Shown here: in pieces, positions 1 through 64,000 of the stretch
How the letters are laid out: every line of letters starts with the position of its first letter
Numbering within the stretch: position 1 is the first letter of the stretch
NCBI RefSeq assembly: GCF_018130785.1
Contig: NZ_JAFCJT010000002.1
Span: 434,001-498,000 of the forward strand
DNA length: 64,000 nt
Direction: 5' to 3'
From: Bradyrhizobium liaoningense
GTDB lineage: Bacteria > Pseudomonadota > Alphaproteobacteria > Rhizobiales > Xanthobacteraceae
Program-made: the position numbers and the translations under genes
The notes under the pieces: model-generated
Told to the model about the DNA's origin: nothing
The model's database searches: none
The model's input: only the letters and a program-made list of their open reading frames with translations

Positions 1-474
1 CTCCGGGCCAGCGGCTTCAAGACCTTCATTGTGTCAGGCGGCGGCATCGAATTCATGCGGCCCTGGACCGAGCGGATCTACGGAATACCGCCGGAGCAGG
101 TTGTCGGATCGTCGATCAAGACCCGATTTGAGATCAAGGACGGTGCGCCAACGCTCTTCCGGCTGCCCGACATCAATTTTATCGACGATAAGGCCGGCAA
201 GCCGATCGGGATCAATAGCCACATTGGCCGGCGTCCGATCGCCGCATTCGGCAACTCCGACGGCGATCTCGAAATGCTGCAATGGACGACGCTCGGCGCG
301 AGCGGTGCGCGGTTCGGTCTGATCGTCCACCATACCGATGCGGAACGTGAATATGCCTACGATCGCGACTCGCATTTCGGGAAACTCGACGTCGCGCTCG
401 ACGCCGCGGCGGTCAACAAGTGGACGGTGGTCGACATGAAGAAGGACTGGAAGCGCATCTTTGCCTTCGACTGA
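1..474 (+). CDS. HAD-superfamily phosphatase (5' end outside window)
   Basis: The frame is open from the first base, so the N-terminal part, including the HAD motif I aspartates, lies outside the window. The visible part has a HAD motif II (TFIVSGG, nucleophile-assisting Ser) near its start and motif IV (AFGNSDGDLEML, the GNSxxD metal-binding type) two thirds along. This matches phosphoserine-phosphatase-like HAD hydrolases that release phosphate from small metabolites; the substrate cannot be read from sequence. It is followed by a long intergenic region with a FixK-type box, so it probably ends its own transcription unit. Confidence 0.8.
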   Translation, partial: LRASGFKTFIVSGGGIEFMRPWTERIYGIPPEQVVGSSIKTRFEIKDGAPTLFRLPDINFIDDKAGKPIGINSHIGRRPIAAFGNSDGDLEMLQWTTLGASGARFGLIVHHTDAEREYAYDRDSHFGKLDVALDAAAVNKWTVVDMKKDWKRIFAFD

Positions 475-914
475 CATCCTCTAAGGACCCATAAGTGCCA
501 TCTGGACGGCCATAGCCCTTGGACATCGCTACCGGCAAGAGGCACCCAACGCATTCCGGACTTGCACACACCGACCATCTTTGTCGCCTGCGGCAGCGCG
601 TTCGAGGCGCGGACATCCGCTGTTAACGCAAGGAGGACATCAGCAGGACGTTGGGCACCCCCCTTGGGCGGCGCCACGGTCGGTGGCGGGCGTGCGCCAA
701 GAGTCTTGGCCGACCGTTGATCCAGATCAATGGAATAGTCCACCGTGAGCACAACGAAGGGTCGCTATTATAAAGGCGGGCTTTGTCGACGGGCGCTGAG
801 AATGTCCGGTGATCGTGACCGACCGGACGCCGCTGGCCTCGTGGTCGGTTGCTGACGAGGCGACGACTTCTAAAAGCGAACATTTCCGGACTAGTGATCA
901 AAGAAGTCTGCACG
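475..914. other. Intergenic region with FixK-type box
   Basis: About 440 bases without a convincing gene between the HAD phosphatase and the ParB-like gene. Open frames here lack ribosome-binding sites and family resemblance. The only clear signal is the FNR/FixK-type palindrome listed separately; an AT-rich TATTAT stretch lies about 36 bases downstream of it and could be a -10 element. Confidence 0.6.
717..730 (+). promoter_or_regulatory. FixK/FNR-type box upstream of ParB-like/aquaporin/MarC genes
   Basis: TTGATCCAGATCAA is a perfect TTGAT-N4-ATCAA palindrome, the site type bound by FNR/FixK regulators; in Bradyrhizobium FixK2 activates genes under oxygen limitation from such boxes. It lies about 185 bases before the ParB-like start. 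The match is seen in the sequence; regulation is inferred. Confidence 0.6.
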
Positions 915-1535
915 ATGTCGGACCGTGAACCCATTCTCAAGCCCGTTGCGATCGCAGACCTGCGCCCGACCCAGATGACGGTCGGCCTTCGGGAGGTCAA
1001 GGAGAAGCGCAAGCGCTGGCGTGACGAGAGTAAAAACAAAGGAGCCGAGTTCTTGGGCAAGCACATGATCCCGGTCGTGCTTGGCCCGAAGGACCGCCAC
1101 TACGTCATCGATCATCACCACCTGGCGCGTGCGCTCCATGAAGAAGGGGTCGAAGAGGTATTGGTTACCGTGGTGAAAAACCTCAGGACGCTGGAGCCCG
1201 ATTCGTTCTGGTTCGTCCTGGACAATCACAGCTGGATGCATTCGTACGACGACGAGGGCCGTCTGCGCCCTTACAAGGATTTGCCGAAGACCGTGGCCGG
1301 GCTTGTTGACGATCCGTTCCGCTCGTTGGCGGGCGAACTGCGGCGCGCCGGCGGGTACGCCAAGGACACGACGCCGTTCAGCGAGTTCTTGTGGGCGGAT
1401 TTTTTGCGTCGACAGGTCAAGCGTAAAACCGTTGAAACCCACTTCGAGGAAGCCCTCGAGCAAGCCCTGCAATTGGCCAAAAAAGAGGAGGCGAGCTACC
1501 TGCCCGGCTGGTGTGGTCCCGTCTTGGAGGATTGA
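915..1535 (+). CDS. ParB-like nuclease-fold protein (ParBc_2 type)
   Basis: A 206-residue protein. The central part (KHMIPVVLGPKDRHYVIDHH then HLARAL) resembles the ParB/sulfiredoxin-like fold of the ParBc_2 family, with a run of His residues where ParB proteins carry their nucleotide-binding box. It lacks a ParB helix-turn-helix domain and has no ParA neighbour, so a role in chromosome partition is unlikely; the biochemical function is unknown. The ATG at 915 (MSDREP) was preferred to an upstream in-frame start at 849 because the extra residues look non-coding. It precedes an aquaporin and a MarC gene and may share their FixK-type promoter. Confidence 0.7.
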   Translation: MSDREPILKPVAIADLRPTQMTVGLREVKEKRKRWRDESKNKGAEFLGKHMIPVVLGPKDRHYVIDHHHLARALHEEGVEEVLVTVVKNLRTLEPDSFWFVLDNHSWMHSYDDEGRLRPYKDLPKTVAGLVDDPFRSLAGELRRAGGYAKDTTPFSEFLWADFLRRQVKRKTVETHFEEALEQALQLAKKEEASYLPGWCGPVLED

Positions 1536-1539
1536 AGGC

Positions 1540-1647
1540 ATGCTTATCCAGCGCGCGAAATCCGCAAGCGCACTGATGACCCGACGAGCCGTGCAGGTTT
1601 GGTGCGAGAGGCTAACAGACAGCGGCATCGACCAGAGGAAAGAGTAG
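1540..1647 (+). CDS. Possible small ORF (35 aa) between ParB-like gene and aquaporin
   Basis: An ATG four bases after the ParB-like stop opens a 35-codon frame (MLIQRAKSASALM...) that closes three bases before the aquaporin start. GGAGG lies just upstream within the end of the preceding gene. No family is recognised; it is strongly basic. It could be a real small protein, a translational coupler or chance. Confidence 0.25.
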   Translation: MLIQRAKSASALMTRRAVQVWCERLTDSGIDQRKE

Positions 1648-1650
1648 CTC

Positions 1651-2460
1651 ATGGCGCAAGCAGAGGCCGACAGAACACTGAGCCATCTGGATCACGAGCT
1701 TGTCGCGTCGCTAAACGACTTCCACGATCCGAGCCAAGAGTGGCGCCGCCTCTTCTCGGAGCTGCTCGGAACGTTCTTCCTCGTCCTCGTGGCCGCCGGT
1801 GGCGGCATGATGGGGCAGGCCTTTCCCGGCACGATCAGCCGTGCCGCTGCGGTCGTCGCACCCGGTCTGATGGTGATGGCAATCATCCTCTTCATGGGCA
1901 AGGTGTCCGGCGCTCACCTCAATCCCGCGGTCAGTATCGCGTTCTCGCTGCGTGGCGACTTCCCGTGGCGTCGTGTGCCGGGATACATCGCCGTGCAGTT
2001 GATCGGCGCGACGCTCGCGGCTCTGTTCCTGCACGCGGTGATCAACGTGCCGGCCAACTACGGGTCGAACTATCCCGCCCCGGGATACTCCTCGTCCGAG
2101 GCGTTCCTGATGGAGGCCGTGCTGACCCTCGGTCTCGTCAGTGTCATTCTCGGTACGGCCTCCGGCGCCCAGAACATCGGGATCTTCGGCGCGATCGGTG
2201 TCGGCGCGTACATTGCGCTCGCCGGGCTTTGGGGAAGCCCTATCTCGGGAGCGTCGATGAACCCCGCGCGGACGTTCGGTCCGAACTTAATCGCGACCGA
2301 CTTCACGAGCTACTGGGTGTATGTCGCAGGTCCACTCGCGGGTGCAGTTCTCGCAGTGGGTGCAGCATGGGTGCTCCGCGGTGCCGGCGGCGGCCGCGCA
2401 GGCTCAGGTGCGGCGCAAGGGAGCCTTTTCACCGAAGTCGAGCACCCGGAGAAGGGGTGA
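1651..2460 (+). CDS. MIP-family aquaporin
   Basis: Membrane channel of the major intrinsic protein family, for water or small neutral solutes across the inner membrane. Both hallmark half-helix motifs are present: GAHLNPAVS (Asn about residue 91) and GASMNPARTFGP (Asn about residue 204, with the filter Arg). Six hydrophobic segments fit the fold. At 269 residues it is longer than AqpZ because of a hydrophilic N-terminal extension of about 30 residues and a Gly/Ala-rich tail. GAGGAAAGAG precedes the ATG. It sits 12 bases before the marC-like gene, probably as one unit. Aquaporin versus glycerol facilitator is not settled here. Confidence 0.9.
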   Translation: MAQAEADRTLSHLDHELVASLNDFHDPSQEWRRLFSELLGTFFLVLVAAGGGMMGQAFPGTISRAAAVVAPGLMVMAIILFMGKVSGAHLNPAVSIAFSLRGDFPWRRVPGYIAVQLIGATLAALFLHAVINVPANYGSNYPAPGYSSSEAFLMEAVLTLGLVSVILGTASGAQNIGIFGAIGVGAYIALAGLWGSPISGASMNPARTFGPNLIATDFTSYWVYVAGPLAGAVLAVGAAWVLRGAGGGRAGSGAAQGSLFTEVEHPEKG

Positions 2461-2472
2461 GGCGCAGGCATA

Positions 2473-3126
2473 ATGAGTCATGAACTTTCGCTGTTCGTGG
2501 GTACGTTCGCGACTTTGCTCGCGATAATAAATCCGTTCGAGGTCCTGCCGGTCTATCTGAAGATGCTGGAAGGCAAGGACGCCGCCACACATCGCAAGGT
2601 GGCATGGAAAGCTTGCCTCTATGCGCTGCTTCTATCTCTCTTTTTCTTGATCTTCGGAACGCTGATCCTACGCTTGTTCGGCGTGCCGCTGAGCATGGTC
2701 CGCATCGTCGGCGGGATCATCCTGATGAAGATCGGCTTTGAACTATTTTCACCATCCGCTTCCGGTGGCGTGATTCCGGCCAGCGGCGCGGATCAGAGCG
2801 GTAACATTGCTTTCGTGCCGCTTGCGATGCCGCTCATGTGCGGACCAGGCGCTATCGCCACCATCCTCGGCATGACTGCCACGATTAAGCGATCATCAGC
2901 GGAACTGGCCTCTTTCGTAGCGATCGTCGCGGCTATTTTCGCGACGATGGTCGTCACCTACCTGTGTCTGGCATATGCCGGGAAACTTTTCGACAAGCTC
3001 GGCGCAATGGGGATCGATGCTATCACCCGAATAGTTGGCTTCTTCGTCTCTGCGATGGGCGTTGCGCTGATCTTCGACGGTATCATCGAGGCATTGCAGA
3101 CACATGGTATGACGATTCTGCGTTGA
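2473..3126 (+). CDS. MarC family integral membrane protein
   Basis: A 217-residue protein with about six hydrophobic segments and the MarC (UPF0056) features: INPFEVLPVYL near the N-terminus and the central PLAMPLMCGPGAIATI segment. MarC proteins are inner-membrane proteins of unsettled function; the old link to multiple antibiotic resistance is not supported. It follows the aquaporin closely, suggesting co-transcription of two membrane proteins. The 206 bases after it show no gene. Confidence 0.88.
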   Translation: MSHELSLFVGTFATLLAIINPFEVLPVYLKMLEGKDAATHRKVAWKACLYALLLSLFFLIFGTLILRLFGVPLSMVRIVGGIILMKIGFELFSPSASGGVIPASGADQSGNIAFVPLAMPLMCGPGAIATILGMTATIKRSSAELASFVAIVAAIFATMVVTYLCLAYAGKLFDKLGAMGIDAITRIVGFFVSAMGVALIFDGIIEALQTHGMTILR

Positions 3127-3332
3127 ACTAGCTGTTGGTGGCGCCACGCAAATTCCGGGGCGATCTTGACCGCGGATGTATTCTGCCAATCGGAGATTTG
3201 TTCTGAACCGAACCGAGTCCGAGGTGGACCGCATTACGCGGCGTCGGGAAGTTGTCGGCCCACAGTACAAAGGACGCGATCATCCACTTCGGACACCGGG
3301 ACACACGCCTCGTTGTGCGTCAGGCCGCCACG

Positions 3333-4772
3333 TCATTTAACCGGGAACAGCAATGCGACAGTAGTTCGTAGCGACCAGGCCGGAGCGCCAGTCGGACGTA
3401 TCACGTTGTAATAGGCTTGAATCGATGCGTTGACCGGTTGATCACCCACTCTGAAAACCCGACCGATACCGCCGCCGACCGGCACTGTCCACCGCTCCCC
3501 CGACGCCGCGAGCCAATCCGCGGTGATGATGGGTGATGTGTTCAGGTACCAGCCGTGCGGCATGTTGTAGTTGGCGAAGGGCTGGGCGAGGAAGGCGTTG
3601 ACGGGCGGTCGCAGTGGATTGCCGCCGACCGACCACTGGTTATTGAGCAATACACCGATCACCCAATGTGGCGGCGTGACCACTAACACGGCCGTTGGAC
3701 CGACCAAGAATTTGCCGGTTCCGAGGATGGGATCGTTTGCGGACGGAACGGTGAAGACTGGTCCCACGCCCCAGATCAGCGGCCCGGGGTGCACTGGGGA
3801 CAAGAACAACGATTGAGTAATGTCACCAATCCCGTTGGTGTTGCTGTCGAAGAAAGGACTCGGCTGGCTCACCAACGGAATGATGGTACGTGAGATTACG
3901 TTCCAGTCATCGTTTAAATGCATGGGCACGACGGGTTGAATGTTGAGTACTTCCTGGGTGCGATTGAATGGTCCGGTATTGAAATTGGTGTTGCTCTGAA
4001 ACGGCACGCTGACCAAATCCGCGATCGGGTTTTGTGATTTCTTCTGTAGATCTTCGTCGTCTGAAGGCTCGTGGGAATGCTTCGGCGCCTCGACCTCCGC
4101 GGGAAGGCCGCTTTCGAATTTATAGTTGATGCCAGCTTTGACCATTTGAAGGTCGCGGTTCAACGCGACCGAGGGGAGGGTGGGAGAACGCCAGTTCGAT
4201 AGCCCAAGATAATCGTATTCGAGTTTGACGGTCCAATGCGACTTGAAGCCGTATTCGATGCCAGCGCCCGCCAACCAGCCGGTGTTCGTGCTGGTCCCGT
4301 TCCAGGCGGCGCCGGGAAGATTCAAAGTCGCGCTGCTGTTGACCCAGCCGCCGCCAAGCTTGGCGAATACGAGCCATCGATCTTCCACGAGGCCGACACG
4401 GCCCGCCGCGGTGCCGATCCAGTGCTGGTCTACAAAGCCTAATGTCGGAGCAGGAGGGACCGGATGACCGAAGTCGGCTCCATCGAACTCACCTTCGACA
4501 CCAAACAGAAAGTGACCGGCCTGGAAGTTATAGCCTGCCTGCACGCCTCCAACGAATTCGGTCAGACCGCCATACAGATTGTTGCCGGGAATGTTCAGGC
4601 TGCCGTTGGACCATCCCCCACCGAAATTGGCACCAACATAAAACCCTCCCCAATTATACAACGGTGCCGCGATTGGCGCTTTGTATATCGGCGCTTTGAC
4701 GGGCAGGTCGGACGCAAGCGCGGGTCCGCTCAACAATCCTGCCGCGATCCAAATGAGGAAAACTTTCTGCAC
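3333..4772 (-). CDS. Two-domain outer-membrane protein (Omp25-like barrel plus transporter-like barrel)
   Basis: A signal peptide (VQKVFLIWIAAGLLSGPALA) leads into SDLPVKAPIYKAP, typical of Omp25/RopB small porins, and an N-terminal barrel (YNWGGFYVGANFGGGW to MVKAGINYKF, roughly residues 30-222). A charged linker (EPSDDEDLQKKSQ) follows, then a second beta-rich domain (about 248-479) starting NPIADLVSVPFQSN and ending VALLFPVK, resembling bacterial transporter/neuromedin-like outer-membrane proteins. The start is GTG at 4772, eight bases after GAGGAGG; a longer ATG start would add an implausible segment before the signal peptide. A perfect FixK-type box lies about 78 bases upstream. Joining two barrel families in one chain is unusual; the function is unknown. 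Confidence 0.8.
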   Translation of the reverse strand: MQKVFLIWIAAGLLSGPALASDLPVKAPIYKAPIAAPLYNWGGFYVGANFGGGWSNGSLNIPGNNLYGGLTEFVGGVQAGYNFQAGHFLFGVEGEFDGADFGHPVPPAPTLGFVDQHWIGTAAGRVGLVEDRWLVFAKLGGGWVNSSATLNLPGAAWNGTSTNTGWLAGAGIEYGFKSHWTVKLEYDYLGLSNWRSPTLPSVALNRDLQMVKAGINYKFESGLPAEVEAPKHSHEPSDDEDLQKKSQNPIADLVSVPFQSNTNFNTGPFNRTQEVLNIQPVVPMHLNDDWNVISRTIIPLVSQPSPFFDSNTNGIGDITQSLFLSPVHPGPLIWGVGPVFTVPSANDPILGTGKFLVGPTAVLVVTPPHWVIGVLLNNQWSVGGNPLRPPVNAFLAQPFANYNMPHGWYLNTSPIITADWLAASGERWTVPVGGGIGRVFRVGDQPVNASIQAYYNVIRPTGAPAWSLRTTVALLFPVK

Positions 4773-5513
4773 TGTCGCCTCCTCAAGGTCGGCCACAACT
4801 CGCAAACATATGACCAAGAAGGTATCTGACCAATCAACTTGTTTGATCTGAATCAAGCCTGGCTTGGTATGTCGACGCAGGTGACATTTCGGCAACAACG
4901 AAATTGAGGGTCTTCGCGCCGCTGTTCTTTAAGTGAACATTGTTGTCTGACTTTGCGATCGTCTCCTGTGAGAACGCGCTGGGCGATCTGGCAGTGAAGC
5001 ATTGGAAGTTTTGCCCATGGCGGTCTTCAGCACCGAGCATCGACGGCATCCTCGAATGGACGAGCGGCCACAGGTGCGTGGAAGCCTGACGCCAGAACGA
5101 CGCCCACGAGCGTGAGCTTGAGGCTCATCGTCTGGCAACTTTGCTCTTGGTCACACTCGATTACCAATAAGCAGTCGCGAGGCTCACTATGCGACCTAAC
5201 AACGGCTGGCATCGCGTTGCAGCAAGCGACGCCGGCGAACGGCAACGCGAGCTTGCTTTTTTTCGGTGGGGGCGAAAATAGAATCGGTGGCACAAACTGC
5301 ATACTCAACATTTCCAGCTATGTGAGGGTTGCAGGAAGCCTGCCGTGCCACCCGATCGGACTTGGGTTACCGAATGTGGCTCTTTGGTCGCAGCCTTGAT
5401 CTTTCTTGCGACAGATCTATCCCCGTTGAATTTTACATGATGAGCCCCGGTCGCCTCGGGGGTACGCTGTCGCCGAATTGCATTCGGAGGCGACACTTCT
5501 TACGAGGCACGAC
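4773..5513. other. Divergent intergenic region between two outer-membrane protein genes
   Basis: About 740 bases. It contains a FixK-type box and, on the minus strand from 5130, a frame starting with a signal-peptide-like stretch (MSLKLTLVGVVLASGFHAPV) that stops after 33 codons. A different minus frame continues from about 5049 with KSDNNVHLKNSGAKTLNFVV. This could be a small decayed exported-protein gene, but no family is recognised, so it is not called. The rest shows nothing clear. Confidence 0.4.
4843..4856 (-). promoter_or_regulatory. FixK/FNR-type box upstream of two-domain outer-membrane gene
   Basis: TTGATCTGAATCAA is a perfect TTGAT-N4-ATCAA palindrome about 78 bases upstream of the GTG start at 4772. 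Placed at the usual -41.5 position it would give a transcript with a leader of roughly 35 bases. It suggests low-oxygen control; being symmetric, it could also act toward the divergent gene. Confidence 0.6.
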
Positions 5514-6632
5514 ATGACAGGGAGCATTGCACTGGCTGCGGGGCAGAGTGAGCGACCGAAATCAGCACGTCGACGCAGACTTGGCGTTGCTGCATTCGTC
5601 TTGGCGCCGTCGATCATGTTTTTTTCCAATTGTGCGTCGGCCGATGAAGGCGGCGTCAGCTTCTGGGTCCCCGGGTTCTTTGGAAGTCTGGCGGCCACGC
5701 CGCAGCAGCCGGGTTGGTCGCTGGCAAACATCTACTATCACACCTCTGTCTCCGCCGGCGCCGACGTCGCGCGTGCGCGCGAGTTCACGCTCAACAGGGT
5801 TCCGGCCAATGTTACCCTCGACGCAAAACTGAATTTGAACGTCAACGCCACGGGCGATCTTGGCTTTGTGATCCCAACCTATGTATTCGCGACGCCGGTT
5901 CTCGGCGGCCAGGCGTCGGTGTCCCTCCTGGCAGCCTACGGCGTCGTCGGCACCAGCCTGGCGGGAACCTTGTCAGGCGTGCTCACGGGCCCGTTCGGCA
6001 ACAGCGTCCCCTTCGCGCGGTCCGACACCATCAGTGACACCACATGGGGCTTTGGGGATGTCGCGCCGGTATTCCAATTGCGTTGGAACGCCGGGGTCCA
6101 CAACTACATGACCTATATCATGGGCGACATCCCGGTTGGCGCTTACCAATCCGATCGCCTGTCGAATATCGGCATCGGACACAGCGCGATCGACGTCGGC
6201 GGCGGCTACACCTATTTCAATCCGCAGACCGGCCACGAATTCTCCGGCGTGCTCGGCTTCACCTACAATTTCAAGAACACTGCAACGCAGTATCAGAATG
6301 GCGTCGACATGCACTTCGACTGGGGTGCATCGCAATTCCTGTCGAAGCAGGTCATGGTTGGCCTCGTGGGCTATGTCTACAAGGAGCTCGGCTGCGACAG
6401 CGGTTCAGGTGACCGTGTCGGCTGCTTCCAGTCCCAAGTGGTCGGCATCGGCCCCCAGATTGGATTCCTGTTTCCGGTCGGCGACATGCAGGGCTATCTC
6501 AATTTGAAAGCTTACGGCGAGTTCGCTGCGGAAAACCGGCCATCAGGCTGGAATACCTGGGTCACTTTCTCTATCTCGCCGCCCGCGCCCGGAGCACCTC
6601 CGACGACAAAGCCCATCGTCAGAAAATACTAG
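5514..6632 (+). CDS. SphA-like outer-membrane transporter-family protein
   Basis: A 372-residue exported protein with a long basic N-region and signal peptide ending near SADEGG. The mature part begins SFWVPGFFGSLAATPQQPGW and alternates short beta-strands with VGGGYTYFNPQTGHEFSG and DWGASQFLSKQ, typical of the SphA / phenol-degradation meta-pathway (MetA) outer-membrane family thought to take up hydrophobic substrates. GAGG six bases before the ATG supports this start over a TTG 36 bases upstream. Two cysteines near the C-terminus flank a short loop. It stands alone on the plus strand; the substrate is unknown. Confidence 0.8.
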   Translation: MTGSIALAAGQSERPKSARRRRLGVAAFVLAPSIMFFSNCASADEGGVSFWVPGFFGSLAATPQQPGWSLANIYYHTSVSAGADVARAREFTLNRVPANVTLDAKLNLNVNATGDLGFVIPTYVFATPVLGGQASVSLLAAYGVVGTSLAGTLSGVLTGPFGNSVPFARSDTISDTTWGFGDVAPVFQLRWNAGVHNYMTYIMGDIPVGAYQSDRLSNIGIGHSAIDVGGGYTYFNPQTGHEFSGVLGFTYNFKNTATQYQNGVDMHFDWGASQFLSKQVMVGLVGYVYKELGCDSGSGDRVGCFQSQVVGIGPQIGFLFPVGDMQGYLNLKAYGEFAAENRPSGWNTWVTFSISPPAPGAPPTTKPIVRKY

Positions 6633-6902
6633 CAGCAATCAAGCTGCGGCCTGTCAGTTTGCTGATCATTCTTTGCAACACGCGGGCAACCGGTGGCACC
6701 TGGGCCCCGTCGAAGCTCGCTCCGGTGAACCACCACAGAGGCCGTAGTGCCGGCGCGTAGCAGGCGTCGCCTTCGCGCGCGATTCCTTTGCGATCTCGCC
6801 CGCCGCGCCCGAAAGTACCGTCAGGCCGACCCGGCACATGGTGACAAAGCAAGGCACGCGCCCTTCGGCGAAGGGCGGCACCTAGCCGGGTTGCGATCCC
6901 AG

Positions 6903-7895
6903 CTACTTCGCCGTCAGCTTCACGCCGAGCCGCCCCGCGAGCTCCTGCACGAACTGCCAGGCGACGCGGCCCGAGCGGGAGCCGCGCGTGGTCGACCATT
7001 CCAGCGCCTCGCGCTCCAGCGCCTCGTCGTCGACCTCAATGCCGAAATGGCCGCAATAACCCCGCACCATGGCGAGATATTCGTCCTGGCTGCAGCGGTG
7101 GAAGCCGAGCCACAGGCCGAAGCGATCCGACAGCGAGACCTTCTCCTCGACCGCTTCGCCGGGATTGATCGCGGTCGAGCGTTCGTTCTCGATCATCTCG
7201 CGCGCCAGCAGATGCCGGCGGTTTGAGGTGGCGTAGAGGATGACGTTGTCGGGCCGGCCTTCGATGCCGCCTTCGAGCACGGCCTTGAGCGATTTGTAGG
7301 ACGCATCATTGCCGTCGAAGGAAAGATCGTCGATGAACACGATGAAGCGGAAGGACGACGACCGGAGCTGGTCCATCAGTGCCGGCAGGCTCTCGATGTC
7401 CTCGCGGTGGATCTCGATCAGCTTCAGCTTGTCGGCCGGTTTGCGCGCCGCGTTGATGCTGGCATGCGCCGCCTTCACCAGCGACGACTTGCCCATGCCG
7501 CGCGCGCCCCAGAGCAGGGCATTGTTGGCCGGCAGGCCGCCTGCGAAACGCTCGGTGTTCTCCATCAGGATGTCGCGCATCCGGTCGACGCCCTTCAGCA
7601 GGAACAGCTCGACGCGGCTGACCCGCGGCACCGCCGAAAGGCGGCCGTCCGGGTGCCAGACAAAGGCATCCGCCCGCTCGAATGATTCGGGCGCTGCGGC
7701 CGGCTTCCCCTGGGTGGACAGGTGCGCCGCAATGGCCTCCAGCGCGCGGACGATGCGATCCTGGGAGAGGTCGGGGGCTGCCTTGGGGAGTGCCTTGGAG
7801 GCTACCTTGGGACGTTTTGCCGCGACGAGGGCAGGCATCCTGGCAGGGGTACGGGGGCCTTTGCCGGCCGGGCTTTTGCTTGGTTTTCTGGGCAT
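6903..7895 (-). CDS. AAA-type ATP-binding protein (DUF815 family)
   Basis: Cytosolic P-loop ATPase of the DUF815 family (330 residues). After an Ala/Lys/Pro-rich, probably disordered N-terminus of about 60 residues come LLWGARGMGKSSLVK (Walker A), FIVFIDDLSF (Walker B), an ILYATSNRRHL sensor-like segment and an arginine-rich C-terminus. The ATG at 7895 (MPRKPSK) was chosen over an in-frame start about 90 bases upstream that overlaps the promoter region. It is divergent from yajC-secD-secF, an arrangement common in this group. The substrate is unknown. Confidence 0.85.
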   Translation of the reverse strand: MPRKPSKSPAGKGPRTPARMPALVAAKRPKVASKALPKAAPDLSQDRIVRALEAIAAHLSTQGKPAAAPESFERADAFVWHPDGRLSAVPRVSRVELFLLKGVDRMRDILMENTERFAGGLPANNALLWGARGMGKSSLVKAAHASINAARKPADKLKLIEIHREDIESLPALMDQLRSSSFRFIVFIDDLSFDGNDASYKSLKAVLEGGIEGRPDNVILYATSNRRHLLAREMIENERSTAINPGEAVEEKVSLSDRFGLWLGFHRCSQDEYLAMVRGYCGHFGIEVDDEALEREALEWSTTRGSRSGRVAWQFVQELAGRLGVKLTAK

Positions 7896-8076
7896 GTCCG
7901 AAGTTCCTGAGAACGCAGCCTTATCGGGCCTGACGGCGCGCCGCAAGGTGGCCAAATCGACGGTCTGGCAGCGTTGCAATTGGGGCAATGGCCGCTATAG
8001 TCCGCGCGAATTTGACCGAACCGGTCGCCTTCGAGGGCCTGACCGGCTTTCCCCCGTTTCCACGAGGATCGTCCGA

Positions 8077-8451
8077 ATGCTGATTACCCCTGCGTATGCC
8101 CAGGCCGCGGGCGCTGGCGACACCAACAGCATGTTGATGTCGCTGCTGCCGTTCGCCCTGATCTTCGTGATCATGTACTTCCTGATTCTGCGCCCGCAGC
8201 AGAAGAAGGTCCGCGACCATGCCGACCTCGTGAAGAACATCCGCCGCGGCGACACCGTCGTGACCTCGGGCGGCCTCGTCGGCAAGGTCACCAAGGTCGT
8301 CGACGACGACCAGATCGAGTTCGAGATTTCCGACGGCGTGCGCGTGCGGCAGATGCGCCAGATGATCTCGGGCGTGCGCGCCAAGGGCGAGCCGGCGAAG
8401 GAATCCAAGGATAGCAAGGAAGCCGCCAAGGACGACGCCGCGTCGAAGTGA
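8077..8451 (+). CDS. yajC: Preprotein translocase subunit YajC
   Basis: Small inner-membrane partner of SecDF in the Sec holotranslocon. The 124-residue protein has an Ala-rich N-terminus, one membrane segment (LLPFALIFVIMYFLILRPQQ) ending in the family signature RPQQKK, then a small cytosolic domain (GDTVVTSGGLVGKV) and a Lys/Asp-rich tail. The ATG at 8077 follows GAGG; in-frame codons farther upstream overlap the divergent ATPase gene and are not used. It is the first gene of the yajC-secD-secF unit. Confidence 0.95.
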   Translation: MLITPAYAQAAGAGDTNSMLMSLLPFALIFVIMYFLILRPQQKKVRDHADLVKNIRRGDTVVTSGGLVGKVTKVVDDDQIEFEISDGVRVRQMRQMISGVRAKGEPAKESKDSKEAAKDDAASK

Positions 8452-8498
8452 GCGCTTCCGCGAGCATCTCAAGTCTCCCGATCTGACAGGTCCAGTCG

Positions 8499-10103
8499 AT
8501 GTTGTATTTCACGCGGTGGAAGGCGCTCGGGATTATCCTGACGGCGCTGATCGTGTGCCTCTGCGCGGTGCCGAACTTCTTCCCCGAAGCGCAGGTCAAG
8601 ACCTGGCCCGCCTGGGCGCAGCGCCGGCTCGTGCTCGGCCTCGACCTCCAGGGCGGCTCATATCTGCTGCTCGAGGTCGATTCCGCCTATGTGAAGAAGG
8701 AACGGCTGGACCAGGTTCGTGACGACGTTCGGCGCACGCTGCGCGATGCCAAGATCGGCTTCACTGGCGGCGTCACCGTGCGCAACGACGCGGCCGAGGT
8801 TCGCATCACCAAGGAATCCGACGTGCAGCCGGCGCTCGCCAAGCTGCGAGAGCTGTCCCAGCCCCTGGGCGGACTGATGGGATCCAGCGGTCAGCGCGAC
8901 CTTGAGGTGACCGATGCCGGCGGCGGCGTGATCCGCCTGACGATCCCGCAGGCCGCGATGCTCGACCGTATGCGCAAGACCATCGAGCAGTCGATCCAGA
9001 TCGTCGAGCGCCGCGTCAACGAGCTCGGCACCGTCGAGCCCGTCATCCAGCGCCAGGGCAACGACCGCATCCTGGTGCAGGTCCCCGGTCTTCAGGATCC
9101 GACCCGCCTGAAGGAGTTGCTGGGCAAGACCGCGAAGATGGAATTCCGCATGGTCGACACCTCCGTGCCGCCGGATCAGGCGCAGCAGGGGCGGTTGCCG
9201 CCGGAATCCGAGCTGCTGATGAGCGCCTCGCCGCCGCCGACGCCCTATGTGGTCAAGAAGCAGGTGCTGGTGGCTGGTGGCGATCTGACCGACGCCCAGG
9301 CGAGCTTCGACCAGCGTACGGGTGAGCCGGTCGTCAGCTTCAAGTTCAATACGTCCGGCGCACGCAAGTTCTCGCAGGCCACGCAAGAGAACGTGGGACT
9401 GCCCTTCGCGATCGTGCTCGACAACAAGGTGATCTCGGCGCCCGTCATCCGCGAGCCCATCACCGGTGGCCAGGGCCAGATCTCCGGCAATTTCACGGTG
9501 CAATCGGCCAACGATCTCGCGATCCTCTTGCGCGCCGGCGCGCTGCCGGCGCCGCTCACCGTGGTTGAGGAGCGCACCGTCGGTCCGGGCCTCGGTCAGG
9601 ATTCGATCGAAAAGGGTGAGCTTGCGGCCTATGTCGGCTCGATCCTCGTCATCATCTTCATGCTGGTGACCTATCGGCTGTTCGGCGTGTTCGCGAACAT
9701 CGCGGTGGCCATCAACGTCGCCATGATCTTCGGCCTGCTGTCGCTGCTCAACGCCACGCTGACGCTGCCCGGCATCGCCGGCATCGTGCTCACCGTCGGC
9801 ATCGCGGTCGATTCCAACGTGCTCATCTACGAGCGCATCCGCGAGGAGCTGCGCGGCGGCCGCAATGCGATCTCGGCGATCGACGCCGGCTTCAAGCGGG
9901 CGCTCGCGACCATCCTCGATTCCAACATCACCACCTTCATTGCCGCCGCCGTGCTGTTCTACATCGGCACCGGCCCGGTGCGCGGCTTCGCCGTGACGCT
10001 CGGCATCGGCATCATCACCACGGTGTTCACCGCCTTCACCCTGACCCGGCTGATCGTCGCCTGGTGGGTGCGGTGGAAGCGGCCGCAGAGCGTGCCGATC
10101 TAG
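8499..10103 (+). CDS. secD: Protein translocase subunit SecD
   Basis: Proton-motive-force-driven component that helps pull exported proteins through SecYEG on the periplasmic side. The 534-residue protein starts with one membrane segment, then LGLDLQGGSYLLLEVD (the D1 signature), a large periplasmic domain (about residues 45-370) and five C-terminal membrane helices containing GIAVDSNVLIYERIREEL, the conserved RND-like motif. Length and order match SecD of alphaproteobacteria. It lies 47 bases after yajC and 10 before secF. Confidence 0.97.
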   Translation: MLYFTRWKALGIILTALIVCLCAVPNFFPEAQVKTWPAWAQRRLVLGLDLQGGSYLLLEVDSAYVKKERLDQVRDDVRRTLRDAKIGFTGGVTVRNDAAEVRITKESDVQPALAKLRELSQPLGGLMGSSGQRDLEVTDAGGGVIRLTIPQAAMLDRMRKTIEQSIQIVERRVNELGTVEPVIQRQGNDRILVQVPGLQDPTRLKELLGKTAKMEFRMVDTSVPPDQAQQGRLPPESELLMSASPPPTPYVVKKQVLVAGGDLTDAQASFDQRTGEPVVSFKFNTSGARKFSQATQENVGLPFAIVLDNKVISAPVIREPITGGQGQISGNFTVQSANDLAILLRAGALPAPLTVVEERTVGPGLGQDSIEKGELAAYVGSILVIIFMLVTYRLFGVFANIAVAINVAMIFGLLSLLNATLTLPGIAGIVLTVGIAVDSNVLIYERIREELRGGRNAISAIDAGFKRALATILDSNITTFIAAAVLFYIGTGPVRGFAVTLGIGIITTVFTAFTLTRLIVAWWVRWKRPQSVPI

Positions 10104-10113
10104 GAGCCTGATC

Positions 10114-11133
10114 GTGAATCACACCGTTCTCATCGGGCTCGGCGTCCTCATTGCCATCCTCACCGTGGTCTCGGTGTTCGGCTGGCTGCCGTCTCTGCGC
10201 ATCGTCCCGGACAACACCCATTTCGACTTCACGCGCTTCCGCCGGATCAGCTTCCCGATCTCGGCGGCGCTGTCGATCGTCGCCATCACGCTGTTCTTCA
10301 CCCACGGCCTGAACCTCGGTATCGACTTCAAGGGCGGCACGCTGCTGGAGGTGCGGGCCAAGTCCGGCGCCGCCGACATCGCGGCGATGCGCACGACGCT
10401 GGATGGCTTGCGTCTTGGCGAAATCCAGCTGCAGCAGTTCGGCGGCCCCGAGAACGTGTTGATCCGCGTTGCCGAGCAGCCCGGCGGCGACAAGGCGCAG
10501 CAGGATGCCGTGCAGAAGGTCCGCACCGCTCTCGGCGATTCCATCGAGTACCGCCGCGTCGAGGTGCTCGGTCCGCGCGTCGCCGGCGAGCTGCTGGCCT
10601 ACGGCATGCTCGGCCTGATGCTCGCGATCATCGCGATCCTGATCTACCTCTGGTTCCGGTTCGAATGGCAGTTCGCGCTCGGCGCCATGATCGCCAACGT
10701 GCACGACATCGTGCTGACGATCGGCTTCATGTCGATCAGCCAGGTCGATTTCGACCTGACCAGCATTGCCGCGCTTCTGACCATTCTGGGCTATTCGCTC
10801 AACGACACCGTGGTCATCTACGACCGTATCCGCGAAATGCTGCGTCGCTACAAGAAGATGCCGATGCCGCAGCTGCTCAACGAATCCATCAATTCGACGC
10901 TGTCGCGCTCGATCATCACTCACTTCACCGTGACGCTGGCACTGCTGGCTCTGCTGCTGTTCGGTGGCCACGCCATCCACAGCTTCACCGCCGTGATGAT
11001 GTTCGGCGTGGTGCTGGTCGGCACCTATACCTCGATCTTCATCGCGGCCCCGATCCTGATCTATCTCGGCGTCGGCGAGCATCGCGAAGATGCGCCCGAT
11101 ACGGCTACGCCGGCGAAGAAAAACAAGGCATGA
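10114..11133 (+). CDS. secF: Protein translocase subunit SecF
   Basis: Partner of SecD in the Sec accessory complex. The 339-residue protein has the SecF signature LGIDFKGGTLLEVRA after its first membrane segment and GYSLNDTVVIYDRIREMLRR in the transmembrane core. The start is GTG (VNHTVLIGLGVL), ten bases after the secD stop. The N-terminal part includes an extra hydrophobic segment before the conserved core, as in many rhizobial SecF proteins. Confidence 0.96.
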   Translation: MNHTVLIGLGVLIAILTVVSVFGWLPSLRIVPDNTHFDFTRFRRISFPISAALSIVAITLFFTHGLNLGIDFKGGTLLEVRAKSGAADIAAMRTTLDGLRLGEIQLQQFGGPENVLIRVAEQPGGDKAQQDAVQKVRTALGDSIEYRRVEVLGPRVAGELLAYGMLGLMLAIIAILIYLWFRFEWQFALGAMIANVHDIVLTIGFMSISQVDFDLTSIAALLTILGYSLNDTVVIYDRIREMLRRYKKMPMPQLLNESINSTLSRSIITHFTVTLALLALLLFGGHAIHSFTAVMMFGVVLVGTYTSIFIAAPILIYLGVGEHREDAPDTATPAKKNKA

Positions 11134-11144
11134 TCCGAACCGCA

Positions 11145-11170
11145 TGCCCCCGCATGCGTTTGCGGGGGCA
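11145..11170 (+). terminator. Hairpin after secF
   Basis: A ten-base-pair perfect stem (TGCCCCCGCA with TGCGGGGGCA) around a six-base loop, in the gap after secF. No T-run follows, so it may be an RNA-stabilising or rho-assisted structure instead of a full intrinsic terminator, and the next genes may still be partly co-transcribed. Confidence 0.5.
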
Positions 11171-11193
11171 GTAAGCTCATTCGGACGAAGACG

Positions 11194-11577
11194 ATGGCCG
11201 GCGATCCAAACGCACCGCATTTCCCGCGCTCGGCGCCGATCGAGGCCTATGGCAAGGGCGGATTCGCCTTTGCCGGCATGTCTCATCGGGGATCGCTGCT
11301 GTGCCTGCCCGACGCAATCTGGGCCTGGGACGTAACGGACCCGGCGAAGATCGACCGCTATTCGCTGGATCGGGTGTTCACGGCCGCCAACAGCATCGAC
11401 ACGCTCCTGATCGGCACCGGAACCGGCGTCTGGCTGCCGCCGCCGGACCTGCGGCAGGCGCTGAAGGCGGTGAGGGTGGTGCTGGATACGATGCAGACCG
11501 GTCCTGCCGTGCGCACCTACAACATCATGATCGGCGAGCGGCGCCGCGTCGCGGCCGCGCTGATCGCCGTACCATGA
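11194..11577 (+). CDS. Mth938-like domain protein (NDUFAF3 homologue)
   Basis: A 127-residue cytosolic protein of the Mth938/DUF498 fold. Recognisable parts are APIEAYGKGGFAFAG near the start, DTLLIGTGTGVWLPP in the middle and TGPAVRTYNIMIGERRRVAA at the end, the same pattern as human NDUFAF3, a respiratory complex I assembly factor. Its place after yajC-secDF is a known conserved neighbourhood for bacterial homologues. The stop overlaps the next start (ATGA), indicating translational coupling. A role in complex I or membrane-protein assembly is inferred from the homologue. Confidence 0.85.
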   Translation: MAGDPNAPHFPRSAPIEAYGKGGFAFAGMSHRGSLLCLPDAIWAWDVTDPAKIDRYSLDRVFTAANSIDTLLIGTGTGVWLPPPDLRQALKAVRVVLDTMQTGPAVRTYNIMIGERRRVAAALIAVP

Positions 11578-12437
11578 GCAGCGCTGCGCCTCCGCCCGAT
11601 TCTGCTGCCTTCTGTGCCGGCCTCGTGCGCAGCCATGACTTTCCGCGTTATGCCGCAACGCTGTTTGCGCCGGCCGCCGAGCGCCAGGCGCTGCTGGCGC
11701 TCTATGCCTTCAATGTCGAGATCGTCCGCGTCCGCGACCAGGTGAGCCAGCCCTTGCCCGGCGAAATCCGCCTGCAATGGTGGACTGACATGCTGGCGGG
11801 CCACGTCCACGGCAGCGCCGAGGGCAATCCGGTGGCGGCAGAGCTATTGCGTGCGATCCGCGATTTCGACCTGCCGGTCGAGCCCCTGTCGCTGCTCGCC
11901 GACGAGCATCAGTTCGATCTCTACAACGATCCGATGCCGACCATGGCGGCTCTGGAGGGTTATCTGGACACGACCTGTTCGGCATTGTTTGCCCTCGCGG
12001 CGCGGGTCATGATGCCACCCTCGGAGGCGGCCGAGCATCTCGCAAGGCATGCCGGGCTCGCCCAGGGTATCGTGCAGGTGATCGCGAATCTGCCGCGCGA
12101 CTCGGCGCACCGGCAACTGTTCCTGCCGCAGCAAGTGCTGGCGGCCCATGGCTGCCAGATGGAGGACGTGTTCGCTGGCAAGGAGACGCCAAATCTGCAT
12201 GCGGTGCTGGGCCAGCTCGTGGGCGAAGCCGAGCAGCATTTGACTACGGCCTTGTCGCTGTTGCCGGAGGTGCCGGCGCCGGCACGGCCAGCGTTCCTGC
12301 TGCTGAGCCAGGTGCGGGGCGACCTCAAGCGCCTGTCGCAACCCGGGCGCAATCCGTTCACGCCGCAGCCGACGTCGCGGCTGCGCACGCTATGGACGCT
12401 GTGGCGGGCTTCACGTTCCCGGGAATTTAACAAATAG
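11574..12437 (+). CDS. Squalene/phytoene-synthase-fold protein (NDUFAF6-like)
   Basis: A 287-residue alpha-helical protein of the squalene/phytoene synthase superfamily (ALYAFNVEIVRVRDQV, EIRLQWWTDML, LPRDSAHRQLFLP). The two Asp-rich motifs that bind the diphosphate-magnesium clusters in true synthases are degraded: the first reads NVEIVRVRD and the second RDSAHRQ without its second Asp. Catalysis is therefore unlikely, as for the mitochondrial complex I assembly factor NDUFAF6. Start overlaps the preceding stop by four bases. No isoprenoid genes are nearby. Confidence 0.8.
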   Translation: MSSAAPPPDSAAFCAGLVRSHDFPRYAATLFAPAAERQALLALYAFNVEIVRVRDQVSQPLPGEIRLQWWTDMLAGHVHGSAEGNPVAAELLRAIRDFDLPVEPLSLLADEHQFDLYNDPMPTMAALEGYLDTTCSALFALAARVMMPPSEAAEHLARHAGLAQGIVQVIANLPRDSAHRQLFLPQQVLAAHGCQMEDVFAGKETPNLHAVLGQLVGEAEQHLTTALSLLPEVPAPARPAFLLLSQVRGDLKRLSQPGRNPFTPQPTSRLRTLWTLWRASRSREFNK

Positions 12438-12482
12438 CGGCTGGCTTATCGCCTCGAGCTGCTGGATGCTCTATGCTGTCCC

Positions 12483-13727
12483 ATGGCTGAGTTGTTCCAA
12501 AGCACGTCCTCCGATCTCAGCGGCTTTCCGGTCGCACCAAGCGACGTTCATGCCGCCGCCGACACCATCCGCGGCGCCGTCGTCGAGACGCCCTGTAGCT
12601 ACAGCCGCACGCTAAGCAACATCTGCGGCTGCGACATCTGGCTGAAGTTCGAGAACCTCCAGTTCACGTCCTCGTTCAAGGAGCGGGGTGCGCTGAACCG
12701 GCTGACCGCGCTCACGCCTGAGGAGCGTGCGCGCGGCGTCATCGCGATGTCGGCGGGCAACCACGCGCAGGGCGTTGCCTATCACGCCAAGCGGCTCGAC
12801 ATTCCCGCCACCATCGTCATGCCGGTCGGTACGCCCATGGTGAAGGTCGAGAACACCAGGCACCACGGCGCGGAGGTGGTGGTGACGGGCGCGACGCTGG
12901 AGGAGGCGGCCGCGTATGCGCGAAGCCACGGTGAAGCCCGCGGCATGATCTTCGTCCACCCCTACGACGATCCGCTTGTCATTGCGGGGCAGGGCACAGT
13001 CGGGCTTGAGATGCTGAAGGCGGTGCCCGAGCTCGATACGCTGGTGGTCCCGATCGGCGGCGGCGGCCTGATCAGCGGCATCAGCATTGCCGCGAAATCG
13101 ATCAAGCCGACAGTGCGGATTCTTGGCGTCGAGGCCTGGCTCTACCCCTCGATGTACAACGCTATCCATGACGGCAATCTGCCTGCGCGCGGCGACACGC
13201 TCGCCGAAGGCATCGCGGTGAAATCGCCGGGCAAGATCACGACCGAGATCGTCCGCCGCCTCGTCGACGACATCGCGTTGGTGAACGAAGCCGAGCTCGA
13301 GCGCGCGGTCGCGACCCTGATTTCGATCGAGAAGACGGTCGTCGAGGGCGCCGGCGCCGCCGGGCTTGCCGCGCTGATGTCCGATACGTCCCGCTTTGCT
13401 GGCCAGAAGGTAGGCTTGGTGCTGAGCGGCGGCAACATCGACACGCGGCTGATTGCATCCGTCCTGACGCGCGAGCTGGCTCGCGAAGGACGGCTGACTC
13501 AGTTGTCGCTCGACATCCCCGACAGGCCCGGACAATTGGCTGCCGTCGCTTCACTGCTGGCCGAGGCCGGCGCCAACATCATCGAGGTCTCGCATCAGCG
13601 GACCTTCTCCGACCTGCCGGCCAAGGCGACGCTGCTGCAACTTGTCATCGAGACGCGCGACAGCGCGCATCTCGACGAGGTCATGGCCAAGCTCGGCGCA
13701 TCCGGGCTGAGTGCGCGCTGCACCTGA
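12483..13727 (+). CDS. ilvA: Threonine ammonia-lyase (threonine dehydratase)
   Basis: PLP enzyme converting threonine to 2-oxobutyrate and ammonia, first step to isoleucine (or threonine catabolism). The PLP lysine is in SSFKERGALN (about residue 66), the phosphate-binding glycine loop is PIGGGGLISG, and the C-terminal 75 residues (LSLDIPDRPGQLAAVASLLA) form one ACT-type domain. At 414 residues it is shorter than E. coli IlvA and matches the single-ACT form common in alphaproteobacteria. It lies 45 bases after the NDUFAF6-like gene; no attenuator fits in that gap. Confidence 0.92.
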   Translation: MAELFQSTSSDLSGFPVAPSDVHAAADTIRGAVVETPCSYSRTLSNICGCDIWLKFENLQFTSSFKERGALNRLTALTPEERARGVIAMSAGNHAQGVAYHAKRLDIPATIVMPVGTPMVKVENTRHHGAEVVVTGATLEEAAAYARSHGEARGMIFVHPYDDPLVIAGQGTVGLEMLKAVPELDTLVVPIGGGGLISGISIAAKSIKPTVRILGVEAWLYPSMYNAIHDGNLPARGDTLAEGIAVKSPGKITTEIVRRLVDDIALVNEAELERAVATLISIEKTVVEGAGAAGLAALMSDTSRFAGQKVGLVLSGGNIDTRLIASVLTRELAREGRLTQLSLDIPDRPGQLAAVASLLAEAGANIIEVSHQRTFSDLPAKATLLQLVIETRDSAHLDEVMAKLGASGLSARCT

Positions 13728-13744
13728 GTGCGGCGCGTTTCTCA

Positions 13745-14923
13745 CTATCGCGGCGCCAGGCCCGCGGCGTGAGCGATCAGCCGATCGATCTCGGCCTCCG
13801 TGTTGTAATAATGCGGGGATGCCCGCACGACCGACGGCAGCGAGCGAGCTTCGGCATCGATGAGCGTGCTCGCGGGATCCGAAGCGCCAATGGTGATTCC
13901 GGCCGCAGCGGCGCTGCTGACAATGTCGCCTGCCTCATACCCCTCCATCGTGAAACTGACGATGGCGCCCGGCGCGCGTCCGAGGTCGCGAATGGTGACG
14001 CCGTGAATGGCGGCGAGGCCGCCGCGAAGACGGTTCGCGAGCAGACGGCAGCGCTGCTCGATGGGGCCGAGGCCGATCGCGAGGGCATAATCGATGGCAG
14101 TGCCGAGACCGAGACGTGCCGCGTAATTGTTCTCCCATGTCTCGAAACGGCGGGCATCGTCACGGAGCCGATATTCATCTCGTGAGACCCAGGGCGCGGC
14201 GAAGTGATCGATCATCGGCGGCTCGAGCCGTTGCAGCATCTCGCGGCGGACGTAGAGAAAGCCCGTGCCGCGCGGGCCGCGGAGGAATTTGCGCCCCGTC
14301 GCCGACAACATGTCACAGCCGATGGCTTCGACGTCGACCGTCATCTGGCCGACCGCCTGGCAGGCGTCGAGCAGATAGGGAATGCCCCGCGCCCGGGCGA
14401 TCTTGCCGATCGCCGCCGCGGGATTGACCAGCCCGCCATTGGTCGGAACCCAGGTGATGGCGATCAGTTTTGCGCGCTCGTCGATCATGCGGTCGAGCGC
14501 GTGGACGTCGAGCTCGCCACTGGCATCGCTCGGCACGACATCGATGATCGCGCCCGTGCGCCTGGCGACCTGAAGAAACGCGACATAGTTGGCGGCGTAT
14601 TCCGCTTCGGCGGTCAGGATCCGGTCGCCCTGGCGAAACGGAAGCGCGTAGAACGCCATCTGCCAGGCAACCGTCGCGTTCTCCATGAGAGCGATCTCAT
14701 CGGGCGCGGCATTCAACAGCCGCGCCACCGAGCCGTAGACCGCTTCAAGCCGGTCGGACTCACGATCAGCGGCGGCATAACCTCCGATCTCGCTCTCCAG
14801 ATCGATATGCTGCTTCGTCGTATCGACAACGGAGATCGGCATGAGAGCCGCGCCAGCATTGTGGAGATATGCGAGCCGGGAGGTGGCTGGCGTGTCGGCC
14901 CGTATTTGGTCGAGATCAATCAA
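13745..14923 (-). CDS. Class V aminotransferase / cysteine-desulfurase-like enzyme
   Basis: A 392-residue PLP enzyme of fold type I, class V. Seen are ITWVPTNGGLVNPAAAIGKI, the Asp of YLLDACQAVGQMTVDV that pairs with the PLP ring nitrogen, and the lysine in SATGRKFLRGPRGTGFLYV (about residue 212). No conserved cysteine loop typical of IscS/SufS is seen near the C-terminus, so sulfur transfer is uncertain; selenocysteine-lyase-like or aminotransferase/epimerase activity is equally possible. It is divergent from the LysR gene, which may control it, and convergent with ilvA. Confidence 0.8.
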   Translation of the reverse strand: MIDLDQIRADTPATSRLAYLHNAGAALMPISVVDTTKQHIDLESEIGGYAAADRESDRLEAVYGSVARLLNAAPDEIALMENATVAWQMAFYALPFRQGDRILTAEAEYAANYVAFLQVARRTGAIIDVVPSDASGELDVHALDRMIDERAKLIAITWVPTNGGLVNPAAAIGKIARARGIPYLLDACQAVGQMTVDVEAIGCDMLSATGRKFLRGPRGTGFLYVRREMLQRLEPPMIDHFAAPWVSRDEYRLRDDARRFETWENNYAARLGLGTAIDYALAIGLGPIEQRCRLLANRLRGGLAAIHGVTIRDLGRAPGAIVSFTMEGYEAGDIVSSAAAAGITIGASDPASTLIDAEARSLPSVVRASPHYYNTEAEIDRLIAHAAGLAPR

Positions 14924-15004
14924 TGTTACCTCCGCCTGCTGGCTGCGCTGCTAGAATTAGGCTCGATGCTGCGGGTGCGCAAGGTTGAGGCCACAGCGTT
15001 GATT

Positions 15005-15052
15005 TTGGAATAATCGGAGAGAATTCTACGAAGCGTTGGTATCAGATTCCAA
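15005..15052. promoter_or_regulatory. Inverted repeat in the aminotransferase/LysR divergent promoter
   Basis: TTGGAAT and ATTCCAA face each other across 34 bases between the divergent class V aminotransferase and LysR genes. The spacing resembles the two-site arrangement LysR-type regulators use for autoregulation and divergent control. Binding is inference only. Confidence 0.3.
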
Positions 15053-15130
15053 TTGGGGTGCTCCCATCGCGCGATTTTGAGAAATGCAGCGAGCCCGAAC
15101 GCTATATCCTCCCGGATCGGGAACCCGACC

Positions 15131-16090
15131 ATGCAAGAGAAAACGCAATCGTCACGCTCCACGAGCGGGGCGCCCAAGATTGAGATCACCCGGCGGATCG
15201 ACCTCACGACCCTGCGGCTGTTCATCGCCATCTGCGAAGAGGGCAATTTGACGCGCGCCTCGCAGCGGGAGGCGATCGCGCCCTCCGCCGTCAGCAAGCG
15301 CATGCATGATCTGGAGGAGGTGCTCGAGGTCGCGCTGTTCGAGCGGCATCCGAACGGCATGGCTCTGACGCCGGCCGGCGAATCGCTGCTGCACCATGCG
15401 CGCGTGACGCTGCTCAACGTCGAGAAGATCGCAGTCGATATGGCCGAGCATGCGCGCGGTGTGCGTGGGCATGTGCGGATGCTGGCCAATCTGTCGTCGA
15501 TCGTCGAGTTCCTGCCGGACGATCTGCCCGGCTTCTTTCGCTCGCATGAGCTGGTGCGGCTCGATCTACAGGAACGCCCCAGTGCCGATGTCGTTCGCGG
15601 CGTCGAGGAGGGCGTGGCCGAGATCGGCATCTGCTCCGCTGACGTTTCGACGCGCGGGCTGGAGCGGTTCTCCTATCGCCGGGACCGCCTCGTCATCGTG
15701 GTGCGATCCGATCATGCGCTTGCATCGGCAAAAGACGTTTCGTTCGCCGATACGCTCGATTACGATCATGTCGGACTGTTTGCGACGAGCTCCATCTACT
15801 TGCGCTCGCAATACACCGCGCAGCAGATCGGCAAGTCGATCCGATTGCGGGTTCATGTTCCCGGCTTCGATGCGGTGTGCCGGATGGTGCAAGCCGGCAT
15901 GGGAATCGGCCTCATCCCAGACCGTGCGTTCGAGGTCCTCAGTCACGGCATGAACCTGACGGCCGTCGAGCTGAACGATGACTGGGCCGATCGCGAGCTG
16001 GTGCTGGTCGCGAGGGATCCTGCGGGATTGTCGGCGACGAGCCAGTTGATGCTCGATCATCTGCGGTTGCCCGGAACCAAGCCTCACTGA
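15131..16090 (+). CDS. LysR-family transcriptional regulator
   Basis: A 319-residue DNA-binding regulator. The N-terminal winged helix-turn-helix reads LRLFIAICEEGNLTRASQRE then AIAPSAVSKRMHDLEEVLEV with ALFERHPNGMALTPAGE, followed by a periplasmic-binding-protein-like effector domain (about residues 95-315). The ATG at 131 bases into the 15.0-kb block (MQEKTQSS) was chosen because upstream codons overlap the divergent promoter. It sits between a divergent aminotransferase and a co-oriented CoA-transferase/lyase/MFS cluster, so an acidic metabolite used by that cluster is a plausible effector. Confidence 0.9.
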   Translation: MQEKTQSSRSTSGAPKIEITRRIDLTTLRLFIAICEEGNLTRASQREAIAPSAVSKRMHDLEEVLEVALFERHPNGMALTPAGESLLHHARVTLLNVEKIAVDMAEHARGVRGHVRMLANLSSIVEFLPDDLPGFFRSHELVRLDLQERPSADVVRGVEEGVAEIGICSADVSTRGLERFSYRRDRLVIVVRSDHALASAKDVSFADTLDYDHVGLFATSSIYLRSQYTAQQIGKSIRLRVHVPGFDAVCRMVQAGMGIGLIPDRAFEVLSHGMNLTAVELNDDWADRELVLVARDPAGLSATSQLMLDHLRLPGTKPH

Positions 16091-16204
16091 TCGCCGCCCT
16101 CCATGTCGTTCGTCATCCGCGAACGCGTGTTCATCAAAGGATATTGGACTTAAGACCTCACACTCGGCGACACCACGATCAAAGATGATCGAGGAGCGCC
16201 AGAC

Positions 16205-17398
16205 GTGGACGGACCATTATCCGGAATACGAGTCATCGAACTCGGAACTTTGATCGCTGCTCCGTTTGCCGCGCGGCTGTTCGCCGAGTTCGGCGCCGAA
16301 GTCATCAAGATCGAGCAGCCCGGCATCGGTGATCCCCTGCGCACATGGCGCAAGCTGCATCAGGGCACGTCGCTCTGGTGGTACCTGCAATCGCGCAACA
16401 AGAAGTCGATCGCGATCGATCTGAAGTCACCGGAGGGGCGCGACGTGGCGCTGCGCCTGGCCGCACAAGCCGATGTCGTGATCGAGAATTTCAAGCCCGG
16501 CGGCCTCGAGAAGCTCGGCCTCGGCTGGGACGTGCTCTCTAAGCTCAATCCAGACCTGACACTGGTCCGCATCTCGGGCTACGGGCAGACCGGCCCTTAT
16601 CGCGACCGCTCCGGCTTCGGCGCGATCGGCGAAGCCATGGGTGGATTGCGCTTTACAACGGGCGATCCGGACAGCCCGCCGGCGCGGGTCGGCATCAGCA
16701 TCGGCGACAGCCTTGCCTCGCTCCATGGCGTGATCGGCGCACTGATGTCGCTGCTTCGCGTCAAGACAGGGCAGGGGCGTGGGCAGGTCGTTGACGTCTC
16801 GCTCTATGAGAGCGTGTTCAATCTGATGGAGAGCCTTGTCCCGGAGTATGACCTCATGGGTCATGTCCGGACCCGCACTGGCGGCGCTCTGCCAGGTATC
16901 AGTCCCTCCAATACGTATCCGAGTTCCGATGGGCGCCACGTCGTCATCGCCGGCAACAGCGACGCGATCTTCAAGCGCCTGATGCAGGTCGTCGGCCGTC
17001 CGGACCTTGCCGACGATCCTGCCCTTGCCAGCAATGATGGACGCGTTCGTAGCAACGCCTTGCTCGATCGCGCCATTGCAGCGTGGACCTCGGAGCGCAC
17101 GATGGACGAGATCCTCGCACGCCTCGATGTGGCCGATATTCCAGCAGGCCGGATCTATTCGGTCGCCGACATCGTGGACGATCCCCATTACGCGGCCCGC
17201 GAGATGATCCTGCCGACCGAATTGCCGGGCGATGTCACCGTCAAGATGCCGGGCATTGCGCCAAAGCTCTCGGACACGCCTGGCACGGTCAGGTGGTCCG
17301 GTCCGACGCTGGGGCAGCACACCGATGAGGTGCTGACGAGCCTCGGCTTGCAGGCAGGCGACATCGCGCAGCTGCGCCGCAGCGGAGCAGTGCAATGA
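16205..17398 (+). CDS. Family III CoA transferase (CaiB/BaiF type)
   Basis: Moves CoA from a donor acyl-CoA to a carboxylic acid. The 397-residue sequence has the family N-terminus (GIRVIELGTLIAAPFAARLF AEFGAEVIKIE), the RISGYGQTGPYRDRSGFGAI segment, and the catalytic Asp in GQVVDVSLYESVFN (Asp197). The GTG start follows GAGGAG. The stop overlaps the following HMG-CoA-lyase-like gene (ATGA), so activation and cleavage steps are probably coupled. The acid is unknown; a branched dicarboxylate such as 3-hydroxy-3-methylglutarate would fit the neighbour. Confidence 0.92.
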   Translation: MDGPLSGIRVIELGTLIAAPFAARLFAEFGAEVIKIEQPGIGDPLRTWRKLHQGTSLWWYLQSRNKKSIAIDLKSPEGRDVALRLAAQADVVIENFKPGGLEKLGLGWDVLSKLNPDLTLVRISGYGQTGPYRDRSGFGAIGEAMGGLRFTTGDPDSPPARVGISIGDSLASLHGVIGALMSLLRVKTGQGRGQVVDVSLYESVFNLMESLVPEYDLMGHVRTRTGGALPGISPSNTYPSSDGRHVVIAGNSDAIFKRLMQVVGRPDLADDPALASNDGRVRSNALLDRAIAAWTSERTMDEILARLDVADIPAGRIYSVADIVDDPHYAAREMILPTELPGDVTVKMPGIAPKLSDTPGTVRWSGPTLGQHTDEVLTSLGLQAGDIAQLRRSGAVQ

Positions 17399-18336
17399 TG
17401 GCAACACAACCCGACATCATGATCCAGGAAGTCGCACCGCGCGACGGCCTTCAGATCGAAGCGAAATGGGTCGAAACCAGTGAAAAAATCCGGCTGATCA
17501 ATTCGCTCTCCGCGATCGGATTCGGCCGTATCGAAGTCTCGTCGTTTGTCTCGCCGTTGGCCGTTCCGTCACTGCGCGACGCGGCGGACGTTTTCGCCGG
17601 CATCGAGCGGCGTCCCGGCACGATCTACACGGCGCTGATCCCGAACCGGAAGGGGGCTGAGCTCGCGCTGGCGGCGCGTGCCGACGAACTCAATTTCGTG
17701 ATGTCGGCGAGCGAGACGCACAACCTCGCCAACATGAATCTGACGCATGTGCAGTCGCTGGGCTCGCTTGCCGAGATCGTGAAGCCGGCGCATGCCGGCG
17801 GCGCCATGGTCAACGCCACAATTGCGACCGCGTTCGGCTGCCCGTTCGAAGGCAAGCAGCCGTTCGAGAAGGTGCTCGATATCGTCAAGCGCTATCTCGC
17901 TCTCGGAGCCGACGGCATCACGCTCGCCGATACCACGGGCATGGCCAATCCTATTCAGGTCTCGGAGCTGGTGGCCGAGGTTCTGATGCTGGTCCCTGCG
18001 GACATGCTCACGCTTCACTTCCACAACACGCGCGGTCTTGGGCTGGTCAATATTCTCGCTGCCTGCGACACCGGCGTGCGCCGCTTCGACGCTGCGCTGG
18101 GCGGCCTCGGCGGATGTCCATTTGCGCCGGGCGCTTCGGGCAATGTCTGTACCGAAGACCTCGTCAATCTCTGCCATGAGATGGGCTTGCGTACCGGCCT
18201 CGATCTGCAGCGCCTGATCGATCTTTCGTTCCGATTGCCCGAACTGATCGGACATGAAGTGCCAGGGCAGGTCGCCAAGGCCGGCCGCCCGCTCGACCTG
18301 CATCCCATACCCGAACGGCTGCGGCGCGCAGGCTGA
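17395..18336 (+). CDS. Hydroxymethylglutaryl-CoA lyase family protein
   Basis: TIM-barrel lyase of the HMG-CoA lyase/DRE-metallolyase group (313 residues), cleaving HMG-CoA-like substrates to an oxoacid and acetyl-CoA. Seen are VAPRDGLQIE (catalytic Arg and metal-binding Asp), LHFHNTRGLGLVN (metal-binding histidines) and the mobile-loop signature GGLGGCPFAPGASGNV with its Cys. The classic HxHDT reads HFHNT here, so the substrate may differ from HMG-CoA. It overlaps the CoA transferase by four bases and precedes an MFS carrier. Confidence 0.87.
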   Translation: MMATQPDIMIQEVAPRDGLQIEAKWVETSEKIRLINSLSAIGFGRIEVSSFVSPLAVPSLRDAADVFAGIERRPGTIYTALIPNRKGAELALAARADELNFVMSASETHNLANMNLTHVQSLGSLAEIVKPAHAGGAMVNATIATAFGCPFEGKQPFEKVLDIVKRYLALGADGITLADTTGMANPIQVSELVAEVLMLVPADMLTLHFHNTRGLGLVNILAACDTGVRRFDAALGGLGGCPFAPGASGNVCTEDLVNLCHEMGLRTGLDLQRLIDLSFRLPELIGHEVPGQVAKAGRPLDLHPIPERLRRAG

Positions 18337-18378
18337 GAACGACCGTAATCAAAATTTCAAAACATAATGGAGGAAACC

Positions 18379-19713
18379 ATGACAATCGCCACGACGGCGA
18401 CCGCCGACGTTGACACTCGAATTACAGAACATCAAGTCATCAAGAAGATCGCATGGCGGCTGATGCCGCTGATCATCATCTGTTACTTCTTCGCCTTCTT
18501 CGACCGCGTCAACATCAGCTTCGCCAAGGCGGCGCTCCAGGCCGATCTCGGCCTCAGCAACACCGCCTACGGATTTGGCGCCAGCCTGTTCGTCGTCGGC
18601 TACGTCCTTTTGGAAATGCCGAGCAACATGCTGCTCTATCGCTTCGGCGCGCGGCGCTGGATCGCCCGCATCATGATCTCCTGGGGGCTGGCGACAGCTG
18701 CCATGGTTTTCGTCCATAGCGAGTGGCAGTTCTACGCGCTGCGCTTCGTGATCGGCGCGATGGAGGCGGGCTTCGCGCCCGGCATTCTCTACTATCTGAC
18801 GCTCTGGTTTCCGAAGTCGCACCGCGGCCGCATGACGTCCGTGTTCTTTCTCGCCACCGCATTCTCGGGGATCATCGGCGCGCCGATCTCGGGCCTCATC
18901 CTCAATTATCTGAATGGGCTGCACGGTCTCGCGGGTTGGCAATGGTTATTCCTGGCCGGTGGCATTCCGTGCCTCGCGCTTGGGTTCGTCGTGCTGCTGC
19001 GCTTCGACGACGGGATCGAGCAGGCCGAATGGCTCAGCGACGAGGAGCGCCGGCTGATCTCGGTGCAGCTGGATCGCCAGAAAAGCGAGATCGGCGAGCA
19101 TTCAGCATGGCGCTCGCTGCTCATGCCGGGCGTGCTGTTGTTGGGGTTCATCTACTTCCTGATCCAGATCGCGTCCTACGGCCTCAATTTTTGGGCGCCT
19201 GACCTGATCAAGGCGGCCGGCGGAGGCAGTGCAGCCGCGATCGGCTTCCTGACCGCCGTACCCTATATCTGTGGCGCCATCTGCATGATCGTCGTAGGCC
19301 GATTGTCGGATGCATCAGGCGAGCGGCCGAAATTTGTCGCAGCCTTGATTCTGACCGCGGCCGTGGGCTTCTTCGCCTCCGGTGCATTCGACAGGAGCGT
19401 CGTCACGCTGGTTGGCGCGCTTGCCATCCTTGGTGCCGGCGTGGTTGCGGCCATTCCGACATTCTGGACGCTGCCTCCGAAAATTCTCACCGGTGCGGGG
19501 GCGGCGAGCGGGATCGCGCTCATCAACACGCTGGGGCAGGTCGGCGGCATCGTCAGCCCGGTCATGGTCGGCTCGGTCAAGGATGTGACCGGCAGCACGA
19601 CGCCCGCGCTCTACGTCATCGGCGGCTTGTGCGTGCTCTGTGCGGTGCTGCTGCTGACGGTGCTTCCGCGAGACCTGAAAGCCAGGGACGTGACGGAACC
19701 CCAGGTAGCATAG
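18379..19713 (+). CDS. MFS transporter, anion:cation symporter type
   Basis: Inner-membrane carrier with about twelve hydrophobic helices in 444 residues. The N-terminus (IAWRLMPLIIICYFFAFFDR then VNISFAKAALQADLGLS) and GAMEAGFAPGILYYLTLWF are typical of the ACS (phthalate/tartrate-like) MFS branch for organic anions. GGAGG at 18369-18373 places the start at 18379, not at the ATG 12 bases earlier. Position after the CoA transferase and lyase suggests it imports the acid they degrade. Confidence 0.9.
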   Translation: MTIATTATADVDTRITEHQVIKKIAWRLMPLIIICYFFAFFDRVNISFAKAALQADLGLSNTAYGFGASLFVVGYVLLEMPSNMLLYRFGARRWIARIMISWGLATAAMVFVHSEWQFYALRFVIGAMEAGFAPGILYYLTLWFPKSHRGRMTSVFFLATAFSGIIGAPISGLILNYLNGLHGLAGWQWLFLAGGIPCLALGFVVLLRFDDGIEQAEWLSDEERRLISVQLDRQKSEIGEHSAWRSLLMPGVLLLGFIYFLIQIASYGLNFWAPDLIKAAGGGSAAAIGFLTAVPYICGAICMIVVGRLSDASGERPKFVAALILTAAVGFFASGAFDRSVVTLVGALAILGAGVVAAIPTFWTLPPKILTGAGAASGIALINTLGQVGGIVSPVMVGSVKDVTGSTTPALYVIGGLCVLCAVLLLTVLPRDLKARDVTEPQVA

Positions 19714-19835
19714 GCCGCGGCATCGGCGCGCCTTGGTGACGCGCATTCAAGAGGGTATTTAGGCAAAAGACATCGCACCGCCGTCCGTCCTCAATGGATG
19801 GCGGTGTAATGGCCTGGAACCGAAGGGGATGCGCA

Positions 19836-20309
19836 ATGGCGAAGAACACGATTTGCCTCTGGTACGACAAGGACGCCGAGGCGGCCGCCCGCTTCTATGC
19901 CGAGACATTTCCCGACAGCGCCGTCAGCGCCGTACATCACGCGCCCAGCGATTACCCCTCCGGCAGGGCGGGCGATGTGCTGACCGTCGAGTTCACGGTT
20001 GCCGGCGTTGCCTGTCTCGGCCTCAACGGCGGTCCCATTTTCAAGCACAACGAGGCTTTCTCGTTCCAGATCGCGACCGACGATCAGGAAGAGACCGACC
20101 GCTACTGGAACGCCATCGTCGGCAATGGCGGGCAGGAAAGCGCGTGCGGCTGGTGCAAGGACAGATGGGGCCTCTCCTGGCAGATCACGCCGCTCGTGCT
20201 GACCGAGGCGCTGGCGGCCGGCGGAGCCGAGGCCAAGCGTGCGTTCGATGCGATGATGGGGATGACGAAGATCGACGTCGCAGCGATCGAGGCCGCGCGC
20301 CGCGGCTGA
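19836..20309 (+). CDS. VOC-superfamily (PhnB-like) protein
   Basis: A 157-residue protein of the PhnB/3-demethylubiquinone methyltransferase-like VOC family (ICLWYDKDAEAAARFYAETF, LNGGPIFKHNEAFSFQI, WGLSWQITP). These proteins share the glyoxalase/dioxygenase fold; most are of unknown activity, and the name methyltransferase in databases is not reliable. AAGGGG lies about eight bases before the ATG. It stands alone between the MFS gene and the convergent CAP-domain gene; the 175 bases after it show no gene. Confidence 0.85.
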   Translation: MAKNTICLWYDKDAEAAARFYAETFPDSAVSAVHHAPSDYPSGRAGDVLTVEFTVAGVACLGLNGGPIFKHNEAFSFQIATDDQEETDRYWNAIVGNGGQESACGWCKDRWGLSWQITPLVLTEALAAGGAEAKRAFDAMMGMTKIDVAAIEAARRG

Positions 20310-20484
20310 CACTGTCTGCCGTTCCGCTTCAGTGCGGCATCTCTTCAAACTGCAGCAGGTGGAGCGGCGTGTTCCACGGCAGGCGACGCTTGGTGAAACA
20401 TCTCGAGCTTCGGGGCGATGAGGTCAGGTCCAAGACAGCGGCGCGGCCAAACTGGCTGGCCGAAGAGGCGCACGGCGTCTCGTC

Positions 20485-21069
20485 TCAGATGCAGAGACCG
20501 AGCAGCTTGATGTGGCAGCCGCTGGATTTCGGCTTGCTGGCGGGTGCGGCCTCACGCTTCACGGCAACCAACGGCTCCCCGTCTTGCTTGCCTTTGCCCT
20601 TGCCCTTGCCTTTCGGCTCGTAGTCGCCGGCGATCACCATCGCCCAATAGGTGCGCTTGCCGCTGGCATTTCTGGCGCTCGCGATGCCGACCCGGGAGGC
20701 GTTGTGCAGCAGCAAGTTCTTGCGATGCCCGGACGAGTCGATCCACTGGCCGAGCGTCTTCTCGAAATTGTCGTAGCCGTAGGCGATGTTCTCGGCGGCG
20801 CGTCCCGCGCCGGCCGGTGCGACGCGCCGGTTGAACGGGCCGAGCGCGTCGTGGCTGAGGTCGTCCTTCGCCGCCATCGCGCGGGCCTGGTCCATGGCGA
20901 TGCGGTCGAGGGTTGAATCGCGGACGACGCGGACTTCGCCGTGCTTGAGGCGGAAGCTGGAGATCTGCTCGGCAGGGGACTCGGCCATCGCGGGCGCGCC
21001 TGCCAGCAGCAGAAGGCCGGCGATCAGGCCGCCAGCCACACGATGCTTCGTCGTCCCCCGAGCGCCCAT
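20485..21069 (-). CDS. Secreted CAP-domain (SCP-like) protein
   Basis: A 194-residue exported protein: signal peptide (VAGGLIAGLLLLAGAPAMA), then a CAP/SCP-PR1 domain with LDRIAMDQARAMAAKDDLSH, the ENIAYGY signature, and a WIDSSGHRKNLL metal-site segment. The tail is Lys/Gly-rich (KGKGKGKGK) and ends in a pair of cysteines. Start placed at the ATG at 21069; a TTG 45 bases upstream is possible. Bacterial CAP proteins act in the envelope or outside the cell; the role is unknown. Confidence 0.82.
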   Translation of the reverse strand: MGARGTTKHRVAGGLIAGLLLLAGAPAMAESPAEQISSFRLKHGEVRVVRDSTLDRIAMDQARAMAAKDDLSHDALGPFNRRVAPAGAGRAAENIAYGYDNFEKTLGQWIDSSGHRKNLLLHNASRVGIASARNASGKRTYWAMVIAGDYEPKGKGKGKGKQDGEPLVAVKREAAPASKPKSSGCHIKLLGLCI

Positions 21070-21142
21070 AACCCCTGCCAAGTCTGAATACTCCGACCGC
21101 TTCTCTATCGCCAATGTGGAGGCTTCAAGGCGCGGGCCCGTG

Positions 21143-22237
21143 CTAGCTGGTCGGCAGGTCCGCCTCGAAATTGAAGCGGTCGCGCAGGTTCTTGCGCTGC
21201 TCCAGGATGTCCTTGAGGAAGGCGCGGTCCTGGTCGTTCTTCATCATGGGCTCGATCAGGTCGAGCTGGTTCATGGCGACCAGTTGCAGGATCTCGGTCC
21301 GCGGCTTGCCGCTGGTATCCCGCGGCAGCGCGTGCACGACCTGGATGTGTTCCGGCGGCTTCGGGCCCTTGGCGGCTGAAAGCTCGCTCCGAAGCTCGCC
21401 TTCAAGCGTGGCCTGATCGGCCTCGACGAAGGCATAGAGCCCGACGCCGGAGCGGCGGTCGGCAAAGGCGACGATGGCGGTGTCGCGCACGGCCGGATTC
21501 TTGCGGATCAGCTCGGCCAGCACCGGCGCGTCGTTGACCAGCCGGCGGCCGCCGCCCTCGCGGTCGGTGAAATTGAACAGGCCGCGTGTGATTGCCCGGT
21601 AGACCTTCTTGCCGGTGGCGAGCCACAGGCTGGCGGCGAACGATTTCTTCGCCAGGATTTTTCGCTCGCGCGGCGTCAGCGCTTCCGGTGCATAGGAACG
21701 CTTGTGCTTGAGCAGATGCCGCAGGTCCTCGTAGGCGAGGATGCGGTAGAGCCGGCCGCGCCGGTTGAAGCATGCCGCGAGCTGGAAGTCGGTCACATAG
21801 GCGCGGCCGTCGCGGCCGACCAGCCAGTTCTGCTCCTTGGCGAGATCGTTGTGGCAGATGCCGGCGCGGCGCAGCCGGCGTAGCGCCGCCTTGGCCGAGC
21901 GGAAATAGGCGAGGTCGCCATGGGGCTTCGCCAGATGCAGCGCGACGCCGTCGACGAAGCCGCGCACCAGTGCACGGCGGCCGGCCCACAGCAGTTCGGG
22001 GCCGACGTCGAGACCTTTGGCCAGCACCAGCGCGTGCTTCTCACGCGCGAACAGATGGCGCGCGAGCAGGAATGACCACCACGGCACCTCGTCGAGCCGG
22101 CGCAGCACCGCATCGACCTCGCCGCCGTCGCCTCGGAAGCGGCCGCGCTCGACGGTTGAGAATACGTCGCGCTTGAGCAGCACGCCCTCGGTCCAGCGCG
22201 CCGACAGTGTCGCGGCGTCGTCTTTGGGGAGACTCAT
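21143..22237 (-). CDS. Kinase-like protein fused to an AMP-binding C-terminal domain
   Basis: A 364-residue two-part protein. The first part (about 20-225) is protein-kinase-like: ICHNDLAKEQNWLV carries the catalytic HxDxxxxN loop (about residue 129) and VTDFQLAACF the DFG-equivalent. The second part (about 235-325) reads IRKNPAVRDTAIVAFADRRS, FVEADQATLEGELRSEL and LPRDTSGKPRTEI, the C-terminal domain of acyl-CoA/acyl-ACP synthetases with the A10 lysine motif, but without the large N-terminal AMP-binding domain. It begins seven bases after trmFO and is likely co-transcribed. The function is unknown; kinase activity is predicted only from motifs. Confidence 0.75.
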   Translation of the reverse strand: MSLPKDDAATLSARWTEGVLLKRDVFSTVERGRFRGDGGEVDAVLRRLDEVPWWSFLLARHLFAREKHALVLAKGLDVGPELLWAGRRALVRGFVDGVALHLAKPHGDLAYFRSAKAALRRLRRAGICHNDLAKEQNWLVGRDGRAYVTDFQLAACFNRRGRLYRILAYEDLRHLLKHKRSYAPEALTPRERKILAKKSFAASLWLATGKKVYRAITRGLFNFTDREGGGRRLVNDAPVLAELIRKNPAVRDTAIVAFADRRSGVGLYAFVEADQATLEGELRSELSAAKGPKPPEHIQVVHALPRDTSGKPRTEILQLVAMNQLDLIEPMMKNDQDRAFLKDILEQRKNLRDRFNFEADLPTS

Positions 22238-22244
22238 CGAGAAC

Positions 22245-23672
22245 TCACGCGGCTGCGGCAATGCGCAGGTGATTGGCGATCCAGCTATCGAGATCGGCGA
22301 GCGCCAATGCACTCATCGCCTGCTTCTTGGCCACCGTCTTCTCGTTGCCGCGCAGTCGCGTGCCGTCGGGCTTCTTCGTCGGCGCGGTCGCGAGCGGCGG
22401 GAACAGGCCGAAATTGATGTTCATCGGCTGGAACGAGCGCGTGCCCGGCTCGATGGTTTCGATATGGCCGCCTGTGATATGGCCGAGCAGCGATCCCAAC
22501 GCAGTCGTGCCCGGTGGGCTCGCGAGCGTCTCGCCGCGTGCATCGGCCGCCGCATAGAGGCCGGCTATCAGGCCGACGCTGGCGGACTCCACATAGCCCT
22601 CGCAACCCGTCATCTGGCCGGCGAAGCGCAGCCGCGGCTGTGCCCGCAGGCGCAACTGGCCGTCGAGCAGCTTTGGCGAGTTGAGGAAGGTGTTGCGATG
22701 CAGGCCGCCGAGGCGGGCAAACTCGGCCTTCTCCAGCCCCGGAATCGCGCGGAAGATGCGCTGCTGCTCGCCGTACTTCAGCTTCGTCTGGAAGCCGACG
22801 ATGTTGTAGAGCGTGCCGAGCTTGTTGTCTTGCCGAAGCTGCACGATCGCGTAGGCTTTGGTGGTGGGATCGTGTGGATTGGTGAGGCCGACCGGCTTCA
22901 TCGGGCCGTGGCGCAGCGTCTCGGGGCCGCGCTCCGCCATCACCTCGATCGGCAGGCAGCCGTCGAAATAGGGCGTGTTGGTCTCCCATTCCTTGAACTC
23001 GGTCTTCTCGCCGGCGATCAGCGCGGCCACGAAGCCGTCATACTGCTCCTTGGTCATGGGGCAGTTGATGTAATCGGCGCCGGTGCCACCGGGGCCCACC
23101 TTGTCGTAGCGTGACTGGAACCAGGCTACCGACATGTCGATGGACTCGCGATGCACGATCGGCGCGATCGCGTCGAAGAAAGCGAGCGCGTTCTCGTCGG
23201 TGAGCTCGCGAATGGCGTCGGCGAGCGGCGCGGAGGTGAGGGGGCCGGTCGCAACGATGACGTTGCTCCAGTCGGCCGGCGGCAGGCCCTTGACCTCGCC
23301 GCGGGCGATCTCGATCAGGGGATGCTCGTTCAGCGCCTTGGTGACGGCCGCCGAGAAGCCGTCGCGATCGACCGCCAGCGCGCCGCCGGCGGGCACCTGG
23401 TTGGCGTCGGCCGCGCGCATGATGAGCGAGCCGAGCCGGCGCATTTCAGCGTGCAGCAGGCCGACGGCGTTGTTGGCGGCGTCGTCCGAGCGGAACGAAT
23501 TCGAGCAGACGAGTTCGGCGAGCCCGTCGGTGCGGTGCGCCTCGGTCATGCGGGTCGGCCGCATCTCGTGCAGCACCACGGGCACGCCGGATTTGGCGAC
23601 CTGCCAGGCGGCTTCGGAACCGGCAAGGCCGGCGCCGATCACGTGCACAATGTTGGATTGGTGTCCTGTCAT
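22245..23672 (-). CDS. trmFO: Folate/FAD-dependent tRNA m5U54 methyltransferase TrmFO
   Basis: Makes 5-methyluridine at position 54 of tRNA using methylenetetrahydrofolate and FADH2. The 475-residue protein starts with the dinucleotide-binding loop [16 protein letters not shown] and contains [20 protein letters not shown], the TrmFO-specific NCPMTKEQY segment with catalytic Cys, and [20 protein letters not shown] near the end. Length and motifs separate it from the related GidA/MnmG. It heads a two-gene unit with the kinase-like fusion gene. Confidence 0.95.
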
Positions 23673-23798
23673 GGGGCGGACAGGTAGCGCTTTTCGGCGG
23701 TCAGTGGAATCGCCGAGATGGAGTTTTCTGCCATCAGAAACGACAACGCCCGCACGAGGCGGGCGCTATCGGTTCGTCCGGTGAAGGGCTGAACGAAA

Positions 23799-23951
23799 TC
23801 AGCCCTGATACTGACCGGCGGCAACGCGCGGGATGTCCGAGCGATCGAGGCCGATGTCGGCCAGTTCGCGATCGCTGAGCTGGGACAGCTCGGCAACATT
23901 GCGCTGATAGTCCCGGAAAGCCTGGATCATGCGGATGAGCGAGAGCAGCAT
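23799..23951 (-). CDS. DUF1127 small protein
   Basis: A 50-residue basic protein with the DUF1127/YjiS signature: IRMIQAFRDYQRNVAELSQL followed by SDRELADIGLDRSDIPRVA. AGGAG lies eight bases before the ATG. Short DUF1127 proteins of rhizobia have been linked to RNA turnover and phosphate or nitrogen metabolism in some species; here the role is unknown. It stands alone between trmFO and a 700-base gene-free stretch, which probably includes its promoter. Confidence 0.85.
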   Translation of the reverse strand: MLLSLIRMIQAFRDYQRNVAELSQLSDRELADIGLDRSDIPRVAAGQYQG

Positions 23952-24151
23952 TGGTAGTCTCCTGTAGTTCGATTCAGCCCTTGCCCGGGCCTCATCGTTG
24001 AAATGAATATAGGTGAGAGTGGTGCAGTGCGAAAGTTCCGATGTTGCGATGCAGCTAAGCGCTGGGTGCATGGCGGAGGTAACGGACGATTAACCCGGGA
24101 GCACTCTCGCCCAAAGGGTAGGCGAAATAGGGAAAGCGTTGTCATAAATCA

Positions 24152-24165
24152 CCGTGAATTCACGG
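24152..24165. promoter_or_regulatory. Perfect 14-bp palindrome
   Basis: CCGTGAATTCACGG is a complete palindrome in the gene-free stretch, about 200 bases upstream of the DUF1127 start. It may be an operator; no regulator is known. Confidence 0.3.
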
Positions 24166-24466
24166 GTTTACTGCAACCACTCTCGGTACCGGCGAAATGG
24201 AAATAGGTAAGGTTCCAACTGTTCTCAAGGCGATTAGTCAGCGTCTGCGCCCAAGTCTCGCATGCACGAATTGCATGATGGTGGAACTATAGAGATGAAT
24301 ACAAGTTCATTAATAGGAAAGATGCCGTGCGACCGAATCCCAGACGATCCGACTCTGGGCGTAGCGCCAGACGAGCGGCCAAGGAGTCTACCGAAACTCA
24401 TCCTGACCCGTTTCAGACCGCAACCGCCTCCCTGGTGCGGTGCACACACGCCGAACGTGTAGTGTT

Positions 24467-24484
24467 CATTACAAAGGTGTAATG
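24467..24484. promoter_or_regulatory. Perfect CATTACA-N4-TGTAATG palindrome
   Basis: CATTACA and TGTAATG are exact inverted repeats around AAGG, about 165 bases upstream of the small periplasmic protein. The form fits a dimeric helix-turn-helix regulator site. Binding is inference. Confidence 0.35.
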
Positions 24485-24647
24485 AAAATCAGAAATTTCG
24501 CATGGTGCCTCTGCGCTGCGCGCAACATCACGCAATTCTCGCGAGGAATTTATTGCGGCAAGTTGCCGCGCCCGGAGAAAAGTCATGTCGCAGATTCCGG
24601 CAATGTCGCTGGCTCTGTCCCAAGAAGAAGAGAAGGAAAGTAACATC

Positions 24648-24911
24648 ATGACGAAGTTACTCGGGGTTATCGCAATTGCCGCCGTCGCGTTCGCCGTCGC
24701 GCCGGCTCAGGCCGCCAAGCACGCCATGGGCGGTTGCAGCTCGGCCAATCTGGAGAAGACGGAGACTGCGATCGAGAACATGGCCGACGGCGACAGCAAG
24801 TTCGTGGCGCAGAAGGAGATCGCGGCTGCGCAGGATGCGCTGCTCAACGGCAAAATGGGTGTGTGCGGCGCGCACCTGAACAAGGCGATGCAGGCGACCA
24901 TGGGCAAATAG
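24648..24911 (+). CDS. Small exported protein, Ala/Lys-rich
   Basis: An 87-residue protein with a clear signal peptide (LLGVIAIAAVAFAVAPAQAA) and a short mature part: GGCSSANLEKTETAIENMA, then GKMGVCGAHLNKAMQA. Two cysteines could form a disulfide. AGAAGGAAAG precedes the ATG at 24648; upstream in-frame ATGs would bury the signal peptide. No family function is recognised. It is followed by the convergent transglycosylase gene. Confidence 0.75.
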   Translation: MTKLLGVIAIAAVAFAVAPAQAAKHAMGGCSSANLEKTETAIENMADGDSKFVAQKEIAAAQDALLNGKMGVCGAHLNKAMQATMGK

Positions 24912-24983
24912 AAACTTCGAGAAGTAAACGCACCGAGAGAGGGCCGGTCGCCGGGCGATCGGCCCTACGCGTTTGTCGAAGGC

Positions 24984-25808
24984 TTAAGGGGCGCGCGCGA
25001 GTTGGGCCGCAAAAGAGGCGACGGTCTTGGAATAGACCTCGCTCTTGTTCCACTGCTGTAGCACCGCAAAATTCGGACTGCCCGGCTGCCAATCCTTGCC
25101 GCGCTGCCAGCCATAGCCGGCAAGATAATTGGCGGTGGAAGCCAGCACGTCGGGTGCGTTGTGCAAGAGGTCGCGCTTGCCATTGCCGTCGAAATCGACG
25201 GCGTATTTCATCCAAGACGACGGCATGAACTGGGTCTGGCCAAGCTCGCCGGCCCATGCGCCCTTCATGTCGGCGGGGGCGAGGTCGCCGCGCTGGACGA
25301 TGCGGAGCGCATCCAGCAGCTCGGCGCGAAACTGGTCGGAGCGGCGGCAATCATAGGCCAGCGTCGCCAGCGAGCGGATGGTGGCGAACTTGCCGGTGTT
25401 AACCCCGAAATCGGTCTCGAGACCCCAGATCGCGACCAGCACCTCGCCCGGTACGCCGTAGGTCTGTTCGATGCGGGAGAGTACCGAGCCGTACTGCTTC
25501 ATCATGTTGGAGCCGCGCTGCATGCGCGGCGGCACCATGCGGCCGGAGAACTCCTCGAAGGTCTGAGTGAAGACTTTTTGCGAGCGGTCGCGATTGAGCA
25601 CGCTCTGATCGAGCGTCACGCCGGCAAGCCCGGCGGCGACGGCCTGCTGTGAGATGCCCTTGGCCGCGGCGTCGGTCTTGAAGTCCGCGAGCCAGGCGTC
25701 GAAATTGCCGGAGCCGCAGGCAACAGCGGCGAGGGCTGGCTGGGCGGTTATGATTGACGCGGAGAGGGCGAAGGCTGCGAGAGCGAGACGAGAAATCGTC
25801 GGTGTCAT
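24984..25808 (-). CDS. Lytic murein transglycosylase (MltB-like)
   Basis: Cleaves peptidoglycan glycan strands to 1,6-anhydromuramyl ends. The 274-residue protein has a signal peptide (LALAAFALSASIITAQPALA), the catalytic Glu in VAIWGLETDFGVNTG, and the MltB-type segments LGQTQFMPSSWMKYAVDFDG and ASTANYLAGYGWQRG. No lipobox, so it is a soluble periplasmic form, and it lacks a C-terminal peptidoglycan-binding domain. The ATG at 25808 (MTPTISRL) is chosen because it directly precedes the signal peptide. Confidence 0.92.
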   Translation of the reverse strand: MTPTISRLALAAFALSASIITAQPALAAVACGSGNFDAWLADFKTDAAAKGISQQAVAAGLAGVTLDQSVLNRDRSQKVFTQTFEEFSGRMVPPRMQRGSNMMKQYGSVLSRIEQTYGVPGEVLVAIWGLETDFGVNTGKFATIRSLATLAYDCRRSDQFRAELLDALRIVQRGDLAPADMKGAWAGELGQTQFMPSSWMKYAVDFDGNGKRDLLHNAPDVLASTANYLAGYGWQRGKDWQPGSPNFAVLQQWNKSEVYSKTVASFAAQLARAP

Positions 25809-25938
25809 CAGATGAAATTGATTCCGTGAAGTGATCTGACCGGCGGGCGCAATCTCGGTTGTAACCGCGGCCAAAGCAAGGCGTATGACAGTGCGCACTC
25901 CTGCCTGGTCCCGGGCAGGAGTGCATGTCACGATATCG

Positions 25939-26847
25939 TCAGGCGTCCGTCCGATTCCGCCAGGGGAAGAGGTTGGCGGGGAAGTCGGCGGCCGGCTTGC
26001 GCGGGCGATGCGGCGGGGGCGGCACCGGACGTGCGCCGGGCTCCGAGACGATCACCTTGCGGTAGAGGTGCCAGGTGGCATGGCCGAGCAGGGGGATCAC
26101 CACGGCAAGGCCAAGGAACGCCGGAATCGTGCCGAGCGCCAGCAGCACCGCGACGATCAGGCCCCAGGCCGCCATCGGCACCGGGTTCTTTGCGACGACG
26201 CGCAGCGACGTCACCATCGCCTCGAACGCGCCGGCATGGCGGTCGAGCATCAAGGGGAACGACACGGCGCTGATGCAGAGCGCGGCAAGCGCGAACAGGA
26301 AGCCGGTGCCGCAGCCGACCACGATCAGCCACCAGCCTTGCCGGCTCGTGAGAACGCGCGTCAGGAAATCAGATATCCCGGTCGCGCCCTCATAGCCGAA
26401 CGCCGCGACATAGATCGCCTGCGCGGTCGCAACCCAGGTCACGAACAGAGCGAGCAGCAGCGTGCCGAGACCGAGCATGGCGCCGAACGAAGGCGAGCGC
26501 AGCACCTCCATGGCATCCCACGCGCTGGCCTCCTCATAGCGTTCGCGTCGGCTGGAGAGCTCATAGAGACCGAGAGCGGCGAACGGGCCGATCAGCGCGA
26601 AGCCTGCGGCCAGCGGGAACAAGAGCGGCAGCACCGAATAGCCCATCACCGCGCGGGCGAGCACGAGGCCCAGCACCGGATAGATCACGCAGAGGATGAT
26701 GGCGTGGCTCGGCACCGCCTTGAAATCTTCCCAGCCGCGCCTGAGCGCGTCATGCAGATCGGACAGCTGGATAGTTCGGATCATCGGTCCAGCCGCATCC
26801 GCGGTCTGGGCCACAGGGGGGACATTGCCCTGGTAGAGCGTGGCCAT
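25939..26847 (-). CDS. DUF2189 integral membrane protein
   Basis: A 302-residue inner-membrane protein with six or so hydrophobic segments. DLHDALRRGWEDFKAVPSHA before the first helix and PLAAGFALIGPFAALGLYEL are typical of DUF2189; the C-terminus is Pro/Arg-rich (PVPPPPHRPRKPAAD). Start set at 26847 (MATLYQGN), about ten bases after AGGGAG; a start 21 bases upstream is possible. Function unknown. It is divergent from the DUF3597 gene. Confidence 0.82.
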   Translation of the reverse strand: MATLYQGNVPPVAQTADAAGPMIRTIQLSDLHDALRRGWEDFKAVPSHAIILCVIYPVLGLVLARAVMGYSVLPLLFPLAAGFALIGPFAALGLYELSSRRERYEEASAWDAMEVLRSPSFGAMLGLGTLLLALFVTWVATAQAIYVAAFGYEGATGISDFLTRVLTSRQGWWLIVVGCGTGFLFALAALCISAVSFPLMLDRHAGAFEAMVTSLRVVAKNPVPMAAWGLIVAVLLALGTIPAFLGLAVVIPLLGHATWHLYRKVIVSEPGARPVPPPPHRPRKPAADFPANLFPWRNRTDA

Positions 26848-27180
26848 GGTCGCTAGCTCCCTTGCCATGCAGCCGAATTCGGCGCCGACAACGGCGCAAG
26901 CGGCCGCCTTTCTGAGTTTCGCGATTCCGGCCAGACGCGAATTCCGGACGACATCGCGAGCTGAAACTGAAGCGTACGCCGATTTCCGAGTCCTGTCCCT
27001 CACGCTTGATTGAGATTCGATGCCGCACTGCAACCTCAACTATGTCATTCGGTCGTCATTTCGCCGCAGATAAGCTGATGCTGCTTGCTCGTTCGCAGGA
27101 ACTTCGCGGGCGCGACGCAGTAACTTCGTCTATAAGTGTCACTCAAGGCCCTTCCAACGGATCCTATTCGGGGAGCAGAC
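26848..27180. other. Divergent intergenic region, DUF2189 / DUF3597
   Basis: About 330 bases between divergent genes. No gene, strong palindrome or repeat was seen; it should hold both promoters. Confidence 0.4.
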
Positions 27181-27597
27181 ATGAGCATTTTCGGGAAAAT
27201 CATGGGCGCGATCTTCGGCAGCCATCCGGCTTCCGCAGCACCCGCAGGCAGCGCACCTGCAGGCAGCGCACCGTCGGGCAGCGCGCCCGCCAGCGCCGCG
27301 CCGGGCGGATCGGCACCTGCTGCCGCGCCCGCGTCGACAGTGGACGTTGCTTCGATCGTCGATGCGGCGGTCGCCGCGCACAAGGGCGAGAAGCTGGAAT
27401 GGCGGACTTCGATCGTCGACCTGATGAAGGCGCTCGACATCGATTCCAGCCTTGCTGCGCGCAAGGATCTCGCCAAGGAGCTCGGCTACAGCGGCGACAT
27501 GAACGACTCGGCCAGCATGAACGTCTGGCTGCACAAGCAGGTGATGTCAAAGCTCGCTGCCAATGGCGGCAAGCTGCCGCCAGAGATCAAGCACTGA
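27181..27597 (+). CDS. DUF3597 domain protein
   Basis: A 138-residue protein. MSIFGKIMGAIFG starts it, then a low-complexity Ala/Gly/Ser/Pro stretch (repeats of APAGS) to about residue 55, then the DUF3597 domain: VDVASIVDAAVAAHKGEKLE, WRTSIVDLMKALDIDSSLAA, LAKELGYSGD and WLHKQVMSKLAANGGKLP. Related domains have a helical fold and unknown role. GGGGAG precedes the ATG, and an intrinsic terminator follows, so it is a single-gene unit. Confidence 0.88.
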   Translation: MSIFGKIMGAIFGSHPASAAPAGSAPAGSAPSGSAPASAAPGGSAPAAAPASTVDVASIVDAAVAAHKGEKLEWRTSIVDLMKALDIDSSLAARKDLAKELGYSGDMNDSASMNVWLHKQVMSKLAANGGKLPPEIKH

Positions 27598-27617
27598 CCG
27601 ATCGCACGGTCGTTGCC

Positions 27618-27646
27618 AAGGGCCTGCGCTCGCGCGGGCCCTTTTT
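27618..27646 (+). terminator. Intrinsic terminator after DUF3597 gene
   Basis: AAGGGCC pairs with GGCCCTT around a GC-rich loop and is followed by a run of T, a typical rho-independent terminator 20 bases after the stop codon. The convergent GNAT gene ends just beyond it. Confidence 0.75.
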
Positions 27647-27650
27647 GCGT

Positions 27651-27920
27651 TCAGGCGAGGAGATCGGCCTCCTCCGGGTGCCTCTCGAGATAATCGACGA
27701 CGAAGCCGCAGCCCGCGATCACCTTCTTCCCGTCACGGCGGATCAAGTCCAGCGCTCCCTTGACCAACTCGGATGCAATGCCGCGGCCGCGTAGCGCGCG
27801 CGGCGTCTCGGTATGGGTGATGATCACGGCCGACGGCGTCAGCCGGTAATTGGCGAAGGCAATTTCGTTGCCCGCATCGAGCTCGAAGCGACTCCTGTCC
27901 TTGTTGTCTCGTACCGCCAT
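27651..27920 (-). CDS. Small GNAT-fold N-acetyltransferase (paralogue 1)
   Basis: An 89-residue protein of the short GNAT type (Acetyltransf_CG). ITHTETPRALRGRGIASELV holds the acetyl-CoA-binding R/G-x-x-G motif, and VIAGCGFVVDYLERHPEEAD is the family C-terminus with a conserved Cys. GAAGGGATC precedes the ATG. A related copy (about the same length and motifs) lies 1 kb away at 28655-28930, so the pair probably arose by duplication. The substrate is unknown. Confidence 0.88.
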   Translation of the reverse strand: MAVRDNKDRSRFELDAGNEIAFANYRLTPSAVIITHTETPRALRGRGIASELVKGALDLIRRDGKKVIAGCGFVVDYLERHPEEADLLA

Positions 27921-28206
27921 GCCAGATCCCTTCGAAGCGCTGCGTGTTCTCTGATCTAGGCGCCTGAACCGGCCCTTGCCAAGGTGCGACCAAGGGAGGT
28001 TGCCGCAGGGGAGATATCCGGTCGATGCGTGAACCATAATTCGCTTGCGGCCTCGCCGGCAAAAAACGGCAGTCTTGCAAACGTGCGCCCGGTTCCCCAA
28101 ATGTTGCTTCAGGACATACGCCCGAATGCGGCCGGCAGGGTCGCTCGACGTTCGGAGTGTCATGATCGCCAGCCGCCGACGTATGCCTCTTTTGTAGGAG
28201 GGTACG

Positions 28207-28605
28207 ATGTCGGACTTTGGTTTCTTCAATACTCATCGAACATGGGAGGATTGGTGCGGGATGCTGCTCGGCGCGCTGATTGTCGCGTCGCCGTGGTTCC
28301 CCATCCAGGATCACTCGCCGAACGTCGAACACCAGATGATTGTCCTGAACACCGTCGCAATCGGCCTCGTCGTGTTTGGCCTCAGCCAGCTCGAATATGT
28401 CGCGTTGCAGCGCTGGCAGGAGGTGGCGACGATCCTTGCCGGGCTCTGGCTCATCGTCTCGCCCTATGTGTTCGGTTATTCCGGCGAAGGTTTTCTCCGG
28501 ATCTACCATACGAGTCTCGGAGCGGTGGCGGTGATCCTCGGCGTGCTCCAGCTGTGGCAGGACTGGGATCTGAGTGACCAGGATCTGCTGAAGCATGGGC
28601 AATAG
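28207..28605 (+). CDS. SPW-repeat membrane protein
   Basis: A 132-residue inner-membrane protein with four hydrophobic segments and two SPW-type repeats: MLLGALIVASPWFPI and LAGLWLIVSPYVFGYSG, the signature of the SPW family. GGAGGG lies six bases before the ATG. Function unknown. It is flanked on both sides by small GNAT genes on the other strand. Confidence 0.88.
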   Translation: MSDFGFFNTHRTWEDWCGMLLGALIVASPWFPIQDHSPNVEHQMIVLNTVAIGLVVFGLSQLEYVALQRWQEVATILAGLWLIVSPYVFGYSGEGFLRIYHTSLGAVAVILGVLQLWQDWDLSDQDLLKHGQ

Positions 28606-28623
28606 GCGGTAGATTTCAGCAGG

Positions 28624-28643
28624 CCCGCCGCGCGCTCGGCGGG
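28624..28643. terminator. Hairpin between convergent SPW and GNAT genes
   Basis: CCCGCCG and CGGCGGG form a stable stem with a six-base loop between two convergent genes. There is no long T-run on either side; it may serve both directions. Confidence 0.45.
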
Positions 28644-28654
28644 TCTGCGCTCGC

Positions 28655-28930
28655 TCATCTCTTCACCATATCCGCATACTCCGGGTGCTTCTCGATCCAC
28701 GCCTTCACGAATGGGCATTGCGGGATCACTTTCAATCCGGCTGCGCGAACCTGGTCGAGCGCGCCTTGCACCAGCTTCGAGCCGACGCCCTTGCCGCCGA
28801 GCTCCTTCGGTACGTCGGTATGCTCGAACGTAATGATGTCGCCATCGAGCTTGTAATGCTCGGTCGCAAGATGGCCTTCCACCTCGAGCTCATAGCGGTG
28901 ATGGGCCTTGTTGTTGATGACGTCGCTCAT
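28655..28930 (-). CDS. Small GNAT-fold N-acetyltransferase (paralogue 2)
   Basis: A 91-residue short GNAT protein. FEHTDVPKELGGKGVGSKLV carries the acetyl-CoA loop and VIPQCPFVKAWIEKHPEYAD the C-terminal signature with its conserved Cys. It is a paralogue of the 89-residue protein at 27651-27920, more diverged at the N-terminus. GGAGACGAC precedes the ATG. It is followed upstream by a DUF3828-like secreted gene only 11 bases away, so the two may be co-transcribed. Confidence 0.88.
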   Translation of the reverse strand: MSDVINNKAHHRYELEVEGHLATEHYKLDGDIITFEHTDVPKELGGKGVGSKLVQGALDQVRAAGLKVIPQCPFVKAWIEKHPEYADMVKR

Positions 28931-28941
28931 GTCGTCTCCGG

Positions 28942-29457
28942 TCAGCTCTTCAGCGAGTCCGCCAGCATCTTGCGGATCGACCAGGCTTCGCCGTCGGAGG
29001 AGCCCTTGATGTCGTCGATCCGCCAGCTATTGGCTTCGCGCACGAAGTCGTAATGCACGATCTGGTCCGCAGGTTTGCGGTCGTTGCGGTGGCCGGTGAT
29101 GGTCACCGCGATCGACGCCTTGTCGGCCTCCATCTTCTCGGCGTCAACCTTGAACGATTTTACGTCCGGTTCCTGCGAATTGGTGACGGGATCGAAATCG
29201 ACCGGCCCGACGTCGCCCTTGGGCGTATGCGCATCCGCCTTGGCCCACAGCGCGACCAGGGACTTGGAGAGATATTGTGCCTTGGCCGCCTTGTTCTCGA
29301 TGACGAAGGTACCGCCGCCATCTCCCTTGCCCATGGCGGCGCGGGTGTAGATCGCGGTCAGGATGGCGACGGGATCGCCGGCGGCGGGCATCACGGCGAA
29401 TGCCGGGGAGATGGTGGCAAGCAGTGAGGCGGCAGCAAAAGTCCGGCGGGTGAGCAT
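28942..29457 (-). CDS. Secreted DUF3828-like protein
   Basis: A 171-residue exported protein with a twin-arginine-like but short signal sequence (MLTRRTFAAASLLATISPAF). The mature part contains DPVAILTAIYTRAAMGKGDG, a DFDPVTNSQEPDVKSFKVDA segment and a C-terminal RIDDIKGSSDGEAWSIRKML, resembling DUF3828 (NTF2-like lipocalin-type) secreted proteins. AGGGATATCTC precedes the ATG at 29457. Function unknown. It lies just upstream of the GNAT paralogue. Confidence 0.72.
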   Translation of the reverse strand: MLTRRTFAAASLLATISPAFAVMPAAGDPVAILTAIYTRAAMGKGDGGGTFVIENKAAKAQYLSKSLVALWAKADAHTPKGDVGPVDFDPVTNSQEPDVKSFKVDAEKMEADKASIAVTITGHRNDRKPADQIVHYDFVREANSWRIDDIKGSSDGEAWSIRKMLADSLKS

Positions 29458-29548
29458 GAGATATCCCTGAGATGATGGCGCGCGACGGCAGGCCAGAGTG
29501 GCCGGTGTCAGCGCGTATCTCGGTAGACCGATGAAGTGGCCGTTCGGT

Positions 29549-29908
29549 TCAATCGGTCGCTTTGGCGAGCCGGGAGTCTTCAGGCTGAGGTTGCGGGCGC
29601 ATGCAGCCCTGGCAGATGACGAGCGAACGGTTGACCTTGGCGTCCTGCTCGGCCTCAATGCCGTCCTGGGCCTGCCACCATTCCTTCGAATAGGGCTGAA
29701 GTCCGGCTTGCGATCTGCTGTGCTCGGATGCCGCGGCGGCGCGCGTTGCACGCGGGGTAGAACGCGGCTGGTTGGGATCCTCTCCGGCGCCATCCCAGGC
29801 ATAGCGCGCCGGCTTGAAGCCGGGATCGGAGGAGAGATGCGCTTGCGGTGCCATAGCACATCCGGCGAGCGCCAGCGACAGCAGGAGGAGGGCGGGCGCT
29901 TTGACCAT
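29549..29908 (-). CDS. Small lipoprotein
   Basis: A 119-residue protein with a lipoprotein signal peptide: VKAPALLLLSLALAGCAMAP, where LAGC is the lipobox and Cys17 would be lipidated. The mature region is polar, with SSDPGFKPARYAWDGAGEDP, KEWWQAQDGIEAEQDAKVNR and a CQGC pair. No function is recognised. It is divergent from another secreted protein gene about 95 bases away. Confidence 0.75.
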   Translation of the reverse strand: MVKAPALLLLSLALAGCAMAPQAHLSSDPGFKPARYAWDGAGEDPNQPRSTPRATRAAAASEHSRSQAGLQPYSKEWWQAQDGIEAEQDAKVNRSLVICQGCMRPQPQPEDSRLAKATD

Positions 29909-30002
29909 GATGCGGCACTCTGTACGCGAGAACTGGCTGAGGTTGCGCCGATCATGTTTAAAATTCCCTGAACGATTGCGGCCCTGCGCACGACCAACGC
30001 GA

Positions 30003-30500
30003 ATGCGATATCTGGTCCTCCCGCTCACACTGCTTGCCACCGCTGCGCGTGCCGACGAGGCCAAACCGTTCAATCCCTCCGATTATCCGCCCGGCGTGCA
30101 GAAGGCGCTGCGTTACGCCAATGAGGAATGCGACAGCCAGGACGGTGGCCTGGTGACCTTCGCGCCGGACACCGTGCGCAAGATCGACCTGACCGGGGAC
30201 GGCCGCGAGGACTACATCGTCGATTTCCGCGACACCAAATGCGGGGAGCGCGAGACCACCTATTGCGGAACCGGCGGCTGCGTCATGAACATCCTGGTGA
30301 CGCTGCCGGACGGCAGCGTGCGCCCCGTATTCGACGGCTATGTCCGCAGCTACAAGATTATGGCGCCGCCAATGAAGCGTGGTGCGGCGCGCACCATTCG
30401 CTTCGATCTGCACGGCAGCTATTGCGGCGGTTTTGGTGCGCAGCCCTGCCGGAAGGAGAAAGCCGTCACGGCGACGCCGTTTGCGTTCAAGCAGCCGTAG
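30003..30500 (+). CDS. Secreted protein with cysteine pairs
   Basis: A 165-residue exported protein: signal peptide (MRYLVLPLTLLATAARA), then DSQDGGLVTFAPDTVRKIDL, TGDGREDYIVDFRDTKCGER (resembling an FG-GAP/EF-hand-like acidic loop), CGTGGCVMNILVTL and a C-terminal HGSYCGGFGAQPC. Six or more cysteines suggest disulfides in the periplasm. No family function is recognised. No clear ribosome-binding site precedes the ATG, so the start is only moderately sure. Confidence 0.7.
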   Translation: MRYLVLPLTLLATAARADEAKPFNPSDYPPGVQKALRYANEECDSQDGGLVTFAPDTVRKIDLTGDGREDYIVDFRDTKCGERETTYCGTGGCVMNILVTLPDGSVRPVFDGYVRSYKIMAPPMKRGAARTIRFDLHGSYCGGFGAQPCRKEKAVTATPFAFKQP

Positions 30501-30605
30501 GGCAGATGCGCGGCCGACGGCCTTGCTACGCCGCGTTCGATGGCGATAAATGGGCTGCAATGAGCGGGCGGCCCGCACGCCGTCCGCCGTCGAAGAGGAA
30601 GCCCG

Positions 30606-32213
30606 ATGCAGCCCCTGCGCATGTCCCGCCGCGTCATGAATCTCGCTCACATGCTGACCCAGAATGCGCGGCGGCATGGCGCGCGCCCCGGCTTCGTCTG
30701 GGGTGACAAGTCCTGGACCTGGCGCGAGATCGATGCGCAGGTCTCGGCGCTGGCCGCCGCACTCGCCGCGCGCGGCATCGCCAAGGGCGACCGTATCCTC
30801 GTCCATTCCAAGAATGGCGACGAGATGTTCTTCTCGATGTTCGCCGCGTTTCGGCTCGGTGCGGTCTGGGTGCCCACCAATTTCCGCCTGATGCCGGATG
30901 AGGTCACCTATCTCGCGCAGGCCTCCGGCGCGAAGGCGTTTCTGTGCCATGTCGATTTTCCGGAGCACGCCGCGGCCGTGAGCGGTGGCGCGCTTGAATT
31001 CACCTGGAGCGTCGACGGCAAGGGTTCGTTCGGCGAACGCTCGGTGGCGGACGCCATCGCCTCGCAGGCTGGCAGCGTCGTCGAGAATGTCGCAGTGGAG
31101 CACGATGATCCCTGCTGGTTCTTCTTCACCTCGGGCACCACTGGCCGTTCCAAGGCGGCGGTGCTGACCCACGGCCAGATGGGCTTTGTGGTCACCAACC
31201 ATCTCGCCGATCTCACCCCTGGCGTCACGGAAGCCGACGCGTCGCTGGTGGTGGCGCCGCTGTCGCATGGCGCCGGCGTGCATCAGCTGGTGCAGACCGC
31301 CCGCGGCGTGTGCACCGTGCTGCTGCCGACGGAGAAATTCGATATCAACGAAGCGTTCCGCCTGATCGAGACCCATCGCGTCAGCAATCTCTTCACGGTA
31401 CCGACGATCCTGAAGATGATGGTCGAGCACCCCGCTGCCGACAAATACGATCACTCCTCGCTGCGTCACGCGATCTATGCCGGCGCGCCGATGTACCGCG
31501 AGGACCAGAAGGCCGCGCTGAAGAAGCTCGGCAAGGTCATCGTGCAGTATTTTGGCCTCGGCGAGGTCACGGGCAACATTACCGTGCTGCCGGCGGCGCT
31601 GCACGATCCCGAAGACGGCCCGCATGCGAGGATCGGCACCTGCGGCTTCGAGCGCACCGGCATGCAGGTCTCGATCCAGGATGACGAGGGCCGCGAGCTC
31701 GCCGCCAACCAGAGCGGCGAGATCTGCGTGATCGGGCCTGCCGTGCTCGCCGGCTACTACGACAACCCCGAGGCCAATGCGAAGGCGTTCCGCAACGGCT
31801 GGTTCCGCACCGGCGATCTCGGTCACATGGACGAGGAGGGGTTCGTCTACATCACCGGACGTGCCTCCGACATGTACATCTCCGGCGGGTCCAACATCTA
31901 TCCGCGCGAGATCGAGGAGAAGATCCTGACCCATCCCGCGGTCGGCGAGGTTGCCGTGCTCGGCGTGCCGGATGCGACCTGGGGTGAGGTCGGGGTCGCC
32001 GTCTGCGTTGCGCGCGAAGGCGAGAAGCCCGTGAGTGAAGCCGAGATGGCGGCGTTCCTGCTGCCGAAGGTGCCGCGCTACAAGATGCCGAAGCGCTTCT
32101 TCTTCTGGGAAACTTTGCCGAAGTCCGGCTATGGCAAGGTCCCGAAGCGCATGGTGCGCGATGAGCTCGAGGCGCGCGGACTGCTCGATCTCGACAGCAA
32201 GCAGGCGGGCTGA
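30606..32213 (+). CDS. Acyl-CoA synthetase (AMP-forming)
   Basis: Activates a carboxylic acid to its acyl-CoA through an acyl-adenylate. The 535-residue protein has the P-loop-like FFTSGTTGRSKAAVLTHGQM, the A5-type YFGLGEVTGN, WFRTGDLGHMDEEGFVYITG with the Asp that binds AMP ribose, and the C-terminal lysine region LPKSGYGKVPKRM. The ATG follows GAAGAGGAAG. It is nine bases before a PPC-domain gene, probably one unit. Chain length of the acid is not predictable. Confidence 0.92.
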   Translation: MQPLRMSRRVMNLAHMLTQNARRHGARPGFVWGDKSWTWREIDAQVSALAAALAARGIAKGDRILVHSKNGDEMFFSMFAAFRLGAVWVPTNFRLMPDEVTYLAQASGAKAFLCHVDFPEHAAAVSGGALEFTWSVDGKGSFGERSVADAIASQAGSVVENVAVEHDDPCWFFFTSGTTGRSKAAVLTHGQMGFVVTNHLADLTPGVTEADASLVVAPLSHGAGVHQLVQTARGVCTVLLPTEKFDINEAFRLIETHRVSNLFTVPTILKMMVEHPAADKYDHSSLRHAIYAGAPMYREDQKAALKKLGKVIVQYFGLGEVTGNITVLPAALHDPEDGPHARIGTCGFERTGMQVSIQDDEGRELAANQSGEICVIGPAVLAGYYDNPEANAKAFRNGWFRTGDLGHMDEEGFVYITGRASDMYISGGSNIYPREIEEKILTHPAVGEVAVLGVPDATWGEVGVAVCVAREGEKPVSEAEMAAFLLPKVPRYKMPKRFFFWETLPKSGYGKVPKRMVRDELEARGLLDLDSKQAG

Positions 32214-32222
32214 GCGTACGCG

Positions 32223-33083
32223 ATGCGGAGTATCAAGCAGCCGGGCGCGCCTGTCGCCGAACGCATCCAGTGGGTCGAGGCGAGGGGGCGCGCGTTTTCG
32301 TTCAGGCTCGAAGCAGGTCTGCCGCTGCTCGAAGCCGCGCGGCGTGGTTTTGCGGCAGAGGGGTTTGCCAATGGCGTGCTGAATTTTGGCAGGGCTGCGC
32401 TCGGACCATTCGCATATGTGATGCCGGCGCTGTCGAAGACGGGTGATAACGCAGCGTTCTACAGCGACACCTTTCGCCCCAGCGGCGTGACGCGCACGAA
32501 ACTCGGCAGCATGACGCTCGGTATGCGCGACGGCGCGCCGTTCTTCCATTGCCACGGGCTGTGGACGGAGGCGGACGGCAAGACAAGCGGCGGCCACATG
32601 CTGCCGGACGAGACTGTTGTCGCCGAGCCGTTCGAGGTCGAGGCTTTCGGCATCGACGGTGCGATGTTCGCCGCGGAGCCCGATCCCGAGACCAACTTCA
32701 AGCTGTTCGGGCCGGTCGCGGCCGCGAGCAGTGGCGCGCACACGACGAGCCGCGCCTTCGCGCTGCGGCTGCGGCCCAATCAGGATTTTGCCGGCTGCCT
32801 CGAAGCGTTCTGCCGCGCGCATGGCATCGCGCGCGCGACGATCCACGGCGGCGTCGGCTCGACCATCGGCGCGCGCTTCACCCATGGCGGCGTGACCGAG
32901 CCGTTCGCGACCGAGCTCGCCGTGACGGCGGGGACGATCGTAATGGGCAGTTCGGGTGCACCGGAGGCGGCGCTCGACATTGCCCTGATCGACTACACTG
33001 GCGGCATTGCGGAGGGCCGTCTGATCCGTGGGGATAATCCCGTACTGATGACCATGGAGCTGGTACTCGAGGTGTTGGGCTAG
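32223..33083 (+). CDS. Two-PPC-domain protein (DUF296)
   Basis: A 286-residue protein with two copies of the PPC (plants and prokaryotes conserved, DUF296) fold. The first copy shows APFFHCHGLW and SGGHMLPDETVV; the second is LNFKLFG-like to IHGGVGSTIGARFTHGG and AALDIALIDYTGG. In plants the domain is joined to AT-hooks; in bacteria it stands alone and its activity is unknown. Linkage to an acyl-CoA synthetase nine bases upstream suggests a metabolic role, perhaps with a metal-bound small ligand. Confidence 0.78.
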   Translation: MRSIKQPGAPVAERIQWVEARGRAFSFRLEAGLPLLEAARRGFAAEGFANGVLNFGRAALGPFAYVMPALSKTGDNAAFYSDTFRPSGVTRTKLGSMTLGMRDGAPFFHCHGLWTEADGKTSGGHMLPDETVVAEPFEVEAFGIDGAMFAAEPDPETNFKLFGPVAAASSGAHTTSRAFALRLRPNQDFAGCLEAFCRAHGIARATIHGGVGSTIGARFTHGGVTEPFATELAVTAGTIVMGSSGAPEAALDIALIDYTGGIAEGRLIRGDNPVLMTMELVLEVLG

Positions 33084-33099
33084 TATCGGCGAGCGATCA

Positions 33100-35181
33100 T
33101 CAGTGAGCACGCAGCTTGGCAATGGCCAGGAACGTAGATTGACTTATCCCTGATATGCCTGAGCTCGATCCTTGAAAGAGGTCGAGCAAGGGAGATTGGC
33201 CCTGACCGATGCTCTGGCTGTTCTTGACGTCATACATGGCGGAGAACCGGTTCAACAGCTTCTCAACCTTCGCGGGATCGGAAAGATCCTTGATCTTCAT
33301 GAATCTGTCCACGACCTTGGCCTGCTGATCGATCTGCATCGAGGCCATCGAATCAGGCAGATCGAAGGTGGTTCTGAACACCTCCGAAAGGGCCTTGTCG
33401 GCGAGGATGTCATATGCGGACGTGATTTCTCCTGCCTTGCGCTGGAAATAGAGCGCCAGGCGTACGCCGGGATTCGTCTCGCCCTGCTGCTGCTCCAGGC
33501 TTTGCTGGAGATAATTCGCCTGCGTTTCCCGGAATTGATCCCGCTTCTGGGGACCCATCATCGGCAGGCGCGCGACGTTACCCTTGCTGTCGAAATTGAA
33601 CGACGCCACGATTTCGGCAAAGCGAGGATCGCTCTGCGTGTTCGCGAAGCTCTTCGGATCGTTCAGGTCGGAGGCGAAGATCTTCTTGAGAAAATCGGTG
33701 CTGACCTTCCTGGGGTCCAAACCCTTGGCCAGGAGAATCAAATCGACCATCGGCCTGTTTGCGAGAAGATCGGAAACACTGTCGATGCCGGTGATGGCCT
33801 CCTGATAAGCCGTCGCATCCTTCGTGGCCTGTGCCCGAACTGCGGCCTGCTGCTGGGTGGTTGCCGTGCTCGCGCTCTTCACCGCTCCAATGACGTATTC
33901 CCTCGCGATCTGGAGGACCTCAGCCGAGTCCTGCGCCACCAAGGGGGTTGTCAGATTGCCTTTTGCGTCGAAATTGAAGGCGCGTGCGAGCTCCACGTAC
34001 CTGTTGTCCTTGAGGGTATAGACGTAGCTCTTGGGGTCGTTGAGGTCGCTTTCGAGGACTGCCTGGATTGTCGCCTTCGAGACCGTTCCGGGATCGAGGC
34101 CGACGGCGCCTAGCGCAAAATCATACACGCTAGGCGTCGATACGAACGCCTGGACTGAATTGATCTTGATGAGGTCCGTTCTGAATTGCTTGATCGCCAA
34201 AGCTTCGTAGATCGGGCTTGCCGCCGCGTAGACGTCGGCCTTGCTGTCGTCGAACTGTTGTTTCGTGAGCGCGATATTTGCGGCTGTCTGCGCAGGCGTA
34301 CCTGCCGGAAGCGACCCGTCGGACGAAAACTCGAACGCGCCGGCCAGGTCGACAAAGCCGCCGATCGTCGCAATCTGGTCGTTGAGGCTGGAAACGCTGT
34401 TTGTATACGACTCCAGGTGATGCTTTTCGATCAGGATCTGGACGTTCAACTGGGTCACGTTGGCACCCGGTTGCGATAGTTGGGCCGTGTAGTCGGCAAT
34501 CTTCAATTTGGCGGCGCTGACATCTGATTGGGCTTGAGCAAGATTGGCTTTGAGGCCATTCAGCTGAGAAGCGAACGTGGTGTTGACGTAGCTGTTTGGA
34601 TCCGAGGGATCGCTGCGCAGGACCTGGCTTATCGTGTTGGGCGGCCACTTGCTTTCGTCGATCCCGAATGCCGAATAGACATAGTTGCGAAGACGATCGT
34701 TGTTCAGGATCTGGTCTGCATTGCTGATGGTGCCGATCTGGGCGCTGTAGTAATTCGAGTCACTGGCGAGTGCAACGACCTGGCTCTTCTTGGTCGCCGT
34801 GTAGAGACCGATCATCTCGTCGGTCTGGTTGTCCGATTGCGCGACCGGCGTCGCAGTCCCGTTGAAGGAAAATGCCGCGGCAAACTCCCGGTAGCGCTTG
34901 TCGACCAGCTTGTTGACGAAGCTCTTGGAGTCGTTGAGGTCGCTCTCCAGCACCTTCTTCATGAAGGCCTTGGCGTACGCCATGTCCTCCAGGCCATATG
35001 CCTTCATCGCATAATGATAAAGGCGATAATCCTTCATGAAGTCGTCAATGGTCTTCACCTTGCCGATGTTGGCTTTGTAATAGGCGGCCTCCCGCGCCAC
35101 GTCGGGTTGCTGTTCAACCCGCGTCAGGGACTGCGTGAGATGGTGCGCAATGTAATTGTAACTGAAATACGTTGATACCAT
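33100..35181 (-). CDS. DUF1217 repeat protein, flagellum-associated family
   Basis: A 693-residue protein made of about four DUF1217 units, each with a version of ESDLNDPKSFxxxxxDxRY followed by AFxFDxxGN (seen near 34930, 34590, 34040 and 33660 in coordinates). The second unit is diverged and contains a coiled-coil-like insertion (AQAQSDVSAAKLKIADYTAQ). DUF1217 genes of rhizobia are usually found in flagellar gene clusters, but no other flagellar gene is in this window. No signal peptide. The role is inferred from family context. Confidence 0.8.
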   Translation of the reverse strand: MVSTYFSYNYIAHHLTQSLTRVEQQPDVAREAAYYKANIGKVKTIDDFMKDYRLYHYAMKAYGLEDMAYAKAFMKKVLESDLNDSKSFVNKLVDKRYREFAAAFSFNGTATPVAQSDNQTDEMIGLYTATKKSQVVALASDSNYYSAQIGTISNADQILNNDRLRNYVYSAFGIDESKWPPNTISQVLRSDPSDPNSYVNTTFASQLNGLKANLAQAQSDVSAAKLKIADYTAQLSQPGANVTQLNVQILIEKHHLESYTNSVSSLNDQIATIGGFVDLAGAFEFSSDGSLPAGTPAQTAANIALTKQQFDDSKADVYAAASPIYEALAIKQFRTDLIKINSVQAFVSTPSVYDFALGAVGLDPGTVSKATIQAVLESDLNDPKSYVYTLKDNRYVELARAFNFDAKGNLTTPLVAQDSAEVLQIAREYVIGAVKSASTATTQQQAAVRAQATKDATAYQEAITGIDSVSDLLANRPMVDLILLAKGLDPRKVSTDFLKKIFASDLNDPKSFANTQSDPRFAEIVASFNFDSKGNVARLPMMGPQKRDQFRETQANYLQQSLEQQQGETNPGVRLALYFQRKAGEITSAYDILADKALSEVFRTTFDLPDSMASMQIDQQAKVVDRFMKIKDLSDPAKVEKLLNRFSAMYDVKNSQSIGQGQSPLLDLFQGSSSGISGISQSTFLAIAKLRAH

Positions 35182-35446
35182 CGCGCATTCCTCGCGGCTC
35201 TACGGTCCTGGACTTCCGTCAATCATTGCCGGGTCGCGGGGTGGGCGCCGGCCTCATGCCAGCAAGCTGTTTCGCAGCAGCGTTTTCTTAAGGTGATTCC
35301 GCGCTGCAATCTTAGGTTTTAGTTTGCGTCTGAGTGACGCATACCGGGTTTTGTTGCTGTATGTTTCTCAGGTGCTGCTTTCGCGAGGATTGTGTTCCCG
35401 ATATGTTCCGGCCAAAATATCGACCGGAGTGGGTTGGAAGCCGGGC

Positions 35447-36031
35447 ATGAGCCGTAGAAGCAATCGCACCATCAACCTGCCGGCGCCGTATCTGAAGCGG
35501 GTCTGGCTCGACCCGTCGCAAGTTCGCTATCGTGCGGCTTATCCGTTTTGCCTGCCCATCTTCCCGGATGATTTTGAGCTCACCTTCGACGCGGCCATCT
35601 CGATCACGTCGGAGAGAATGGCACCGGGAAGTCGACCATCCTCGATGGTATTGCAGGGCTCGCCGGCTACGACGATGCCGGTGGCGGGAAGGGGTACATG
35701 CCCGTCGACCACTCCGATGCACGGGAGAAGATGGGAGGCCAGCTTTCCAAAGCCTTGCGCGCAAGCTGGCTGCCGAAGATCACCAATGGCTGGTTTTTTC
35801 GCGCCGAGAGTTTTTTCTCGGTGGCGCGATATCTCGACAAGGCCGCACGTGATGCCGGCCAGGCCGGCCCCGATTTCCTTTCGCATTCCCATGGTGAAGG
35901 CTTCCTGCGCTTCTTCGAAGAGCGCTGCCAGCGCCAGGGCATCTTCATTTTCGACGAGCCGGAATCGGCACTTTCGCCGGCGCGTCAGATCGAATTCCTC
36001 AAGCTCTTACGACGCATGGAAGACTCCCGCA
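35447..36031 (+). pseudogene. AAA-family ATPase, frameshifted and truncated
   Basis: MSRRSNRTINLPAPYLKRVW opens a frame that changes to another at about 35604, just before the Walker A loop. In the new frame GENGTGKSTILDGIAGLAGY follows, then FRAESFFSVARYLDKAARDA and the Walker B IFIFDEPESAL. The switch fits one lost base (ATCACGTC where ATCATCGTC would read IIVG). The C-terminal part, which should carry the H-loop histidine after MEDSRI, is replaced by unrelated sequence and a new stop follows. The gene thus has two lesions and is almost certainly inactive. Confidence 0.82.
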
Positions 36032-36166
36032 TCTGGGGTTGCGGGGCGCGCGAGCGCCCGCCGCGGCGCCGCCACGAACAGGTCTCCCCTCGGCCGCAAA
36101 ATGCGCTACCATGATTCCAGCGCGCCTCAAGTCGCGCACGATCAACGGGACGTATGAGGAAACGAG

Positions 36167-36736
36167 ATGAGGGTGACGATTGGACGGCGCACGGCCATGG
36201 GCGCGGTGCTGACTGCCGCGGGCGCGGTGGCTTTGACGGCGGCGTTTGGCCCGGTCTGGGCGCATGGGCCGACCCGGCAGAAGGTGCGCGAATCCATCGA
36301 GATCAACGCAGCCCCCGCCAAGGTATGGGCCGCGATCGGCAATTTCCAGGACATGAGCTGGCTGCCTCCTGTCACCAAGACCGAGGGCGAGAAGGGCAAT
36401 GAGATCGAAGCGACGCGGCGGCTGACCCTGACGGGAGGCGCCACCGTCGATGAGGAACTCTACAAGTTCGACGCTGGCGCGATGACCTATTCCTACAGGA
36501 TCACCAAGGTGGACGTGAAGGTGCTCCCGGTCACCAACTATTCCTCGACGCTGACGGTGACGCCGAGCGCGGACGGCAAGGGCTCGACGCTGGAATGGGC
36601 GGGCGCGTTCTACCGCGGCTTCCCCAACAATGATCCGCCGCCGGAGCTGAGCGACGAGGCCGCCGTGAAGGCGGTGAAGGGGCTTTATCAGGCCGGCCTC
36701 GAGGCGCTGAAGAAGAAGATCGAGAGCGGAAGCTGA
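36167..36736 (+). CDS. Exported SRPBCC-family protein
   Basis: A 189-residue protein with a signal sequence (AMGAVLTAAGAVALTAAFGP) and a START/SRPBCC ligand-binding fold: ESIEINAAPAKVWAAIGNFQ, SWLPPVTKTEGEKGNEIEAT and YSSTLTVTPSADGKGSTLEW. Two bases separate it from the beta-propeller gene, so they form one unit. This pair is commonly seen near PQQ-dependent alcohol dehydrogenase genes in methylotrophic and rhizobial genomes; none is visible here. The ligand is unknown. Confidence 0.83.
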   Translation: MRVTIGRRTAMGAVLTAAGAVALTAAFGPVWAHGPTRQKVRESIEINAAPAKVWAAIGNFQDMSWLPPVTKTEGEKGNEIEATRRLTLTGGATVDEELYKFDAGAMTYSYRITKVDVKVLPVTNYSSTLTVTPSADGKGSTLEWAGAFYRGFPNNDPPPELSDEAAVKAVKGLYQAGLEALKKKIESGS

Positions 36737-36738
36737 CC

Positions 36739-37692
36739 GTGCGGGCGCTGGCCCTGGCGGTGCTCGCCGCCAGCCTTTGCGCTGCCAGCATTGGCAGCGC
36801 GTCCGCCGAAGAGGCATTCGTCACCAACCAGCTCAGTGACGATCTGATGGTCGTGGACCTCGCGACATCGCGCAGTGTCGCGACCATTCCGATCGGCGGC
36901 AAGCCGGCCGGCGTGGCCGTCAGCGCGGATGGGCGCCTTGCCTATGTCACGAGCCCGGACGCCAAGGCGGTGACCGTGGTCGACGCGGCAACGCGGCAGG
37001 TCTCGGGGCGGATCGAGGTCGGCGGCGGGCCGCTCGGCATTGCCGTGACGCCCGATGGCAAGACGGTCTATGTCGCGGACTGGTATGCGGCCGCGGTGCG
37101 GGTGATCGATACGGCCTCGCGCAGCGTCACGGCCAGCATCGCGGTCGGCGCTTCGCCGTCCGGCCTCGCGGTGACGCCTGACGGCAGGCTGCTGCTCTCG
37201 GCGGACCGCGACGACGACAGCGTCTCGGTGGTGGACACCGCGACGCGTGAGCGCAAGGCGACCATCAAGGTTGGCATCCGTCCGTTCGGCGTCACCATCG
37301 ATGCCGACGGCAAGCGCGCCTACACCGCCAATGTCGGCTCCAACGACGTCTCCGTGATCGACATCGCCGAGGGCCGCGAGATCGGCCGCGTGCCGGTCGG
37401 GATGCGTCCCTATGCGGTGGCGCTGACGCCAGGCCGCGGCTTCGTCACCGACCAGTATGGCGGCACCGTCAGCGTGTTCGATCTCGCCACGCTGAAGCCG
37501 ATCAAGCGGATCACTGTCGGCGACTATCCCGAGGGCATCAATGCGACCGCCGACGGCAAGCGCATCATCGTCGCCTGCTGGGAGAGCAACACATTAAGCA
37601 TCATCGATGCTACCGAGCTGAAGGTGATCGGCGAGGTCAAGACCGGCGACGGTCCGCGCGCGTTCGGGGCGTTCTTGCGGAAGATGGAGTAG
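36739..37692 (+). CDS. YVTN-type beta-propeller protein (PQQ-associated family)
   Basis: A 317-residue periplasmic beta-propeller with signal peptide (LALAVLAASLCAASIGSASA) and about seven repeats such as PAGVAVSADGRLAYVTSPDA and PLGIAVTPDGKTVYVADWYA. It resembles the PQQ-dependent catabolism-associated propeller family. The start is GTG, two bases after the SRPBCC stop. The role may be as a partner of a periplasmic PQQ enzyme, but that is inference. A palindromic repeat follows the stop. Confidence 0.88.
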   Translation: MRALALAVLAASLCAASIGSASAEEAFVTNQLSDDLMVVDLATSRSVATIPIGGKPAGVAVSADGRLAYVTSPDAKAVTVVDAATRQVSGRIEVGGGPLGIAVTPDGKTVYVADWYAAAVRVIDTASRSVTASIAVGASPSGLAVTPDGRLLLSADRDDDSVSVVDTATRERKATIKVGIRPFGVTIDADGKRAYTANVGSNDVSVIDIAEGREIGRVPVGMRPYAVALTPGRGFVTDQYGGTVSVFDLATLKPIKRITVGDYPEGINATADGKRIIVACWESNTLSIIDATELKVIGEVKTGDGPRAFGAFLRKME

Positions 37693-37697
37693 GGATG

Positions 37698-37823
37698 CGT
37701 AGGGTGGGCAAAGGCGCAGCGCGCTGTGCCCACCATCTCTCCGCTGCCTCGGTACGCAATGGTGGCACGCTTCCGCCTTCGCTCTTCGAGCTACGGCGGA
37801 CAAGTCGCTTTGCCCACCCTACG
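37698..37823. repeat. Palindromic intergenic repeat, GTAGGGTGGGCAAA type (copy 1)
   Basis: Sixteen-base arms (CGTAGGGTGGGCAAAG and CTTTGCCCACCCTACG) enclose about 95 bases with an inner GTGCCCACCAT / ATGGTGGCAC pair. The same arms recur at 55944-56035. The right arm includes the stop codon of the nucleoside hydrolase gene. The form is that of a non-coding mobile palindromic element. Confidence 0.75.
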
Positions 37824-38745
37824 GCACCTTCGGCGCGGCAAACGACTTCAGCTTCAAGAAGAAGTCCTTCAGGATCGGGTTGCGATCCACATAGGTCACG
37901 TAGCGGATCGGATGCCGCCGGCGATCGACGCTCCACGTGATCTGATCCGTGAGAACCGGGGCCGGGATGATCACGCTCGGCGCCCAATCGGGATTGAGAA
38001 GCCAGCCGACCGGCGCCATGTCCCAGATCTCCTTGGCCCAACCCAGATGGTCGGACGAATAGTCCTTGAAGCGCATGGCGAGGAACGCGCCGATGCTGCC
38101 ATGCGGTTCGACGTAACGCTCGATCTCCGGCACCGTGCTGTGAAGATGCGAGGTAACGCCCTTGCATGGCACGAGCACGAGCGGCACGCCGCTGTCGAAC
38201 AGCACTTGCGCGCCGCCGACGTCCTGCTTGAGGTTGAACTCGATCGTGTGCGGCCATTCCAGCGCATGCCCGCCAAGCCAGACCACCACGGTTCGGTCGA
38301 TGATGTCGGGGGCCCTGAGCAGCGCCGAGGCGATATTGCTGATGGCGCCGATGGCAATGACGTAGAGCGGATTGTCAGGGGAGCCAGCGCGCGCCCGGGC
38401 CACGAGGTCGTTGACGGCGGCTGCCGGCCGCGCCGTTTTGCCGGGGCCGACATAGTCGGTGACGCCACGATGAACCAGGCCTTCCGGCGGGATGTTCAGG
38501 CGTTCCAGCAGACGGAGGATCTCCTGGTAGCTCAGCTCCATGCCGTGGCCGGGATTGTCCGCGCGGGCGTTGAAGAACGGCGCGGCGTAGATCGCCTCGA
38601 CGTCGAACCGGTCCTTCGACAGCAGCATCTGCACCAGCGCGAACTGATCGTCGATCTCGTTGTAGGTGTCGGTGTCGAGCACCACGCGCACCTTGCCGAC
38701 CGGCGGCTCCAGGAGTTTGAGGCGGGCTGCGTCCGAGAGTGTCAT
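37819..38745 (-). CDS. Nucleoside hydrolase
   Basis: Hydrolyses the N-glycosidic bond of nucleosides to base and ribose. The 308-residue protein has the calcium-binding signature VVLDTDTYNEIDDQFALVQ near its start, PLYVIAIGAISNIASAL in the middle and NLKQDVGGAQVLFDSGVPLV, all typical of the inosine/uridine-preferring family. AAGGAG seven bases before the ATG sets the start one codon after an in-frame GTG. The stop codon lies inside a palindromic repeat arm. It is followed upstream by a HAD hydrolase gene 35 bases away. Confidence 0.9.
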   Translation of the reverse strand: MTLSDAARLKLLEPPVGKVRVVLDTDTYNEIDDQFALVQMLLSKDRFDVEAIYAAPFFNARADNPGHGMELSYQEILRLLERLNIPPEGLVHRGVTDYVGPGKTARPAAAVNDLVARARAGSPDNPLYVIAIGAISNIASALLRAPDIIDRTVVVWLGGHALEWPHTIEFNLKQDVGGAQVLFDSGVPLVLVPCKGVTSHLHSTVPEIERYVEPHGSIGAFLAMRFKDYSSDHLGWAKEIWDMAPVGWLLNPDWAPSVIIPAPVLTDQITWSVDRRRHPIRYVTYVDRNPILKDFFLKLKSFAAPKVP

Positions 38746-38780
38746 CACCGTCTCCTTGGGCCGGGCGTGCCGATTGCGGA

Positions 38781-39428
38781 TCAGGCCTTGAGCGAAATCC
38801 GGCAGACCACGTCTGCGATCTCATCCATCTGCGCGAACATGTGATCGGGCGCAAGCGCCTGCAACGCCGCCGGCGCGGCATAGCCCCAACTGACCGCGCC
38901 GCAGGCGATGCCCACGGCCCGCGCGGCCTCGATGTCGCGCAGCTCGTCGCCGATCGCGATGACCTTGCCCGGCTCCACGCCCGCGCGCCTGACAACACGG
39001 CGGAATTTCGCCGGCTTGCCGAACAGCGACGCCGAGCAGTCGAAATGTGCGAACAACGACGCCGCATCGCCAAGCTTCTCGCGCGCATTGGCTTCGCTGT
39101 CCGACGTCACCAGCGCGAGTTGCACGCCATTCCCGGCCAGCGTCCGCAGCATCGCCTCGACGCCGGCGAACAGCGAAATCTCGGCTGCTGCCTCCGCCTT
39201 CAACCGCCGCGCATGCCGCGCGATCGCCGGCAGCTTCCACAGCGGCACTTCGAGCCGGCTGAGGATCTCGCGGCTCGAAGCATGCCGCAGCGCTTCGACG
39301 TCCTCATCCGCGACGCGACGAAAATTGAAGCGATCGGCTACGTCGTTGATGGTGCGCAGGAACCACGGAAAGCTGTCGGCCAGCGTGCCGTCGAGATCGA
39401 AGATGGCGAGGGAGTAGGGTGCGGGCAT
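38781..39428 (-). CDS. HAD hydrolase, phosphoglycolate-phosphatase-like
   Basis: A 215-residue HAD-superfamily phosphatase. The nucleophile motif is IFDLDGTLADSFPWFL, motif II LALVTSDSEAN, and motif IV VIAIGDELRDIEAARAVGI. A helical cap sits between residues 20 and 85, the Gph-like type I layout. It precedes the nucleoside hydrolase in the same direction, so a purine or sugar-phosphate salvage role is possible. The substrate is unknown. Confidence 0.88.
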   Translation of the reverse strand: MPAPYSLAIFDLDGTLADSFPWFLRTINDVADRFNFRRVADEDVEALRHASSREILSRLEVPLWKLPAIARHARRLKAEAAAEISLFAGVEAMLRTLAGNGVQLALVTSDSEANAREKLGDAASLFAHFDCSASLFGKPAKFRRVVRRAGVEPGKVIAIGDELRDIEAARAVGIACGAVSWGYAAPAALQALAPDHMFAQMDEIADVVCRISLKA

Positions 39429-39484
39429 CGGGAAAATGGATGATCAAAAGTCAAGAGCAAACGAACGCTGTCCGGTTCATTCGC

Positions 39485-40048
39485 TCATGATATCCAAACG
39501 CTGTCCTCCGTCCAGCCGAGCTCGGCGAACTCGGTGGCCCGAAGTGGCGCTTCTCCCTCCGCAAAGAATTCGTCGAGTTGAGGCGGGGCGACGCTTGTTT
39601 CAGAGAGCATGGCGTGCGCCTGTCCGCGATGATGGATCTGGTGTTGAAATAGATGCATGAGCAGCCGGTCACGGCGCTCGATCTGGATGCGGGTGTTGCG
39701 GTTGACCCTCACAGCATCGTCGAGAAGCTCGGGCGTCAAGGCATCGCACACGGCGATCAACCGTGTATCGATTGCGACTTGAGCCGGCTTCAATTCTGCG
39801 AGCGATGGGTACGGCACTTCGTTCTTCCAGGCGGCGGGCCCGAGCCATCCACCCTCCAGCGCATCGACGTAGAAGAGGTCAATGACAAAGATGTGGTTCA
39901 AGGTCCTTTGCAGGCTCGGAAAGAAGCCGCATCGCTTGGCTTCGAAATCCGCCTGGCTCAGGGCGGCGCAGGCCGCGAGCAGCCGATGGTTCGCCCAGGC
40001 ATTATTGTAGGCGAAGGCGCGGTAGGTCTGCACGAGGCCTGCGGACAA
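39485..40048 (-). CDS. DinB-family protein
   Basis: A 187-residue four-helix protein of the DinB/DfsB family. The metal-binding histidines are in LNHIFVIDLF and HLFQHQIHHRGQAHAM, in the usual order. These proteins are related to thiol-S-transferases; this group is of unknown substrate and should not be confused with DNA polymerase IV. GGAG lies close to the ATG. It is followed by uvrA on the same strand about 50 bases farther on, but the SOS box of uvrA is not near this gene. Confidence 0.88.
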   Translation of the reverse strand: MSAGLVQTYRAFAYNNAWANHRLLAACAALSQADFEAKRCGFFPSLQRTLNHIFVIDLFYVDALEGGWLGPAAWKNEVPYPSLAELKPAQVAIDTRLIAVCDALTPELLDDAVRVNRNTRIQIERRDRLLMHLFQHQIHHRGQAHAMLSETSVAPPQLDEFFAEGEAPLRATEFAELGWTEDSVWIS

Positions 40049-40097
40049 GCTTGATCTCCCTTGGGACCAATGCGTTGGCGAATTTAGGTTGGTGAGA

Positions 40098-43070
<2,973 letters not shown>

Positions 43071-43168
43071 CCGAGTTGCCCTCAAGGAATCCCAAAGGTG
43101 CGCGATCGCGCCAATAAAAAAGGCGCGCGTCGCCCGGAACCGGGATCGGCGCCGATGGGTATGTGAGC

Positions 43169-43183
43169 GAACGTAGGAAGAAC
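43169..43183 (-). promoter_or_regulatory. LexA-type SOS box of uvrA
   Basis: GAAC-N7-GAAC (GTTC-N7-GTTC on the uvrA strand) matches the direct-repeat LexA site of rhizobia and relatives. It lies about 100 bases upstream of the uvrA start and downstream of the terminator hairpin of the truncated porin gene. Confidence 0.7.
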
Positions 43184-43282
43184 GGGGACGGATTTCCAGT
43201 GGCGTGTGCGAATCGTCAACGGATTGTTGGCGCGCTGGCGGCATCTGGCGGCATCTGGCAGGAGCTGGCAGGTCGGAACATG

Positions 43283-43311
43283 CGAAGGGCCGGCGCGAGG
43301 CCGGCCCTTCG
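43283..43311 (-). terminator. Hairpin after truncated porin gene
   Basis: CGAAGGGCCGGC pairs with GCCGGCCCTTCG around a five-base loop. It is the same type of AAGGCCGGC hairpin found after the two intact porin genes nearby, and marks the old 3' end of this gene. Confidence 0.7.
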
Positions 43312-43649
43312 TTCGCGTTTGGATGCGGACTTGGGGCAATCCGCACAGGGACAGCCGTGCCACCGCCCGCATTGTGACAGCCTTCGCCGACGGCCGGATC
43401 GACCGCGATGCCGAGCGCCCTGGTCACGCCCCGGTAGGCATGGGCCAAGCCGCCACCGCCATTGATGCCGACATAGATGCCGCTCCAGTCGTAGGCGAGG
43501 ACGGGCGCCACTGGCGCCTTGTAGAGCGGGAGATCGGCGGCACTGGCGGGTGCAACCGAGCCGAGTGCGAACAGGCTGACCGCTGCAAGCGCGCAGGTCT
43601 TCAGCGCGTCGGTCTTCAGCGCGCGAGTCTTCAGCGCCGAAGTCTTCAT
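43312..43649 (-). pseudogene. Omp25-like porin, internally deleted
   Basis: The start is intact: [18 protein letters not shown], a signal peptide ending [13 protein letters not shown], and the first barrel strands [16 protein letters not shown] segment ending [12 protein letters not shown] matches LGEGCHNATGGT of the neighbouring porin at 44717-45484, and then similarity stops about 95 residues in, where about 150 residues of barrel should follow. The terminator hairpin is still present right after, so the loss was internal. Frame runs on without a stop into the uvrA leader. The remaining piece cannot form a barrel. Confidence 0.75.
43597..43647 (-). repeat. 15-bp tandem repeat in truncated porin signal peptide
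   Basis: Three full units and one partial 15-base unit (GTCTTCAGCGCGxxx on the plus strand) encode repeats of ALKTx in the positively charged start of the signal peptide. Such repeats can change copy number by slippage. Confidence 0.6.
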
Positions 43650-43739
43650 TTCACGTCCCCAACTCACCGAGCCATTTCGCGTGGACGATTCTCGTCCCAC
43701 GATTCCTTGACGGTTGGGCGAGCCGTCGCGCGAAAACAA

Positions 43740-43764
43740 AAAGGCCGGCATAAGGCCGGCCTTT
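43740..43764 (-). terminator. Terminator after porin gene 43792-44475
   Basis: AAAGGCCGGC and GCCGGCCTTT form a stem with a five-base loop, and the minus-strand transcript continues with T-rich sequence (TTTTTGTTTT), a standard intrinsic terminator about 28 bases after the stop. Confidence 0.8.
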
Positions 43765-43791
43765 CGTAACGCGGTGCGTTGGAAGCGAAGC

Positions 43792-44475
43792 TTAGTACTT
43801 CGCGACCACCGGGCCCCCGAAGTGATAGTTCACGCCGACCTGCACGGTGTGGAAGTTGAGCGTGCCGGACGCCAGCGGAGCGCCGAGGTTCGAGAAGTAG
43901 TCCTCGCTGCCGAGGCTGCGATAGAGGTACTCGCCCTTGACCGACCACTGCGGAGCGAAGAACGCTTCGACGCCCGCACCGACGGTCCAGCCGGAGTGCC
44001 ACTTGGTGTCGGAGACGGTCACGCCGAGCGCGCTGAGGCTGATCTTGTTGTCGATCCAGGCGTAACCACCGGTGCCGTAGAACAGGATCTGGTTGACGGC
44101 GTAGCCGATGCGGCCACGGACGGTGCCCATCGCGTCAGTCTTGAAGCTGGTGGTGAGGGGAATGCCGAGAACCGGAGCAGTCGCCGAAGCGCTGACGTCA
44201 GCCCAGGCGCCATCGGCCTCGAGGCCGAACACGACGTTGCCGGTCTGCCAGTTGTAGCCGGCGGTGCCGCCGACGAAGCCACCCTGAATCTTCGGGTCGC
44301 CGGAAGCACTTTCCCAAGCGCCGCCACCGACGATACCGAGGTAGAAGCCGGTCCAGTTGTAGACCGAGGCCACAGCCACCGGAGCCTTGGTGTAGGGGCG
44401 CGCCGCGAGATCAGCGGCCGAAGCCGGAGCAGCGAGAGCGAACAAACAGGCCGAAGCCAACAAAACCTTCTTCAT
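43792..44475 (-). CDS. Omp25/RopB-like outer-membrane protein
   Basis: A 227-residue small porin-type barrel. The signal peptide ([20 protein letters not shown]) is followed by [15 protein letters not shown] and [17 protein letters not shown], the family's typical start, and the chain ends in the barrel signature [20 protein letters not shown] with an aromatic penultimate strand. It is one of three related genes in tandem on this strand, together with the intact 255-residue copy and a deleted copy. These proteins stabilise the outer membrane in rhizobia and Brucella; specific function unknown. Confidence 0.9.
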
Positions 44476-44665
44476 TTTAAAAACCTAATCCCAGTCCCAG
44501 TTTCTGTTGTCGCCTTCCGCGATCGGGAAGGGCATCGGACGCCGCGGTCCAATTAATGACGTGCTTACACCAGCAAAGCCGCAAGTTGTGTCTCCAAAAA
44601 GCCACAACAGCGACAAAACGTAACGAGAACTGACTTATTAACCCCGTTTCTCACGCAAAAAGCAC

Positions 44666-44690
44666 AAAGGCCGGCGCGAGGCCGGCCTTT
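44666..44690 (-). terminator. Terminator after porin gene 44717-45484
   Basis: AAAGGCCGGC pairs with GCCGGCCTTT around GCGAG, about 26 bases after the stop; the minus-strand sequence after it includes CTTTTTG. It is nearly the same hairpin as those after the other two porin copies. Confidence 0.8.
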
Positions 44691-44716
44691 GATTTCAACG
44701 CGATATCAGATGGATG

Positions 44717-45484
44717 TCAGTATCTTGAGATCATGGGGCCGCCCCAGCGATAATTCACGCGGACGAGGCCGATATCGACGTCCTGGCTGATGCGATCAGA
44801 GCGTGTGGCGACGCCGAACGGGGCGATCCCGAAATTGCCGGATCCGGTGAAGCCGATCGTGCGGTCGCCGAGGAAGATGTGGTCGTACTCGAATCCCACG
44901 GTCCAGTTCGGCGCGAATCCGAACTCGACGCCCGCACCCACGGTGCCGCCCCAGCGGGTCTCGTTGGCCCGGTCGACTTCGAGGCCGCTGGCGACATCGT
45001 AGCTGCGGTAGCGATCGCTGACGACGGCGGCGCCGCCTTTCACGTAGAGCAGTACGTTGTTCCAGGCGTAGCCGACCTGACCAGTAATCAGGCCGAAGGC
45101 GTTGATCTCCGAACGATCGCGCAGGCCGGTGATCGCACTGATGTTATCGCCCGAGAAATCGGCCCAGTTACCCTGGCCTTCGAAGCCGAACACCCAGTTG
45201 GCTGACTGCCAGCGGTAGCCGACCTGGCCACCGACCGTGCCGCCGGTCGCATTGTGGCAGCCTTCGCCAAGGAAAATGCCACCGCCGGCATCGCCGTCCC
45301 AGCACTTGTGGCTGGTGCCGCCGCCGCCGTTGATGCCGATGTAGAAGCCGCTCCAGTCGTAGATGGTCGCGATCATCGGTGCCGGGGCCTTGGTGTAGGG
45401 ACGCGCAGCGAGATCTGCCGCGCTTGCGGGAGCCGACAGCCCCAACGCAATTACACCAATAGTACCAATCAAAATCTTATTCAT
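44717..45484 (-). CDS. Omp25/RopB-like outer-membrane protein
   Basis: A 255-residue barrel of the same family as its neighbour, with signal peptide (LIGTIGVIALGLSAPASAAD), [28 protein letters not shown], a GEGCHNATGGTVGGQ loop with one of two cysteines, and the C-terminal strand VGLVRVNYRWGGPMISRY. The start at 45484 follows GGGGAG; a longer frame upstream is not used. Position between ssb and uvrA splits a pair that is often adjacent in other bacteria. Confidence 0.9.
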   Translation of the reverse strand: MNKILIGTIGVIALGLSAPASAADLAARPYTKAPAPMIATIYDWSGFYIGINGGGGTSHKCWDGDAGGGIFLGEGCHNATGGTVGGQVGYRWQSANWVFGFEGQGNWADFSGDNISAITGLRDRSEINAFGLITGQVGYAWNNVLLYVKGGAAVVSDRYRSYDVASGLEVDRANETRWGGTVGAGVEFGFAPNWTVGFEYDHIFLGDRTIGFTGSGNFGIAPFGVATRSDRISQDVDIGLVRVNYRWGGPMISRY

Positions 45485-45935
45485 TGCAGTCTCCCCAGTT
45501 TCGATCCGCTTTTCGAAGTCCCCGAAGCGGCCGATCAGGCGCGACGCCCATAAGAATCCAGTTCCGCAGCAAGCGTAGCTTAGGCGGGAGGCGGAGTCCG
45601 TCTCCGGAATGCAACAGTCAGGCGGCATCTGGACTGCTCCTAACTTGATGAATGTTAGGCTGTTTTCGTCGTCCTCCAGGAATTGGGGAAAGTTCCATTT
45701 GGCGCAGGCCGTCTTTGTGCAGCGCGGTGTCGTCGTGCCCACGCAACAACGTGAGAGATAACAGAGGAACAAATCTGGAACGAACCGGCCGCGGGTGCTA
45801 TATGTGGGGATAAGTGGAGGGGTGACGGGCCGATCCGTCCGCGCAAGCGTATAGGGTCGCGTCAACAGGTTGCAGAGTACGCGGGCGCGTCCCGGGCCTT
45901 TTGAAATTCAGCGGCATTTGGAGTGGAGAGCGGCG
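45485..45935. other. Divergent intergenic region, porin / ssb, with SOS box
   Basis: About 450 bases between the porin gene and ssb. A GAAC-N7-GAAC box and a TATATG element close to it suggest the ssb promoter. The remaining sequence shows no gene. Confidence 0.5.
45767..45781 (+). promoter_or_regulatory. LexA-type SOS box upstream of ssb
   Basis: GAACAAATCTGGAAC is a perfect GAAC-N7-GAAC direct repeat, the alphaproteobacterial LexA site, about 155 bases upstream of ssb; a TATATG element about 18 bases further on may be the -10. It matches the site type found upstream of uvrA. Confidence 0.7.
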
Positions 45936-46430
45936 ATGGCGGGAAGCGTCAACAAGGTCATTCTGGTTGGAAATCTCGGCAAGGATCCCGAAATCCGCCG
46001 CACCCAGGACGGGCGGCCGATCGCGAATTTGAGCATCGCCACCTCGGAGACGTGGCGCGACAAGAACAGCGGCGAGCGCAAGGAGAAGACCGAGTGGCAC
46101 CGCGTCGTGATCTTCAATGAAGGGCTCTGCAAGGTCGCCGAGCAGTACCTGAAGAAGGGCGCGAAGGTTTACATCGAGGGCGCGCTTCAGACCCGCAAAT
46201 GGACCGACCAGAGCGGCGCCGAGAAGTACTCCACCGAGGTCGTGCTCCAGGGCTTCAACTCGACGCTGACGATGCTTGACGGCCGCGGCGGCGGCGGAGG
46301 CGGCAGCTTCGGCGACGAGCCGGGCGGCGATTTTGGCTCCTCCGGTCCCGTCAGCAGCGCACCGCGCCGCGCCGTTGCCGCTGGCGGCGGTGGCCGCAAC
46401 AGCGACATGGACGACGATATTCCGTTCTGA
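45936..46430 (+). CDS. ssb: Single-stranded DNA-binding protein
   Basis: Binds and protects single-stranded DNA in replication, repair and recombination. The 164-residue protein has the OB-fold start [40 protein letters not shown], a Gly-rich linker and the acidic C-terminal tip DMDDDIPF that binds partner proteins. GGAGAG precedes the ATG at 45936. A GAAC-N7-GAAC box upstream suggests SOS control, as for uvrA. Confidence 0.97.
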
Positions 46431-46505
46431 TGCAGGCGGGGCGCTTCTCCGCCGATGTCGCCTCGCTCGCGTATAGCGACAGGATTCCTTACCAATTGAC
46501 GGGCA

Positions 46506-46526
46506 AAGCTCGGGTTTTCCGAGCTT
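46506..46526 (+). terminator. Hairpin after ssb
   Basis: AAGCTCGG pairs with CCGAGCTT around a T-rich five-base loop, about 75 bases after the ssb stop. No long T-run follows, so termination may be partial. Confidence 0.5.
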
Positions 46527-46574
46527 GCCTCATGTGCTGCCTCAAGCCTTTGACGAGGCGTGATGTGAATGGTA

Positions 46575-46589
46575 TTAACTTAATGTTAA
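46575..46589 (+). promoter_or_regulatory. CtrA-type box (TTAA-N7-TTAA)
   Basis: TTAACTTAATGTTAA matches the full CtrA consensus TTAA-N7-TTAA in an AT-rich patch 43 bases before the start of the following membrane-protein gene. CtrA is the cell-cycle master regulator of alphaproteobacteria. The position would overlap the promoter; binding is inference. Confidence 0.45.
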
Positions 46590-46631
46590 TCCTATTCACA
46601 TGGGTTGGCCGTCGATCGGAGAAAGTCCTGC

Positions 46632-47030
46632 ATGAGCGTTGCGCCGCTGCTTGAGGCCACTCCAGCGATCCCGCTGCACGCCTTTGCCGCCATGGCCGCC
46701 TTCGTGCTCGGCCTCGTTCAGTTTGCCGCCCCCAAGGGCACGCTTCCGCACCGGACGATCGGCTGGATCTGGGTGGGGCTCATGGCGGTGGTTGCGGCAT
46801 CGTCGTTTTGGATCCACCAGATCCGCCTGGTCGGGCCGTTCAGCCCGATCCATCTCCTTTCGATCTTCACGCTGGTGATGCTACCGCTCGCGGTGTGGCG
46901 GGCGCACACCCATCGGGTCGCCGATCACCGGCGCATCATGATCATGACGTTCGTCGGCGCGCTCGTCATTGCCGGGCTGTTCACCCTCATGCCTGGACGG
47001 ATCATGCATGCCGTGGTTTTCGGGCTGTAG
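46632..47030 (+). CDS. DUF2306-like membrane protein
   Basis: A 132-residue inner-membrane protein with four hydrophobic segments and the histidine-rich pattern of DUF2306: LHAFAAMAAFVLGLVQFAAP, LPHRTIGWIWVGLMAVVAAS, PIHLLSIFTLVMLPLAVWRA and HRRIMIMTFVGALVIAGLFT. GGAG precedes the ATG. Function unknown. It lies between ssb and gyrA, with its own possible CtrA-type promoter. Confidence 0.82.
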   Translation: MSVAPLLEATPAIPLHAFAAMAAFVLGLVQFAAPKGTLPHRTIGWIWVGLMAVVAASSFWIHQIRLVGPFSPIHLLSIFTLVMLPLAVWRAHTHRVADHRRIMIMTFVGALVIAGLFTLMPGRIMHAVVFGL

Positions 47031-47210
47031 CGATCGCCGAAATCGAGGTCCCGCCGGTGCCCGGAACGGAGCGCGGGAACAGCCTCCGGCCAACCCGGTA
47101 AGTACATGAAAGAACGAAGGGAAAAAGCGCTTCCCGAGAGCCTGCAAGGGTGGTTATCAGGGCCCCGATGCGCTATATGATTCCCAGATAAAACCTCACC
47201 GGATTTCCCC

Positions 47211-49955
<2,745 letters not shown>

Positions 49956-49987
49956 CGTGTAGCCCCGTAACGCTCGCGCCTGCTCGC

Positions 49988-50130
49988 CACTGTCGTCCCG
50001 GACAAGCGAAGCGCAGATCCGGGACCCACAGCCACAGGGAAATGCTGTAGCGCAAGGTTTGTGACCTCGGTCTTCGCCAACCCTCCCTGTGGTTATGGGG
50101 CGGCGCATCCGCGGGGACGACGCCGAAAGT
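49988..50130. repeat. Nested palindromic repeat after gyrA
   Basis: Outer arms TGTCGTCCC and GGGGACGACG and inner arms CCACAGGGA and TCCCTGTGG make a long hairpin between convergent gyrA and kup. The TCGTCCCGGACAAGCG... theme is of the kind scattered in Bradyrhizobium intergenic DNA. No protein-coding content. Confidence 0.6.
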
Positions 50131-50181
50131 GTTGCGCGCGCATTGAACCACGCTCGCGTCGCATCCGGGCCACGAACTTCG

Positions 50182-52092
50182 CTAAATCTCCAGCTCCGTG
50201 CCGAACTCCACCACCTGCCTGGTCGGCACGCCGAAGAACGCGGCGGAGCGTTCGGCGTTGCGTTGAAGGAAGGCGAACACGCTTTCGCGCCAGACCCACA
50301 TGCCGGGGACGTCCTCGCGCGGGATGATGGTCTCGCGGCCGACATAGTAGGTGATGTCGGAGAGGTCGATGCCGGGCAGTTTGCCTTGGCGGCAGGCCAG
50401 CGTCAGCCCGTCATAGATCGTCGGGTTCTGCATGAAGCCGTAATGCAGGATCACGCGGGTGATGCCGTGGATGATCTCGATTACCTCGGCGCGGTCTTCG
50501 TCGGTGATGTGCGGGGATTCCTCGATCACGACGGTGACGAGGACAACTCGCTCATGCAGGACGTGGTTGTGCTTGACGAACTGCGTCAGCGCGAGCGGCA
50601 CGCCTTTCGGCGCAGATGCCAGGAACACCGCGGTCCCGGGCAGCCTTGCTCTGCATTTGTTGACCGCGGTTTCGATCAGGTCTTCCTCGGGCTGTCGCAG
50701 CTTGCCGCGGGCGGCCTCGACGAGCTTCACGCCGGCGCGCCAGGTCAGCATCATGAAGGCGACAAGGGCTGCCAGCAGCAGCGGAAACCAGCCGCCTTCG
50801 AACAGCTTGATTGAATTGGCCGAGAAGAAGATCACGTCGATCACGAAGAAGAAGCCGTTGACGGCAACCACGAGCCACGGCGAATAGCCCCACTGGATCG
50901 CGACCAGCGCGGCAAGCAGGGTGGTGATCGCCATCAGCAGCGACACCGCGATGCCGTAGGCGCCGGCAAGCGCTTCCGAGGTGCCGAAGCTCAGGACCGC
51001 GCCAAGCGTTGCTGCCGCCAGCAGCCAGTTCACCAGCGGCACGTAGATCTGGCCCATTGCATGGCTCGTGGTGTGGCGGATCTGCATGCGCGGCAGGAAG
51101 CCGAGCTGGATCGATTGCTGGGTCAGCGAGAACACGCCGGAGATGATCGCCTGCGAGGCGATCACGGTCGCGAGCGCCGAGAAGGCGACCAGCGGATAGT
51201 GCAGGGCGTCTGGGCAGAGCTGAAAGAAGGGATTCTCGATCATGCCGGGATCGGTGATCAGGAGCGCGGCCTGGCCGAAGTAGTTCAGCACCAGCGCGGG
51301 CAGGCAGACCGCGAACCAGGCCAGCCGGATCGGAAAGCGCCCGAAATGCCCCATGTCGGCATACATGGCCTCGCCGCCGGTCACCGCGAGGAAGGCTGCG
51401 CCGAGGATTCCGAAAGAGACGTGGAAGTCCTGGTGGATCAGGAAGTTGAAGGCATAGAGCGGGCTCAGCGCCGCAAGCACCGCGGGCGCCTTGGCGATGC
51501 CATGGATGCCGAGCGCGGCGAGCACGATGAACCAGGCCATCATCACCGGCCCGAAGATGCGGCCGATGAAGCCCGTGCCCTGCTTCTGCATCATGAACAG
51601 GCCGATCAGGATGGCGACGGTGATGGGCACGACGACCGGTGCGAGCGAGGGCGCGTCGACCTTGAGGCCTTCGATGGCTGAGAGCACCGAGATCGCCGGG
51701 GTGATCGCGCCGTCGCCGTAGAGCAAGGCGGCGCCGACCAAGCCGACCACCAGCAGATGCGCTCGCCAGGTGCCGGGTTGGGCGTGACGCGCATGGAGCA
51801 GCGCCAGCAGCGCGACGATACCACCTTCGCCGCGATTGTCCGCGCGCAGGATCAGCAGTGCGTATTTCAGCGAGATGATGAGCAGCAGCGCCCAGAGGAT
51901 CAGCGAGGCAACGCCCAGGACGGCGTCGTGGCTCAGAGTGCCGCCATGGGCAGCTGCCTTGGCGGCCTCTTTCAAGGCGTAGAGCGGGCTGGTGCCGATA
52001 TCGCCATAGACCACCCCGAGGGCGCCCATGGTCATGGCAATCGGCAGAGGATCAGGGTGATGGCCGGAGACGACTGCGGGCGTACTGGACAA
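50182..52092 (-). CDS. kup: Low-affinity potassium transporter Kup
   Basis: Potassium:proton symporter of the KUP/HAK/KT family. The 636-residue protein begins SSTPAVVSGHHPDPLPIAMT and contains the signature MGALGVVYGDIGTSPLYALK, LYGDGAITPAISVLSAIEGL, GGEAMYADMGHFG and a cytosolic C-terminal domain (YYVGRETIIPRE). Twelve hydrophobic segments are visible. The start is taken as TTG at 52092, right after an 11-base G tract that could act as its ribosome-binding site; an in-frame ATG at 52179 would add residues without family resemblance. Confidence 0.92.
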   Translation of the reverse strand: MSSTPAVVSGHHPDPLPIAMTMGALGVVYGDIGTSPLYALKEAAKAAAHGGTLSHDAVLGVASLILWALLLIISLKYALLILRADNRGEGGIVALLALLHARHAQPGTWRAHLLVVGLVGAALLYGDGAITPAISVLSAIEGLKVDAPSLAPVVVPITVAILIGLFMMQKQGTGFIGRIFGPVMMAWFIVLAALGIHGIAKAPAVLAALSPLYAFNFLIHQDFHVSFGILGAAFLAVTGGEAMYADMGHFGRFPIRLAWFAVCLPALVLNYFGQAALLITDPGMIENPFFQLCPDALHYPLVAFSALATVIASQAIISGVFSLTQQSIQLGFLPRMQIRHTTSHAMGQIYVPLVNWLLAAATLGAVLSFGTSEALAGAYGIAVSLLMAITTLLAALVAIQWGYSPWLVVAVNGFFFVIDVIFFSANSIKLFEGGWFPLLLAALVAFMMLTWRAGVKLVEAARGKLRQPEEDLIETAVNKCRARLPGTAVFLASAPKGVPLALTQFVKHNHVLHERVVLVTVVIEESPHITDEDRAEVIEIIHGITRVILHYGFMQNPTIYDGLTLACRQGKLPGIDLSDITYYVGRETIIPREDVPGMWVWRESVFAFLQRNAERSAAFFGVPTRQVVEFGTELEI

Positions 52093-52098
52093 TGTCGA

Positions 52099-52109
52099 CC
52101 CCCCCCCCC
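52099..52109 (-). repeat. Eleven-base G tract at the kup start
   Basis: Eleven consecutive C on the plus strand (G on the kup strand) end six bases before the TTG start. Homopolymers this long are prone to slippage and here would change the ribosome-binding region. Confidence 0.85.
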
Positions 52110-52234
52110 GATGGGATCGCGCCCGGCGGGCCATTCCGACGGGCGCGAGCATCAGACAGTCTGCGACGGGACGTCGCAAATATCCATGAAATTTATATCA
52201 GTAAGGTTTTCTGACGAGAAGCTGACAGGCTCGA

Positions 52235-52492
52235 CTACGGGGTCCGGTCGGCGGTCACGAGGCGCGCCTCGCGGATATTGGCCTTGGTGCCGGCCTGGCG
52301 CAGGCAAGACGCCTCGAAGTTCGGCCAGGCCTGCTGCGAGCAGTCCCTGCCGACGGTGCGGATATCGAGGCGGTCGCTCTTGGCGAGCGGCTGCGGGACG
52401 CTTGCTTCGACGGACGGAGCGAAACCGGGAAGGACAGTGAGAGCGGCGGCAACAAACGCGGCAATAGCGACGGCCGAGATGGTCTTGATCAT
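52235..52492 (-). CDS. Small exported protein
   Basis: An 85-residue protein with a signal peptide (ISAVAIAAFVAAALTVLPGF) and a mature part containing DIRTVGRDCSQQAWPNFEAS followed by CLRQAGTKANIREARLV, with two cysteines that may pair. AGGGGA precedes the ATG. No function is known; very similar short genes are common in Bradyrhizobium-like genomes, judging by pattern only. Confidence 0.75.
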   Translation of the reverse strand: MIKTISAVAIAAFVAAALTVLPGFAPSVEASVPQPLAKSDRLDIRTVGRDCSQQAWPNFEASCLRQAGTKANIREARLVTADRTP

Positions 52493-52741
52493 TGACTGTC
52501 CCCTGTGATGCGGCCGCTACGCCCAGTTGTGCGGCCCGTCATTCGTTGGGCGGATTAGTAACCATGGCCAGTTTCCGGACGTCTTCGCGGGCGCCCGAAA
52601 TGGTTTCGTTCGCGCTCCGTTTTGTTTCGTGGCCGCCCTCAGGACGAAACAATTCAGGGAATTCCGACGCGGCGCCGCCGAAAAACCGGCAGGGAACCTG
52701 TCTGGCTTGCCGGGCCGCGCCGGGCGCGGTAGGACGGGGCC

Positions 52742-53239
52742 ATGCCGCGTATCGCCTTCTACCCGGGTTCCTTCGATCCCATCACCAACGGCCATCTGGA
52801 CGTGGTCCGGAACAGTGTCCCCCTGTGCGATCGGCTGGTGGTCGCGATCGGGGTCCATCCCGGCAAGAAGCCGCTGTTCTCGACCGAGGAGCGGCTCAAG
52901 ATGCTCCATGACGTCTGCGGGCCGGTTGCGGCCGCAAGCGGCTGCACGCTCGAGGCAGTGACCTACGACGATCTTGCGGTCACTGCGGCACGCAGGCACG
53001 GCGCGACCATCATGATTCGGGGTCTGCGCGACGGCACCGACCTCGACTACGAGATGCAGCTCGCCGGGATGAACGGCGCCATGGCGCCCGACGTCCAAAC
53101 CGTGTTCCTGCCGGCCTCTCCGGCCGTCCGCCCAATTACCGGCACGTTGGTGCGTCAAATCGCGGCTATGGGTGGAGATATCTCGACCTTCGTGCCGCCG
53201 CTCGTCGCGGCCCAGCTCAAGACAAAATTCGCCGGATAA
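52742..53239 (+). CDS. coaD: Phosphopantetheine adenylyltransferase
   Basis: Makes dephospho-CoA from 4'-phosphopantetheine and ATP, the fourth step of CoA synthesis. The 165-residue protein shows [14 protein letters not shown] (the T/HxGH-type nucleotidyltransferase motif with His18), [20 protein letters not shown] and the [17 protein letters not shown] equivalent of the ISSTxVR motif. GGACGGGG lies before the ATG. It leads a run with two cyclophilins and queA. Confidence 0.97.
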
Positions 53240-53280
53240 CGGCGCGTTTCCTCTCTCTTCATTTCTGATCCGGAGTTGTC

Positions 53281-53844
53281 ATGATCCGAATTCTCGCAGT
53301 TCTTGCCGCGCTTCTGTTCGCGGTGCCGGCGGTGGCGCAGCAATTGCCGGCCAACCTCGACAAGGCCAACGCCATCGTCATCGACACCACCAAGGGCCGC
53401 ATCGTCATCAAGCTGCGGAACGACATTGCGCCCCAGCATGCCGAGCGCATCAAGCAGCTCGCACGCGAGGGCTATTACAACAACGTGCCCTTCCATCGCG
53501 TCATGGACGGCTTCATGGCGCAGACCGGCGACGGCGAGAAATTCAACGGCACCGGTGGCTCGAAATATCCGAACCTGAAGCAGGAATTCTCCAAGGTTCA
53601 TTTCGCCCGCGGTATCGTCGGGATGGCGCGGCGCGGCGACAGCGTCGATAGCGCCAACTCGCAGTTCTTCATCATGTTCGCTGACGGCGGCAGCCTCGAT
53701 AACCAGTACACGGTGATCGGCGAGGTCGTGCAGGGCATGGACGTCGTCGACAAGCTGAAGAAGGCACCGCCCGGTTCGGCCGGCGGTGCCGTCACCGATC
53801 CCGACAAGATGGTGAAGGTCCAGGTCGCCTCCGACATCAAATAG
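53281..53844 (+). CDS. Periplasmic cyclophilin-type peptidyl-prolyl isomerase
   Basis: Speeds cis/trans isomerisation of prolyl bonds in exported proteins. The 187-residue protein has a signal peptide (LAVLAALLFAVPAVAQ) and the cyclophilin core: PFHRVMDGFMAQTGDG with catalytic Arg, GIVGMARRGDSVDSANSQFF and LDNQYTVIGEVVQGMDVVD. It is 41 bases after coaD and followed by a small secreted protein and a second, cytosolic, cyclophilin. Confidence 0.93.
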   Translation: MIRILAVLAALLFAVPAVAQQLPANLDKANAIVIDTTKGRIVIKLRNDIAPQHAERIKQLAREGYYNNVPFHRVMDGFMAQTGDGEKFNGTGGSKYPNLKQEFSKVHFARGIVGMARRGDSVDSANSQFFIMFADGGSLDNQYTVIGEVVQGMDVVDKLKKAPPGSAGGAVTDPDKMVKVQVASDIK

Positions 53845-53853
53845 GATGGGACC

Positions 53854-54279
53854 ATGGCGCGCTGTGGCAATAGGCTTTTGCTGGCTGCCGCGCTGCTGCT
53901 GCTCGGCGTTTCCGGCGCGGCCGCCGGGGACGCAGAGGTCAACACTATCCAGGACATCTTCCAGCACTTGCGGACCTGCTGGAAGCCGCCGCCGCCCAAC
54001 AAGGCTCGCCCTATCGACATCACCGTCGTCGTGAGCTTTAACCGGGCCGGAAACATTCTGGGCCATCCGAGGATTACCTATGAATCCGCGGAGGCCTCCG
54101 ACAATGACCGGCTGCAATACCGGGTCGCGGTGATGGAGGCGCTGCAACGCTGCACGCCGATGCCATTTACCGAAGCAATGGCTGGCGCCGCCGCGGGACG
54201 TCCATTCGCGATCCAGTTCCGCAACCGCAAGACCTCACCGGACAAGACTTCACCCCCAACGCAAGAGAGACGAGCATGA
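53854..54279 (+). CDS. Exported TonB-C-like protein
   Basis: A 141-residue exported protein with signal peptide (LLLAAALLLLGVSGAAAGDA) and a TolA/TonB-C-terminal-like mature part: IFQHLRTCWKPPPPNKARPI, DITVVVSFNRAGNILGHPRI and VMEALQRCTPMPFTEAM. Two cysteines may pair. It is nine bases after one cyclophilin and overlaps the start of the next by four bases, so it is translated with them. The role is unknown; it may bind an envelope partner. Confidence 0.75.
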   Translation: MARCGNRLLLAAALLLLGVSGAAAGDAEVNTIQDIFQHLRTCWKPPPPNKARPIDITVVVSFNRAGNILGHPRITYESAEASDNDRLQYRVAVMEALQRCTPMPFTEAMAGAAAGRPFAIQFRNRKTSPDKTSPPTQERRA

Positions 54280-54740
54280 GCGTCACCGAAAACACCCTGA
54301 TCCTCGAGACCACGCAGGGCCCCGTCACCATCGAGATGCGGCCCGATCTCGCGCCCGGCCACGTCGCGCGCATCAAGGAACTGGTCCGCGAGGGCTTCTA
54401 CGACGGCATCGTGTTCCACCGCGTGATCGATGGCTTCATGGCGCAGACCGGCTGCCCGCAGGGCACCGGCACCGGCGGCTCCGGCAAGAAGCTTAAGGCC
54501 GAGTTCAACAAGGAACCGCATGTGCGCGGCACCACCTCGATGGCCCGCGCCGCCAGCCCCGATTCCGGCGACAGCCAGTTCTTCATCTGCTTCGACGATG
54601 CCCGCTTCCTCGACAACCAGTACACGGTGTGGGGCAAGGTCACCGAGGGCATGGAGAACGTCGACAAGATCAAGCGCGGCGAGCCGGTGCAGAACCCCGA
54701 CAAGATCGTCAAGGCGCGGATGGCCGCGGACAAGGAATAG
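54276..54740 (+). CDS. Cytosolic cyclophilin-type peptidyl-prolyl isomerase
   Basis: A 154-residue isomerase without signal peptide. The motifs FHRVIDGFMAQTGCPQGTGT, TSMARAASPDSGDSQFFICF and LDNQYTVWGKVTEGMENVDK match PpiB-type cyclophilins. The start overlaps the preceding stop (ATGA). Together with the periplasmic cyclophilin upstream this gives one isomerase per compartment from one operon. Confidence 0.94.
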   Translation: MSVTENTLILETTQGPVTIEMRPDLAPGHVARIKELVREGFYDGIVFHRVIDGFMAQTGCPQGTGTGGSGKKLKAEFNKEPHVRGTTSMARAASPDSGDSQFFICFDDARFLDNQYTVWGKVTEGMENVDKIKRGEPVQNPDKIVKARMAADKE

Positions 54741-54754
54741 GCGGCTTTGCCGGT

Positions 54755-54848
54755 GTCATGCCCCGCGCAGGCGGGCATCCAGTAACCACCGGCGGTGGTT
54801 ACGACTACGATGGCGAGTACTGGATCGCCCGCCTGCGCGGGCGATGAC
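54755..54848. repeat. Palindromic repeat between cyclophilin and queA
   Basis: Thirty-base arms beginning GTCATGCCCCGCGCAGG and ending CCTGCGCGGGCGATGAC form a long hairpin with TCCAGTA/TACTGGA near its tip and an inner AACCACC/GGTGGTT pair. It ends 11 bases before queA, so it could affect queA translation or terminate the upstream operon. Confidence 0.75.
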
Positions 54849-54859
54849 AAGTTCTAGGA

Positions 54860-55933
54860 ATGCGCACCGACCTCTTCGATTTCGACCTGCCGCCCGAGCG
54901 CATCGCGTTGCGCCCGGCGCACCCGCGCGACTCCGCGAAGATGCTGGTCGTGGAAGGCGGCGCATTGCGCGACCAGATCGTCGCCGACCTCGCTCAATGG
55001 CTGAAGCCGGGCGACCAGCTCGTCGTCAACGACACCAAGGTGATCGCGGCGCAGCTCAAAGGCCGCCGCATCGGCCGCGAGACCGAGCCGAAGATCGAGG
55101 CGACGCTGATCAAGCGCCTCGACGGCTCGCGCTGGCAGGCGCTGGTGAAGCCGGCGAAGAAGCTCACAGCCGGCGACCGCATCCGCTTCGGCAATGAGGG
55201 CAAGGTCTGCCTGCTCGGCCATCTCGACGCCGAGGTCGAGGCCAAAGGTGCGGAGGGCGAGGTGACGTTGTCGTTCTCGTTCCATGGGCCCGCGCTCGAC
55301 CAGGCGATCGCTGATGTCGGCAGCCCGCCGCTGCCGCCCTATATCGCGTCCAAGCGCACGCCCGACGATCAGGACCTCGCCGATTACCAGACCATGTTCG
55401 CGGCGAACGAAGGCGCGGTCGCCGCGCCGACCGCGGGCCTGCATTTCACCCCGGCGCTGGAGCAGGCGCTGCGCGAGCGCGGTGTCGGCGTCAACCGCGT
55501 CACGCTGCATGTCGGGGCAGGGACCTTCCTGCCGGTGAAGGTGGACGACACCGAAGGCCACAAGATGCATGCCGAGTGGGGCACGATCTCGGTCGAGACG
55601 GCCGAGCGGCTCAACACCGCGCGCAAGAATGGCGGCCGCATCATCGCTGTCGGCACCACGTCATTGCGGCTGCTGGAAAGCGCAGCCAACGAGGACGGCA
55701 CCATCCAGCCCTTCGCGGCCGAGACGTCGATCTTCATCACCCCCGGCTACCGCTTCCGTGCCGTCGACGTGCTGATGACGAACTTCCACCTGCCGAAGTC
55801 GACCCTGTTCATGCTGGTGTCGGCATTCTCGGGGCTGGAGACGATGCAGCAGGCATATGCGCACGCGATCGCGAGGGGCTACCGGTTCTATTCGTACGGG
55901 GATGCGTGTTTGCTGTTTCGGGCCCGCGACTGA
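54860..55933 (+). CDS. queA: S-adenosylmethionine:tRNA ribosyltransferase-isomerase
   Basis: Adds the epoxycyclopentane ring in queuosine synthesis, using the ribosyl group of SAM on preQ1-modified tRNA. The 357-residue protein starts [19 protein letters not shown] and contains [39 protein letters not shown] and [20 protein letters not shown]. Start is a plain ATG after a palindromic repeat. The tgt gene, whose product acts just before QueA, lies 5 kb downstream on the same strand. Confidence 0.96.
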
Positions 55934-55943
55934 CATCGGCGCT

Positions 55944-56035
55944 GTAGGGTGGGCAAGCGAAGCGTGCCCACCATCTTGTTTGAATGCGCGGTAGGAGTGG
56001 TGGGCACGGCGCTTGCGCGCATTTGCCCACCCTAC
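55944..56035. repeat. Palindromic intergenic repeat, GTAGGGTGGGCAA type (copy 2)
   Basis: GTAGGGTGGGCAA and TTGCCCACCCTAC face each other across about 65 bases with inner GTGCCCACCA/TGGTGGGCAC arms, between convergent queA and asd. The outer arms match the repeat at 37698-37823. Confidence 0.75.
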
Positions 56036-56045
56036 GCACCTTCCG

Positions 56046-57071
56046 TTACGCCATCACGCGCTGCGGCAGCAGCTCCGCGATCTGCACCGCATTCAGCGCT
56101 GCACCCTTCAAGAGCTGGTCCGCCGCCACGAACATCGAGATCGAATGCCCACTGGGGTCGCTGAGATCCTTGCGGATGCGGCCGACCAGGACGTCGTCCT
56201 GGCCCGAGGCATCGATCGGCATCGGGAAGTAGTTCTTCACGCGGTCGTCGACGATCTTCACGCCGGGGGCCTGCGCCATGATGGCGCGGACCTGGTCCTC
56301 GCTGATCGGCTTCTCGCATTCGAAGGTGATGGCCTCGCAATGGGCGCGCAGCACCGGCACGCGGACGCAGGTGACGCCGATCGCGATCTTCTCGTCCTCG
56401 AAGATCTTGCGGGTCTCCTTGATGACCTTGGTCTCCTCGTCGTTGTAGCCGGTCTCGGGATCGACGGCGGTGTTGTGGTTGAACAGGTTGAAGGCGTAGG
56501 GGTGCGGCATCACCTTGGGCGTATAGACCTGCCCGTTGAGATTGGCCCGGGTGGACTCGACGAGCTCGTCCATCGCGGCAGCACCGGCGCCGGAGGCCGC
56601 CTGGTAGGTCGAGATGATCACGCGCTTGATGCGGTTCTTCTGGTGGATCGGCCAGAGCGGCACCAGCGCTGTGATCGCGGCGCAGTTCGGGTTGGCGATG
56701 ATGCCCTTGTGGTCGCGGATGCGGTTGGCGTTGATCTCGGGGATCACCAGCGGCACGTTCGGATCCATGCGGAAGGCGGAGGAGTTGTCGACCACGACCG
56801 CGCCGGCCTTGACCGCGATCGGCGCATACTTCTTCGAGATGCTGCCGCCGGCGGAGAACAGGGCGATGTCGACGCCCTCGAAGGCGCGCTCGGTCAGCTC
56901 CTCGATAACGACATCCTTGCCGCGGAACGATACCGTCTTGCCGGCCGAGCGGGCGCTCGCCAATGCCTTGAGCTTGCCGACGCGAAAGCCGCGCTTGTCC
57001 ATGGTGGCGATGAATTCGGCGCCCACCGCACCGGTGACGCCGACAATCGCGACGACGGGATCGTTACTCAC
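56046..57071 (-). CDS. asd: Aspartate-semialdehyde dehydrogenase
   Basis: Makes aspartate semialdehyde, branch point to threonine, methionine, lysine and diaminopimelate. The 341-residue protein has the NADP loop VAIVGVTGAVGAEF, the catalytic Cys in IIANPNCAAI, STYQAASGAG, and the catalytic His in VPVLRAHCEAIT. The GTG at 57071 (VSNDPVVAI) is chosen because GGAGG lies five bases upstream; an ATG four codons earlier would overlap that site. An intrinsic terminator and a Thr-rich leader frame precede it, indicating attenuation. Confidence 0.95.
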   Translation of the reverse strand: MSNDPVVAIVGVTGAVGAEFIATMDKRGFRVGKLKALASARSAGKTVSFRGKDVVIEELTERAFEGVDIALFSAGGSISKKYAPIAVKAGAVVVDNSSAFRMDPNVPLVIPEINANRIRDHKGIIANPNCAAITALVPLWPIHQKNRIKRVIISTYQAASGAGAAAMDELVESTRANLNGQVYTPKVMPHPYAFNLFNHNTAVDPETGYNDEETKVIKETRKIFEDEKIAIGVTCVRVPVLRAHCEAITFECEKPISEDQVRAIMAQAPGVKIVDDRVKNYFPMPIDASGQDDVLVGRIRKDLSDPSGHSISMFVAADQLLKGAALNAVQIAELLPQRVMA

Positions 57072-57096
57072 TTTGTCCTCCATTGAGTTTTAGACA

Positions 57097-57130
57097 ACAA
57101 AAAAGCCCCGGACCATCATGGGCGGGGCTT
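57097..57130 (-). terminator. Attenuator terminator upstream of asd
   Basis: On the minus strand AAGCCCCG pairs with CGGGGCTT around 12 bases and is followed by TTTTTTG, a strong intrinsic terminator. It ends about 25 bases before the asd start and about 30 bases after the leader-peptide stop, so it would stop transcription before asd unless an alternative fold forms. Confidence 0.85.
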
Positions 57131-57160
57131 CGGTAGAGTGGATTGCGTTCTAGTCGACGA

Positions 57161-57232
57161 CTACAAGCGCACGCCTCCCCGGGCCCCTGAGGCCGTGGTG
57201 GTTTTGGTCGTGCGTTTGGTGGTCGTGAACAT
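57161..57232 (-). CDS. Threonine-rich leader peptide of asd (attenuator)
   Basis: A 23-codon frame beginning MFTTTKRTTKTTT and ending in a Gly/Arg/Val-rich tail with a TAG stop. Eight of the 23 residues are Thr (ACC or ACG) and two are Lys, both end products of the pathway that asd serves. The 3' part can form a GCCTC/GAGGC hairpin (57173-57193), and CGGGG within it can pair with CCCCG of the terminator, giving competing folds. No ribosome-binding site is seen, but the promoter is so close that the RNA would start at or 1-3 bases before the ATG, as for leaderless rhizobial trpL. Confidence 0.75.
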   Translation of the reverse strand: MFTTTKRTTKTTTASGARGGVRL

Positions 57233-57240
57233 GGTGGCGA

Positions 57241-57269
57241 CTTATGCGGGAGAGTCCTGCGCCCGTCAA
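57241..57269 (-). promoter_or_regulatory. Sigma-70-type promoter of the asd leader
   Basis: On the minus strand TTGACG and CATAAG are spaced by 17 bases. The -10 element ends eight bases before the leader ATG, so the start site falls near or on it. Confidence 0.65.
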
Positions 57270-57309
57270 TGGCTTTTAGGCGAGATTGTGACCGCCGGCC
57301 AAGCCTCCA

Positions 57310-57915
57310 TTATTTCGCCCGGGCGCCCGGCGGCTTGAGGATGACCTCCTTGAGGTTGCCGCCGCTGATGACGACGATCGCGAAATTCAGCCGGCCGCGT
57401 TCGCGCACCAGTCCGCCGCTGATCGCCTTGCCCGAGGCCGCACGTTCGGCGACATGCACGGCATCCGCAAGGCGGTGCCTGATTGCACCGAGCGCTGCGA
57501 GGTTGCTGCGGTCGTCGAGATCGAGCTCGGCGAGGGGAAGGGCGGCTTCCCCGCCGATGAGCTCGCCGGTCGCGGCGTTGATGGTGTGGCGCCAGATGCG
57601 GTCGTTGTGCAGGGTCTTCACCCGGTAGACCGGCACGCCAGAGGCTCCGTCGAAACTCACATCCGCGGTCGTGGCGCCGGCATGACGGGCTTCGGCAATC
57701 GCCATGGCCTGGCTGATCGAGATCGGCGAGCTGCGAAAGCGCTCGATCTCGCGGCTGACGGCTTGGCGTTCGGTCTCGGCGTTACCATCTGTCTCGCCAT
57801 GAAGGGCGGTGGGCGTGCCACCGGCCGCGACGACCGCCTGCGCCGGCGCTCCGATCAGCAACGCCGACAGGGCGACCGCAAAAAACGTCCAGGGGTGTTG
57901 TCGTGCTGCCTTCAT
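57310..57915 (-). CDS. PepSY-domain exported protein
   Basis: A 201-residue exported protein: signal peptide (FFAVALSALLIGAPAQAVVA) followed by SISQAMAIAEARHAGATTAD and VPVYRVKTLHNDRIWRHTIN with ATGELIG, the PepSY pattern. A helical tail with ALGAIRHRLADAVHVAERAA and a basic end follows. PepSY domains bind or inhibit peptides and proteases in the envelope. A palindromic operator lies 172 bases upstream of the start, of the same type as that near the patatin gene. Confidence 0.8.
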   Translation of the reverse strand: MKAARQHPWTFFAVALSALLIGAPAQAVVAAGGTPTALHGETDGNAETERQAVSREIERFRSSPISISQAMAIAEARHAGATTADVSFDGASGVPVYRVKTLHNDRIWRHTINAATGELIGGEAALPLAELDLDDRSNLAALGAIRHRLADAVHVAERAASGKAISGGLVRERGRLNFAIVVISGGNLKEVILKPPGARAK

Positions 57916-58086
57916 GCTCGAACCCTTGGCCGGCGAGTATGCCGGATGATCGTAAAGAATTCGCGGCCGACCTTGGGCCTCGGTCGGCCGCGGAGCGCCG
58001 TGGCGGGCTGTACCCGCCGCGGCGATCGAAGCGATACGGACCTCTTTTGGGGCTGGTGAAAAAAGCGGTCCGCATCGCCTTATAAC

Positions 58087-58107
58087 TAAACCATACCGTA
58101 TCGTTTT
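58087..58107. promoter_or_regulatory. Palindromic operator (copy 1), upstream of PepSY gene
   Basis: Half-sites TAAACCATAC and GTATCGTTTT flank one C; eight of ten positions are symmetric. The right half is identical to that at 60308-60328. Fits a TetR-family dimer; the nearby TetR gene is the obvious candidate. Confidence 0.55.
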
Positions 58108-58167
58108 ATTTTGGTCAATGAGAGGGGCGTGCTCCCCTGGGGGATAGATCGCGATCTCACGGAATTG

Positions 58168-58950
58168 TCAGCGGGATGAGCGTCGCCGCGGCGTGCCCTT
58201 GGGGGCGTCCTGGACGCGATCGGCAGGCCCCAGTGCACCGGCCAGGAACAGCTTGATTGCCGCGCGCATGCGTTTCTCGGCGGCCTTCAGCTCGAGCGCC
58301 GTTCCGAACGTCGCCAAACGGTGGGTGTGACCGACGACGACGTCGAGGAACACCTCTGCCGCGATCGTGGTGTCGTCGACATCGAGCGCGTCCTGCGCCA
58401 CCAGATGGTCGAAGAAGCGGGCCGTGGTGGCGACGGCCTTCAGCCAGCCTTCCTCCTTGCCGAGCTTGGCGATGTCGGGGAAGTTGATGGCCTGCGACGT
58501 CATCATGCGGCTGAATGCGACGGCATCGGGCCCGCAGGTGAAGGTCAGCATCTCGCGCCCGATCTCGACCAGCCGCTGCTCGACCGAAATGTCCGAGGCG
58601 CTGGAGAGCTGGGTCTCGGCGGCTGCCGATAGCGGCGCAAGCCAGCGCGCGATTTCGCGCCTCAGCACGGCGGCAAACAGGCCGCGCTTGTCCCCGTAAC
58701 GGGAATAGACGGTGGGTTTGCTGACCCGCGCCGCTTCTGCGACCGCGTCGAGCGAGGTCGCGTCGAAGCCGCGATCCAGGAACAGGCGGGTGGCAACCTC
58801 GATCAGCCGCTGATCGCGCTCGATCGCGGCGGTTTTCGTCGGCCGGCCGCCGCGCGATTTTGGCACCTCGCGCCGCGCCGCTGCCGGTCTTGTCCTGGTC
58901 GCAGTCAATCCCATGCCCAACGATTCCTGCGCGTTTCTGACGGTTGTCAT
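58168..58950 (-). CDS. TetR/AcrR-family transcriptional regulator
   Basis: A 260-residue repressor-type protein. After a basic N-terminus of about 40 residues the helix-turn-helix reads LIEVATRLFLDRGFDATSLD then AVAEAARVSKPTVYSRYGDK and RGLFAAVL, typical of TetR. The helical C-terminal domain (about 105-240) would bind an unknown ligand. It starts about 100 bases after the patatin-like gene in the same direction, so the two are probably one unit. Matching palindromes at 58087 and 60308 are likely operators. Confidence 0.92.
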   Translation of the reverse strand: MTTVRNAQESLGMGLTATRTRPAAARREVPKSRGGRPTKTAAIERDQRLIEVATRLFLDRGFDATSLDAVAEAARVSKPTVYSRYGDKRGLFAAVLRREIARWLAPLSAAAETQLSSASDISVEQRLVEIGREMLTFTCGPDAVAFSRMMTSQAINFPDIAKLGKEEGWLKAVATTARFFDHLVAQDALDVDDTTIAAEVFLDVVVGHTHRLATFGTALELKAAEKRMRAAIKLFLAGALGPADRVQDAPKGTPRRRSSR

Positions 58951-59049
58951 TGCTCTATAACGCGCAGCAACCGGGGCGTCATCGCGAATCTGGCCGAATT
59001 GGCCGTATCGTCAACGGTCCCGGTACGACCTCGTTCCGTCACGAGGGTC

Positions 59050-60258
59050 TCAAGGAAGCGCGGACGTCCAGGCCTGGCCGGCCGCCGCCTTCTCGTACCC
59101 GTACTGATACAGCGCCCGCATATAGGCGGTGTCGAACTCTTCCGAAGGCGGCGCGGGATAATCGCGCGCGATGTAGGAGAGATGGAAGCCGAGGCGGTTG
59201 CGCTTGGCGAAATCATAGGTCGAGAAGATGATCGAGCGCGTCTGCGACTGGGTGATCGCCGACAGGCTGCGCGAGGCAACGTCGATTGTGCTGTTGGAGA
59301 CGAGCTTGAAATTGCGTTCGATCTTCTTGTTGACGAGGATGTAGATGTCCATCTTCGCGGTGCCCGGCAGGCGGCTACCCTGGAAGAGCAGGGCTTCCGG
59401 CAGCGTCAGCACCGGCGCCGTCACGCCGCCGTCGACATGCATCTCCTGAAACCTGCGGCCCTGGCCCTCGGCATCGATCATGATCGGAGGAAATACCAGG
59501 GGAATGCTGGCGGAGGCCGCCATCACGTCGCGAAACAGCTTCAGCGCCTCCGGTGTCCCGACCGCGGCGATCTTGCCCATGTCCCAGATCGCGGTGCGCT
59601 GGGTGTCGAGATCGGTCGTCACCACCAGGAGCTTTCGGCCCTTGGCGTTCTCTCGCGCGACCTGGGTCATGATCTCCGGCCCGACATAGCGGGCGACGAG
59701 TTCGCGCAGCCGCGTGTTGCCGAACAGGCCGGATCCGAACAGCACGCGCATGATGCTGGGATCGTTCAAGAGGCTCTCGGCGATGCCGCTGGTGTAGACC
59801 TCCTTCAGCGTGTCGTCATACTGCGAGCCGAGGAACGCAAAGGGCGCGATCAGGCCGCCGGTGCTCACGCCCGAGACGACCAAGAAGGTGGGGCGGGTTC
59901 TGGCAGCGGTCCAACCGCTCAGCACGCCGACGCCATAGGCACCGTCAGCGCCGCCGCCGGATAGCGCCAGATAGGATTTCGTCGCGGTACTGGTGTCTTT
60001 GTCGAAGCTGAATTTCGTGACGGGCTCGTCGGCGTAGCGCCGGAGGCCGTCAATATCGAGCACGCGCGATGTGCTGGCTTCAGCGGCCGTATAGGGCGTG
60101 CGGGGCAGGGAGGTGCAGGCGCCGAGCGCCAGAGTGCACGTCAGGACCAGGACTCCAGTCAGGTGGGCGCCTGTCTGCCTGATCCAGCCTCGTGAGGGGC
60201 CGGAAACGTCAGTCGAATACGCAGGAAGGGGCATTGTCGGTGGCTGGCGATCACGCAT
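59050..60258 (-). CDS. Patatin-like phospholipase lipoprotein
   Basis: A 402-residue patatin-fold acyl hydrolase: oxyanion loop SGGGADGAYGVGVLSGW, nucleophile Ser in VVSGVSTGGLI (about residue 132) and the catalytic Asp in MHVDGGVTAP. The N-terminus has a lipobox (TLALGACTSL), so it is predicted to be a membrane-anchored lipoprotein outside the cytosol. The start may be at 60258 or the ATG at 60234; neither has a good ribosome-binding site. It precedes the TetR gene and has a palindromic operator about 50 bases upstream. Confidence 0.88.
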   Translation of the reverse strand: MRDRQPPTMPLPAYSTDVSGPSRGWIRQTGAHLTGVLVLTCTLALGACTSLPRTPYTAAEASTSRVLDIDGLRRYADEPVTKFSFDKDTSTATKSYLALSGGGADGAYGVGVLSGWTAARTRPTFLVVSGVSTGGLIAPFAFLGSQYDDTLKEVYTSGIAESLLNDPSIMRVLFGSGLFGNTRLRELVARYVGPEIMTQVARENAKGRKLLVVTTDLDTQRTAIWDMGKIAAVGTPEALKLFRDVMAASASIPLVFPPIMIDAEGQGRRFQEMHVDGGVTAPVLTLPEALLFQGSRLPGTAKMDIYILVNKKIERNFKLVSNSTIDVASRSLSAITQSQTRSIIFSTYDFAKRNRLGFHLSYIARDYPAPPSEEFDTAYMRALYQYGYEKAAAGQAWTSALP

Positions 60259-60307
60259 CTACGGCCGCCGGCGAATTCGCCGCGGCATCTCGTCCAGCCC
60301 CGAAAGT

Positions 60308-60328
60308 AAAACTACACTGTATCGTTTT
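60308..60328. promoter_or_regulatory. Palindromic operator (copy 2), upstream of patatin-tetR
   Basis: Half-sites AAAACTACAC and GTATCGTTTT flank one T; eight of ten positions are symmetric. It lies 50 bases upstream of the patatin start and 123 upstream of tgt on the other strand. It is the partner of the palindrome at 58087-58107. Confidence 0.6.
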
Positions 60329-60451
60329 GTTTAACAAGAGTGGCGGGCATCGGCAACCGTGCCCAATTATGTCCCAGTCTGAGGCAAAAGCCGTCCACGG
60401 CATGGTCCGGGCGGGTTGATCGGCCACGTCCGACACGCAATAAGCACCGCC

Positions 60452-61597
60452 ATGAATCCCGACAACGATCTTCCCAATCACTTTGAATTGCTCGCCACCG
60501 ATGGAGCCGCGCGCACCGGGCGCCTGACCACACCCCATGGCGTGGTGCGGACGCCGGCCTTCATGCCGGTCGGAACCGCCGGGGCCATGAAGGGCATGCA
60601 CTGGCGCGAGGTGCGCGAGGCCGGCGCCGACATCGTGCTCGGTAATACCTATCATCTGATGCTGCGTCCGGGCTCCGAGCGGATCGCCGCGCTTGGCGGC
60701 CTCCAGAAATTCACTGGCTGGAATGGCCCGATGCTGACGGATTCCGGCGGCTTCCAGGTGATGTCGCTGTCGGATCTGCGCAAGGTCACAGAGCACGCCG
60801 TCACGTTCCGCTCGCATATCGACGGTGCCAAGGTCGAGCTGTCGCCGGAGCGTTCGATCGAGGTGCAGCGCTTCCTCGGCTCCGACATCGCCATGCAGAT
60901 GGACGAGTGCGTGCGGCTGCCGGCCGAGCGCGACGACATCGAACGGGCGATGCGGCTGTCGCTGCGCTGGGCCGAGCGAAGCAAGCGCGCATTCGAGAGT
61001 GCGCCCGACGGTTACATGCTGTTCGGCATCGTGCAGGGCGGCGACGTGCCGCAGCTTCGTCACGCCAGTGCCGAAGGCCTCGTCGAGATCGGCTTCCACG
61101 GCTATGCGATCGGTGGCCTTGCCGTCGGCGAGCCGCAGGCGGTGATGCTCGCGATGATCGACGAGACCGCACCGGCGCTGCCGAGAGAGCGGCCGCGCTA
61201 CCTGATGGGCGTCGGTACGCCCGATGACATCCTCGAAGCGGTCAAGCGCGGCATCGACATGTTCGATTGCGTGATGCCGACGCGCAATGGCCGGCATGGC
61301 GTTGCCTTCACGCGCTTCGGCCAGGTCAATTTGCGCAACGCGCGCCACGCCGACGACCCGCGTCCGCTCGATGAAGAGAGTTCCTGGCCGTCGGCGCGCA
61401 ACTACGCGCGCGCCTACCTGCATCATCTCGTCAAGGCGGGCGAGACGCTGGGGGCGATGCTGCTGTCAGAGATCAATATCGCTTACTACCAGTTCCTGAT
61501 GCAGGGCATCAGGGACGCGATCGCACACGGAAGGTTCGAGGAGTTCTACCGGCGTACGCGCGAGGACTGGGCGAGGGGCGACATCGTCCCGCGCTAG
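60452..61597 (+). CDS. tgt: tRNA-guanine transglycosylase without zinc cysteines
   Basis: Swaps guanine-34 for preQ1 in certain tRNAs. The 381-residue protein has the substrate-binding [12 protein letters not shown], the Asp nucleophile in [17 protein letters not shown], and [11 protein letters not shown]. The structural zinc site of bacterial enzymes, C-x-C-x2-C before RNYSRAYLHHL, reads [18 protein letters not shown] (residues 309 on): all three cysteines are absent while the histidines remain. The start at 60452 (MNPDNDLP) fits the family. It acts before QueA, also in this window. Confidence 0.95.
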
Positions 61598-61598
61598 A

Positions 61599-61817
61599 TC
61601 AGTTGCACATCAACCGCTGCTTGACGGCGTGCTTGGTCACGAAGCCGTAGCCGCAAGTGTCGCAGGTCCAGAGATAGCTGATCACGTGGTCCGAGACGTA
61701 GGCGGATGCTTCGGCGGCGACCATGGAGTCGGCGCAGACGGGACAGGTGGGCAACTCGCTACAACGCGGATCGCGATGATATGCGACGGTCGACAACACT
61801 TCAGCGACTGCTGACAT
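61599..61817 (-). CDS. Small zinc-ribbon-like protein
   Basis: A 72-residue protein with two cysteine pairs: LPTCPVCADSM and LWTCDTCGYGF, the spacing of a zinc ribbon, and a basic end (VKQRLMCN). It ends two bases from the tgt stop on the opposite strand. No function is recognised; a DNA- or RNA-binding role is possible. Confidence 0.7.
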   Translation of the reverse strand: MSAVAEVLSTVAYHRDPRCSELPTCPVCADSMVAAEASAYVSDHVISYLWTCDTCGYGFVTKHAVKQRLMCN

Positions 61818-62040
61818 CGTGGTGACCTCTCTGCTTTGAGACCTAAGTCTAACATAAGCAGAATCAGTTGACGAGGTCGCAACACAAATGCGTAGGTTTT
61901 CTAATAATTACAGCTCACGCGATTTTGCGATGCAGCGTATTTAACATGTACCGCATTGTCGCTTGCGTGTCGTCTCAAGGTGTCCGTAAGTGCGCAAGAG
62001 ACGCTACAGAAGCGCAAATTGTCGCCACAGGGAGTTCATC

Positions 62041-63018
62041 ATGGACGCATCGTCCAGCACGGGTGCAGTGCACCAGCCCGGCCGCGGCCGGATCTACTCT
62101 TCGATCGTCGAGGCTTTTGGCGACACGCCGATCGTGCGCTTGCGGCGGCTGCCGGGCATGCACAGCGTGAACGCGACGATTTTGGCAAAACTTGAATATT
62201 TCAATCCCGCCGCGAGCGTGAAGGATCGCATCGGCGCGGCCATGATCATCGCGATGGAGAAGGCCGGCATCGTCAAGCCTGACACCGTGCTGATCGAGCC
62301 GACCTCCGGCAACACCGGCATCGCGCTCGCCTTCGTCGCGGCCTCGCGCGGCTACCGGCTCAAGCTGGTGATGCCGGAATCGATGTCGATCGAGCGGCGC
62401 AAGATGCTGGCCTTTCTCGGCGCAGAGCTGGTGCTGACGCCGGCGGCACAGGGCATGAAGGGCGCGATCGCGACCGCCGAGGAGCTCCTGAAGACGACGC
62501 CGAACTCGGTCATGCCGCAGCAGTTCAAGAACCTCGCCAATCCCGAGGTGCACCGTCGCACCACCGCGGAGGAGATCTGGAATGACACCGCCGGCAACAT
62601 CGATTACTTCGTCGCCGGCGTCGGCACCGGCGGCACCATCACCGGCGTCGGCCAGGTGCTGAAGCCGCGTAAAGCTTCGCTACGTGTTGTTGCGGTCGAG
62701 CCGGAGGAGAGCCCGGTGTTATCGGGCGGCCAGCACACGCCGCACAAGATCCAGGGCATCGGCGCGGGCTTCGTGCCTGACATCCTCGATCGCTCCGTGA
62801 TCGACGAGATCGTGAAGATCAACTCGACGACCGCGATCGAGACGTCACGGGCGCTGGCGCGGCACGAGGGCATTCCCGGCGGCATCTCCTCGGGCGCGGC
62901 GATCGCGGCGGCGCTCCAGATCGGCAAGCGGCCGGAAGCTGCGGGAAAAACCGTTCTGGCAGTGGTGCCGTCCTTCTCCGAGCGGTATCTTTCGACGGCT
63001 CTGTTTGAGGGAATCTAG
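62041..63018 (+). CDS. cysK: Cysteine synthase A (O-acetylserine sulfhydrylase)
   Basis: Makes cysteine from O-acetylserine and sulfide with PLP. The 325-residue protein has the PLP lysine in [11 protein letters not shown] (Lys61), the substrate loop [12 protein letters not shown], and the phosphate-binding [12 protein letters not shown]. The ATG follows AGGGAG. The 223 bases before it show no clear leader peptide or riboswitch. A BrnA-like gene follows three bases later, so they are co-transcribed. Confidence 0.94.
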
Positions 63019-63021
63019 GAC

Positions 63022-63264
63022 ATGGCGGATCAACCACCGAGGCGGCCGCGCACGCTTGGCGATGCGAGGACGGAGGCAGAGGCGGCGTTCAAGAAGGTGA
63101 CCGCCAAGGTCGCCGCGCCGCCGCCGAAGCCGAACGTGGCGCCGGGGATCAAGGAGCAGGTCACGCTGCGCATCGATCAGGACGTGCTGGAGTTCTTCCA
63201 GGAGGGCGGCCCCGGCTGGCAGGACCGCATCAACGAAGCGCTGCGCAAGGCGGCGGGGAAGTAG
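63022..63264 (+). CDS. BrnA-like antitoxin-family protein, without BrnT
   Basis: An 80-residue protein whose C-terminal half (VTLRIDQDVLEFFQEGGPGW then QDRINEALRKAAGK) matches the BrnA antitoxin ribbon-helix-helix family. The N-terminal half is Pro/Ala/Lys-rich. No BrnT-type toxin gene is found next to it; the upstream neighbour is cysK, three bases away. It may be a lone regulator derived from a toxin-antitoxin system. Confidence 0.8.
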   Translation: MADQPPRRPRTLGDARTEAEAAFKKVTAKVAAPPPKPNVAPGIKEQVTLRIDQDVLEFFQEGGPGWQDRINEALRKAAGK

Positions 63265-63310
63265 GCGCCAGCTGCCAGATCGGGGGCCGAAAGCCGGCGC
63301 GCCCGCGAAT

Positions 63311-64000
63311 TCAGAGGACCTGCGACAGAAACCGCTGCGTTCGCTCGTCCTTGGCCGCCGTAAACAATGTTTCCGGCGGCCCGTGCTCGACGATCACACC
63401 GCGATCGGTGAAGTAGACGTGGTCGGCGACTTCACGGGCGAAGTTCATTTCATGGGTGACGAGGAGGCATGTCATCCCATCCTCGGCAAGCTCCCGGATG
63501 GTGACCAGGACCTCCTTGACCGTTTCCGGATCGAGGGCGGCGGTCACTTCGTCGAACAGCATGATGTCCGGCCGCATCGCCAGCGAGCGGGCGATGGCCA
63601 CGCGCTGCTGCTGTCCGCCGGAGAGTTCGCCGGGATAGGTGTCCTCCTTCCCCGCGAGCCGCACCTTGGCGAGCAGCGCCCGGGCACGCGCTTCGACCTC
63701 GGCGCGTTTCTGACCGAGAACGTGGATCGGCGCCATCATCACGTTCTGGAGCGCGGTCTTGTGCGGGAAAAGGTTGTATTGCTGAAACACCATCCCGACC
63801 TTGCGGCGAAGCGCCAGCTTGTCGAGCCTGGGATCGGAAACCTCGATGCCTTCGATCTGAATGCTGCCGGACGAGATCGGCTGGAGCGCATTGATGCAGC
63901 GGATCAGCGTGGATTTCCCTGATCCGGACGGGCCGATGATACAGATCACCTCGCCCTTCCTGACCGACAGGCTGATGCCCTTCAGAACCTCGAGAGCTCC
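63311..64000 (-). CDS. Polar amino-acid ABC transporter ATPase (5' end outside window)
   Basis: ATP-binding subunit of an amino-acid importer. The frame is open to the window edge, so the N-terminus is missing. Seen are EVLKGISLSVRKGEVICIIG, Walker A GPSGSGKSTLIRC, the Q-loop FQQYNLFPHKT, signature LSGGQQQRVAIARSLAM, Walker B IMLFDEVTAALDPE and the H-loop LLVTHEMNFAREV, the GlnQ/HisP type. The permease and binding protein would lie outside the window on the right. Confidence 0.93.
   Translation of the reverse strand, partial: GALEVLKGISLSVRKGEVICIIGPSGSGKSTLIRCINALQPISSGSIQIEGIEVSDPRLDKLALRRKVGMVFQQYNLFPHKTALQNVMMAPIHVLGQKRAEVEARARALLAKVRLAGKEDTYPGELSGGQQQRVAIARSLAMRPDIMLFDEVTAALDPETVKEVLVTIRELAEDGMTCLLVTHEMNFAREVADHVYFTDRGVIVEHGPPETLFTAAKDERTQRFLSQVL

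Follow-up and report, generated by a model that had tools for sequence, protein, structure and literature searches.

A putative leaderless attenuator with threonine and lysine codons upstream of a second asd gene in Bradyrhizobium

The aspartate-semialdehyde dehydrogenase gene studied here, a second paralogue that we call asd2, is very probably controlled by a ribosome-mediated transcription attenuator on a leaderless RNA, which would read the supply of both threonine and lysine. The original prediction, made from the DNA of Bradyrhizobium liaoningense alone, had described a leader-peptide attenuator on a (nearly) leaderless RNA with threonine as its signal. Comparison across 134 asd2 loci supports the attenuator well and adds lysine to the likely signal. 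From the sequences we infer the transcription start site, translation of the leader, ribosome stalling, antitermination and dual sensing.

In the proposed mechanism, RNA polymerase would start at or next to the leader ATG, and a 70S ribosome would load on the leaderless RNA and trail the polymerase. A shortage of charged tRNA-Thr or tRNA-Lys would stall the ribosome around codons 5-11, leaving the GC-rich segment of codons 16-20 free to pair with the 5' arm of the terminator and letting transcription read through into asd2. When both amino acids are plentiful, the ribosome would reach the stop codon and cover the codons 16-20 segment, and the terminator would form before asd2. The enzyme would be made only when threonine or lysine runs low.

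The leader and asd are all read from the minus strand of the window, that is, the whole 64,000-nt stretch of DNA that was analysed (Table 1). The promoter named in the original prediction (TTGACG and CATAAG, 17 nt apart, with the -10 ending 8 nt before the leader ATG at 57232) is present as described, and direct reading gives the same 23-codon frame, whose peptide MFTTTKRTTKTTTASGARGGVRL contains eight Thr and two Lys. The intrinsic terminator lies where it had been placed, just before the asd ribosome-binding site and 17 nt from it. A simple promoter and terminator scan, which accepts a -10 only if its sixth position is T and hairpins only with loops of 3-8, returned neither element on the minus strand (0 terminators). 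The whole leader folds somewhat better than its shuffles (z -2.1, with 4 of 200 shuffles equally good), and in the full-length minimum-energy fold the GCCUC/GAGGC stretch is paired otherwise. The chance of at least eight Thr in 22 codons is 1.2e-5 at p 0.054 (the Thr rate in the window's 38 long ORFs is 0.050); conservation in 134/134 asd2 loci is a stronger argument than this figure.

Table 1. Features of the asd2 leader region in the window
Feature	Position	Strand	Basis
-35 TTGACG	57269-57264	minus	direct reading
-10 CATAAG	57246-57241	minus	direct reading; 17-nt spacer after -35
Leader ORF, 23 codons, MFTTTKRTTKTTTASGARGGVRL	57232-57161 (ends TAG)	minus	ORF list and comparison
Putative regulatory codons 5-13: Thr Lys Arg Thr Thr Lys Thr Thr Thr	57194..57220	minus	codon conservation
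Segments 1 and 2: GCCUC (57193-57189), pairable with GAGGC (57177-57173)	57173..57193	minus	sequence
Predicted antiterminator 5' arm, GGGGC...CGGGGAG	57175..57187	minus	fold, ribosome stalled at codon 10
Predicted antiterminator 3' arm, CUCU.CCG..GCCCC	57124..57138	minus	fold; overlaps terminator 5' arm
Intrinsic terminator, stem and U6, GAAGCCCCG...CGGGGCUUUUUU	57131-57099	minus	-16.8 kcal/mol
asd2 Shine-Dalgarno GGAGG	57081-57077	minus	sequence; site and GTG kept in relatives without the upstream ATG
asd2, aspartate-semialdehyde dehydrogenase, likely GTG start	56046..57071	minus	NCBIfam TIGR01296, Pfam

The protein of the window scores 407.6 bits against NCBIfam TIGR01296 (cutoff 324.2) and also matches Pfam Semialdhyde_dh and Semialdhyde_dhC. 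The ORF list places its start at ATG 57083; GTG 57071 is probably the true start instead, since many divergent relatives without the upstream ATG keep a GAGGA-type site and the GTG. That the target is an asd gene was correctly predicted, but by sequence comparison it is an accessory paralogue, asd2, separate from the common asd1 of the family. In the window's genome asd1 lies elsewhere (G000:C5:28715-29704), is 46% identical to asd2, belongs to the type present across family and order, and has no comparable Thr/Lys ORF in its upstream region (L193). In a tree of 33 proteins (long branches flagged), asd2 branches together with genes of G372, G684 and G602 as a lineage of its own.

Calling asd2 by a best match below E = 1e-110, we find it in 138 of 146 Bradyrhizobium genomes, with a further copy in at least four. 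Some of the absences may be gaps, because three of the eight genomes concerned are only 75-93% complete. Among 142 genomes from the family's other genera there is a single case (G218, 84%), and a plasmid search with asd2 gave 141 records, every one under 60% identity. The asd2 in one record titled Frankia sp. RB7 (L132, JAUEPE010000002.1) is of Bradyrhizobium type, 95% identical and preceded by the same leader; this record may be mislabelled.

The comparison rests on 134 asd2 upstream regions: 80 named records, the window and 53 regions from other genomes, mostly chosen for divergence. The ORF and the terminator are kept in all 134 (125 different RNAs), the terminators of L064, L117 and L158 being recognised by a relaxed pattern and the other 131 by the standard one. 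Loss of the Thr codons and terminator in relatives that retain asd, named in the original prediction as contrary evidence, was seen at none of these loci. The leader ORF is 72 nt long in 127 loci, 75 nt in four and 69 nt in three, while from its stop codon to the GCCCCG arm (32 nt in the window) every length from 25 to 34 nt occurs. Such shifts of ORF length solely by multiples of three, together with the pattern of change by codon position, fit translation. For codons 2-13, pN/pS is 0.66 in frame versus 1.34 and 1.40 in the shifted frames; for codons 14-23 it rises to 2.20, a value to be expected if selection there acts on RNA pairing and not on the peptide.

The same pattern bears on the idea that the leader is not translated at all and acts as a ligand-binding riboswitch, for lysine for example. 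A structured, GC-rich leader ahead of an aspartate-pathway gene would suit such an element, but the codon-position pattern and the 3-nt indels fit translation, and at this locus Rfam gives no riboswitch match up to E = 1, which makes a riboswitch extremely unlikely. Searched over 56900-57500 on both strands to that same E value, Rfam returned neither the Thr_leader family (RF00506) nor a lysine riboswitch; the sole match was to a sub-threshold sRNA family on the strand opposite to the leader.

Conservation of the reading frame likewise argues against a reading that we regard as barely credible, in which the terminator would serve the transcript of the PepSY gene upstream, the ORF would be a chance frame and asd2 would have its own promoter. 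The PepSY gene does run in the same direction as asd2, ends 40 nt before the -35 and is found in the flanks of 78/80 named loci, as well as near G103 and G110. Yet the leader is kept where no PepSY gene was found within the 1.5-kb flanks (G138, G218 and the more distant leaders of G372 and G684). Moreover, the end of the terminator lies 8-40 nt from asd2 in 114 of the 134 loci, a gap that cannot accommodate a further promoter. In 17/134 loci the terminator and asd2 are separated by a repeat-like insert of the GATCCNGAAAAG type, which is palindromic where read; 17 of the 20 loci outside the 8-40 nt gap carry one (e.g. L063, L088, L147, L153, L184).

The features expected of an attenuator on leaderless RNA are equally regular. 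The 8-nt distance from the end of the -10 to the ATG is kept in 123/134 asd2 loci, TTGACG/CATAAG is the best promoter pair in 121/134, and TTGAC[G/C/T] is the top-scoring -35 in 130/134. The predicted lack of a Shine-Dalgarno sequence is borne out: 133 of the 134 loci have no match of at least 4 nt in the last 20 nt before the leader ATG. The asd2 leader RNA is apparently leaderless, and promoter spacing puts the expected start on the ATG or 1-2 nt ahead of it. Leaderless RNAs are usual in B. japonicum, where 320 start sites are described as mapping 0-10 nt before annotated start codons (PMC4842269). The extra asd2 copies L187-L190, from four genomes, keep leader and terminator and have no recognisable -35.

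Which amino acids the leader would read can be judged from its codons. Thr stands at codon 11 in every one of the 78 unique 72-nt ORFs; codon 6 is Lys in 76, codon 10 is Lys in 74 and Thr in the remaining four, and codons 5 and 8 are Thr in 73 each. Because codons 5, 6, 8, 10 and 11 hardly change (Thr, Lys, Thr, Lys, Thr), the signal is likely threonine plus lysine, not threonine alone. Across the 134 loci, leaders carry 3-9 Thr and 1-4 Lys; 36 have only 3-5 Thr, and 131 keep 2-3 Lys. Only one Lys is left in G218 and in the extra G076 copy, where codon 6 is Gln or Arg. The conserved Lys is written AAA in 75/76 cases at codon 6 and 74/74 at codon 10 (149/150 together), AAA being the minority Lys codon in the long ORFs of the window (95/492).

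The threonine signal of the original prediction stands in that the Thr codons are conserved; as the sole signal it fits the comparison less well. A Thr-only attenuator, whose Lys codons would be incidental or would serve RNA shape (A-rich, unpaired), seems rather unlikely to us. The eight Thr against two Lys in the window's leader and the invariant Thr 11 speak for it, and the AAA bias might stem from RNA shape just as from sensing. On the other hand, Lys 6 and 10 are held in those 76 and 74 ORFs while Thr drifts down to 3-5 in 36 of the loci. Mixtures of Thr and Lys also recur before asd1 in 23 of the 38 other families sampled, and a leader with Lys codons precedes a dapA-like gene (both described below). 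We therefore retain sensing of both amino acids as the preferred reading.

The leader also travels with its gene. A covariance model searched against 100 family genomes gave matches of at least 86 bits only in four Bradyrhizobium genomes and G218, each of them adjoining asd2, and the next-best match scored 43 bits. Five Bradyrhizobium genomes without asd2 (95-100% complete) had no comparable leader (best 30.3 bits versus 134.7). This linkage weighs against the notion that the leader chiefly yields a small RNA or peptide acting in trans, like rnTrpL and peTrpL of Sinorhizobium, with control of asd2 secondary. Termination would free an RNA of about 130 nt, and the layout is as described for the leaderless trpL RNA (PMC7298713), but the strong matches in the family genomes all adjoin asd2, the five genomes without asd2 lack one, and the pN/pS of codons 14-23 is what one would expect of a peptide stretch of little importance. 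We consider a mainly trans-acting role very unlikely, and cis control of asd2 by attenuation remains our preferred reading. Low-scoring model matches in other genera were considered as leaders and not counted; some are plain terminators. Another conserved short ORF with a terminator (MIKSSRTFNRNHMTRFGWAVGGVAR and relatives) was noticed at L328:1556-1691 (minus), L329:489-618 and L318:1501-1636 (minus); it has no amino-acid run, and the next long ORF lies ~570-700 nt downstream in L328 and L329.

For the switch itself, the original prediction had offered two competing hairpins, a GCCTC/GAGGC pause hairpin and a pairing of the upstream CGGGG with the CCCCG of the terminator. These are plausible, but the signal is weak against shuffles and the pairing is not confined to CGGGG: the strongest predicted antiterminator joins GGGGC (57187-57183) to GCCCC, besides the CGGGG segment. 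To model the stall, the ribosomal A site was put at codon 10 and the next 12 nt were counted as covered. Folded in this way, the 5' arm of the terminator pairs with the codons 16-20 stretch and beyond. A ribosome at codon 10 gives a mean terminator-arm pairing of 0.89 over 42 representatives (at least 0.8 in 36/42), against 0.28 when it has reached the stop codon. Without a ribosome the mean is 0.59 (at least 0.7 in 16/42), so the basal state is not clear-cut. Advancing the A site from codon 11 to codon 12 clearly lowers arm pairing in 9 of 10 loci inspected, which fits the fixed codons 10-11; the exception is L073, one codon shorter.

Dinucleotide-shuffled spacers already give a mean arm pairing of 0.72, and only 3/42 loci beat 95% of their own shuffles for arm pairing (16/42 for energy). 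Cognate segments pair 0.3-0.4 kcal/mol better than mixed ones, with p 0.037 (n=42) and 0.020 (39 unique), relatedness being uncontrolled in both. The 42-row alignment, folded as a consensus, shows hardly any covariation, since the terminator arms differ so little; the columns of the terminator stem are nearly invariant across the alignment. The antiterminator is thus plausible as modelled but only weakly distinguishable from GC-rich chance.

Attenuation by leader peptides is well known in bacteria. The thrL leader, rich in Thr, contains Thr and Ile codons and controls thrABC, and in a branched pathway an ilv-type leader responds to several end products at once. Like the enterobacterial thr attenuator (thrL; RF00506), the asd2 leader combines a Thr-rich ORF, an intrinsic terminator and an aspartate-family gene downstream. 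It differs in pairing Thr with Lys, in its target, in its apparently leaderless start and in the lack of an RF00506 match. With the ilv-type leaders it shares the multi-amino-acid input, while the amino acids, the target and the mode of starting differ. Judged by its sequence, the asd2 leader very probably adds a case to the known leader-peptide class of attenuators.

Two rhizobial systems come closer. The trpL/rnTrpL/peTrpL leader is described as an RNA that begins with the ATG of its short leader ORF and has an attenuator after it, and the trpL peptide of B. japonicum is given in the same paper (PMC7298713). The asd2 leader resembles it in a promoter set for a start at the ATG, in its short ORF and putative attenuator and in its alphaproteobacterial host; Thr and Lys codons stand in place of Trp. 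The SEP5 sORF of Sinorhizobium meliloti is translated, carries six Thr and three Lys codons towards its 3' end and lies in the 5' UTR of a gene named aspartate dehydrogenase; it is regarded as a possible leader peptide and called conserved only in Sinorhizobium (PMC10117765). The account of SEP5 used here describes no terminator, and we liken the two by description, not by sequence; unlike SEP5, the Bradyrhizobium leader serves a separate asd paralogue. Among the matches listed in a search of mostly open-access literature, we saw no Thr/Lys leader of asd besides SEP5 and no Lys leader of dapA.

A Lys leader of the latter kind may exist in the window's own genome. Upstream of a dapA-like gene (L339; G000:C23, leader just upstream of 247769, minus strand) lie TTGACA-N17-CATCAT, 6 nt, an ATG, MITKSCAIVSKKGPHPGASDFCAR and then a terminator. 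The leader, apparently leaderless and with tandem Lys codons, is a possible lysine attenuator. The SKK pair recurs in the leaders of G021, G032, G132 and L316; more distant genera have SKN, SKY, SKSK or KVKK, with no clear Lys run in G184, and three remoter dapA-like homologues (L346-L348) have no such leader. Of the four proteins scanned, all with dapA as best family, L334 (207.6 bits) and L316 (217.9) pass the TIGR00674 cutoff of 206.15 bits, and L313 (193.7) and L339 (203.0) fall below it. Lys before a gene of the Lys branch and Thr with Lys before a gene of the common step fit end-product sensing, with the dapA assignment borderline. This match between leader codons and position in the pathway favours the attenuator reading of the asd2 leader.

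Thr/Lys ORFs also occur beyond Bradyrhizobium asd2. Two asd2-like genes of other families have them: L200 (62% identity), where MVARHTTKRTVKTTACAG... is followed by a like hairpin without a U-run, and L224 (58%), where MAMMTKTSMTKKTIRSRGGLFGMGD is followed by a GCCCCGCC...GGGGCTTTTTT terminator. The asd2-side genes L225 (58%) and L038 (50%) have no such ORF upstream. For asd1, we ran an exploratory scan for short ORFs with at least six Thr/Lys in nine codons, the loci being picked by match rank with one or more per family. Such ORFs precede asd1 in 43/72 loci of the order's other families (those 23/38 families), in 2/11 of the rest of the class, in 0/20 other Proteobacteria and in 1/23 of the window's own family. 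Reverse strands gave 0/126, and dinucleotide shuffles 2/1440 (order) and 1/460 (family). The survey left unscanned L043 and L052 (too little upstream), L039 (not asd1-type), L200 (asd2-like) and L224-L227, and L236 entered it with only 147 nt upstream.

After the asd1 Thr/Lys ORFs a CUCUCCCC ... GGGGAGAG ... GGGAGAG pattern is often seen, with no clear terminator (examples of such upstream regions are L204, L207, L212, L216, L231, L248 and L270). In the cases shown, the CUCUCCCC segment has two possible GGGAGAG partners, mostly without a U-run. A simple terminator scan downstream of the asd1 leaders found few T-run terminators, so we do not claim these leaders as transcription attenuators. No structure emerged when 44 asd1 leaders were folded as a consensus, the alignment being too gapped.

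These observations lead us to a broader proposal, in which our confidence falls somewhat short of even. The extra enzymes of the aspartate pathway, asd2 and the dapA-like gene, would each stand under a leaderless attenuator that spells the end products of its step, with ribosome stalling standing in for a lysine riboswitch. The Thr/Lys uORF before asd would be widespread in Alphaproteobacteria, having arisen or spread on two asd lineages with different outputs: a terminator on asd2, and CUCUCCCC/GGGGAGAG/GGGAGAG without a clear terminator on asd1. For its part, the asd2 attenuator would equip a genus of legume symbionts with a defined, testable sensor for threonine and lysine supply and hint at why two asd genes are kept, one attenuated and one without a recognised leader. 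The leader would also be a clean two-input attenuator, in which the chosen codons can be compared with the logic of the pathway.

The Thr/Lys uORF before alphaproteobacterial asd is moreover a lead to a regulator that our Rfam searches did not recognise: nothing reached the gathering score in the window region, at ten loci where Thr/Lys ORFs precede asd1 or at the dapA-like locus. These searches gave one sub-threshold Thr_leader match (32.8 bits, gathering 55), at L285:126-239 (minus); it precedes asd in another alphaproteobacterial family and has a strong terminator-like hairpin.
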